A DNA stretch of 36,689 bases from a virus. A program made the position numbers and the translations under genes. Positions 1 to 36,689 of the stretch are shown here, piece by piece (position 1 is the first letter of the stretch; each line of letters begins with the position of its first letter). Location of the stretch: positions 1-36,689 of the IMG/VR virus record IMGVR_UViG_3300025009_000266; one strand, written 5' to 3'. Under the pieces are notes generated by a model. It saw nothing but the letters and a program-made list of their open reading frames with translations. It ran no database searches and had not been told where the DNA came from.

Positions 1-40
1 CAAATGATGAAAAAGGGCTCTTCGCTCCTGTAAGGGGCAC

Positions 41-58
41 AAAACAAACTGTACATAT
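41..58 (+). repeat. Putative transposase-binding site L1
   Basis: AAAACAAACTGTACATAT, with core TGTACA at 50-55. It matches L2 (134-151) and, in inverted orientation, two sites at the right edge (36633-36648 and 36655-36670). By analogy with MuA, such sites position the transposase at the phage ends. The assignment as the outermost left site is inference from position. Confidence 0.65.
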
Positions 59-133
59 ATTTAAATCTTTGTGAACTCATTCATGTGGCCATTGTTTGCC
101 AAGCAGCGTTACTGCTCCCTTTTATTAGACTCC

Positions 134-151
134 AAAACGAATTGTACATTA
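134..151 (+). repeat. Putative transposase-binding site L2
   Basis: AAAACGAATTGTACATTA, with core TGTACA at 143-148, 93 bp from the L1 core and in the same orientation. In phage Mu, L1 and L2 are separated by roughly 100 bp, so the geometry fits. No third left site was recognised. Confidence 0.65.
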
Positions 152-351
152 GGGTTAATTTGAGGTTCATTACTTAATACCAAACATGCCCAAAAATAAC
201 CTTTAAATTCCATTTTAAACAAATCTAAGCACACTTTGATACATTGGGCATGCCAGATATATAAGGAGCTGCAGAGCGTGCCTTGTTTTACGGCAATTTG
301 CCAGGTGAACAGGCCAGTGCATAAACTTGCAAATAAATGTTAAAATACTGT

Positions 352-396
352 AATGGAGTGCCAGAAATGCATGAATGGAGTGCCAATGGAGTGCCA
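352..396. repeat. Three direct 12-bp repeats AATGGAGTGCCA, phased by 11 bp
   Basis: AATGGAGTGCCA starts at 352, 374 and 385; the last two share one base. Start spacings are 22 and 11 bp, so all three lie on one face of the helix. Such phasing suggests cooperative protein binding, for example by a phage regulator, the transposase or a host factor that assembles the end. The binding protein is unknown. A chance open frame on the minus strand crosses the repeats and is not considered a gene. Confidence 0.7.
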
Positions 397-453
397 AAAA
401 CAGTGTTTTAGGAAGCATGTTCGAAGGGGTATAATACCATTTTAGGACACATT

Positions 454-483
454 CCCCCCCTGTATTTAAACATTGAGGGGGGG
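454..483. terminator. C7/G7 hairpin downstream of the repressor gene
   Basis: CCCCCCC (454-460) pairs with GGGGGGG (477-483) around a 16-nt loop. It lies about 150 bp past the 3' end of the minus-strand repressor gene, so it may stop transcription from leaving the phage. There is no clear T-tract on the minus strand. It could instead be a degenerate copy of the GC-palindromic repeats found elsewhere in this window. Confidence 0.35.
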
Positions 484-588
484 ATAATACCCTTATAATT
501 CAATATGTGAAATCACGGGCAAAAATTTAGACGCCTGAAAAACAGACAAATACAACGACAGATAACAAGAAATGAACTGATAGGTATG

Positions 589-603
589 TGTGTGTTACAC
601 ACA
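589..603. promoter_or_regulatory. 15-bp perfect palindrome TGTGTGT-T-ACACACA
   Basis: Seven plus seven bases around one central T, located 32 bp past the repressor stop codon. It has the same geometry (7-1-7, central T) as the putative operator at 1331-1345 but a different sequence. It is a possible second regulator-binding site; no evidence links it to a specific protein. Confidence 0.35.
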
Positions 604-634
604 AATTGAGTAAAAAAAGAATATTGAAGAAAAT

Positions 635-1297
635 TTATTCGAGACGAATTACTCCTACCACGATTGCAAGACCAATGATTTCAATAAGAGGAATTTCAAA
701 CGGATCGTATTCTTTATTATCACTTACAGCCAGGAGATGTTCCGGATTTGAACCTTTTCTAAGCCTTTTAATCAATATGCCCTGCTCTGTAGTTCCAATT
801 ATATGAACCTTATTCCACTGAATAAATTTGCTCTCTTTTATTATAGTGCAGGCAACAATGTCGCCTGAATTATATTTTGGTTGCATGCTCGATCCGGAGA
901 TCTCAATCATAAAATCAATTTTTCTATCCTTAAATTTTGGTACTATATAATAATCCTTGACATCACTTTCTTTAATAACAAATTCTGCATTTCCGAAACC
1001 ACCCACAGCAGCGATAGAAACCAATGGAATTCTAAGCTCTCCATTTATCCTTTTTGGTTCCCGTATAATAGTTTCTTCTGATTTAAGTAATGGCTCCTTT
1101 CCAGTAAGAATAAAATCGCTACTAACATCTACGCATTTTGCGGATAACAGGTCTATATTAAAAGTATTACGGGAGTACCAACTTGAAAGTGTTGTGGGAG
1201 CAATTCCAAGAAAGCTCGCAAAATCAACATCTGATTTTAAATTATAATGTGATTTTATTTTATTTAAAATCAAAGCTTTATCAACTTTAATACTCAT
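635..1297 (-). CDS. S24-family (LexA/CI-like) phage repressor
   Basis: A 220-aa two-domain repressor. Residues 8-45 form an N-terminal HTH (ASFLGIAPTTLSSWYSR resembles the recognition region of CI-type bactoprophage repressors). Residues 90-215 are a peptidase S24 domain with the catalytic serine S137 in ISGSSMQP and the catalytic lysine K177 in ILIKRL; the self-cleavage site is probably in the AAVGGFGN segment (96-103). Members of this family cleave themselves when RecA is activated, so prophage induction by DNA damage is expected. The gene is divergent from the small plus-strand HTH gene, with a palindromic operator between. Classical Mu c is not an S24 protein, so this switch is lambda-like in chemistry. 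Confidence 0.88.
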   Translation of the reverse strand: MSIKVDKALILNKIKSHYNLKSDVDFASFLGIAPTTLSSWYSRNTFNIDLLSAKCVDVSSDFILTGKEPLLKSEETIIREPKRINGELRIPLVSIAAVGGFGNAEFVIKESDVKDYYIVPKFKDRKIDFMIEISGSSMQPKYNSGDIVACTIIKESKFIQWNKVHIIGTTEQGILIKRLRKGSNPEHLLAVSDNKEYDPFEIPLIEIIGLAIVVGVIRLE

Positions 1298-1321
1298 TAT
1301 GAGAATTATTTTCAGTTTTTA

Positions 1322-1353
1322 TTTGGAAACTACGCATTATGCGTATATCTTTG
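1322..1353 (+). promoter_or_regulatory. Putative early promoter, Bacteroidota type
   Basis: TTTG (1322-1325), 20 nt, then TATCTTTG (1346-1353), an exact fit to the Bacteroidota sigma-ABfr consensus TTTG-N19-21-TAnnTTTG. Transcription would start near 1358-1361, just before the second Met codon (1359), which favours translation of the downstream gene from the Met at 1389. Confidence 0.65.
1331..1345. promoter_or_regulatory. Putative repressor operator, perfect 15-bp palindrome
   Basis: TACGCAT-T-ATGCGTA, a 7-1-7 perfect inverted repeat that sits exactly between the -33 and -7 boxes of the early promoter and 34 bp from the start codon of the S24 repressor. A repressor dimer bound here would block the early promoter, and it would also lie in the leader of the repressor transcript, allowing autoregulation. 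Binding by the repressor is inference. Confidence 0.65.
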
Positions 1354-1369
1354 TTTTCATGAAACACAA

Positions 1370-1402
1370 CAAAGTTAAAGCAAAAAGTATGGAGAAAACA
1401 AA
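1370..1402 (-). promoter_or_regulatory. Putative promoter of the repressor gene
   Basis: Read on the minus strand: TTTG (1402-1399), 21 nt, TAACTTTG (1377-1370). It matches TTTG-N-TAnnTTTG and points at the repressor gene, with a leader of about 65 nt that crosses the palindrome at 1331-1345. It therefore overlaps the start of the plus-strand transcript head-on. Confidence 0.45.
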
Positions 1403-1592
1403 AAAAAGTTTCAAGGCGCCATTTACCGGGTTCTACCTGATAATTGCTGTCAGGGTAAACTGCACGCCTACATACGTGAGCATGGTGCTGAATGATAAGC
1501 TTGGTAAATATTCCGAGCGCGACACTGAACTTGTGAAACAGATCCATGCCAATGCTGGGGAGATAACAAAGATTTTCAGACCACAAAAATAA
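1389..1592 (+). CDS. Small HTH-like early regulator
   Basis: A 67-aa basic protein from the Met at 1389. The frame stays open to 1299, but the promoter boxes (1322-1353) lie inside that extension, so the upstream Met codons (1299, 1359) are unlikely starts. The segment VNCTPTYVSMVLNDKLGKYSERDTEL resembles the short HTH motif of many small Bacteroidota DNA-binding proteins (position like Mu Ner). It is the first early gene, divergent from the repressor, so a role as a Cro/Ner-like negative regulator is likely but inferred from position and motif only. Confidence 0.6.
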   Translation: MEKTKKSFKAPFTGFYLIIAVRVNCTPTYVSMVLNDKLGKYSERDTELVKQIHANAGEITKIFRPQK

Positions 1593-1619
1593 TTTTCATT
1601 ACTCACCTAATACACATTA

Positions 1620-2042
1620 CTATGAAAACGGATTGTCATACTCATCAAATGGGAACTTGTAAAATTGAAAATTCAGCAGAAATGGAGACAAAGCTGTGGC
1701 CACAACCATATGAAACTGACGATAAGAACCACGATCGAGAATCTCAGATAGAGGAAGAAGGTCACCGAGCAATGCTACAGTTGCAGAAGATACTTGCAAT
1801 GCTGCGAATCGAATTAACAGTGCGTCCTGATGATTTACCCACTTCTTTTGTTGTCGTTGAGACGGCGATAGCGACATGTATTTCAGAATGTCTGACAGAT
1901 GTTCCTGCACAAAAGAGAAGTACTTCTTATATCCTGTCTCTTTTAAGAGATAATAAAGTTGTTGTACCTGTTCGGGACGGAAATCCGACCGTATCTCTTC
2001 ATAAGGTACACGTGATTTTACAAGATAATTTTCCAGACTCAT
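1620..2042 (-). CDS. Hypothetical protein, minus-strand gene inside the early region
   Basis: A 140-aa frame without a recognised family. It reads like a real alpha-helical protein: amphipathic helices around EQVQQLYYLLKETGYKKYF and HQDALLIRFAALQ, balanced aromatic content and few Cys. An equally long plus-strand frame (1622-2116, 164 aa) overlaps it almost completely but has a Cys/His-rich, low-complexity N-terminus; only one of the two is likely real and I favour the minus one. If so, it is antisense to the early transcript and may be expressed in the lysogen, as superinfection-exclusion genes often are. Function unknown. Confidence 0.45.
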   Translation of the reverse strand: MSLENYLVKSRVPYEEIRSDFRPEQVQQLYYLLKETGYKKYFSFVQEHLSDILKYMSLSPSQRQQKKWVNHQDALLIRFAALQVSSATVALLGDLLPLSEILDRGSYRQFHMVVATALSPFLLNFQFYKFPFDEYDNPFS

Positions 2043-2123
2043 TTCTATGTATGTTAATGAACATATTTCTTGCCGAATGGCTGAATACTACATCTAAGGT
2101 AGTAACATTTTTTTAATTAAAAA

Positions 2124-2197
2124 TTCCCCGGATAGGCAGCAGGTAGGCGGTAACATCGGAACCCGCCGGGGAACTGAGACAGCCTGGAAAGACAGGC
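2124..2197 (+). ncRNA. Structured leader upstream of the transposase gene
   Basis: Two helices precede the transposase start by 17 nt: TTCCCCGG (2124-2131) with CCGGGGAA (2166-2173), enclosing a weaker GCGG/CCGC pair, then a hairpin GCCTG (2182-2186)/CAGGC (2193-2197) with loop GAAAGA. There is no T-tract, so this is more likely a translational control element or mRNA stabiliser than a terminator. No known riboswitch class was recognised. Confidence 0.45.
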
Positions 2198-2213
2198 CTT
2201 AAAATCTTCACCT

Positions 2214-4187
2214 ATGGTAAATATATCAAATTCACCGGTAACAATAACCCTGCAACAGTGGCTTGAAGCAGGATTAACCCTTGATCAGTACAAAAAAGAT
2301 AAGCAGCGTTATGGATTAGCAACTACACGCGCATGCAAGGGACAGGAGGTTCAGATCCAATGGAACTCGTTACTTGAGAAGCGTAAGGCAATTGTACGCG
2401 CCAGGTTCGGGGATCCATCGCCAAAACAACCGAGCATTTTTGCCAATGTTGTGCAAGCAGATCCGGAGGCATACTCATACTATACTAATTATAAGCTGGG
2501 CGACGAGAGAAGCCTTCCCCTGGATGCGATTAATGAGTGCTGCGCTAACGCTGCCGTGCTGAACGCAATAGGCAAAGTGGCCAATGAGAGCATAACGACG
2601 CGCAGAAACATGGGCAACCCTGTTAAGGCAAACCAGGTTTGGAACAGTATTGCCAGGGCAGTTGCCAGTGTTGACAGGGAAACATGGAGCCATACCCTGC
2701 CCGAACACCCCCGGAGGCTGCGTGAAAAATACAGGCAGTATGCGAAAGAGGGTTACCCTTGTTTAATACACAGGAACTTTTGTAACCAGAGTGCCAGAAA
2801 GGTGAGTAAGCAGATGGAAGATCTGTTCATAGCTCTATATACCACCAAAAACAGACACTTTGCCAAAACCGTTACCGAGCTATACCTTCAATTCCTTGCA
2901 GGCAACTTTGACCTGGCCAATATTGAAACAGGCGAACTGTTTGACAGGGCTGACTTCTTTGATGAAAAGGGCAATCCATTATATATAAGTGAGAGTACAA
3001 CCTGGAGTTACCTGTCGAAGCCAGGGAGCCAGCAGGTAATTAGAAAATTCCGGAACAGCTCCATCGACTTCAATACAAGAGCCCTTCCATTCAATCACAG
3101 GCACAAGCCAAACTTCACACTTAGCAAGATATCATTTGACGACCGGGATCTGCCGCGCAGGACCGCCAATGGTTTTGAGGTAAAATGTTATTATGCTTAT
3201 GAGCCCCTTAGCCAGTGTATAATTGGCTGGGCGCACAGCAGGGAGAAGAATATTGCCCTGATTTTAGAATGCTTCAGGAGTACCCTGGCATTCCTTCAGA
3301 AACAAAGCCTCCCCTGGCCGGGTGAAGCAGAGGTTGAGAGACACTTAATGACTCAGCTAAAGAACCCACTGGAACAGATGTTCGCGCACGTACGCTGGTG
3401 TAACCCGCAAAACTCACGTGAGAAGAGAGCTGAGCACGGGATCCGCAGCAAGAAGTACGGAGCCGAAAAGCTTCTCCAGCCAAATATAGGAAGGTGGAGC
3501 AACCGGCATGATGCATACAATATTAACCAGGATGAAAATACAATATCAAATTACGACGACCTGGTTGCTGACGATATCTACTCAATAAACTTCCACAATT
3601 TACAGCCCCACCCCAACTACCCCGGTAAAACAAGGCTCCAGGTATTAAGGGAATTTGTTAATCCCAAGCTCGGGGATCCTGTAATGAGAATCATCCTGAA
3701 GCATATTGGAAACAGGACAGATACCTCGATCAGAAATTTCGATTATGTAAAAGTTCAATACAAGGATTATTCGATAGACTCTGACAAGGTTCTAGCAATG
3801 CTGGGCCCAAATAATTATGAAGTACAGGCTTACTGGCTGCCGGACGAGAATAGTGAGATAAAAGATGTTTACCTGTGGCAGGGAGATAAATACCTATGCC
3901 AAGCTAAGCAGATAGAGCCTTATAACGAGGCCATGATAGAGAGAACAGAGAGGGACGAGGAGATACGTGTTGACCAGGCTAAAAGACAGGCGCATGCCCG
4001 TAAGCGCGTGAAGGACCGTGCTGCAGAGATACCAAGAGTTGAAGTAATAAGAAACATGCCTGATTTTTCAGACATACAGCCGGTGGTACTTGATGTTACT
4101 CCGGACACACCAACAGAAGACAATTTCAATGAAGATATTTCCTATGACCCTGAATACTGGAGGGAACTGGGAAGATCAAATATTTAA
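2214..4187 (+). CDS. MuA-like DDE transposase
   Basis: A 657-aa transposase of about MuA size (663 aa). The N-terminal half (1-290) should hold the end-binding HTH domains. The RNase H-like catalytic core shows ISFDDRDLPRR (first Asp, D309/D310), WPGEAEVERHL (369-378, where the second acidic residue is expected and where only Glu is seen) and SREKRAEHG (401-409, catalytic Glu likely E407), followed by the beta-barrel region and a C-terminal charged tail (565-657) in the position of the MuA domain that contacts MuB and ClpX. It would bind the TGTACA sites at both ends and drive replicative transposition together with the next gene. Start ATG follows a structured leader. Confidence 0.93.
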   Translation: MVNISNSPVTITLQQWLEAGLTLDQYKKDKQRYGLATTRACKGQEVQIQWNSLLEKRKAIVRARFGDPSPKQPSIFANVVQADPEAYSYYTNYKLGDERSLPLDAINECCANAAVLNAIGKVANESITTRRNMGNPVKANQVWNSIARAVASVDRETWSHTLPEHPRRLREKYRQYAKEGYPCLIHRNFCNQSARKVSKQMEDLFIALYTTKNRHFAKTVTELYLQFLAGNFDLANIETGELFDRADFFDEKGNPLYISESTTWSYLSKPGSQQVIRKFRNSSIDFNTRALPFNHRHKPNFTLSKISFDDRDLPRRTANGFEVKCYYAYEPLSQCIIGWAHSREKNIALILECFRSTLAFLQKQSLPWPGEAEVERHLMTQLKNPLEQMFAHVRWCNPQNSREKRAEHGIRSKKYGAEKLLQPNIGRWSNRHDAYNINQDENTISNYDDLVADDIYSINFHNLQPHPNYPGKTRLQVLREFVNPKLGDPVMRIILKHIGNRTDTSIRNFDYVKVQYKDYSIDSDKVLAMLGPNNYEVQAYWLPDENSEIKDVYLWQGDKYLCQAKQIEPYNEAMIERTERDEEIRVDQAKRQAHARKRVKDRAAEIPRVEVIRNMPDFSDIQPVVLDVTPDTPTEDNFNEDISYDPEYWRELGRSNI

Positions 4188-4211
4188 ATGTTTCACTAAT
4201 CCCTTTTAATC

Positions 4212-5087
4212 ATGATTTCAATAGATGTTAAAAACAGGATCCTTGACGCTGCGAAAGTGCACCGTCAGAAGTTTGCAAGTGACTCAAAACACGCGGTAAG
4301 TTTCGGTATAAGCCCGGCTCAATACTCGCGTATTATTAAAGGCGACTTTGAGGGGGTGCTCTCGGACTCGAACTGGATATCGATTGCCAGGAAGCTTGAA
4401 GTACAGCTGGGATCAGCTCCTAAGTGGCTGACAGCCGTGACCCCTGTGTACTCCTATATAACAGAGCAGCTGCAGTACTGCCAGGAGATGAGCACCGGTG
4501 GCATATTTTGCGACCATACTGACATTGGCAAAACTTACGCGGCCAGGTGTTACGTGCGCGAGCACATGCACGCGGTGTACGTTGACTGCAGCCAGGTAAA
4601 AACCAAGAGGATGCTGATTATGCAGATAGCCAAGGAATATGGAATATCGGCATCAGGAGCATATATAGAGATGTACCAGGATCTGATCTATTACCTGCGC
4701 TCAATTGAAAAACCCATTGTTATCCTTGATGAAGCAGGGGACCTGAGCTCTGAGGCATTCCTGGAACTAAAAGCCCTGTATAATGCTACAGACCACTATT
4801 GCGGATGGTACATGATGGGAGCCGACGGCCTGAGGAAAAAAATAGAAAAGAACCGTGTGAATTTTAAGGTTGGGTACCCGGAGATCTTCTCGAGATACGG
4901 GAGCAGGTACCAGAGGGTTATTCCTTCCGGATCTATCGAATCGCTTGAAATGCTGAAGATACAGGCAACGCTTGTTGCTAAAGCCAATGGAGCAACTGAT
5001 GATCTGCTGAATGTAATTCGCAGAGCTTCTGAAGTAAGCCTAAGGAGAGTATATCTTGAAATAAATAAAACAAGGAGAGCCGCATGA
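4212..5087 (+). CDS. MuB-like AAA+ ATPase, transposition target selector
   Basis: A 291-aa protein close to MuB size. Residues 15-60 form an HTH-like segment (VSFGISPAQYSRIIKGD). The ATPase follows, with a degenerate Walker A (GIFCDHTDIGKTY, 97-109; the usual first glycine is absent but GKT is kept) and a clear Walker B (PIVILDEAGDL, 168-178). MuB/IstB-type ATPases coat target DNA and activate the transposase. It lies 24 bp after the transposase, and its stop codon overlaps the next start (ATGA), showing a coupled early operon. Confidence 0.88.
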   Translation: MISIDVKNRILDAAKVHRQKFASDSKHAVSFGISPAQYSRIIKGDFEGVLSDSNWISIARKLEVQLGSAPKWLTAVTPVYSYITEQLQYCQEMSTGGIFCDHTDIGKTYAARCYVREHMHAVYVDCSQVKTKRMLIMQIAKEYGISASGAYIEMYQDLIYYLRSIEKPIVILDEAGDLSSEAFLELKALYNATDHYCGWYMMGADGLRKKIEKNRVNFKVGYPEIFSRYGSRYQRVIPSGSIESLEMLKIQATLVAKANGATDDLLNVIRRASEVSLRRVYLEINKTRRAA

Positions 5088-5716
5088 GGAGGGCTGCTAC
5101 GTCGATGCAGGTACTTGAGACAAAGTTTGATGAACTTCCGTTCGACGGCATCTGGAAAGAGCTTTTCGGGGAACCGGAGCTTTCGGGATGCTGGATTGTT
5201 TGGGGTGAAAGTGCAAACGGCAAGACGGCATTTGTTCTTCAGCTTGCCAGGTACCTGACGACGTATGTAAGGGTAGCGATTGATTCGATTGAAGAGGGGA
5301 TATCGAAAAGCTTGCGCGATGCTATTGAAAGGGAGAAAATGGCAGAGTGCCAGGGCAGATTCCTGATCCTGGACAAGGAGCCGATAGAAGAGCTCGAGGA
5401 GAGAATAGCAAAGCATAAAAGCCCGGCAGTTTATATAATCGATTCGATTCAGTACACAGGATTAAATAAGCTTACAGCAAAAAATCTTGTGGACCGCTAC
5501 CCTTCAAAGCTCTTCATTTTTACCAGCCATGCCAGTGGCAAATACCCTGAGGGAAGAACAGCGAATGCCATCAGGTACCATGCTAACGTGAAAATAAGAA
5601 TAGAGGGATTCAGGGCATTTGTGCAGAGCAGGTATGGAGGAGACAAAGAAAGGTTTTATGAAATTTACCAGGAGGGAGCACAGAGGTACTGGGGCTTCCA
5701 GGACATAAAAATTTAA
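5084..5716 (+). CDS. RecA/DnaB-like P-loop ATPase, phage early protein
   Basis: A 210-aa single-domain ATPase with Walker A GESANGKT (41-48) and Walker B SPAVYIIDSIQ (113-123), and a SH/ATP-sensor-like segment FIFTSHASGKYPEG that resembles RecA/RadA-fold enzymes. It is translationally coupled to the MuB-like gene through an ATGA overlap. The likely role is DNA handling at transposition or replication, for example ssDNA binding or recruitment of host replication proteins. This is a second ATPase beyond the canonical A/B pair; its precise function is unknown. Confidence 0.7.
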   Translation: MRRAATSMQVLETKFDELPFDGIWKELFGEPELSGCWIVWGESANGKTAFVLQLARYLTTYVRVAIDSIEEGISKSLRDAIEREKMAECQGRFLILDKEPIEELEERIAKHKSPAVYIIDSIQYTGLNKLTAKNLVDRYPSKLFIFTSHASGKYPEGRTANAIRYHANVKIRIEGFRAFVQSRYGGDKERFYEIYQEGAQRYWGFQDIKI

Positions 5717-5717
5717 T

Positions 5718-6167
5718 ATGAAAACAACAGGAATACACGACAAGTTTTTTGCTCTGCTCAGCGGGATGCCCGGGGCAGATAAGGAGCAACTGGTTTGGCA
5801 GTACAGCGGAATGCTTACCACATCGCTCAGGGAATTCTATACAACCAGGCCGGAGGAGTATAAGAGGATGATTGCGGATATGCAAGCCAAGGCCAAGGGC
5901 AACCCCCAAACCCCCCAAGGGGGGCTTAATAGTGCCGAGACTAAAAGGCTGCGGTCGGCGATACTGAAAAGGCTGCAGAAGCATGGTGTTGATACTACAA
6001 ACTGGACCCGGGTGAATACATTCCTGGTACAACCAAGGATTGCCGGTAAACTCTTGTTCGAGATGAATGCCGATGAGATGAGAAAACTTGTGGCCAAGCT
6101 TGAACAGATACTCAGGAAGGATGCTGAGGTACGTGAAAGAGAAACAAAATTAAGTGAATGTAACTAA
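5718..6167 (+). CDS. Hypothetical early phage protein
   Basis: A 149-aa, mostly helical, charged protein. The C-terminal part (KRLRSAILKRLQKHGVDTTNW ... NTFLVQPRIAGKLLFEMNADEM) looks like a family I have seen in Bacteroidota mobile elements, without known function; a distant relation to the GemA/gp16 group of Mu-like phages is possible but not demonstrable by eye. Residues 62-71 (NPQTPQGGLN) are encoded by an inserted GC-palindromic repeat (5901-5930) that kept the frame. It starts 2 bp after the preceding stop. Confidence 0.6.
   Translation: MKTTGIHDKFFALLSGMPGADKEQLVWQYSGMLTTSLREFYTTRPEEYKRMIADMQAKAKGNPQTPQGGLNSAETKRLRSAILKRLQKHGVDTTNWTRVNTFLVQPRIAGKLLFEMNADEMRKLVAKLEQILRKDAEVRERETKLSECN
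5901..5930. repeat. GC-palindromic mini-repeat inside a gene
   Basis: AACCCCCAAACCCCCCAAGG and the following GGGGCTTAAT form a C6-AA-G6 hairpin. The same unit, with one or two base changes, stands at 22416-22445, and related units at 23687-23713 and 16871-16914. Here it lies in frame within a coding sequence. Confidence 0.75.
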
Positions 6168-6177
6168 ATCAAATCTT

Positions 6178-6402
6178 ATGACAGTAATTGATACCAAAGG
6201 AAACAGGAAACCTGCAATAATTGAGAATGAGATCAGGGCACTTATGAACCTGGTTGACCGCAGGGATATGTGGCTCAATAAAGCCGAGAATAAACTCAGA
6301 AGAACCTATCCGGCTGTTCTGAAAGATACTAATGAGATGAAAGAAAAACTCAGGGATCTCAGGAAGGAACTGGAAGAAGTAACTCAACCAATTAACTCAT
6401 AA
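6178..6402 (+). CDS. Small coiled-coil hypothetical protein
   Basis: A 74-aa charged helical protein, with a likely coiled coil over residues 20-70 (many Lys, Glu, Arg and spaced Leu). I chose the ATG at 6178, 11 bp after the upstream stop; an in-frame GTG at 6154 would overlap the previous gene. No family recognised. It belongs to the early operon between the DNA-handling proteins. Confidence 0.55.
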   Translation: MTVIDTKGNRKPAIIENEIRALMNLVDRRDMWLNKAENKLRRTYPAVLKDTNEMKEKLRDLRKELEEVTQPINS

Positions 6403-6406
6403 TAAA

Positions 6407-7048
6407 ATGAAGCAAAAAGGAACAATGTGGAGAGACCACAAAGGAAATGATGTACCAACGTATGCAATACGCCGGGTATACAGAACTGAAGAAAAGCATG
6501 CGCACAAAATTGCGGATGCAGGGCTCCAGGTGGAAAAAGCCTTAAGGAAGCTTGTTGGGCTTACCAGGGCTGCTTATGAAGAGGTGTACGACGAGAAATG
6601 CAGGGATGCCAAAATAATGAACCGCAAGGATCCTACAGATGGCATGACTATAAGCTCATTCGACAGCTCGGTTGAAATCAAAATCACCAAACCGGATAAC
6701 GTGTATTTCGATACGACTTATTCGACAATGGTGAAAGAGAAGTTTGATGAGTACTTCAACAGCTTTGAGGACAGTGATGCGGTGGCACTGCTCAGGGGAA
6801 TTGTGAATGACCTCCTGTATTCACCAAAGGGCAATGTTGATATGGGCAAGGTATTACGCCTTCGCAAGCACAGGGACCAGGTACAGAACAGTAAAAAGCT
6901 GAGCCACAAAGCATCGCTATTTATTGAGGCCGTTGATCTGTTTGACAAGGCAATTCGGACAAAGCCGGGAGCTATGGGAATATACATTGATGTTAAAAAT
7001 GACAATGGTACCAAAAGGAGAATTCCACTCAAATACACCGATGTATGA
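6407..7048 (+). CDS. DUF3164 family phage protein
   Basis: A 213-aa protein with the hallmarks of DUF3164, a family found almost only in Mu-like transposable phages: N-terminal MWRDHKGNDVP, a long helical middle, the SSFDSSVEIKI strand, and a C-terminal 'IYIDVKNDNG...IPLKY' segment. Its biochemical role is not established. Start ATG is 5 bp after the previous stop; its own stop overlaps the start of the ParB-like gene (ATGA). Confidence 0.85.
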   Translation: MKQKGTMWRDHKGNDVPTYAIRRVYRTEEKHAHKIADAGLQVEKALRKLVGLTRAAYEEVYDEKCRDAKIMNRKDPTDGMTISSFDSSVEIKITKPDNVYFDTTYSTMVKEKFDEYFNSFEDSDAVALLRGIVNDLLYSPKGNVDMGKVLRLRKHRDQVQNSKKLSHKASLFIEAVDLFDKAIRTKPGAMGIYIDVKNDNGTKRRIPLKYTDV

Positions 7049-7755
7049 ATGCCATAGAAACAATCGATTATTTGATTTTCAAGGAATTCAGTTCGAACAG
7101 GGAGGTGGATCAGAAGCATGTAAGGCGACTGGTAGCTGCCATTAACAAAAAGAACCTGCTTCATGTTAACCCAATTGTCGTCGATGAAAAAATGAGGGTC
7201 ATTGACGGACAGCACAGGCTGGCTGCAGCTAAATTTCTTGGGGTTTCTATTTTCTATATCCAGGATGATATTCAGCGTTCGGATATTTCGATGCTTAACA
7301 GCAATCAGAAAAACTGGAATGCGATGGATTACATAAACTTTTATACCATAGAGAAGAAGGATGCATATGTAGAATTGAGCAAATTGATGAATCACTACCC
7401 GGACATGGCAGCCAGCGCACTGATATCGCTAAGCAACAGCGAAGGTAAGCGTAATATTCAAATGCTTAAGGATGGCAACCTTGATGTTTTAAACATAAGC
7501 CACTGCAGGGAAATATGTGCGCTATGCTCAGAGCTTAATAAGCGATTTGGTGCAGACTTTGTTTTCGACAGCAGATTCCCTCTTGCTTTAAGCATTGCCC
7601 TGAATGATGAAAACTGGAAGACTGATACTTTTATTGAAAAAATAGAAGCCAATCCCCGGTCTTTTGTAAGATGCCACACCAAGGAACAGTACGCGGAAAT
7701 GATTGAAGAGATATATAACAGGTATCTCAGCAAAAATCAAATAAGACTAAGGTAA
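7045..7755 (+). CDS. ParB-like N-domain (ParB/Srx) protein
   Basis: A 236-aa protein with the ParB/sulfiredoxin fold signature at its N-terminus: NPIVVDEKMRVIDGQHRLAAAKFLG, with the GQHR motif at residues 55-58. This motif binds a nucleotide (CTP in ParB). The remainder (80-236) has no recognised domain. It is probably a nuclease or DNA-binding accessory protein of the early region rather than a partition protein, as no ParA is present. It is coupled to DUF3164 and followed by a hairpin. Confidence 0.75.
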   Translation: MNAIETIDYLIFKEFSSNREVDQKHVRRLVAAINKKNLLHVNPIVVDEKMRVIDGQHRLAAAKFLGVSIFYIQDDIQRSDISMLNSNQKNWNAMDYINFYTIEKKDAYVELSKLMNHYPDMAASALISLSNSEGKRNIQMLKDGNLDVLNISHCREICALCSELNKRFGADFVFDSRFPLALSIALNDENWKTDTFIEKIEANPRSFVRCHTKEQYAEMIEEIYNRYLSKNQIRLR

Positions 7756-7762
7756 AATATTC

Positions 7763-7789
7763 GGGAGCAGAATTGAAAACTCTGCTCCC
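7763..7789 (+). terminator. Terminator-like hairpin after the ParB-like gene
   Basis: GGGAGCAGA (7763-7771) pairs perfectly with TCTGCTCCC (7781-7789) around a 9-nt loop, followed by only a mixed TTAATTAAAC. The weak T-run suggests partial termination or mRNA processing in the early operon. Confidence 0.5.
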
Positions 7790-7808
7790 TTAATTAAACA
7801 TTGGAACT

Positions 7809-8564
7809 ATGAAAACAGCGATAATCTTATTTAATACGATCGATAAACATACTCATCCGGCGACTTTTCTTTCAGTCTGCTCCGACAAGGTTTCAATGGC
7901 AGGATACACCGTGATACATTCAAGTTATTGGAAGGAATACAGCGAAATTAATAAGGAAGACTTTGTTAAAAAAGTATATGCAAGCGTTGATGCACTTTTC
8001 CTGTTTGTTGATTTCGGGATCAGCCATGCAATGCTGAACATTGTTGAAGCCTGTTATCATAGAGAAGCGGAGACAAGGTTTGATAAAGAGTTAATCATAG
8101 ACATTGCCTTGTATGGCAGGAGTGCAGGACTGGGCAGCATTTTGATAGAGGTTGCAAGTGTTATGCAGGTGTCCATTGAATTATTAAAAAGTAAGACAAG
8201 GGAGAGGGACATCGCTGTTGCCAGACAAATTTATTTTAAACGTGCAAAGCTTTTCACGAAAGCTTCGTTAAGTAAAATTGGAGCAATGGTTAACCGGGAT
8301 CATGCTACAGTCATTCATGGTATAAATGTGGTCGATGAGTGCCCAACCGTGAGAGACAGATATGAAGAACTTTTTGAAGGAAAGAAGAAAGAAAGAAAGC
8401 TCTCAAAGCCCAGCACCACGGATAATATAACAATTCAGGATAAGGCTATTTTAATAGGCCGTTCCGCGGTAAGTACAAAGGTCATTAATATGACATCTCC
8501 ATTTACCAATAAAGATCCTTCAAACAACAGGCCATATTCGGGCTATAGGGTTCATTCATTTTAA
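7809..8564 (+). CDS. DnaA domain IV-containing DNA-binding protein
   Basis: A 251-aa protein. Residues about 95-180 match the DnaA C-terminal DNA-binding domain: VMQVSIELLKSKTRERDIAVARQI then LSKIGAMVNRDHATVIHGI, the signature that reads DnaA boxes. The AAA+ ATPase of DnaA is missing; the N-terminus (1-90) is a small alpha/beta domain without clear family, and the C-terminus is a basic unstructured tail. It could act as a DNA-binding regulator, or as a competitor or recruiter at the host origin. The DnaA domain is clear; the function is inferred. Confidence 0.72.
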   Translation: MKTAIILFNTIDKHTHPATFLSVCSDKVSMAGYTVIHSSYWKEYSEINKEDFVKKVYASVDALFLFVDFGISHAMLNIVEACYHREAETRFDKELIIDIALYGRSAGLGSILIEVASVMQVSIELLKSKTRERDIAVARQIYFKRAKLFTKASLSKIGAMVNRDHATVIHGINVVDECPTVRDRYEELFEGKKKERKLSKPSTTDNITIQDKAILIGRSAVSTKVINMTSPFTNKDPSNNRPYSGYRVHSF

Positions 8565-8574
8565 ATCTACAAGA

Positions 8575-8721
8575 ATGAAGATATCTTATTACACCAGGCA
8601 AGGAACAGAACTAAAGATATCACAGTGGTTAATTATAGTAGCCATGGCATTCGTACTATCGATGATGGCCGGATGTTTTACATCCATGTTTATCTATATA
8701 ATCTATAAACTGACATTATGA
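8575..8721 (+). CDS. Small single-span membrane protein
   Basis: A 48-aa protein: 17 soluble residues, then a hydrophobic span from about W18 to Y45 (SQWLIIVAMAFVLSMMAG and onward). It overlaps the next gene by ATGA (8718-8721), and so is likely translated with the exported glucosaminidase. A holin-like or membrane-anchoring role is possible from this coupling; not provable from sequence. Confidence 0.5.
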   Translation: MKISYYTRQGTELKISQWLIIVAMAFVLSMMAGCFTSMFIYIIYKLTL

Positions 8722-9218
8722 GAAAGATGCTATTAATGGTATTGTTGTTTTTAACTGTTCTGACTGCAGGAGCCCCGGCTCCGGAGAAGGATATAGAGGC
8801 AAGTATTAAGCAGTGGCTTTACACCTCTCCCCTCAGCAAGGAAAATTTGAAACTGGCAATTGCCCTGAACGAGATTATTGCCCCCGAGATAGTTTTTTGC
8901 CAGAGCAGGCTGGAAACGGGCAATTTTCAGAGCCAATTATGCAGTGAGCATAATAACCTGTTCGGGATGAGATTGGCCCGGAGAAGGCCCACAACAGCCC
9001 TGGGAGCAACGGAAAATAATTATGCCACATACAGCAGCTGGTATGACTCGGTAATGGATATGAAGCTATTCCAGGAATGGTATGAGAAAAAGGGCTACCG
9101 GCTCACGACGCACGACGCACGCGAAGAGATGGTGGGGTATTTTTTATTTCTGAAGGCGATTGGATATGCGGAGGATCCGGGTTATTTAAAAAAGCTAAAA
9201 GGGTTATGTTCGCTATAG
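8718..9218 (+). CDS. Exported glucosaminidase-type peptidoglycan hydrolase
   Basis: A 166-aa protein with an N-terminal signal sequence (MRKMLLMVLLFLTVLTAGAP) followed by a glucosaminidase (FlgJ/muramidase-like) domain: ETGNFQSQLCSEHNNLFGM, where the Glu after SRL is the likely catalytic residue, and YATYSSWYDSVMDMKLFQ. It cleaves peptidoglycan glycan strands in the periplasm. It sits in the early/middle region with a small membrane protein, far from the second lysis cluster (M15 peptidase and holin at 23.6-24.9 kb), so it may help DNA entry or act in the lysogen rather than at lysis. Confidence 0.78.
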   Translation: MRKMLLMVLLFLTVLTAGAPAPEKDIEASIKQWLYTSPLSKENLKLAIALNEIIAPEIVFCQSRLETGNFQSQLCSEHNNLFGMRLARRRPTTALGATENNYATYSSWYDSVMDMKLFQEWYEKKGYRLTTHDAREEMVGYFLFLKAIGYAEDPGYLKKLKGLCSL

Positions 9219-9385
9219 GAATATCGACACGCAGATTCAGATGCCCGGTGAGCGGACTTGTTACCAGGACCGGTGATGCATGTGCCCAGGATGAAGCCGG
9301 ACGATCGCTCCATATAAGTCAGATGCCAATAAGAAAATTAGTGCCATTAAAAGAATATTTAAATGCCAATAAAACCGGAAAATAA
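9206..9385 (+). CDS. Small hypothetical protein
   Basis: A 59-aa basic frame overlapping the glucosaminidase gene by 13 bp and the HNH gene by 23 bp. The N-terminal part (ISTRRFRCPVSGLVTRTGDA) looks protein-like, but no family is recognised. Retained because it fills the only gap in a tightly packed operon; it may also be a chance frame. Confidence 0.35.
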   Translation: MFAIGISTRRFRCPVSGLVTRTGDACAQDEAGRSLHISQMPIRKLVPLKEYLNANKTGK

Positions 9386-9830
9386 GGGATTGTATCCTTC
9401 GAACTGGGATGAGATCCGCAAGAGGATCTTAACAAGGGATAAAAATTGCTGCTATACCTGTGGCCTTCATGATCATTCCGTCGGATACAGGAACCAGAAA
9501 GGCGCTTTTATACCATGTAGTGGTAATCTGGTAATGGAAGATTATGGACACGGTTGGAATCCATCAACAGGATATCCCTTATCCTTCAAAGAAGCAAAAG
9601 AAATGGCAGCTTTCCAAACGATGACGGACGAATTTGGATATCAATACATTGTGATTGTTTTAACGATAGCACATCTTGATCATAATCCTGAAAATTGCAT
9701 AGACACTAACCTGGCTTCTCTTTGTCAGAGGTGCCACAATATTTATGACAGGCCACACCGGAATGAGACAATGCGCCTGGAGAGACAGAAGAAAAACCCA
9801 CAATTAATATTTGAATTTGAAGCAATATGA
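9363..9830 (+). CDS. HNH-type nuclease-like protein
   Basis: A 155-aa protein with a zinc-ribbon/HNH layout: CCYTCG (about residues 23-28), a loop, then HLDHNPENC ... LASLCQRCHNIYDRPH, giving the H-N-H residues and two CxxC pairs. HNH proteins of this size in phages act as nicking or homing nucleases or packaging helpers; next to early genes it may process DNA or cut competitors. Its stop overlaps the next start (ATGA at 9827). Confidence 0.8.
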   Translation: MPIKPENKGLYPSNWDEIRKRILTRDKNCCYTCGLHDHSVGYRNQKGAFIPCSGNLVMEDYGHGWNPSTGYPLSFKEAKEMAAFQTMTDEFGYQYIVIVLTIAHLDHNPENCIDTNLASLCQRCHNIYDRPHRNETMRLERQKKNPQLIFEFEAI

Positions 9831-10069
9831 AAACAGACAAGGAATTATTAAAAGCATTCCAGGAGCAGTTTAACACAGGGAGACTGTTCACTGAGAGCAA
9901 TGTTCTGGTGCTGATGGGAATTGCGAGGGGAGAAGAAAGGCGCAATAAGCAGCCCCCCTGCCCCCCTGCAAGGGAGTTAAATACGGACGTACCGTATAAT
10001 GTGTGCCTCGCATGCGGGCACATGAATGAGGAGAATTGTAACACCTGCATATTAATAAATAAACATTAA
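9827..10069 (+). CDS. Small hypothetical protein with CxxC pairs
   Basis: An 80-aa protein with a probable zinc-binding C-terminus (VCLACGHMNEENCNTC, two CxxC pairs). A proline/cysteine-rich stretch (QPPCPPARE) is encoded by a C-rich segment (9951-9977) that may be a decayed GC mini-repeat. Coupled to the HNH gene through ATGA. Function unknown. Confidence 0.55.
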   Translation: MKTDKELLKAFQEQFNTGRLFTESNVLVLMGIARGEERRNKQPPCPPARELNTDVPYNVCLACGHMNEENCNTCILINKH

Positions 10070-10070
10070 G

Positions 10071-10313
10071 ATGGATTGGTTAAGTAATTATGGAAGTGTG
10101 GAAGATATCCGCTGCAGTCTGCAGCACAGGGTACCACAAACGCCAAGCGAGATGCGGGAGGATATTGAGTGGCTGAATAAAAACCTTGACTATGAGGTTA
10201 AGAATAAGAACAGGAGCTCTGTTATAAAGCTGATTCGATCAACAATAAAACGGCATGAGAACCGGCTGGTGAAGAGCAAGGCATTGATAGGGAAAAGTTC
10301 AATCTATAAATAA
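10071..10313 (+). CDS. Small hypothetical protein
   Basis: An 80-aa, basic, mainly helical protein, 1 bp after the previous stop. The middle (MREDIEWLNKNLDYEVKNKN) suggests a short coiled coil. No family recognised. It directly precedes the two DGR-type variable genes; a structural relation to DGR accessory proteins (Avd, a larger helical bundle) was considered, but it is too short and lacks recognisable features. Confidence 0.5.
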   Translation: MDWLSNYGSVEDIRCSLQHRVPQTPSEMREDIEWLNKNLDYEVKNKNRSSVIKLIRSTIKRHENRLVKSKALIGKSSIYK

Positions 10314-10339
10314 TTTTTACGTTACCTAAAATTTAAAGA

Positions 10340-10798
10340 ATGGAGATTAAAAAAGAGACAGCAAGGAAGCTCTATGACACCGCTCCTGAGTGGTTTAAAG
10401 AGCAGCTGGAGGCAGCCTTTGGAAAAGACAGCTTCCGGAAGATCAATTTCGAAGACATTAAAACCTTTGAAGATGCTTGCCAGGCTCTGGATATTGATCC
10501 GGATGCCGTATGGGGTGATATTGATACTCCTGATGAAATAGCTTATAAGAAGCTGAAGGTAATTATTCAGGCAATCAACCAGGGTTGGATACCTGACTGG
10601 AATAATACCAATCAAAGAAAATGGTATCCCTGGTTTAATCTGTCGTCCGGTTTCGGGTTCGGCGTTTCGGATTGCGACTACGGTAACACGAGTGCGTGCG
10701 CCGGTTCGCGCCTTTGCTTTGAAACTGAGGAAAAATCGGACTATGCAGCGAAGCAATTCCTTGAGATATACAAAGAGTTTGTAACCATAACAAAGTAA
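10340..10798 (+). CDS. DGR-type variable protein 1
   Basis: A 152-aa protein. Residues 64-152 form a C-terminal module (NQGWIPDWNNTNQRKWYPWF, LSSGFGF, GSRLCFETEEKSDYAAKQF) of a family common in Bacteroidota mobile elements. The variable stretch is residues 106-116. Compared with the adenine-rich copy at 11246-11293, every difference falls on a template adenine (AGG to GGG, GAC to GGC, GAT to GTT, AAT to GAT, TAC to TGC, GAT to GGT). This is the signature of diversity-generating retroelement targets. There is no signal peptide or tail domain, so the protein is probably intracellular or not a classical receptor-binding protein. Ligand unknown. Confidence 0.78.
   Translation: MEIKKETARKLYDTAPEWFKEQLEAAFGKDSFRKINFEDIKTFEDACQALDIDPDAVWGDIDTPDEIAYKKLKVIIQAINQGWIPDWNNTNQRKWYPWFNLSSGFGFGVSDCDYGNTSACAGSRLCFETEEKSDYAAKQFLEIYKEFVTITK
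10640..10717 (+). repeat. Variable region VR1
   Basis: 48 nt (10640-10687) agree with the template-like copy at all 37 non-adenine positions and differ at 6 of 11 adenine positions. The following segment 10695-10717 is a 23-nt GC-rich stretch identical to 11107-11129 in VR2, in the place where DGRs carry the initiation-of-mutagenic-homing (IMH) element. Confidence 0.8.
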
Positions 10799-10802
10799 AA
10801 TC

Positions 10803-11210
10803 ATGACAAAAAAAACTATTAAATCAGATGCGGAAAAATTTGATTACACATCGATCAAAACCTTCGAAGATGCCTGTAAAAAAATAGGAATTGAACCTGC
10901 AGAACCTGAAATAAAAGCGGTCCATTCTGAAGTTATAAAGTCAATGGTAGCTTATTACAAACTGGTGATCATCTTCCTTGCCATAAATAATGGATGGAAG
11001 CCTGACTGGAGTGACAGGGATCAGTATAAATACTTTGCCTGGTTCTGGGTTCTGTCGTCCGGTTTCGGGTTCGTCGATTCGCTTTGCGTCTGCGATGACG
11101 CGATTTCGTGCGCCGGTTCGCGCCTTTGCACAGATACACGTGAGAAGGCGAAATATGTTGCGGCGCAGTTCGAGGATCTGTACAGGGATTACCTTCTTTA
11201 TTCTGAATAA
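10803..11210 (+). CDS. DGR-type variable protein 2
   Basis: A 135-aa paralogue of the upstream gene (shared KTFEDAC, AINNGWKPDWSDRDQYKYFAWF, LSSGFGF, GSRLC, KYVAAQF), 4 bp after its stop. The variable stretch is residues 89-99 (GFVDSLCVCDD). All changes against the template-like copy lie at adenines (for example AAT to CTT, GAC to GTC, TAC to TGC twice). The two genes differ from each other inside the 48-nt block only at these positions, so both appear to have been diversified from the same template. Product localisation unknown; no export signal. Confidence 0.78.
   Translation: MTKKTIKSDAEKFDYTSIKTFEDACKKIGIEPAEPEIKAVHSEVIKSMVAYYKLVIIFLAINNGWKPDWSDRDQYKYFAWFWVLSSGFGFVDSLCVCDDAISCAGSRLCTDTREKAKYVAAQFEDLYRDYLLYSE
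11052..11129 (+). repeat. Variable region VR2
   Basis: Equivalent of VR1: 48 nt (11052-11099) with 8 of 11 template adenines substituted and no other change, followed by the 23-nt IMH-like block 11107-11129 identical to VR1. Confidence 0.8.
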
Positions 11211-11245
11211 TTAACTCAGGTTGTATGTTGCAGGAGCTGTCAGTT

Positions 11246-11293
11246 CTGTCGTCCGGTTTCAGGTTCGACGATTCGAATTACGACTACGATAAC
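11246..11293 (+). repeat. Template-repeat-like copy (TR), adenine-rich and 3'-truncated
   Basis: Lies 35 bp after the stop of variable gene 2, outside any gene. In the target frame it reads L-S-S-G-F-R-F-D-D-S-N-Y-D-Y-D-N then TGA; the varying codons are AGG, GAC, GAT, AAT, TAC, GAT and AAC, the adenine-bearing codon choice typical of DGR templates. Strict similarity stops at 11293, before the segment that corresponds to the 23-nt IMH-like block of the VRs. No reverse transcriptase follows: the next gene starts at 11329. Confidence 0.75.
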
Positions 11294-11328
11294 TGATAAA
11301 GACGACAGATACTTATTTACCTAAGCTT

Positions 11329-11700
11329 ATGAAGATAGTTTATATAGCGCACCAGATAGCAGGGGACGTACACGGAAACGTGGAGAAGATTTTAAAAATT
11401 ATTAGAGAGCTCAACTTAACCAGGGAAGACATTGTTCCTTTCGCTCCATACATTACTGACGTTCTTGCCCTGGATGATAATGTTCCGGAGGAACGCAGCC
11501 GGGGAATAAAGAACGGGATACAGATACTGAGAAGTGGTATGGTTGATGAGCTTTGGGTATATGGAGAGAAGATATCGGGCGGCGTGGCTGCTGAGATTGA
11601 CCTTGCCTGGGAGCTTAATATTCCGATCATGGTCATGAACGTGGATACTTATGTTCCTGTTGAGTATAAAAGTAAAACAACAGCGGGATGGGTAAAATAG
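11329..11700 (+). CDS. DUF4406/nucleoside deoxyribosyltransferase-like protein
   Basis: A 123-aa Rossmann-like protein: [20 protein letters not shown] at the N-terminus, [13 protein letters not shown] in the middle, and [33 protein letters not shown], the pattern of DUF4406 and nucleoside 2-deoxyribosyltransferase-type phage proteins. These act on nucleosides or nucleotides, or are degenerate relatives; substrate unknown. It follows the template-like copy where a DGR would usually have its reverse transcriptase. Confidence 0.72.
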
Positions 11701-11924
11701 GCATTTTAATGAAAGCCGTATGGAACCGGCTGACGATGAACGAGAATATAACTGCCAGGATTGTTTATAGCATAAAGCGACAATGGCCAAAGGTGCACCG
11801 CAACGATGACTGCCCCTGCGGGAGCCGGAAGAAATACAAGCAGTGCTGCATGGGCAAAACAAGAATTACCCGCAGAGAGAGGGATGCATGGTACAGAAAC
11901 TTGATATCAACTAAATTAAACTAA
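11688..11924 (+). CDS. SEC-C motif zinc-binding protein
   Basis: A 78-aa basic protein with a SEC-C motif, [18 protein letters not shown] (residues 37-54, Cys42, Cys44, Cys53, Cys54). The motif chelates zinc and in SecA binds SecB and ribosomes; stand-alone SEC-C proteins are often nucleic-acid associated. The gene overlaps the previous one by 13 bp. Role in the phage unknown. Confidence 0.7.
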
Positions 11925-11925
11925 A

Positions 11926-12177
11926 ATGAGTAAACCAATGAAGCAGACGGTATACAATACCGACAAGCATGTGAGACAGGACTCACATTCGGAAAAAGAG
12001 TGCAGTGATATGATGGCACTTAGCCGCGATAAGGTTGCGGTTGCAATAGGCAGACAGCTGCTGAAACGAAACCTCATAACTTTTGATACCGAGGAGATCC
12101 CCGGGCCAAATGCCGGGGAGAAAAGGGTCGTTGTGAAGGGGGTAGTATCTGTTAATACAATAGCAGAGCTGCCGTAG
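11926..12177 (+). CDS. Hypothetical protein
   Basis: An 83-aa soluble protein with no recognised family, 1 bp after the SEC-C gene stop. The N-terminus is polar and the C-terminus beta-like (KRVVVKGVVSVNTIAEL). Part of the early operon by spacing. Confidence 0.5.
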   Translation: MSKPMKQTVYNTDKHVRQDSHSEKECSDMMALSRDKVAVAIGRQLLKRNLITFDTEEIPGPNAGEKRVVVKGVVSVNTIAELP

Positions 12178-12237
12178 CAGGCCAGCGAGAGAGGATGTTC
12201 ACAGGATAAATGTTAACCAGGCAAAAAACCAATAACA

Positions 12238-12594
12238 ATGAGGGGACAAAGAACACTGTTTGATAATTTTATTATTCCGGACAAGAAGGTTGTAAAAAAA
12301 GGACGAAGCGTGAAGCTGATAAACCGCAGGGATGAGTTACTTATGGTAAGGTACTTTTACCATACAGAGGTAAAGAGGCTGCGGTTTGACGATGTGCTGA
12401 AGGTGCTGAGTGAGGAGGAGTTTTTTATTGAGATTCAAACCATTCTTAACAGACTCATCTGCCTTGCCGATAAAATGAAAGGGGGTTTTATGAACAAGCC
12501 CACCCTGGCCAGGCTGAAGGAGATGAGCGGGAGCTTTGTTGTTGATGTTACCGCGAAAGAAAAGGAGCGGTATGAGAAAAATTTGGTTCTTTGA
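12238..12594 (+). CDS. Hypothetical phage protein, possible regulator
   Basis: A 118-aa basic protein (MRGQRTLFDNF ... INRRDELLMVRYFYHTEVKRLRFDDVLKVLSEEEFFIEIQTILNRL). This helical motif recurs in small Bacteroidota transposable-phage and mobile-element proteins and looks like an HTH/sigma-like helical arrangement, but no function is known to me. The last codons overlap the -33 box of the promoter at 12582-12613. Confidence 0.55.
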   Translation: MRGQRTLFDNFIIPDKKVVKKGRSVKLINRRDELLMVRYFYHTEVKRLRFDDVLKVLSEEEFFIEIQTILNRLICLADKMKGGFMNKPTLARLKEMSGSFVVDVTAKEKERYEKNLVL

Positions 12595-12613
12595 AATAAT
12601 GTTTATAAGTTTG
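12582..12613 (+). promoter_or_regulatory. Putative promoter of the structured RNA
   Basis: TTTG (12582-12585), 20 nt, TAAGTTTG (12606-12613): exact match to TTTG-N19-21-TAnnTTTG, with the same 20-nt spacing as the early promoter at 1322-1353. The expected transcription start, 12618-12620, coincides with the first base-paired segment of the RNA described next. It may be the middle/late-regulator promoter. Confidence 0.6.
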
Positions 12614-12616
12614 TGG

Positions 12617-12759
12617 TGCAAGACTTATTGAAAAATGGTGAAACTTTCATCACAAAATCGACTGAAACAAAGCCAAAGGGAAGGCATAAGGGTGCAAGTC
12701 CCCCAGTCCTTTCAGGGTTTCACCTTGATGAGTCTTGCAGTGACCTTCCCCCTTTGTTT
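12617..12759 (+). ncRNA. Structured RNA or cis-regulatory leader with alternative pairings
   Basis: Nested perfect helices: TGCAAGACT (12617-12625) with AGTCTTGCA (12731-12739), extendable by wobble pairs to 12630/12726; GGTGAAAC (12637-12644) with GTTTCACC (12717-12724); CTGAAA (12662-12667) with TTTCAG (12710-12715). A second crossing set is also perfect: AAACAAAG (12665-12672) with CTTTGTTT (12752-12759), and GGGAAGG (12678-12684) with CCTTCCC (12744-12750), implying a pseudoknot or two states. Segment 12729-12739 can also form 11 bp with 12779-12789, covering the start codon of the next gene. It resembles no RNA class I know. Confidence 0.65.
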
Positions 12760-12777
12760 AACTAAATTCCATTTATT

Positions 12778-13029
12778 ATGCAAGACTCAATGGACAAGTG
12801 CGGGCAATGCCCCGACAGGCCGCTAACGGCTGAATCAATCATCAAAGAACTTATCTCACATGCGCCCATGAGCATGTTTGAGGAGAGCCTCCACGAACTC
12901 TTTCTCACTTTCGTTAACCAGGATGATCTGCCTGGCGGTGAGTATAAAGACAACGCAATTTATACCTATACGGTATTACGTACTTTAATTAAGGATGTTG
13001 AAAAACTTAAAAACCAACAGAAATCATGA
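12778..13029 (+). CDS. Hypothetical protein under possible RNA control
   Basis: An 83-aa acidic protein (HAPMSMFEESLHELFLTFVNQ, TYTVLRTLIKDVEKLKNQ) without recognised family. Its first codons (12779-12789) repeat the 5' segment of the structured RNA and can pair with 12729-12739, which would hide the ATG. There is no Shine-Dalgarno. Its stop overlaps the KilA-N gene start (ATGA), so control of this start could set expression of both. Confidence 0.6.
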   Translation: MQDSMDKCGQCPDRPLTAESIIKELISHAPMSMFEESLHELFLTFVNQDDLPGGEYKDNAIYTYTVLRTLIKDVEKLKNQQKS

Positions 13030-13739
13030 ACACACAGATTGAATTTGTAGAAGCATTGCAAAGCAGGTTTGCAATTGAGCATATAAGAGATAATGTTAAA
13101 GTTAATCTTTCACAAATGAGCAAGCCTTTTGGAGAATCAAAAAGGCCAAGTAATTGGGTAAGAATAACACCAGCTCAAGATTATCTTCGAGTTCTTTCCG
13201 AAGCTCTTAAAAGAGCTTCGACTGATTTACTGATAGTTAAAAAAGGTGGCAATATTAAGTTTCAGGGTATCTGGTGTACTGACTACAGGATCGCCTTGAG
13301 GTTTGCACAATGGCTTAGCCCGGAATTCAGTATTGCTGTTGACACTTTACTATTAAAACTGCTAACAAAACAAGTTATTATTACTGAGCCTAAATCATCT
13401 GATTTTGCCCTGCAGTCGAAAAAGCTTGAAGAACGGTATGTGAAACGCCCTGAGTTTAACGAGTCGGTCGAAATAATCGATAGTGCCATACGTGCCTGCG
13501 GTTCGGCAAATCAGCTGGCTTCGCGGATCGGCATAAGCGCCGCCACTCTAAGTCTTATAAAAAGCCGCCCCTGGCTGGTAAGTACCGAAAATCTTCATGG
13601 TATAGAACTTGCATGCCGGAATATACTATCGAGAGATGCCAAATTGGATACTGAAACTGTTGAACAGTTGCTGAGGATTGATGACAGCGAACTGCGCCTG
13701 GGCCTTTTCGGCAAGATGAAGAGAGGCGGGTTAATATAG
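13026..13739 (+). CDS. KilA-N domain DNA-binding regulator
   Basis: A 237-aa protein. Residues 1-115 carry a KilA-N domain (KVNLSQMSKPFGESKRPSNWVRI ... FQGIWCTDYRIALRFAQWLSPEFSIAVD), a DNA-binding fold of phage antirepressors and regulators. Residues 150-200 add an HTH-like segment (SANQLASRIGISAATLSLIKSR). Position at the end of the early/middle operon, just before a strong terminator and the late modules, fits a regulator of late transcription or an antirepressor; this is inference. Confidence 0.82.
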   Translation: MNTQIEFVEALQSRFAIEHIRDNVKVNLSQMSKPFGESKRPSNWVRITPAQDYLRVLSEALKRASTDLLIVKKGGNIKFQGIWCTDYRIALRFAQWLSPEFSIAVDTLLLKLLTKQVIITEPKSSDFALQSKKLEERYVKRPEFNESVEIIDSAIRACGSANQLASRIGISAATLSLIKSRPWLVSTENLHGIELACRNILSRDAKLDTETVEQLLRIDDSELRLGLFGKMKRGGLI

Positions 13740-13807
13740 TATAAATTTTTCTCACAAGCAGCCGGATATGGCTGTCTCCGCTAACCAGGAGAAACATTAA
13801 TTGCGTG

Positions 13808-13837
13808 GGACCCGGCGTTCTTTCCGGGTCCTTTTTT
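13808..13837 (+). terminator. Rho-independent terminator of the early operon
   Basis: GGACCCGG (13808-13815) pairs with CCGGGTCC (13824-13831) around an 8-nt loop, followed by six T (13832-13837). It is a textbook intrinsic terminator 70 bp after the KilA-N stop. Confidence 0.85.
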
Positions 13838-13897
13838 AAAATGTGATATGTCGTTTGTAAATATTGTTTAACTTTAATGTGCAATACAAATCTAACT

Positions 13898-14527
13898 ATG
13901 AAAAGAACAGCAATGAATTTAGTTTTTACCTTACTTGTGCTCATCTTATTAAATGGGTGTAATGAGAGGCGACCGATCTCAAGCTTCCAGATACCGGAGG
14001 AGATTGAGGCTCCGGATACTACTTGGCTGCCCGGAGGACTATTTATGGGGATGTCTGAAACTCAACTGCGGGGTCATATAAAAAAGAATCCAAAGCTATT
14101 TTATGCCGATAAGAAAGATCCGATGAATTACGTGCACACAAGAATCGGGGAACAGGACTACAGTATGGATATCAGCCTGTACAATGGGAAGCTTAAGTCG
14201 ATCTTTTACATGGGAGAGACTACCTGGAAGGGAGTTGAAGACCAAGGATTAAGGGATCAGTACAATGTCGTGTATAATCTGATAAAAGGGCTTAACAACT
14301 ATACATTTTTTGAGGACACTTACAAGAAGAAGGTTGGTGCGGACTGGCCATATTCAGTTCCGTTTAACGATATTGTTTTCATGGCTGAGTTTAACAAGAA
14401 GGATGCAGGTTATTTTCTGGTATCGATATCTAGCTATGAAGTTAAGTTGTCGATTGATATAAACTTCAACGGCAAAACCGAAGGATATGAGTCGACGTTA
14501 AGCAAGGGTGTATATTTTGATAGGTAA
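13898..14527 (+). CDS. Lipoprotein, probable moron
   Basis: A 209-aa secreted protein from the Met at 13898 (an upstream in-frame Met at 13877 gives a poor signal peptide start). The N-terminus MKRTAMNLVFTLLVLILLNGC is a lipoprotein signal with lipobox and lipidated Cys21. The mature part (LPGGLFMGMSETQLRGHIKKN, repeated beta-like segments) has no recognised family. The gene stands alone between a strong terminator and a hairpin, in an orientation opposite to the next module: the layout of a moron expressed from the lysogen. A cell-surface or periplasmic effect on the host, such as exclusion, is plausible. Confidence 0.7.
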   Translation: MKRTAMNLVFTLLVLILLNGCNERRPISSFQIPEEIEAPDTTWLPGGLFMGMSETQLRGHIKKNPKLFYADKKDPMNYVHTRIGEQDYSMDISLYNGKLKSIFYMGETTWKGVEDQGLRDQYNVVYNLIKGLNNYTFFEDTYKKKVGADWPYSVPFNDIVFMAEFNKKDAGYFLVSISSYEVKLSIDINFNGKTEGYESTLSKGVYFDR

Positions 14528-14556
14528 CTAACCCCTGGCCAAAGCCTGGGGTTAGT
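14527..14556. terminator. Probable bidirectional terminator between convergent genes
   Basis: ACTAACCCC (14527-14535) with GGGGTTAGT (14548-14556), perfect 9-bp stem, between the stop codons of the convergent lipoprotein and gp37-like genes. T-tracts are weak on both sides. Confidence 0.6.
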
Positions 14557-14572
14557 GATCATGTTTCGGGAT

Positions 14573-15016
14573 CTAAGAATCGGGATCGGTGATTGCTTCG
14601 GCCATGGAGCAGGCGAAGGTTACGGTGTAGATCTTCACTCCCACTTCATTAATGGTTTTGATTGTTGAAACGCGCTCGAGGCCACGAAAGGTGTCGCCGG
14701 TCATTCCGCGCAGGGCGAAGGTGACAGCTTTGACAATAGTGAAGTGTGCGAAGGCACGTTCGATCTGAGTTGCAGGTGCATTACCCGTATTGTGCCTGGT
14801 ATCGAAGCCGAGCTTTATGATTACCTGTGCCTTGCCGGGCTGAACGGAAGGTTCCTTAATGGGGATCCACTCGGGTACCTGCACGCTTATAAGCGCGCAC
14901 GGGAAGGCGACAGGGGGATTCTCATAAACCTCGAGCTGGCCATAATCTTCGTCGACCCAGCGTATGCCGGTTACTTTTGTGAGCTTATCGTGAGCTGCCT
15001 TAAATAGTACATCCAT
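14573..15016 (-). CDS. Mu gp37-like (DUF1834) connector/tail protein
   Basis: A 147-aa protein with the DUF1834 pattern of Mu-like phages: MDVLFKAAHDKLTKV, VDEDYGQLEVYENPPVAFPCALISVQ, and a long alternating beta region ending VGVKIYTVTFACS. In this group it is placed at the head-tail junction. It is last in the minus-strand packaging/head operon, 4 bp after the G-like gene, and ends at the convergent hairpin. Confidence 0.72.
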   Translation of the reverse strand: MDVLFKAAHDKLTKVTGIRWVDEDYGQLEVYENPPVAFPCALISVQVPEWIPIKEPSVQPGKAQVIIKLGFDTRHNTGNAPATQIERAFAHFTIVKAVTFALRGMTGDTFRGLERVSTIKTINEVGVKIYTVTFACSMAEAITDPDS

Positions 15017-15020
15017 GGTT

Positions 15021-15590
15021 TTATTGTTTTATGGTAAATGATCCTTTAAGTGATTTTGTAAATGCATTATTGAAGAAGACTACAATACGCCCGGAGAGAG
15101 CCCGGGAATTACCCAGGAACTGGCGTTTCGGCATCTTAATTGTGAGGCGCTTCTTTTTAGTGAGGGCAAGATGCTTCCAGAATTCCTTCTTTCCGCCGGA
15201 CTCCTTATACTTGAACCAGGCAAACTTACGCATCTTATCAGTGACCTTCGGATGAAGCGTTCCTCCTTCGTTATGAATACGGCCATACTCGGCAATATTT
15301 TCAGGTACTCCCACAATTACAGCACCCTGATCGGCACGGAAGACTGTGCCTGATTTCTGAAGCCTGCCGGATTGTTTACCTATCAGTACTCCCCTTCCGG
15401 GTCCGTCATCGTTTTTACGTGGAGCCCATTTATCAATATTATTCTCATCTTTCTGAAAGCCTCCTTTTTCGAAGTTCTCCTCCATAAAGTTAATGGCAAT
15501 ACGGGCTATGGCCCTGGGAGAAGAAGCCAGGGTTCTGTTCATGTCGGCCATTATGCGCTGCGAAAGCTCGCGCCCGTTACGGATGTTCAT
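15021..15590 (-). CDS. Mu gpG-like virion morphogenesis protein
   Basis: A 189-aa protein of the phage virion morphogenesis family: N-terminal RIMADMNRTLASSPRAIARIAINFMEENFEKGGF, then WAPRKND, LIGKQSGRLQKSG, YGRIHNEGG and the basic KMPKRQFLGNS segment, the typical order in gpG. It works in head completion or tail attachment. Its start overlaps the stop of the F-like gene (ATGA), showing coupling. Confidence 0.85.
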   Translation of the reverse strand: MNIRNGRELSQRIMADMNRTLASSPRAIARIAINFMEENFEKGGFQKDENNIDKWAPRKNDDGPGRGVLIGKQSGRLQKSGTVFRADQGAVIVGVPENIAEYGRIHNEGGTLHPKVTDKMRKFAWFKYKESGGKKEFWKHLALTKKKRLTIKMPKRQFLGNSRALSGRIVVFFNNAFTKSLKGSFTIKQ

Positions 15591-16954
15591 AAGCCTATTG
15601 CCTTAAGAGGTTCATAGTTTTTTAAGGTCAGATCCTTACGGGTGAGCACGCATCTGTTTCCGGACTTCAGGAAAATAACAGACTTAAAGCGTGGATCGGT
15701 AAGGTACCCGGAGAGAGAACTGATAATTGCCTGACGGCTGACACCTGCAGCCAGGTCGACAGTGAATGTACCGGCAACCGGGAGCCCTGCCGCAACAGCC
15801 TTACTGATATCAGCAGCTGCAGCAGCCTCTGTGAAGTTTGTTTTGATACCCTGTAAAAGGGCTGTAGCCTGAACTTTATCCTGGCGGAGCAGGACAACCT
15901 GGCTGCCAAGCTTTGAAAGTTCGCGGGCAATTCGGAGATCTGATCCGAGGGGAACAAACCCGGGCTCCTGGTGTATGGATCCGCCGGCATCATTAAGTAC
16001 AGATATTGTCTGATACTTCTTTTGTAGTTCTTTGTATTTCGGGATCTGTGCCTGGTAATGATCGTCACCTTCGAACTTACGGACCGTGGCAAAGGTTTTG
16101 CTTTTACTGATGCCTTTGGAGGTGAAGTAAGGGTGGGACTCATTATAGATCATGCCTGACTTGCCGACGTTATTATCGAAGAGCTCGGGGATCTCTGGCA
16201 ACTCCCCGGATCCCACAAGGGAGGCGCTCGTGGGTGCTGCATCGGTTGGTCTTGCACGACAGCGGCAGCCCCAGCCGTTGGGTGGATAATATGTATCCCA
16301 GAAAGGATCATTAATTGGCTTTATTATGCCATTTAATTCCTTATGCGATTCCCTTACCTGGCTGTCGCCTGCAGTACGGTACTCGAGGTTAGGGAAGATG
16401 TCGGCTGTATCTTCAAATTCTTTCCAGCGTTTTGCTGCCAGACCACTATTGACGGCATTGTTATATTCGGTATAAAGCCAGTTGCTGTTATATTGTTCAT
16501 CGAGGCCCAGGGCTGTGGCCCGGTACTCGTCAATATTGGCACGGAAAGTTTTAAAGTCGATTACTTTACCATCGTCGCCAATAAGCATCTTGCTCATATC
16601 AGAGAGCTGCTGGTATGACTTTGCACCTGCAAAACGATAGAGGTTTTTGTTTACCTGGTCGACGAAATTATAGTCGGGGGTATCAAAACTGATGTTCTGA
16701 GGAGCCTGAAAGCTGCTATTAAATCCTTTTTTAAGATCGTTTAGTGTAAGGTCGAAGAGATCGCGATCGAGATCGTCGGGTTTAAGTTCGCCGGACTGAA
16801 GACGATCGAGGACTTTTGTTAGTTTTGTTTGCCAGGAGTCGAGACCTGAGGGGGGATCGGAAAGAAGAATAACCCCCTCTGCCCTGCGGGCATCTCCCCC
16901 TGAAGGGGGAGTAATCCCTACTCCAAAGTAAAGCTTGTTAATACCATCTGACAT
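15587..16954 (-). CDS. Mu gpF-like minor head protein with C-terminal nuclease-like domain
   Basis: A 455-aa protein. Residues 45-250 are the Mu F-like head morphogenesis domain, with the diagnostic YYPPNGWGCRCRARP (222-236). Residues about 325-445 form an extra alpha/beta domain (LRIARELSKLGSQVVLL, QGIKTNFTEA, DLAAGVSRQAIISSLSGYL, FKSVIFLKSG) resembling the phage barnase/EndoU/ColicinE5-D/RelE-like (PBECR) nuclease domains known to be fused to F proteins. The N-terminus (residues 13-27) is encoded by an inserted GC mini-repeat (16871-16914). The domain match is by eye and needs profile support. Confidence 0.82.
   Translation of the reverse strand: MSDGINKLYFGVGITPPSGGDARRAEGVILLSDPPSGLDSWQTKLTKVLDRLQSGELKPDDLDRDLFDLTLNDLKKGFNSSFQAPQNISFDTPDYNFVDQVNKNLYRFAGAKSYQQLSDMSKMLIGDDGKVIDFKTFRANIDEYRATALGLDEQYNSNWLYTEYNNAVNSGLAAKRWKEFEDTADIFPNLEYRTAGDSQVRESHKELNGIIKPINDPFWDTYYPPNGWGCRCRARPTDAAPTSASLVGSGELPEIPELFDNNVGKSGMIYNESHPYFTSKGISKSKTFATVRKFEGDDHYQAQIPKYKELQKKYQTISVLNDAGGSIHQEPGFVPLGSDLRIARELSKLGSQVVLLRQDKVQATALLQGIKTNFTEAAAAADISKAVAAGLPVAGTFTVDLAAGVSRQAIISSLSGYLTDPRFKSVIFLKSGNRCVLTRKDLTLKNYEPLKAIGL
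16871..16914. repeat. GC-palindromic mini-repeat in the F gene
   Basis: The segment starts AACCCCCTCTGCCCTGCGGG and contains a GCCC/GGGC hairpin followed by CTCCCCC-TGAA-GGGGGAG. It is a second variant of the dispersed palindromes in this window. It is translated in frame near the N-terminus of the F-like protein. Confidence 0.7.
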
Positions 16955-16974
16955 GGCCTGAGCAGGGTCAGGCC

Positions 16975-18300
16975 TTAGCGAAAAAAACTGAACAGCTGGC
17001 TAAAAAAGGAACGGCGGAGGGCGGAGGGCTTAGGGCTGAAGGGTGCTGATAATTTTGTGGTATCAGGATCCTTCTCCGTATCGGGATCGGCTCCCGGATC
17101 GGAACCGGAGAGGGCTGCAGCTGCTGCCTGAACGGCGGCATCTTTAGCGGCCTTAAGCTCGTTGTAGTTGGCCGGTTTTGGTATGCCGTATGTTTCATAA
17201 AAATAGTCGTCGTCGACAGGTACCCGCTGAGCCACCTGCATGTCGATTATTATCTTCTTACCCTTGGCGTCAATATTATCCTCTTCCTTGTAGCTCCACT
17301 TGCCTTCGCCGACAGGGAGGCCATGAAGGGCAAGCATAGGATTGAGCTTGTCGTTAAGGATGCGGGTAATGTAGCGGCGATCGCTCATATGCATCTCCTG
17401 CTCAACTGCAGAATGGATTTTCCCTTGAGCGTACCCTGATCCGGGAGTGTCGAGGGTAGTCATGGTATTGCCAAGTATCCTTACTGACATTGCCTCGTTA
17501 CAGGCATTTTTGAGCTTATCATAAAGTGATCCGTCGCCTGCAGAGGTGGCATATTTGAGATCGAGCTCAGTGCCTTCAGGTATTATTATATTGGCGGCCC
17601 CTCCGGCTGCACTAAGAGCGGCCTCGAGCTGCTGCCGCGACTTTTCATCGTAGGCATTGTATTTGCCGACTTTCCAGGGCATACCGAAAATTTCGGCATA
17701 TTGTGCCCAGTCGCCAAAATTACCGCGCTTATATATTACATATTGTGCAGTGGAGAGCAAAAGGCCATGCTGTTTCCAGGTACCTGACTCGAGGAGCCAG
17801 GGAGCCCGGGCCTTATCGTTGCGGTAGGCGATACCGGTTGTGTCGGACTGCTGCGAAAGAACCAGGCCGGCTTTATGTTCGACGTTTTTACGGGGGACAA
17901 GCTCGCATGTAAAATTACCATTATCGTCATAAGAGAATTCGAGGAGGGTATGACCCCAGAACTTGGCATTCATAAGCTCGGTGAGAGCTGTTTCGAACCA
18001 TCCCTTTTCCTGCAGCTCGTTTACCTGGTCGATGATCTTTTTATTTGCAGTAAATATAAGGGGTGAGTTTGTAACTGACATTATCCGCTTATCAATAATG
18101 GATCCAAGGTGACCATCGAGAAGCAGATCTTCATAGAGATCATATAAAAGGATCCTCCGGGGGATATCAGATTCAGCTGACCGCATGGCAAGGCGCCAGG
18201 TGCCAATATCCTGAGTTGTACGCTGTATGGGTTTAACAACAATATTCTGAATTACAGGCTGGCTGTTTTTCTTTGATTTTTGATTGACTTGTGTCTTCAT
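16975..18300 (-). CDS. DUF935 (Mu gp29-like) portal protein
   Basis: A 441-aa portal of the Mu gp29/DUF935 family: GTWRLAMRSAESDIPRRILLYDLYEDLLLDGHLGSIIDKR, FWGHTLLEFSYD, FGMPWKVGKYNAYDEKSRQQLEAAL, and IHSAVEQEMHMSDRRYITRILNDKLNPML. It forms the dodecameric ring through which DNA enters the head. The C-terminal 60 residues are Ala/Pro/Asp-rich and poorly conserved-looking. It lies between the gp36-like and F-like genes on the minus strand. Confidence 0.9.
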   Translation of the reverse strand: MKTQVNQKSKKNSQPVIQNIVVKPIQRTTQDIGTWRLAMRSAESDIPRRILLYDLYEDLLLDGHLGSIIDKRIMSVTNSPLIFTANKKIIDQVNELQEKGWFETALTELMNAKFWGHTLLEFSYDDNGNFTCELVPRKNVEHKAGLVLSQQSDTTGIAYRNDKARAPWLLESGTWKQHGLLLSTAQYVIYKRGNFGDWAQYAEIFGMPWKVGKYNAYDEKSRQQLEAALSAAGGAANIIIPEGTELDLKYATSAGDGSLYDKLKNACNEAMSVRILGNTMTTLDTPGSGYAQGKIHSAVEQEMHMSDRRYITRILNDKLNPMLALHGLPVGEGKWSYKEEDNIDAKGKKIIIDMQVAQRVPVDDDYFYETYGIPKPANYNELKAAKDAAVQAAAAALSGSDPGADPDTEKDPDTTKLSAPFSPKPSALRRSFFSQLFSFFR

Positions 18301-18320
18301 GGGAGGTCCCTTTGATATTG

Positions 18321-18737
18321 TTAGTAGTGATTAGTGCGTTTGTCGTTACTTGACATGAGGATCTCGTTATTTGTAACATCATCGTCATTAAGCTCGAGAT
18401 CGGGAGGATTTACCTTACCGGACTGGATCTGTTCGCACCAGCGGACCGCACGTTCATAACGGGCTTTCTTGCTTTCGAAATCGATACCCGGGTTGCTGAG
18501 GTTGATCAGATGCCAGACGGCCATATCGCGGCAAAGGAGAACAACGAGCTTATTGCGCTCCGTTCCTGTCTTCGCAAAGATTGTACTTACTAAGTATTTA
18601 GGAGAAAGGAATCCTTTCATTTCTTCCTCTGCTGCATCGAGGGCAAACTGGGGGAAGGTATCGTCTTCGCGGGTGATTGCATCGAGCTGTTCGGGATAGA
18701 TAGCCGTAAGCAGATCGTTTGTGGTTAAGAATGACAT
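18321..18737 (-). CDS. Mu gp36-like (DUF1320) head-tail connector protein
   Basis: A 138-aa protein starting MSFLTTNDLLTAIYPEQLDAIT, typical of DUF1320 (gp36), with the helical middle AEEEMKGFLSPKYLV and C-terminal ARYERAVRWCEQIQSGKVNPPDL. I chose the ATG at 18737, one base after the terminase stop (TGATATG), over the longer in-frame Met at 18776 inside the terminase gene. In Mu this gene lies after the capsid gene; here it is between terminase and portal. Confidence 0.78.
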   Translation of the reverse strand: MSFLTTNDLLTAIYPEQLDAITREDDTFPQFALDAAEEEMKGFLSPKYLVSTIFAKTGTERNKLVVLLCRDMAVWHLINLSNPGIDFESKKARYERAVRWCEQIQSGKVNPPDLELNDDDVTNNEILMSSNDKRTNHY

Positions 18738-18738
18738 A

Positions 18739-20271
18739 TCAGTAACGTTTATTATTTTGATGCCTGGGAACAACATACGGGGGCACGGATGCCCTCACTT
18801 TTGTATTAATGATCCAGATGGCGCCTTCGACAGCATCGGGACCGTCGACGAGGGTCGACAGAGTTGGTTCGACTGCTTCAAACTGTTCTTTGAGTCGCAC
18901 CATATGAGGATTCTTTATTTCTTCTTCATTAAAGATGAGTTTCCCAAGACGGTTCAGTGGTTCGAGATTGCCTTCGATACGTGCGAATTTATCGGGTTTC
19001 TTACGTTCATCCGGGAAAATATTTATTGAATGCTTCTTCTCCCTGGCAAGCTGTGAAAAGAGCGGAATAAATACCTGTTCATAAAAGGGATCCTGAAGGG
19101 AGTTATTTTCGATATAATTGTAAACCTGCGTCTTCTCTTTTACATATTCCTTAAGATCGTAATACCAGCCTACGAAAGAAAGGTTAACAACATGCTCGAG
19201 ATAACATGTGATGATGTAGAACTTATCGTCTTTCCCCCCTACCAGGACAATTGTTTTATAGCAGGCGCCGCTTTTCCCTTTTGCCTCTTTGTTCGACGGA
19301 GCTGGATCGCCATAGGCAATAAGAAACTTAAACACGGATAATGGAGGTACTTTTCCCCAGGTGATATCTTTAAAGACCGTTCCCTCTGTAACAGGATTGT
19401 TGAAATATTCGCTCTGTCCTGATGCATAGGAGACTTTTGAGAGCATCCAGTTAATGTCTTTCAGAGTAAACCGTTCCTTCCATGAGATCTCTCCTCTTTT
19501 ATTCACTATGTTAATTGTCTGGCTGAAATCGGCTTTCTCAATTGCCCTGGTGATTATAGAATCTTTTGCAATAATGTTGCCCTTGAAGAGGATGCGTTTT
19601 GAATGATCGAGCGACATTGCAGGAATGGCAGCCCTCTCGATCCATTTCCATACTTTATTCAGACGTGCCGGATTCATGCATACTTCATCGTCGTCGGCAT
19701 CGTCGAACTCGAGCCAATCGGGACGTTTCTCTTCATTACGGGTACCACGCGGACTTTGCCCGGTACCAATGGCACGAATAGAACATTTATTATTAAGTAC
19801 CCACCTGCCCTTTGTATAATCCCAGCTTCCGAAGCTCTTCTGAAAACCATAGTCGTTTATAAGGCGTTCATTATCCTCGAGGTTGATGAGCAGGGGAGTA
19901 AGGAGATCGACAGCATTATCGAAACTTTTGCTTATGAAAAGGATATTGAATATACGGCCAGTCATAAGACAGTATATTTTCACCATCATACTGATTGCAG
20001 TTTTCGCATGTTCGCGCGCCCAGGCATCGACAGCATAGGTTGTTTCGTGCTCAAGAACCCAGTTTATTGACTTCTTCTGGAACTTGGCGAAGGGGTGACT
20101 GCAGTAGTTGGGAAAGTAAAAGCGGAACCATTCGGGAGGATCGGCCTCGAGACGGTTTATCCTGGTGCGTTTTTCGGCTTCTGTTTCCCTGGGTATAGGA
20201 GTGGCCCGGCGAAGGTTTTCGCGAAACAGCGCCCATTCCTTGAACTTATCGCGATCGCGCAGCTTAGCCAT
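18739..20271 (-). CDS. Large terminase subunit (Mu gp28-like)
   Basis: A 510-aa packaging motor. The ATPase part shows a Walker A-like AWAREHAKTA (83-92), the segment FNILFISKSFDNAVDLL, the adaptor GTGQSPRGTR and Walker B PDWLEFDDADDDE (184-196). The nuclease part begins with FKFLIAYGDPAPS (D323 as likely metal ligand). Length agrees with Mu-like gp28 proteins. It overlaps the small-subunit gene by 8 bp and is followed directly by the gp36-like gene. Confidence 0.92.
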   Translation of the reverse strand: MAKLRDRDKFKEWALFRENLRRATPIPRETEAEKRTRINRLEADPPEWFRFYFPNYCSHPFAKFQKKSINWVLEHETTYAVDAWAREHAKTAISMMVKIYCLMTGRIFNILFISKSFDNAVDLLTPLLINLEDNERLINDYGFQKSFGSWDYTKGRWVLNNKCSIRAIGTGQSPRGTRNEEKRPDWLEFDDADDDEVCMNPARLNKVWKWIERAAIPAMSLDHSKRILFKGNIIAKDSIITRAIEKADFSQTINIVNKRGEISWKERFTLKDINWMLSKVSYASGQSEYFNNPVTEGTVFKDITWGKVPPLSVFKFLIAYGDPAPSNKEAKGKSGACYKTIVLVGGKDDKFYIITCYLEHVVNLSFVGWYYDLKEYVKEKTQVYNYIENNSLQDPFYEQVFIPLFSQLAREKKHSINIFPDERKKPDKFARIEGNLEPLNRLGKLIFNEEEIKNPHMVRLKEQFEAVEPTLSTLVDGPDAVEGAIWIINTKVRASVPPYVVPRHQNNKRY

Positions 20272-20710
20272 TCATGCGGTGTTTTATATATGCATCTTCC
20301 CATTCGGTTACCTTCTTAGCTGCCGTAATATCGACCTCGCGGAGCCAGTCGGTAAAGTCCATAAACACATCGATGATATCTGCAACACTAAGATTGCTTT
20401 CGAGGTTTCTTGCAGTGGCTGCCAGTTTTGAAAGAGTGTCGGCTTCGCCGCTATCGGCATATCTTTCCCCTTCAGGGCGCTTCTCAACCACCTGGTTGAG
20501 CTCTGCTATTTGCTGGTAGATGCGGCGCAGTTGTTCATCTTTTGTGATGATAATGCTTGATTTAAGACGGTCCCAGTTTTCGGAGGTCTTCCACTTCGAC
20601 AGGGTTTTTTCGGAGATGTTGACAGTTTCGGCAATTTCCTTCTGGCTCTTGCTGGTGCGCAGGAAGAGGGTCTTTGCAAATTCTTTTTTACGCTCGGCTG
20701 CCCGGTTCAT
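20264..20710 (-). CDS. Small terminase subunit (gp27/DUF1804-like)
   Basis: A 148-aa protein with an N-terminal HTH (TSKSQKEIAETVNISEKTLSKWKTSENWD, residues 19-47) and a helical C-terminal oligomerisation region, the typical layout of small terminases of Mu-like phages. It recognises phage DNA for packaging. It is first in the minus-strand packaging/head operon and divergent from the capsid operon. Confidence 0.82.
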   Translation of the reverse strand: MNRAAERKKEFAKTLFLRTSKSQKEIAETVNISEKTLSKWKTSENWDRLKSSIIITKDEQLRRIYQQIAELNQVVEKRPEGERYADSGEADTLSKLAATARNLESNLSVADIIDVFMDFTDWLREVDITAAKKVTEWEDAYIKHRMNG

Positions 20711-20815
20711 AAGCTATATTTTAAGGCAAATTTCAGTTTTAAGATGGGTTAATTGAAATTGAGTTTTTATGATAGGTAGTTAAGCAACCATGATGGCGCA
20801 GTTACTTACACATGA

Positions 20816-20832
20816 TGCAAATACAATTTGCA
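20816..20832. promoter_or_regulatory. Palindromic operator candidate between the late operons
   Basis: TGCAAAT-ACA-ATTTGCA is a perfect 7-3-7 inverted repeat in the 181-bp divergent region. Its right arm contains the TTTG (20827-20830) that serves as the -33 box of the putative capsid-operon promoter, so a bound regulator would control it directly and could control the minus-strand operon too. Confidence 0.6.
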
Positions 20833-20858
20833 GGGGTTAATTTTCATTGAGATTTTTG
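20827..20858 (+). promoter_or_regulatory. Putative late promoter of the capsid operon
   Basis: TTTG (20827-20830), 20 nt, GATTTTTG (20851-20858): one mismatch to TAnnTTTG. It is 33 bp before the protease start. The poor -7 box and the overlapping palindrome suggest dependence on an activator. Confidence 0.45.
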
Positions 20859-20891
20859 TCATGAAATTATAATAACGCACACAGAGCGAAA

Positions 20892-21887
20892 ATGGCAAAA
20901 ACGTTTATTCTGCACGACGAATCGGTGAATACTTTCGGATTCTGGATAAAGACAGAAGGGATAAACCTGGCACAGCTCAGAAAAAATCCGATGATGTTTT
21001 TTATGCATATCAGGCCCGGTGATGAAGGCAACACAGGGAAGGATATGATTCTGCCAATAGGGAAATGGGAAAACATAAGGCTTGAAGACGGGAAGATACT
21101 TGCCGATGCCAATTTTGACCTTAATGATCCTTTTGCCAAGAGCATTTCTGATAAGGTAGAGGGCGGGTTCATAAACATGGCTTCGCTCGGAGTGGGCAAA
21201 CCATGGACCATGAGCGCCGACAAGATCCATCTGAAAGAGGGACAGACCAGACCAACTGTTATTAAGTGCCTTGCTAAAGAGGCGAGCATTGTTGACCTGG
21301 GAGGGAACCTGAATTCGCTCAGGCTTTATGATGAAGCCGGGCAGATGATAACACTAAGCGATGCCGCAGGATGTGCAATTCCATTGATCAACCAAAATGA
21401 CACAAACAAAAACGAAATGAAAAAAGTAATCGGGTATTTGAAACTGGCCGATGATGCCAATGAGGCAGACGTATATCAGGCCATTGTAAAGCTGAGTGAA
21501 AAGGTAACCACCCTGGAGGCTGACAAGATCAGGCTCGAAGGTGAGGTTGTTCAGCTAAAGAGCTCTACAGAGGCCGACCAGAAGATCAAGATCAAAACCC
21601 TGATCGATGGGGCAGTAACTGACCGCAAGATCCTCGAAAAAAGCAGGGCAGATTATGTTGCACTTGCAGAGAAGGATTTTGAGAATACAAAGAAGATCAT
21701 AGACGGCATGCCTGTTATGACCAAACTTGTTGATGGTACCGGCAACCAGGGAAAGAAAGTCAAGTTCGAAGGTAAAAACTGGGATGAGCTTGACAGATCG
21801 GGACAGCTCAATGAGCTCAAGCTTGCTGACATCAGTGCATTTAAGGATCTCTATAAGGAGAAATTCGGGAAGGAATACCAGGAGTAA
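20892..21887 (+). CDS. Mu gpI-like prohead protease/scaffold
   Basis: A 331-aa protein. The N-terminal domain (1-170) has the pattern of Mu I-type prohead proteases (FILHDESVNTFGFWIKTEGI, NPMMFFMHIRPGD, VEGGFINMASLGV, AKEASIVDLGGNLNSLRL). The C-terminal half (175-331) is helical with a coiled coil (VKLSEKVTTLEADKIRLEGEV), matching the overlapping scaffold (Z-type) segment that is released by cleavage. It is first in the plus-strand capsid operon. Confidence 0.85.
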   Translation: MAKTFILHDESVNTFGFWIKTEGINLAQLRKNPMMFFMHIRPGDEGNTGKDMILPIGKWENIRLEDGKILADANFDLNDPFAKSISDKVEGGFINMASLGVGKPWTMSADKIHLKEGQTRPTVIKCLAKEASIVDLGGNLNSLRLYDEAGQMITLSDAAGCAIPLINQNDTNKNEMKKVIGYLKLADDANEADVYQAIVKLSEKVTTLEADKIRLEGEVVQLKSSTEADQKIKIKTLIDGAVTDRKILEKSRADYVALAEKDFENTKKIIDGMPVMTKLVDGTGNQGKKVKFEGKNWDELDRSGQLNELKLADISAFKDLYKEKFGKEYQE

Positions 21888-21904
21888 CAGGTGTCAGGCG
21901 TGAG

Positions 21905-21931
21905 GGATTGCTTCGCTTCGCTCGCAATGAC
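21905..21931. repeat. Host-type palindromic repeat (GGATTGCTTCG family)
   Basis: GGATTGCTTCGCTTCGCTCG then CAATGAC, an imperfect palindrome known as a dispersed intergenic repeat in many bacterial chromosomes. A second copy stands at 33164-33196. It is intergenic here, between protease and the exported protein, and may form an mRNA hairpin. Confidence 0.75.
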
Positions 21932-21958
21932 AATAAAGAAACGAAAATTTAAAAAATC

Positions 21959-22417
21959 ATGAAAAAATCAATTGTTCTTATAGCCCTGCTGATTGCGCTG
22001 AGCGCATCGCTGCAGGCTCAGTGGATCAACAACACCGACAATACTTCGTTCAATTTTATTGCTCCGGACGGGGCAACGGCAACCAAGAATGAGGTACTCT
22101 TCCCATTCAGTGAGGTGACAACTTACAGCACAACTAACGATACGCTGACACTAACCGTGGAACAGCAGTTTACTGTTTACAGTACTACAGACACCCTGGA
22201 TGCAAATACTTATTTCTACCTGACAATAGATGCACAGATTACGGCCGGGGCACAGCTTTTACTTCTTTGTAAATCGGGGGCAGTAGCAAGAAGCTTTATA
22301 CCCAAGACAGGATTTATTGGGACTACTGCCACAGGAACCATAAACAAGAGTAAGTACCTGCAATTTATTTATAACGGGACAGCATTTATTCATGTGGGGA
22401 CAATGCAGATTGACTAA
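21959..22417 (+). CDS. Exported small protein in the decoration-protein position
   Basis: A 152-aa protein with a clear signal peptide (MKKSIVLIALLIALSASLQA, cleavage near residue 21) and a Thr-rich all-beta mature part (TYSTTNDTLTLTVEQQFTVY, TGTINKSKYLQFIYNGTAF). Its position between protease and major capsid is that of the Mu gp32-34/head-decoration genes, and the beta-rich Thr pattern fits a trimeric decoration protein. The signal sequence is at odds with cytoplasmic assembly, unless removed by the phage protease. Confidence 0.6.
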   Translation: MKKSIVLIALLIALSASLQAQWINNTDNTSFNFIAPDGATATKNEVLFPFSEVTTYSTTNDTLTLTVEQQFTVYSTTDTLDANTYFYLTIDAQITAGAQLLLLCKSGAVARSFIPKTGFIGTTATGTINKSKYLQFIYNGTAFIHVGTMQID

Positions 22418-22445
22418 CCCCCTAAATCCCCCCAAGGGGGGACTT
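22416..22445. repeat. GC-palindromic mini-repeat, intergenic copy
   Basis: AACCCCCTAAATCCCCCCAA followed by GGGGGGACTT, the same unit as at 5901-5930. It begins inside the stop codon of the previous gene. The C6-AA-G6 hairpin may act on the transcript just upstream of the capsid gene. Confidence 0.75.
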
Positions 22446-22484
22446 AAATAACGATTAAACGATTAACAAATACTTAAAAAAACG

Positions 22485-23558
22485 ATGAAAGCTTTGAAAT
22501 TTTTCTCGACAATTATGCTCAGCCTTTTTATGGCTGTATTTGCCGGATCGGCAATAGGTTTCGGCCTTAATATAGATCCAGGGGTACCGATAGGAATACT
22601 TGCAGGGGTGAGCCTTATTCCGATGAATATGGCGGGTGTACTGCCGATGGCGGTGCAGAAAGAGATATGGGTGAACCATATTATAGGGAACCTGTTCAAA
22701 AATAATGAGTTTCTGAACTTTGCTTTCAATGCCGATCAGTATGTATTGGCAGGCAAGGTAGTTCATATTCCGCAGGCAGCAGCTGCTCCGGCCACCGCTA
22801 AAAACAGAACAAGCTTACCGGCAACCGTTGTAAAAAGAACCGATACTGATGTGACTTACGCACTTGACGAGTACACTACAGATCCGGTACTGATACCTAA
22901 TGCCGATAATTATGAACTGAGTTATGATAAACGCGAGAGCGTGCTGGCAGAAAGCGAGGCAAGCCTGAGGGAGACCGTGGCTGAATGGATGCTCAGGAAC
23001 TGGGCCCCGACGGTATCGGGGAGTAAGTTAAGGACCACCGGTGCGGATGTGGCCGCACATGCACCTGACGCCACGGGCGAGAGGAAGAAGATATTGTCGA
23101 ATGATTTTAAGATAATTCAGAAGACATTCGATAAGTGGAACATACCGGGAGAGGACAGGTTTGCCCTGTTGGATGCCGATATGTACGATCAGCTGCTTGA
23201 CAGCTTCAGTGAAACAACTTACCGGGATTTCAGTAAGATAGTAGATCCTACCAAGGGAATAGTTGGAGAGCTCTACGGATTTAAGGTGATGAAGAGAAGC
23301 TCAGTAATGGTGTACGATGCTGCCCTGGCACCCAAGGATCCGGATGACGCAGGCGCAGCCACCGACTTTGCAGCAAGCTTATTCTGGCAGAAGAACGCCC
23401 TGGAGCGCGCTTTAGGGATGAATGAGTTCTTTGAAAGGATGAAGGATCCGACTTATTACGGCGACATATACAGCTTCCTGTTAAGAATGGGGGGTAGGAT
23501 ACGCAGGAGTGACAGCAAGGGTGTTGTGGCCCTGTTAGAAGATGCTCCGGCAACTTAA
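22485..23558 (+). CDS. Major capsid protein
   Basis: A 357-aa protein in the gpT position. The body (60-357) has capsid-like features: VQKEIWVNHIIGNLFKNNEFLNFAFNADQYV, a Pro/Ala linker, ESEASLRETVAEWMLRNWAP, FDKWNIPGEDRFALLDADMYDQLLDSF, DPTKGIVGELYGFKVMKRSSV, and a C-terminal FLLRMGGRIRRSDSKGVVALLE, as in other Bacteroidota transposable-phage capsids. The first about 50 residues (MKALKFFSTIMLSLFMAVFA and onward) are strongly hydrophobic, like a signal or membrane anchor, which is unusual; they may be a delta-domain removed by the protease. No tail sheath follows, so this is not a myovirus layout. Confidence 0.82.
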   Translation: MKALKFFSTIMLSLFMAVFAGSAIGFGLNIDPGVPIGILAGVSLIPMNMAGVLPMAVQKEIWVNHIIGNLFKNNEFLNFAFNADQYVLAGKVVHIPQAAAAPATAKNRTSLPATVVKRTDTDVTYALDEYTTDPVLIPNADNYELSYDKRESVLAESEASLRETVAEWMLRNWAPTVSGSKLRTTGADVAAHAPDATGERKKILSNDFKIIQKTFDKWNIPGEDRFALLDADMYDQLLDSFSETTYRDFSKIVDPTKGIVGELYGFKVMKRSSVMVYDAALAPKDPDDAGAATDFAASLFWQKNALERALGMNEFFERMKDPTYYGDIYSFLLRMGGRIRRSDSKGVVALLEDAPAT

Positions 23559-23594
23559 GATAATTTTTCATTCAGGTTAGGTTTAGGGTAAGGG

Positions 23595-23629
23595 AAAGCC
23601 CGGAGTGCTTTGAAGCCCCGGGCTTTTTT
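23595..23629 (+). terminator. Rho-independent terminator after the capsid gene
   Basis: AAAGCCCGG (23595-23603) pairs with CCGGGCTTT (23618-23626), loop 14 nt, T-run 23624-23629. It may lower expression of lysis and tail genes relative to capsid. Confidence 0.8.
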
Positions 23630-23662
23630 ACCACCCCACCCCACCCCAAAAAGACAAAAGTT

Positions 23663-24196
23663 ATGGCTGAGCTTGACGATAAAAACACCACCCAATCCCC
23701 ACAAGGGGGGGCTGAGATCCCTGAGAGAGATACGGGGATGATGATCAGTGATCATATCAGCTACCAGGAGGCAACAGAGAGTGAAACGGCTGAGAAGCTG
23801 GGTGTGAAAAATGATCCCCCGGACGAGATCCTCGAGGTGATGAAGGTAACTGCCCGGAAGTTATTTGAGCCTTTAAGGAGATTCTGGAAGACCGCTATAT
23901 GGGTCAGCAGCTTTTACCGTTCCCCTCAGGTGAATGCAGCCCTGAAGGGATCGAAGGATAGTCAGCACATGAAGGGTGAGGCCATGGACATAGATGCCCA
24001 GGTGTACGGGATGATAAGCAACCGGCAGGTATTCGAGTACCTGAGGGACAACGTGATATTCGACCAACTGATATGGGAAGAGGGAAACGATGACGAACCG
24101 GATTGGGTACATGTAAGCTTCAGGGCCAACGCCAACAGAATGCAGGTATACCGTAAGTACGTGAAGAAGGGAAAAGCCAAATACATCAGGTTATGA
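23663..24196 (+). CDS. Peptidase M15 endolysin (D-Ala-D-Ala type)
   Basis: A 177-aa protein with the zinc peptidase M15 motifs SQHMKGEAMD (101-109 region; H102 and D109) and WVHVS (148-152; H150), plus VSSFYRSPQVNAAL. It cleaves peptide stems of peptidoglycan. Residues 9-17 (TTQSPQGGA) come from a GC mini-repeat (23687-23713); the conserved part begins at MMISDHISYQEATES (26), so the original start may have been the ATG at 23738 or 23741. It has no signal peptide and so needs the holin downstream. Confidence 0.88.
   Translation: MAELDDKNTTQSPQGGAEIPERDTGMMISDHISYQEATESETAEKLGVKNDPPDEILEVMKVTARKLFEPLRRFWKTAIWVSSFYRSPQVNAALKGSKDSQHMKGEAMDIDAQVYGMISNRQVFEYLRDNVIFDQLIWEEGNDDEPDWVHVSFRANANRMQVYRKYVKKGKAKYIRL
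23687..23713. repeat. GC-palindromic mini-repeat in the endolysin gene
   Basis: ACCACCCAATCCCCACAAGG and following G-run: a variant of the units at 5901 and 22416. It is translated in frame at the endolysin N-terminus, upstream of the conserved domain. Confidence 0.6.
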
Positions 24197-24483
24197 ATGA
24201 ACATCCGGATGTAGCTATATGGGTATTGAGCGGTGTAGTAGGTGTAATGGCCGTGGTACTTTGGTGGAGCTTCAGGCTGTGGATCAAAGGAGTGAATGAA
24301 AAGATTGCAGAGATGATGGCAAAGCTTGAGGTTGTAGGCAATAAGAATGTTGGTTTTGAGAAGGACATAGCGCGCCTGGATCGCTACTATGAATCGCACG
24401 ATAAACGCATGCATGATTACTCAGAGAGGATAAGAGAAATTGAACATAAACAGGCAGGTTGCCGTAATTGTACAGTAAAATGA
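24193..24483 (+). CDS. Membrane-anchored coiled-coil protein of the lysis cassette
   Basis: A 96-aa protein with one N-terminal membrane span (VAIWVLSGVVGVMAVVLWWSF, residues 7-27) and a C-terminal helical/coiled-coil region ending GCRNCTVK. It overlaps the endolysin gene by 4 bp and the holin gene by 4 bp. The shape (N-in anchor, periplasmic coil) fits an inner-membrane spanin or accessory holin; no sequence family recognised. Confidence 0.6.
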   Translation: MNEHPDVAIWVLSGVVGVMAVVLWWSFRLWIKGVNEKIAEMMAKLEVVGNKNVGFEKDIARLDRYYESHDKRMHDYSERIREIEHKQAGCRNCTVK

Positions 24484-24935
24484 TATTACAGGGATTCTTA
24501 GCAAAGATATTCGGAGGAGGATCGGGCCAGGGCAATAGTGTTGTGAAGGATGTGCTGGAGGGGATTGACGGCCTTACAACCTCGAAAGAGGAAAAGGAGG
24601 AGCTCAGGCTTAAGGCGCTTAGCATATACATAGATGATGTTAAAAACGCCAGGCAGATGTATATGACCGACAACTGGCTGCAGAAAGTGTTCGCCATAGT
24701 GTTCCTGATTGCTTACATACTACTTACATCGCTCCTGGTATGGGGACTATGGGTGTATGTTAAAGCCGGAGTTATTGATGTGCCGGAGTGGGTTGTGGCT
24801 TTCATATCGTCGCTTTGGGGAGGACTGAGCGCCAAGCTCAATACTATAGTTGATTTCCTGTTCGGCAGCTCGCAAGGGAGCCAGGACAAGAATGTTATTA
24901 ACCGGGATGTATTAACAAAACTTAACACCAAATAA
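24480..24935 (+). CDS. Holin-like membrane protein
   Basis: A 151-aa protein from the ATG at 24480, which overlaps the preceding stop (ATGA); a TTG at 24468 is less likely. An N-terminal amphipathic, Gly-rich segment is followed by an acidic helix and two membrane spans (VFAIVFLIAYILLTSLLVWGLW and VVAFISSLWGGLSAKLNTIVDFLFG), then a polar tail GSSQGSQDKN. This layout is common for holins next to phage endolysins. Function by context. Confidence 0.7.
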   Translation: MILQGFLAKIFGGGSGQGNSVVKDVLEGIDGLTTSKEEKEELRLKALSIYIDDVKNARQMYMTDNWLQKVFAIVFLIAYILLTSLLVWGLWVYVKAGVIDVPEWVVAFISSLWGGLSAKLNTIVDFLFGSSQGSQDKNVINRDVLTKLNTK

Positions 24936-24936
24936 T

Positions 24937-25371
24937 ATGGCAAATACGGGTATTTATCATGGTTCAGACGCGTTGCTTTATGTAGGAGGAACAGCAGTCG
25001 GACATGCAACCAGTCATGATCTGGATGTGAAATCAGAGCTTATTGTCCGCAGAACCAAGGATACAGGGAAGTTTCCGACACGGAAGCTGGTGGGCATAGA
25101 CGCCAGTTGTAACGTGAAGGCACTTGTTCTGTATGACGGATACAGCTTTAAGGATCTGCTTACGGCCCAACTCGCAGGCACAGCTCTTACTCTTACGCTG
25201 AGGGGCCATAGCAGCGCTACCTGGGGAGTGCCCAAGGCAGTAGGCGACTGGTACATTACAATGCCGGCCCTGGTGAGCAATAATAGCATGAACATGTCGG
25301 TGAATGAAGACGGAAGCTATACATGCTCGTTTGACCTGAGTGGAACACTTGCAATATCAACTGAAACCTAA
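24937..25371 (+). CDS. Tail tube protein, copy 1
   Basis: A 144-aa protein of the TP901-1-like/phage major tail tube type: NTGIYHGSDALLYV, DVKSELIVRRTKDTGKFPTRKLVGIDASC, SNNSMNMSVNEDGSYTCSFDLSGTLAI. It builds the tube of a non-contractile tail. A close paralogue follows immediately (12 bp later). Confidence 0.85.
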   Translation: MANTGIYHGSDALLYVGGTAVGHATSHDLDVKSELIVRRTKDTGKFPTRKLVGIDASCNVKALVLYDGYSFKDLLTAQLAGTALTLTLRGHSSATWGVPKAVGDWYITMPALVSNNSMNMSVNEDGSYTCSFDLSGTLAISTET

Positions 25372-25383
25372 TAATCAAAAATT

Positions 25384-25839
25384 ATGAACGCAGGAATATA
25401 CCACGGATCTGATGCTCTTTTATACATTCAGACAGATGATGATCCGGTAGTAGTGTGGACCGCTGTCGGACATGCCTCGAGCCACGACATTGATATAAAA
25501 TCGGAAGAAATAGTCCGACGGACCAAGGATACCGGCAAGTTCCCAACACGGAAGCTTACCGGGATAGATGCATCAGTGAATGTGAAAGCCCTGGTGATGT
25601 ATGACGGGTACAGCCTTAAGGATCTGCTGACAGCTCAACTGGCGGGGACCTCACTTATAATGAAGCTTGCCGGTCATGAAAGCTCAACCTGGGGAGTAAG
25701 GGAGGATACCGGAGATTGGTTCCTGCAGGCGACAGTACTGGTAAGCAATAATAGCATGAACATGTCGGTGAACGAGGATGGCAGTTATACCTGCGCCTTT
25801 GATCTGAACGGGACCCTGAGTATAGAAACAGCATTGTAA
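25384..25839 (+). CDS. Tail tube protein, copy 2
   Basis: A 151-aa paralogue, clearly duplicated from the upstream gene (identical IVRRTKDTGKFPTRKL, YDGYS, KDLLTAQLAGT and SNNSMNMSVNEDGSYTC blocks) with a 7-residue insertion near residue 16 (QTDDDPVVVW region). One copy may form the bulk of the tube and the other a terminal ring or mixed tube. Confidence 0.85.
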   Translation: MNAGIYHGSDALLYIQTDDDPVVVWTAVGHASSHDIDIKSEEIVRRTKDTGKFPTRKLTGIDASVNVKALVMYDGYSLKDLLTAQLAGTSLIMKLAGHESSTWGVREDTGDWFLQATVLVSNNSMNMSVNEDGSYTCAFDLNGTLSIETAL

Positions 25840-25857
25840 AAATAAACCAACCTGAAT

Positions 25858-26157
25858 ATGCAGATAGTAAATTTTAACGGGAACAGGATCGAGTACAAGA
25901 GCTCGCATAGGGCTTTAAGAGAATATGAGAGGCTTTTCGGGAAGCCTGCCGACCAGCTGGAGACATACACTGACACAACCAACCTGATGTATGTTATTGT
26001 TAAAACACAGGCCAAAAAACAGGGAGTGGAATTCGAGCTGACGGTAGAGGAATTTATTGACTGGCTCGATGATAATGAAGGGGCGCTGGAGGGGTTTAAG
26101 AAAGAAGCTCAGGGCGCAGGGCTCAGTGCCCAGGAGGACGAGCAAAAAAAAAGCTGA
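25858..26157 (+). CDS. Tail assembly chaperone, short (G-like) form
   Basis: A 99-aa protein (IVNFNGNRIEYKSSHRALREYERLFGKPADQ ... FELTVEEFIDWLDDNEGALEGF) between tail tube and tape measure, the standard position of the chaperone G. It ends AQEDEQKKS just after an A9 run (26144-26152). A -1 slip there joins it to the downstream frame. Confidence 0.75.
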   Translation: MQIVNFNGNRIEYKSSHRALREYERLFGKPADQLETYTDTTNLMYVIVKTQAKKQGVEFELTVEEFIDWLDDNEGALEGFKKEAQGAGLSAQEDEQKKS

Positions 26158-26504
26158 CCATAAGCGAATGCCAGGCGATAGCCATTGGACAGTTGGGGAT
26201 GTGCCTGGATGATTTTCTTGACATATCCCCTTCTGAGTTTATGGAGATCCATGAGAAGTGGATAGAGAGAGAGACTGTAAGGCGGCAGGATGAATGGAAC
26301 AGAGCAAGATGGATGATATTTAAAACCTTGTGTCCGCCCGATAAAAAAAAGATTAATGTTTTCGATATAGAACAATTTTCGTGGGATCCCAGGGAGGCAG
26401 TGCCGGAATCGGTGCCGATAAGTAATAGGGAGAAATTCGAAGCAGCAACAAAGAAATATGGAAAGCGCTTACAAACTGGCGATAGAGATAGTAGCAAACG
26501 CTAA
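25858..26504 (+). CDS. Tail assembly chaperone, -1 frameshifted (GT-like) form
   Basis: The zero frame (codons CAA-AAA-AAA-AGC-TGA at 26143-26157) contains nine A. Slipping back one base continues as KKLTISECQAIAIGQLGMCLDDFLDISPSEFMEIHEKWIE and runs to 26504, giving about 214 residues. The second frame has no good start of its own (first Met is internal to a conserved-looking segment), which supports fusion by programmed frameshifting, as known for chaperones G/GT of many siphoviruses and myoviruses. The fused form should bind the tape measure protein. Confidence 0.72.
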
Positions 26505-28116
26505 GAACTTTGAGGTAAATATCAACAAGGCCGGCGGAGCGGTTGATAATATTGCCGAAAAGACCAGGGAGGCTACCGGGAAAAACTCGGAGCTGGCAGG
26601 ATCGTTTCAGAATGTTTCGGCAATGGCAGGGAAAGCCATGGGTGTTCTTGCTGCAGTAGGTGGTACAGTTGCTTTTTTGAAAAGTTCAATTGAGGCAGTT
26701 GAGGGACCCGGGGATAAATTTGAAGAGGTTATAAGCGGTGCGAAGTCGGCTGTTTTTGAATTTCAAAGGGCTATTGTAACTACTGATTTTTCAAATTTTC
26801 TGGAAAATCTCAAGGAGGGATATCTGAGAGGGAAGGACTTTGCTGCAGCTATGGATGAGCTGAAAGACATAAGCGCTTACGGTGATTATGTTATTGCAAA
26901 GAAAAAAGCAGAAAGCGCCGAACTCCAGGAGACAATAAAAAATAAGACCCTCGAGCTTGCCACAAGACGCAATTTTGCAGAACAACGCAATAAGATCGAA
27001 GAGGATATAATGAACAGGACCCAGACTCTGGCTCAAAAAAGATTTATTATTGAGAAAGAGAATTGGGAAAGAATCAATAAAATGTCGACTGAACAGGCTA
27101 TTCAGCTGTATGAATTTATTGACAGTTTGACAGGCGAGCAGGCTACTAAAATGAGCGAAATGTTTAAGCTTGCTGAAGATCAGCTGGGATGGAGGAATAA
27201 GAAAGGTACAGTAGAGGTTGTAATGGGGAGGACGGGTTTTTCGAGAGCATCGGTCGAAGCCTATAAAGAGTACCTCGATCTGATGAGAACAGGCGAGGCA
27301 GATGTTCTTCCAAAGCTTTTTGCAGCTTATAAGAATGTTGACCAGGTAAGGTTTGAGTCGCAGAGAACCTATAATAATGCTGTGAGGGAAACTTCAATGC
27401 TGTTACAACAGGAAGAAAAGGCAACTAAAAGCCTTATTGAAACCTTAAAAGATAAGATCAACTATAGTTCGCTGGGATACAAGCTCGGCACAGCTAAAGC
27501 AGGCGGAGCTGAAAAAGCCGGATATTCTGACGTTGATCAGACTAAAAAAGGGAGTGGCTTTTTTGCGAAGAGCTTAATCCTCCCGGGGGGCATCAATAAT
27601 CTCATAGCGTATAACGGCTACACCAGGGAGCAGATTGATCTTATGACAAAGGTTAATGAGGAGCTGACCAGTGAGGATATTCTTGTAAATACCCTTTCGA
27701 CATCTTTTACCAATATGTTTACCGGGATTGATGATGGATTCAGAGGACTGGCAATGTCGATTGTCAACCAGGTGAAGCAAATGGCAATTCAGCTTATGGC
27801 GCAAACAGCCATTTTCGGGCTGTTAAAACTGTTATTTCCGGGTGCCTCGCTGGTGACAGGAGGACTCAAGGCTTTCCTGGGTTTTGCAGCTCCAAAGATG
27901 GCTGCAGGAGGACTGGCTTACGGACCTACATTCGCGCAGGTGGGTGAGTACCCGGGTGCAAGGCAGGATCCGGAGGTGATATCGCCCCTTAGCAAGCTTA
28001 GAGATATTATAGGATCGCAGCAGGCGGTACCGCAAAGAATGAGGCTGACGGTTGAAGGAGGCGGGCTGATAGGATATTTTGAGTACCAGCAGAGAAAGAC
28101 AGATAATTACAGGTAA
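26458..28116 (+). CDS. Tape measure protein
   Basis: A 552-aa protein, long helical with coiled coils (NAKNFEVNINKAGGAVDNIAEKTREATG, KKKAESAELQETIKNKTLEL), a short hydrophobic segment (AMGVLAAVGGTVAFL) and a C-terminal membrane-like and Gly-rich region (MAIQLMAQTAIFGLLKLLFPGA, MAAGGLAYGPTFAQVGEYPGARQDPEVISPLSKL) typical of tape measures. It starts 47 bp inside the chaperone frame. The short length predicts a relatively short tail. Confidence 0.82.
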   Translation: MESAYKLAIEIVANAKNFEVNINKAGGAVDNIAEKTREATGKNSELAGSFQNVSAMAGKAMGVLAAVGGTVAFLKSSIEAVEGPGDKFEEVISGAKSAVFEFQRAIVTTDFSNFLENLKEGYLRGKDFAAAMDELKDISAYGDYVIAKKKAESAELQETIKNKTLELATRRNFAEQRNKIEEDIMNRTQTLAQKRFIIEKENWERINKMSTEQAIQLYEFIDSLTGEQATKMSEMFKLAEDQLGWRNKKGTVEVVMGRTGFSRASVEAYKEYLDLMRTGEADVLPKLFAAYKNVDQVRFESQRTYNNAVRETSMLLQQEEKATKSLIETLKDKINYSSLGYKLGTAKAGGAEKAGYSDVDQTKKGSGFFAKSLILPGGINNLIAYNGYTREQIDLMTKVNEELTSEDILVNTLSTSFTNMFTGIDDGFRGLAMSIVNQVKQMAIQLMAQTAIFGLLKLLFPGASLVTGGLKAFLGFAAPKMAAGGLAYGPTFAQVGEYPGARQDPEVISPLSKLRDIIGSQQAVPQRMRLTVEGGGLIGYFEYQQRKTDNYR

Positions 28117-28119
28117 CCA

Positions 28120-30198
28120 GTGGCATACGGACAGTCACATAAGATAGAGTGGAAGGATAACGCGGATATTGATTCGAAGATCGAGATCTGGGAGGAGGGT
28201 TATGTGAGCAGCGTGGTTGAATGTGAGGCAGCCGACGATCCTTTGACGGTAGATGTTGCCCCGATGAATCCGACCATATTTATACCTGTTGTTGGCAAAG
28301 GGGCAACCATAAAAGTACTATCGGTGACAAACGGCCAGTTTCTGGGTTTATATACGCTGGATCCGGTTAAGCGAATGATTAAAATCTTCAAGAATAACCA
28401 GGCTAATCCCTGGTGGCTCGGTTACATTAACGCTGAACAGTACAGCGAGCCTTACAGCAGACTAACCAATTACCCGGTAACTATTAACTGCAACGACGGA
28501 TTTAACGCACTAAGCCGGTTCAAGTACTTAAACGGCACTGATAAATATGTTACCCTGGAAACAATGTGGACGGTGCTGACCAGGATCCTAGCCAGGACCG
28601 GTCTGCCTTACCAGTATATATATTTTGCATCAAAGCTCTCATGTACCGGCGTTACGCCTGCAGCTGATGAAACAATATGGCACAACCTTGAGGTTGACCA
28701 GAACAATTATTATGATGAGCAGGATGAGCCGATGACTCACAGGGCAGTACTGGAGGAACTACTAAAGCCAAAGGGTCTGCAGATAAGGCAGGAGTCGGGG
28801 TCGATATTTATATATGAACCACAGATGCTGGCTGATACCAGCTTCAGCGCCAAGAGGTTCAATGGAACTACATACGCCTATGTTGACACTGTGGCAGTGA
28901 GCAATAATTTTGATATAAGTAACGGGGATATCAACTGGGATAATGAGGACCAGGTACTAAATATAAAGAGTGGATTCAGCAAACAGAAGATACGTTATTC
29001 TCCTTATATGCCCCAGGGTGGAGCTGTTGAAGAGTTAGACTTTTCGGACAGGGATAAATGGACGGGTGCTGAGACGTGGACCCCCACCGCGAGTGGAATA
29101 GAAAGGCTTACGGGTATCACGGCAGTTGAGGGGATGACACTTACTTACGGGTCAAATTTTGCAGGACACAGATTACGATGGGCAGTTGATGACGAAGGTA
29201 TATATGGGCCCGGTGAAGAGGAATTATATCTGCAGCAGCAATTTGACCTGACAGGCATATTGGCAATTATACCTGGTGATATAATTGTCGGGCAAAAATC
29301 TGATCAGTTCCTTTTGTTTGAATGTGATGTATATATCCATTCAAAGGCAAATGGAGAGAATAGTGAAGATGTTAGTGTGATGGCAAGGAGTCTGAAAGTG
29401 CCTTTTACAGTCCAGATTAATTCTAAAGGACCAGTGAAGGACCTTGGTACAGGTTTTTACTCCTGGACCACAGGATCGGGTGACGATCTGTATGCACAGA
29501 AGAGGACCTCTAATTACTCGGAATCGATATGTGATAAATGGCTCCACATTAAACAGGCAATACCATGGAATATACCGGGAGGTAATGTTTATTTATCAGT
29601 TAAAACCCCGGTGGTATATGAAGGATTTGGCACAACAGAATTAGACTCGACTGATGGTATACTGGCCAAGAGAATAAGAAATGCCAAGGTAAGTATATTG
29701 ACAAATGCTGATAATACAGAAGGGGGTATTGTATCAAATGTAAACAAGGCAGATGAGGTGAGTGAAGAAGATGGAGAATATAAGGGAGTTCTTAATGTTG
29801 ACTTCCAGAACGAGGCTCCTGAAATAACGCTGTTTCATTCAGATGCCAGGAACATATCCGACAGAGGAGCTGTGAGAGATAATAACGGGAATTTCACCAC
29901 AGGCTGGAGAAAAACAGGTGATACATCTGATTATATTTTACCTCATTTGCTTTTAAGGTCTATAATAAGCCAATACCAGGAGAGCAATATTGTACTATCG
30001 GGTACTATGGAGGCCGGTGCGCTTATGGATGTCAACGGGGGCCCAAATTTTCTACACACGGTTCAGGACACAGATCAGCCCCAGTGCGGATCCAAAAAAC
30101 TTATGTTCACTGGAGGGCAGTACAGTGATTTTAACAGAACCATAAGTGGTACCTGGGAAGAGATAAGACTCGAGGATTTAACAATTGCGGTGGAATGA
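28120..30198 (+). CDS. Distal tail / tail-tip protein
   Basis: A 692-aa protein starting at GTG 28120 (3 bp after the tape measure stop; a TAA just upstream limits alternatives). The N-terminal part (IEWKDNADIDSKIEIWEEG, DPLTVDVAPMN, YPVTINCNDGFNALSRFKYLNG, LEELLKPKGLQIRQESGSIFIYEP) follows the pattern of Bacteroidota phage tail-tip proteins that combine Dit/Tal-like functions. The C-terminal half is beta-rich. It would form the tip that connects tube and fibres. Confidence 0.65.
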   Translation: MAYGQSHKIEWKDNADIDSKIEIWEEGYVSSVVECEAADDPLTVDVAPMNPTIFIPVVGKGATIKVLSVTNGQFLGLYTLDPVKRMIKIFKNNQANPWWLGYINAEQYSEPYSRLTNYPVTINCNDGFNALSRFKYLNGTDKYVTLETMWTVLTRILARTGLPYQYIYFASKLSCTGVTPAADETIWHNLEVDQNNYYDEQDEPMTHRAVLEELLKPKGLQIRQESGSIFIYEPQMLADTSFSAKRFNGTTYAYVDTVAVSNNFDISNGDINWDNEDQVLNIKSGFSKQKIRYSPYMPQGGAVEELDFSDRDKWTGAETWTPTASGIERLTGITAVEGMTLTYGSNFAGHRLRWAVDDEGIYGPGEEELYLQQQFDLTGILAIIPGDIIVGQKSDQFLLFECDVYIHSKANGENSEDVSVMARSLKVPFTVQINSKGPVKDLGTGFYSWTTGSGDDLYAQKRTSNYSESICDKWLHIKQAIPWNIPGGNVYLSVKTPVVYEGFGTTELDSTDGILAKRIRNAKVSILTNADNTEGGIVSNVNKADEVSEEDGEYKGVLNVDFQNEAPEITLFHSDARNISDRGAVRDNNGNFTTGWRKTGDTSDYILPHLLLRSIISQYQESNIVLSGTMEAGALMDVNGGPNFLHTVQDTDQPQCGSKKLMFTGGQYSDFNRTISGTWEEIRLEDLTIAVE

Positions 30199-31634
30199 GC
30201 GGTACTGTTAACATAACCACCAGATCCTTAATTAAAAAAAGGAGAGATGGACAGACAGGTGATATTAATGAACTGACCCAGGGTACAAATTCTGAGAGTG
30301 GAGTCACTTCAGCCGGTGATCTTCTTGCCACTTATTTTGAAGTTGTTAATCCGGGCGAGGCTGATGAATATTTGAGGGTAAAACTCCCAATAGGTTGCGA
30401 TTACGAAGTTCAGGCTTTTACGGACAGCGGTCAGATGCCTGCCAGTGTTTGGGAGGGGATGCCTATTGCATCGGCCACAGTACTGGGAGGCATTAAGGTA
30501 GGCTCGGGGCTTTCGATAACGGACGGGGTATTAGCGGTAGCTGCAGGCGGAGGTATGGTTTATCCTGGATCGGGCATCGCTTTATCGACAGGATCTTCAT
30601 GGGGAGCATCGATAGCAAATAATTCGGGTAACTGGAATACGGCATATTCACATACTTCACTAACCAATAACCCGCATGTGGTTACGGCTTCGCAGGTTGG
30701 TCTTGGTAATGTGACCAATGAGAGCAAGGCGACGATGTTCACGAATGCGGTGATGACAGGATCATTACAGGTACAGGGCAATAGCGAATTATTCGGGAGT
30801 ACATATAAAATATATGGGCAGAATGATGCTTCGAATTATTATTTAGGACATTATGCTGTATCTGGGGCTGATGGTCTTATGATTCACTGGTACGGAGGGG
30901 TTAAAGTTGAATCAGGCTCAAGAGGGATTCGATTAGAGGGAGACGTTACTACATTCTATACAAATGTTGCCCCTGCAGGTAATACTGTCATTTATGATTT
31001 TCAAAATAACACTGTTTCTGTATTTAATATTACACAAGCTGGAAATGTAGGAATATCAACCGGAGGATTAACTGTGTATGGATCAGTACAGGCCAATGGA
31101 ATGTATACTACTTCGCAATTAACGGTAGGAAGCTATCATTCTACAACAAAATTAGTTTTTGGCAATGATGTTAACCATTTCATAAATTACAATTCTACAG
31201 CCGATGGCATAGATTTAATTGGATATCAAAGAGCTTATCTTGGTGCATCCTTTTATTCAACTTATTTATATGTTGGTAATGGAGCCGTTTATACAAATAC
31301 CAACATACAGGCTGCAGGTGAAGTCACCGCCTACTACTCCTCCGATGCCCGTCTGAAGCAAAATATACAATCATTTTCAGCACTCGATAAGATTGACAGG
31401 ATGCGCCCGGTTACCTTCCAGTGGAATGACAGGGCCAGGGAGCTTAATAACAACAAAGATGACCGGTGGAACTATGGCTTGGTGGCCCAGGAACTGGAGC
31501 CTGTTATGCCCGAAATGGTACATAAGATTTATGACAAGTATAAGTCGGTTGATTATGTACAGCTGGTGCCGGTGCTGCTGCAGGCAGTTAAGGAGTTGAA
31601 ACAGGAATTAAATGCCATTAAAAATGCCAATTAG
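30195..31634 (+). CDS. Tail fibre with C-terminal S74 intramolecular chaperone
   Basis: A 479-aa trimeric-fibre-like protein. The N-terminus (1-95) attaches to the tail; SATVLGGIKVGSGLSITDGVLAV (about 97-120) is a collar-type fibre motif; a beta-repeat shaft follows (SQVGLGNVTNESKATMFTNA). The C-terminal 100 residues are a peptidase S74 domain: SSDARLKQNIQSF with the self-cleaving S383-D384, VTFQWND, YGLVAQELEPVMPEMV and a final trimeric coiled coil. The S74 domain folds the trimer and is then cut off. Coupled to the previous gene (ATGA). Confidence 0.88.
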   Translation: MSGTVNITTRSLIKKRRDGQTGDINELTQGTNSESGVTSAGDLLATYFEVVNPGEADEYLRVKLPIGCDYEVQAFTDSGQMPASVWEGMPIASATVLGGIKVGSGLSITDGVLAVAAGGGMVYPGSGIALSTGSSWGASIANNSGNWNTAYSHTSLTNNPHVVTASQVGLGNVTNESKATMFTNAVMTGSLQVQGNSELFGSTYKIYGQNDASNYYLGHYAVSGADGLMIHWYGGVKVESGSRGIRLEGDVTTFYTNVAPAGNTVIYDFQNNTVSVFNITQAGNVGISTGGLTVYGSVQANGMYTTSQLTVGSYHSTTKLVFGNDVNHFINYNSTADGIDLIGYQRAYLGASFYSTYLYVGNGAVYTNTNIQAAGEVTAYYSSDARLKQNIQSFSALDKIDRMRPVTFQWNDRARELNNNKDDRWNYGLVAQELEPVMPEMVHKIYDKYKSVDYVQLVPVLLQAVKELKQELNAIKNAN

Positions 31635-32760
31635 CAGAGCTGCTTATAGGAACTTTTCGTCTACGGAACTTAATGCAAGGTTCTCCAATACTTGTGATCA
31701 TTCGGTTAATGGCAGTAATGTTGATTGCACCAATGTCAACACAACCAAGATTAAGAATGTACTTGGAGTTTCGGATACTGCTATACGGGCATTAAGCAGG
31801 CGCGATGAAGTTAATGTTTGGAGTGCCTGGGGGCCTACGGTAAGATCTGTTTCGGGAGGGAAATTAACTAATTCAGAGCCAGCAGACGGTGAAGAAGGCA
31901 ATGATTTTGCAGGGTATAATCATTCAGCTCCTACCCCTCATTATAATTCGGGGGGTAGCAATACTTATACATTCTTACAGTCGGGAGCTGATCTTGTTTT
32001 AAGCTGTGTGCTCGATATAGGAGAGCTTCTTTATAATGATGTTACTGGTATAGCTAACCAGGCAACTCATATTCATTTTTCAATATGGGATGGCGCGAGC
32101 TGGATAACCGATGCAGCAAAGATGATTGCAATAGCCGATGCTATTGATGAAAGTGGTGGAGGAAATAGTAATTCAATAATCGATTTCAGCCAGGCAGGAA
32201 CAAGGATTACCATTACCGGGATAACGGCCACCAAGACATACACCTGCAAGATATGGTTCTGTGATGATGGCACTTTTGATTATACCGGTGCAAACAAGGT
32301 TTTTGAAATGGATCAGTTCCCGAGCTGGACACACCAGGCGCGGGTAAAAGCTGCAAATCATTTCTATCTGAATGGTCCTTATAACGATTCAACGGTAGAT
32401 GGAGATGGTACATTTACTTCAGGTAGATGGGATGTTAATAATATTCAGATAAATCTTAGTGCCGGAACCGTGACGATGTACGCACTTTCGTTAAATACGG
32501 GACTTGGCAGCGGTTGGGGAGATGCGGCATATAACAGCTTAGACCTGAGATTTAAGGTTGAGTCGGGATACTATGATGATGGGGGAACATGGCAGGGAAC
32601 TCTTGAAAGTACATCACCTTATTATGTTGAGAATGAACCATGGAATGAATCAGCATATTCTGTTCAGATTTCATCAGCATTTGATATCTGGACACCAGGT
32701 ACCGGGATGGATACAAGCGGATATGGTTACAGGATTATAATTGATTGCAACGTTGATTAA
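31612..32760 (+). CDS. Tail appendage protein, putative
   Basis: A 382-aa beta-rich protein (WGPTVRSVSGGKLTN, AGYNHSAPTPHYNSGGSNTYTF, TGANKVFEMDQFPSWTHQARVKAANHFYLNGPYN) with no family recognised. It overlaps the fibre end by 23 bp (ATG 31612; a second in-frame Met at 31624). The place after the S74 fibre and the Gly/Asn/Thr content suggest a receptor-contact or virion surface protein. Confidence 0.6.
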   Translation: MPLKMPISRAAYRNFSSTELNARFSNTCDHSVNGSNVDCTNVNTTKIKNVLGVSDTAIRALSRRDEVNVWSAWGPTVRSVSGGKLTNSEPADGEEGNDFAGYNHSAPTPHYNSGGSNTYTFLQSGADLVLSCVLDIGELLYNDVTGIANQATHIHFSIWDGASWITDAAKMIAIADAIDESGGGNSNSIIDFSQAGTRITITGITATKTYTCKIWFCDDGTFDYTGANKVFEMDQFPSWTHQARVKAANHFYLNGPYNDSTVDGDGTFTSGRWDVNNIQINLSAGTVTMYALSLNTGLGSGWGDAAYNSLDLRFKVESGYYDDGGTWQGTLESTSPYYVENEPWNESAYSVQISSAFDIWTPGTGMDTSGYGYRIIIDCNVD

Positions 32761-32788
32761 CATATTGTTTAACTAAATCTTTAGAAAA

Positions 32789-32965
32789 ATGAAAAAAATC
32801 GTCGCATTTGAAGAAAAAGACTGGAAAGGTCTTGTTCTTGATCTGGCTGCAAAGAAAATTGCATGGCAGACAGTTTCTAAGTGGTATTATGCTGCTATTG
32901 GTGCTGCATTTGCCTTTGGTGTTTTGGCAGGGTACCTTATTAAAGCAGCTGAAAAAGTATCGTAG
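32789..32965 (+). CDS. Small membrane protein in the tail operon
   Basis: A 58-aa protein with an amphipathic N-terminal helix (FEEKDWKGLVLDLAAKKIAWQTVSKW) and one membrane span (YYAAIGAAFAFGVLAGYLI, about residues 34-52). Unknown function; small membrane proteins in this position can belong to lysis or virion entry. Confidence 0.55.
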   Translation: MKKIVAFEEKDWKGLVLDLAAKKIAWQTVSKWYYAAIGAAFAFGVLAGYLIKAAEKVS

Positions 32966-32967
32966 CC

Positions 32968-33135
32968 ATGGATAAGTTACAGAAATGCAATCAGATTTTC
33001 CAGGCTCTCAACATGAGAGAGGAAAAAGAAGGGACGATACCTGGTACAAGGGTGTCGGTTCCATTGATAACAGGTACTGACAGAGAGATCCTGATAAAGG
33101 AGCTTGTGAAGGAACTTACTACTGAGGAGGTGTAA
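32968..33135 (+). CDS. Small hypothetical protein
   Basis: A 55-aa soluble protein (LQKCNQIFQALNMREEKEGTI, GTDREILIKELVKELTTEEV), 2 bp after the small membrane protein. No family recognised; retained because of tight spacing and protein-like composition. Confidence 0.45.
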   Translation: MDKLQKCNQIFQALNMREEKEGTIPGTRVSVPLITGTDREILIKELVKELTTEEV

Positions 33136-33163
33136 CAGGACGAGGTTCGGCGACGAGGCATAA

Positions 33164-33196
33164 GGATTGCTTCGTCGCTGCGCGACTCGCAATAAC
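33164..33196. repeat. Host-type palindromic repeat (GGATTGCTTCG family), copy 2
   Basis: GGATTGCTTCGTCGCTGCGC followed by GACTCGCAATAAC; palindromic relative of 21905-21931. It lies in the intergenic gap after the 55-aa gene, with a possible transcript hairpin. Confidence 0.75.
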
Positions 33197-33216
33197 AAGG
33201 CTAAAGGACTAACCAT

Positions 33217-33597
33217 ATGAAAAAGACTATTGAAAAAAAAGAAGAAGATATGTTGATTAAAGTAAACTTATCGGTACTGGACAGGATCCATTTTGAATCG
33301 ATACTTCCGGTACAGGGATCACTCTCGGAGATGGATCTTGCGGAGAAGCTTGTAAATAAGGTTGATTTCTCGGATGCTGAAAAAAAGGAATATTCGATTG
33401 CGAGGCTGCCAAATGGTATGGTAGCTTATAATCCCCAGAAGAATGAGCTCAGGCAGTTTCGTTTCGAGAGTTTCGAGCTGCTATATATTCAGCAGGGGAT
33501 CAATGAGCACGATGAGCGGAAAACTCTCAGGCGATTCAACAAGGATTTAGCAAAGAAGCTGAGAGATATAAAAGTGAAAGCAAAGGAGAAAATTTAA
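33217..33597 (+). CDS. Hypothetical tail-operon protein
   Basis: A 126-aa protein: charged start, then LIKVNLSVLDRIHFESILPVQGSLSEMDLAEKLVNKVDFSDAEKKEY and a basic C-terminal helix. Similar short proteins occur in Bacteroidota phages and conjugative elements between structural genes; role unknown. Confidence 0.55.
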   Translation: MKKTIEKKEEDMLIKVNLSVLDRIHFESILPVQGSLSEMDLAEKLVNKVDFSDAEKKEYSIARLPNGMVAYNPQKNELRQFRFESFELLYIQQGINEHDERKTLRRFNKDLAKKLRDIKVKAKEKI

Positions 33598-33601
33598 GAA
33601 C

Positions 33602-33946
33602 ATGGGTGAGATAAAAATTCAAAAAGGTGTCCGGAACCTGAAGTCGATAAAGGTATGGGACAACAGGGTAAGTCCGAAGGTGGCTCTTGATCTGACCGAC
33701 AAGACGGTATATATAACTGTGAAAACCAGGGAGGATAAAAGCAGTACTGATGATGCAGCCCTGATTAAAACGGATATTACCGTTCACACGGATGCAGTTA
33801 ACGGGATTACTCTATGGGATCTGTCGGCTGCCAACAGTAATGTGGCCACAGGCAATTACAAGGGAGATATAAAGATTAAAGAGCTTGAGCTTGTAACCGA
33901 GCGCTTTGATGTTAAGGTAGAGGATGTGGTAACCAAACGAACTTAA
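33602..33946 (+). CDS. BppU N-domain-like baseplate/tail protein
   Basis: A 114-aa beta-sandwich protein (IKIQKGVRNLKSIKVWDNRVSPKVALDLTDKTVYITVKTREDKSSTDDAALIKTDIT ... GNYKGDIKIKEL) with the strand pattern of the N-terminal immunoglobulin-like domain of baseplate upper proteins, here as a free-standing unit. It would attach fibres to the tail tip. Assignment by pattern only. Confidence 0.55.
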   Translation: MGEIKIQKGVRNLKSIKVWDNRVSPKVALDLTDKTVYITVKTREDKSSTDDAALIKTDITVHTDAVNGITLWDLSAANSNVATGNYKGDIKIKELELVTERFDVKVEDVVTKRT

Positions 33947-33950
33947 AGCT

Positions 33951-34457
33951 ATGGCATACGATATTGAGGTTGAAATATACAACCAGACTATTGAGGTAGA
34001 GATGACGGGAGCGACATCGTGGGCCGCTATAGTTGATAAACCCACTCCTGCAGCGGAAAATTCCTTTATGGTTGCCAGTTCTACTCTTGCCTGGGTGGTG
34101 AAAACCATGGCACAGGTGAAGACTATACTTGCCCTGACCTTTAAGGATGTTACAGCTGATGCTGTACAAACGCCAGCTTTCGCTAACCCTTTGGCTTTGG
34201 ATGGAACACTGTACAAGAGCTTCAAGGTGACCGTTACGGCCAGTACAACGGTTAATCTGACAGGTGTTGTTGATGGTGATGCCGGAAGTATTGAACTGAT
34301 CATATCCGGGGCAGGAGGTTATACTATCACAATGGGTACAATGTTCACTAAGAAACTGGGTAGTACATCTATTGTGGCAACAACGGCGGCGGATAATTTT
34401 ATCAGTTGGATGAAGTCGGGGGCTGATATACTTTACACAATTATACAAAAGGTCTAA
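33951..34457 (+). CDS. Fibre/appendage adaptor protein
   Basis: A 168-aa protein with a beta-rich N-terminus (YDIEVEIYNQTIEVEMTG), a middle segment typical of phage fibre proteins (FANPLALDGTLYKSFKVTVTASTTVNLTGVVDGDAGSIELIISG) and a terminal IVATTAADNFISWMKSG motif seen in fibre adaptors. Context: between baseplate-like and lectin-like proteins. Confidence 0.55.
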   Translation: MAYDIEVEIYNQTIEVEMTGATSWAAIVDKPTPAAENSFMVASSTLAWVVKTMAQVKTILALTFKDVTADAVQTPAFANPLALDGTLYKSFKVTVTASTTVNLTGVVDGDAGSIELIISGAGGYTITMGTMFTKKLGSTSIVATTAADNFISWMKSGADILYTIIQKV

Positions 34458-34495
34458 CATTTGGCTTGGATAAAAAGAAAGGAAAGGAAGGTATC

Positions 34496-35302
34496 ATGAG
34501 TTTAGCACAGGCAATAGGATTTAGGGCATCTTTAGGAGAGGTGGTTTATGAACCTGAGACAATTGCCTTACTTGCAAGGGCAGCGGTACAACCTACAACT
34601 GCTTTGGCTGTTCTGATCAACACAACTATCAAAGGACTAAAAGATGACGGTGTGTTTGCTTTATGTGATTGCCTGTATGTTCGTGGTGTTCATGAGGCTC
34701 AATTAGCTTGTCAGAACTGGATTAAAAATGCACATAATTCAACTCTTGTTAATAGTCCGACATTTACTCCAAAACAAGGATTTACTGGCAATGGTTCAAG
34801 TAGTTATATTAACAACAATTATATTCAATCAACTCAGGCGGTTAATTATAGCACAACTTCATCAACCATAATGGTTATGTCTGGGATTATCGGAACACAG
34901 AACGCAAGGGGGCTTTTAGGAACAAATGAGGGATCAGGTGTTAAGAATAACCTTATTTATTTTTATACAGCTGCGAATGAAATAGCATATCTAAATGACG
35001 CAAATGGTTATTCTCCCAATAATATAACTAATGGGGCATATCTTGGTTATGCGAAAAGCGGGACAACTATAAAAGGTTATCTTAATGGTGCTCCATCTGG
35101 TGCTGACGGAACAACAAATAATAGGGCTGTTAATACTGTAAGTATGTTTGAATTAGGAATAAATCTGAATGGTGGCATTGCTTATTTTTATAATGGACAG
35201 ATTGGCTTCACGTTTTATGGCGGCTATCTTACACCAGCGCAAATGTTGGCATTATATACCCGTATAAAATATTTTTATGATAACGTAGGAGGAACATTTT
35301 AA
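34496..35302 (+). CDS. Receptor-binding protein with lectin/LamG-like domain
   Basis: A 268-aa protein from the ATG at 34496, which has a good purine-rich AAGGAAGG upstream; an earlier in-frame TTG (34466) is less likely. The N-terminal part (LAQAIGFRASLGEVVYEPETIALLARA) anchors, and residues 75-268 form a concanavalin/LamG-like jelly roll (WIKNAHNSTLVNSPTFTPKQGFTGNGSSSYI, GLLGTNEGSG, GYLNGAPSG, YNGQIGFTFYGGYLTPAQMLALYTRI). Such domains are terminal receptor binders of Bacteroidota phages, likely binding surface glycans. Confidence 0.7.
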   Translation: MSLAQAIGFRASLGEVVYEPETIALLARAAVQPTTALAVLINTTIKGLKDDGVFALCDCLYVRGVHEAQLACQNWIKNAHNSTLVNSPTFTPKQGFTGNGSSSYINNNYIQSTQAVNYSTTSSTIMVMSGIIGTQNARGLLGTNEGSGVKNNLIYFYTAANEIAYLNDANGYSPNNITNGAYLGYAKSGTTIKGYLNGAPSGADGTTNNRAVNTVSMFELGINLNGGIAYFYNGQIGFTFYGGYLTPAQMLALYTRIKYFYDNVGGTF

Positions 35303-35640
35303 TGAAAGCAATAATTTTAAATAAAGACCAAGCCGATAAGGTAAGAGGAAATCACGGAAAGTATTCTGCACTTGACCCTATTCCAACAGACAGTGGGATG
35401 TTCGTGCTTCCGATTGAGGTACTTGACGATCCTGAACATAAAGAGGTGTTAAATGACCTGGGAGGGTGCAAATATGCAGAGATTGATTTATTGCAAGTGG
35501 TTGATACAAAACTTTCGGTTAATGACCCGATGAGAGAGAAGCAAGTGTTGTCAGTCAAAACAATAAGCCCTGTAATGATAAATATTGAGAAATCAATGAC
35601 AGAGAAACCTATATATGAAGTAGTAAAGAGCAGTAAATAA
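35302..35640 (+). CDS. Hypothetical protein ending the tail-fibre operon
   Basis: A 112-aa protein (KAIILNKDQADKVRGNHGKYSALDPIPTDSGMFVLPIEVLDDPEH) of a kind found after receptor-binding genes in Bacteroidota phages; possibly a fibre assembly factor. Its ATG overlaps the previous TAA (TAATG). Confidence 0.55.
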   Translation: MKAIILNKDQADKVRGNHGKYSALDPIPTDSGMFVLPIEVLDDPEHKEVLNDLGGCKYAEIDLLQVVDTKLSVNDPMREKQVLSVKTISPVMINIEKSMTEKPIYEVVKSSK

Positions 35641-35642
35641 AA

Positions 35643-35754
35643 GGCCTCCGGGGTCGTCTGATTTTCTCTCACAAAAACACAAACGCGTATGTCACCACAC
35701 TTCCGGAGGCCAGTAAGCTTTCGAATGTGGATCAATACGCATTTTTGTGAGAGA
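35643..35754. other. Two interlocked inverted repeats (possible pseudoknot RNA)
   Basis: Repeat a: GGCCTCCGG (35643-35651) with CCGGAGGCC (35703-35711). Repeat b: TCTCTCACAAAAA (35665-35677) with TTTTTGTGAGAGA (35742-35754), continued by GCGTAT (35685-35690) with ATACGC (35735-35740). The order a-b-a'-b' means they interlock. As RNA this is an H-type pseudoknot; as DNA it is two overlapping palindromic sites. The region lies between the tail operon and the methylase gene and reaches into its putative promoter. Confidence 0.65.
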
Positions 35755-35774
35755 TTGTAAAGATAATAACTTTA
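35744..35774 (+). promoter_or_regulatory. Putative promoter of the methylase gene
   Basis: TTTG (35744-35747), 19 nt, TAACTTTA (35767-35774), one mismatch to TAnnTTTG. The -33 box is within the right arm of inverted repeat b. The predicted start, about 35779-35785, falls near the ATG at 35785. Confidence 0.35.
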
Positions 35775-35841
35775 AATAAACCAGATGAGCGAAATTTAAA
35801 ACTTAAAAACACCTGTTACCTATTATGGTGGGAAACAACTA

Positions 35842-36597
35842 ATGGCAAAGCATATTCTGCCTATCATACCAAGTCATAACCTATATTGTGAACCATTTGC
35901 CGGTGGAGCAGCGATATTCTTTGCCAAACAGCCCAGTGGGGTTGAGATATTGAACGATACTAACAGGGAGTTAATTAACTTCTATAGGGTTATTCAAAAT
36001 GATTTTACAAGCCTGGAGAAGGAGGTAATGATTACCCTTCACAGCAGAGATCTGCACCGGAAGGCTTCAGTTATCTATAATAATCCGGACATGTTTTCAG
36101 AGCTGAAGCGTGCTTGGGCATTGTGGGTATTATCGAGTCAGGGCTTCGCTGGTCAGATTGATAGCAGCTGGGGTTATGATAAAACAAAAAACAGCACTCC
36201 AAAGAAGATAACTAATAAGAGAGCGGCTTTTACTTATGAGCTGGCCATACGACTGCAGCAGGTTCAGCTTGAGTGTGCGGATGCATTATACATAATCCGG
36301 AGCAGGGATACTCAGGAGGCTTTCTTTTATGTGGATCCTCCGTACTATAATTCTGATATGGGCCATTATGATGGATATAGTATAGATGATTTTGAGGCTT
36401 TATTGAAGCTGCTTGCCGTGATTAAGGGGAAGTTCCTGCTAAGCTCCTACCCTTCTGAGGTGCTTAATGCCCATATTAAGGCCAATGGCTGGCAGACAAA
36501 GTCGGTTGATGGCAAGGTATCAGTCGGATCCCGATCGGGCAAGCAGAAGGCCAAGGTTGAGGTATTGACGGGTAATTATGATTTAAGGGGTATTTAA
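35842..36597 (+). CDS. Dam-type adenine methyltransferase, N-terminally interrupted frame
   Basis: A 251-aa frame of the DNA adenine methyltransferase family: motif I LYCEPFAGGAAIFFAK, catalytic motif IV FFYVDPPYYNSDMGHY, and LLAVIKGKFLLSSYPSEVL. The usual start of the family is upstream and in frame: codons from 35800 encode LKTPVTYYGGKQL, including the SAM-binding YYGGK (motif X), preceded by ATG-AGC-GAA-ATT-TAA at 35785-35799. The TAA at the fifth codon thus separates the natural start from the rest. Starting at 35842 would lose motif X. It is either a decayed gene, a sequencing difference, or a protein made by read-through. If active it would protect phage DNA from restriction. Confidence 0.75.
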   Translation: MAKHILPIIPSHNLYCEPFAGGAAIFFAKQPSGVEILNDTNRELINFYRVIQNDFTSLEKEVMITLHSRDLHRKASVIYNNPDMFSELKRAWALWVLSSQGFAGQIDSSWGYDKTKNSTPKKITNKRAAFTYELAIRLQQVQLECADALYIIRSRDTQEAFFYVDPPYYNSDMGHYDGYSIDDFEALLKLLAVIKGKFLLSSYPSEVLNAHIKANGWQTKSVDGKVSVGSRSGKQKAKVEVLTGNYDLRGI

Positions 36598-36632
36598 ATT
36601 ACTATTAAATGAGGGTATATGTGTGATTTTTT

Positions 36633-36648
36633 ATGTACAATTTGTTTC
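36633..36648 (-). repeat. Putative transposase-binding site R2 (inner right)
   Basis: ATGTACAATTTGTTTC, the inverted form of L1 (14 of 16 positions). The core TGTACA is at 36634-36639, 22 bp from the R1 core, the same spacing as R1-R2 of phage Mu. Confidence 0.65.
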
Positions 36649-36654
36649 AAATTT

Positions 36655-36670
36655 GTGTACAAATCGATTT
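36655..36670 (-). repeat. Putative transposase-binding site R1 (outer right)
   Basis: GTGTACAAATCGATTT, the inverted form of L2 (13 of 16 positions), core TGTACA 36656-36661. The remaining 19 bases to the window edge contain no CA dinucleotide, so the cleaved end cannot be placed. Confidence 0.6.
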
Positions 36671-36689
36671 GGCGATTATAGATGTATTT

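Follow-up and report, generated by a model that had tools for sequence, protein, structure and literature searches.

The diversity-generating retroelement (DGR) of Bordetella phage BPP-1 has an active reverse transcriptase (RT, encoded by brt), an avd gene and a single target, which is a tail-fibre gene. The differences between its template region (TR) and its variable repeat (VR) are adenine-specific, and the VR ends in a conserved IMH-like tail. A DGR has also been found in the hankyphage, a transposable Bacteroides phage, where a large ORF with a C-type lectin domain carries the VR at its C-terminal end and an Avd-like ORF is present (PMC6199706). The signature of DGR RTs is (I/V/L)GxxxSQ (PMC3521204), and C-type lectin folds have been reported for annotated VR regions (PMC8144416). 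Inactivated DGRs, DGRs with several targets and distal targets beside a decayed RT have already been described (PMC3521204, DiGReF, 2012). The inactivated cases combine VR/TR pairs differing only at adenines with an RT disabled by a stop codon, a frameshift or an insertion element but still visible, and this was taken as a sign of very recent inactivation.

The locus analysed here lies in an IMG/VR virus contig of 36,689 bases, called the window below. We consider it very probable that the locus is what remains of an ordinary DGR whose RT and part of whose template were deleted after two genes had been diversified, and that its targets are now frozen. It is classed as a DGR remnant because the RT and a complete TR, two defining features of a functional DGR, are missing. 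Such a remnant is recognized when an intact relative has the cassette in synteny and the loss can be read from the sequence; both are found, in the contig L020 and in the junction at 11294/11297, and they bear out the second of two options given in the original prediction, in which a DGR had diversified two genes before its RT was lost.

Variable repeats, template remnant and missing genes

A block of 48 nt is present in three copies at 10640-10687, 11052-11099 and 11246-11293 (49 nt when the preceding T is counted), and its first 15 nt have no further copy anywhere in the 36,689-base record. The first two copies belong to the variable repeats VR1 and VR2. Compared to the third copy, 6 of the 11 adenines are changed in VR1 and 8 of the 11 in VR2, and none of the 37 other bases is changed in either. 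With random placement of the mismatches the probabilities would be P = 3.8e-5 (VR1) and P = 4.4e-7 (VR2), values which are not strictly independent because VR1 and VR2 have two changes in common. The claim that the three blocks differ only at template adenines is thus exact. That this is a DGR pattern, as was also predicted, is supported by the adenine-only differences in the window together with the intact DGR in the syntenic L020. Non-adenine differences as frequent as adenine ones, which had been named as the result that would speak against a DGR, are seen neither in the window nor in 122 TR-VR pairs of the family.

VR1 and VR2 can be aligned beyond the 48 nt, to 10717 and 11129, respectively, so that VR1 occupies 10640-10717 and VR2 11052-11129, both on the plus strand like the other parts of the locus between 10340 and 11700. 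Their last 23 nt (10695-10717 and 11107-11129) are identical and form an IMH-like tail; among the relatives TR/VR mismatches are present in this tail region. The third copy breaks off abruptly after 11294. It is the 5' part of a TR (11246-11294) which with a leader at 11220-11245 makes up a template remnant at 11220-11294.

VR1 is located in a gene at 10340-10798 coding for a protein of 152 aa, which belongs to phrog_11581 (unknown function) and has 68% aa identity to its orthologue in L020. The VR2 gene at 10803-11210 (135 aa, also phrog_11581) is a paralogue of the VR1 gene with 45% aa identity. Both target genes are still open reading frames, and both VRs lie towards their 3' ends. To the right follow the deletion junction (11294-11297), the last 8 codons and stop (KDDRYLFT*, 11298-11324) of an ORF which in L020 is found behind the RT, and a DUF7768 gene (11329-11700), the right-hand neighbour of the cassette in both window and L020.

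The window thus has two hallmarks of a DGR, TR/VR differences confined to adenines and VRs inside ORFs. It has no nearby RT with the (I/V/L)GxxxSQ motif, and no complete TR with a 3' IMH* copy and a downstream spacer, the TR stopping at 11294. The original prediction stated that no RT is encoded in the window, and a PF00078 search of the whole record gave no match, by which an RT hidden elsewhere in the record is rejected. Truncation of the contig is rejected as the cause because flanks are present on both sides. Between VR2 and the DUF7768 gene there is no accessory gene of Avd size, only the 8 codons of the ORF of about 100 aa. The absence of an Avd-size protein says little, since most RT-bearing relatives have this different ORF of about 100 aa behind the RT.

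The intact relative and the deletion

The closest relative found is the syntenic phage contig IMGVR_UViG_3300044712_002228 (L020/L022), which was located with a DNA pattern built from the template. The order in L020 is VR1, VR2, TR, spacer, RT, the ORF of about 100 aa and the DUF7768 gene. The window is identical to L020 over 75 of 75 nt up to 11294, in the middle of the TR, where the homology ends (7612 on the reverse complement of L020). It restarts 3 nt further on, at 11297, with TAAAGACGACAGATACTTATTTACCTAA, which is the end of the ORF of about 100 aa, and continues into the DUF7768 gene. Because the identity reaches 11294 and the homology resumes at the last eight codons of that ORF, a single deletion of about 1.34 kb has taken the 3' part of the TR, the RT and most of the ORF of about 100 aa. 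The target genes and flanking DNA of L020 are only about 70-78% identical to the window, so that the breakpoint can be placed no more closely than within a few bases. The sequence GATAA is found on either side of the join in the window, and a simple deletion may have taken place through this short repeat.

The course of events would be as follows. The TR RNA would have been reverse-transcribed, inaccurately at its adenines, by an RT whose gene lay between the TR and the DUF7768 gene, and the products would have replaced VR1 and VR2 in the two paralogous genes. The deletion then removed the RT and, with the 3' part of the TR, the stretch where the IMH* copy and the transition to the spacer would be expected, and because of these losses VR1 and VR2 have presumably been frozen since. 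A locus without the 3' part of its template should not be able to work alone.

The orthologous target genes of window and L020 were compared. Outside the VR, dN is about 0.19 for both genes, with dS saturated for the VR1 gene and 2.3 for the VR2 gene. Inside the VR, dS is 0.05-0.10 and dN/dS 2.6-3.9. These values fit the idea that the VRs were rewritten from near-identical templates. The remnant TR has not drifted, although outside the VR the target genes are at or close to saturation at synonymous sites, and this suggests that the deletion is recent compared with the divergence from L020. A similar argument has been made for recent inactivation (PMC3521204).

The phage, its host and the target proteins

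A phage transposase (phrog_310) and a DNA transposition protein (phrog_296) are encoded in the record, which comes from a transposable (Mu-like) phage and also has genes for portal, large terminase, major head and tape-measure proteins. The target genes are found between an endolysin gene and the head genes, away from the tail-fibre gene at 30195-31634; the targets (10340-11210) are outside the tail module. The host is probably a member of the Bacteroidota, judged from relatives, because most genome matches are Bacteroidota and 5 of the 6 named phage matches are Bacteroides phages.

Weak relatives of the targets (L184 and L185, 26-30% identity) occur in the Bacteroides phages Versailles and LoVEphage, where they are found among recombination, replication or other non-tail genes; no RT annotation was found within 4-5 kb of them. 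The relative in Versailles is nevertheless labelled "tail protein".

In the predicted model of the VR1 protein, helices at the N terminus are followed by a short beta hairpin and by further helices at the C terminus (pLDDT 86, with part of the VR below 50). No PDB entry was matched at E <= 0.001 in a Foldseek search, and there was no C-type lectin among the matches listed. Compared to the folds reported for other VR regions (PMC8144416), the phrog_11581 target family may, because of this absence, be an exception. Searches for plasmid relatives found none, an Rfam search around the template gave no match, and a promoter and terminator scan gave no signal above shuffled sequences.

The cassette family and recurrent absence of the RT

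Ten loci were found when the VR1 protein was used as a query, and in the records of six of them an RT is detected with PF00078, always directly behind VR1, VR2 and TR. The RT of the relatives matches phrog_1423 and has the motifs IGNYLSQ, which agrees with (I/V/L)GxxxSQ, and YADD. In a count with trimmed spans, 122 TR-VR pairs, including the two from the window and scored in a way which favours adenine mismatches, differ at 69.5% of the template adenines versus 0.6% of the other bases. As this scoring favoured A, a recount was made over a fixed span of 72 nt with a symmetric offset, the flanks included, and the window and 13 distant genome loci without an alignable pair left out; in these 122 pairs 68% of the TR adenines differ versus 4.0% of the other bases.

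The ORF of about 100 aa (phrog_19665) lies directly behind the RT, or overlaps its end, in most RT-bearing loci, for example at L020:4698-4988 (minus strand), L005:2333-2641 and L013:3647-3946, and in many others. It has no credible Pfam match in the relatives. Its AlphaFold model is confident and beta-rich (pLDDT 91), and Foldseek found no match to it in PDB at E <= 0.001. The ORF may stand in for Avd in this cassette family.

Among 66 non-redundant viral loci an RT is present within 1.5 kb in 56 and absent in 8, and 2 count as undetermined. The 8 RT-less loci all have at least 2.5 kb of downstream sequence, and the RT is absent in 8 of 64 determinable viral loci. The RT-less states differ between loci. 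In L007, L093 and L066 other deletions, whose breakpoints differ, have taken the RT. L007 has lost the whole stretch between the end of VR2 and the final codons of the ORF of about 100 aa, and about the last 20 codons of this ORF are retained in L093. In L066 (6050-6380) the first RT codons are fused in frame to the ORF; the TR is present and the record has no RT. L074 has retained the TR, and there is no RT across its whole 8.7-kb record. L009 and L091, each with a single target, may have other histories. In L009 (6001-6447, the same as L034) and in L010 the VR of the single RT-less target has the template-type tail NTNTNVSSHLC where VGSRLC is usual, as though a TR, its 3' end included, had been copied over the VR. 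Three loci in bacterial genomes (L107, L116 and L124) have two targets and a template-like region with no adjoining RT, and for L116 a PF00078 search of the genome (G018) gave nothing at E <= 0.001.

Alternative explanations

The VRs might still be diversified in trans by the RT and complete template of the host or of a co-resident phage, which we regard as unlikely. The first option of the original prediction, an orphan locus served by an RT elsewhere, is of this kind. The IMH-like tails are intact in both VRs, and there are precedents: in Bordetella, homing from a plasmid donor was shown for a recipient phage devoid of avd, TR and brt (PMC3240598), and Pseudogulbenkiania has distal targets beside a decayed RT (PMC3521204). 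It should also be noted that the sample with prefix 3300044712 holds several related cassettes, RT-bearing ones as well as the RT-less L093. However, the local template has no 3' part, and a complete foreign template would be needed besides the RT. When viral contigs were scanned for the IMH-like tail of the window, three were found, none with a detectable member of the cassette family, and a foreign cassette with this tail is therefore rejected. The more general proposal, that the RT-less target pairs in these phages are alive and rewritten in trans from templates of co-resident phages, has the same low probability; if true, loci that recurrently lack the RT would represent stable parasitism rather than decay.

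Still less probable is a chimeric join made during assembly, the real phage having kept its RT. The junction is known from one assembled contig, and a scan of IMG/VR, which may omit near-identical records, gave no second record with it. At variance with an artefact, what follows the join is the genuine 3' end of the ORF of about 100 aa and then the syntenic neighbour gene, other relatives show RT deletions as well, and only a few nucleotides are possibly common to both sides of the join. Such a match is too short to mislead a k-mer assembler. Duplication of a gene followed by ordinary point divergence, without any DGR, would account for VR1 and VR2 lying in paralogous genes and for nothing further. 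It is refuted by the adenine-only pattern, with 0 of 37 non-adenine differences in both copies, and by the intact DGR which L020 has in the corresponding position, and its probability is practically nil.

Comparison with known systems

The locus is a cleanly readable case of a DGR which lost its enzyme and kept the diversified genes. An adenine-only pattern without an RT thus need not imply a new RT-independent mechanism. Because absence of the RT recurs, the cassette family can be used as a natural comparison between active and frozen targets.

The L020 cassette is found in the same type of phage and at the same place, with the same order of VR1, VR2 and TR, the same right-hand neighbour and the 75 identical nt of the template region, but it has the whole TR, the RT and the ORF of about 100 aa, which the window has lost. 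With BPP-1 the window shares the adenine-specific TR-to-VR differences and the conserved IMH-like tail ending the VR; it differs in having two small targets outside the tail module and neither RT nor avd. The hankyphage is likewise a transposable phage with a DGR, but in place of its large lectin-domain ORF the window has two phrog_11581 proteins of about 150 aa, and no RT. A literature search for orphan or RT-less loci gave unrelated papers only. Most likely the locus adds one more case to the known inactivated DGRs and is no new system. Like those in PMC3521204 it has adenine-only VR/TR pairs and a disabled RT, but here the RT has been deleted as a whole and the TR in part.
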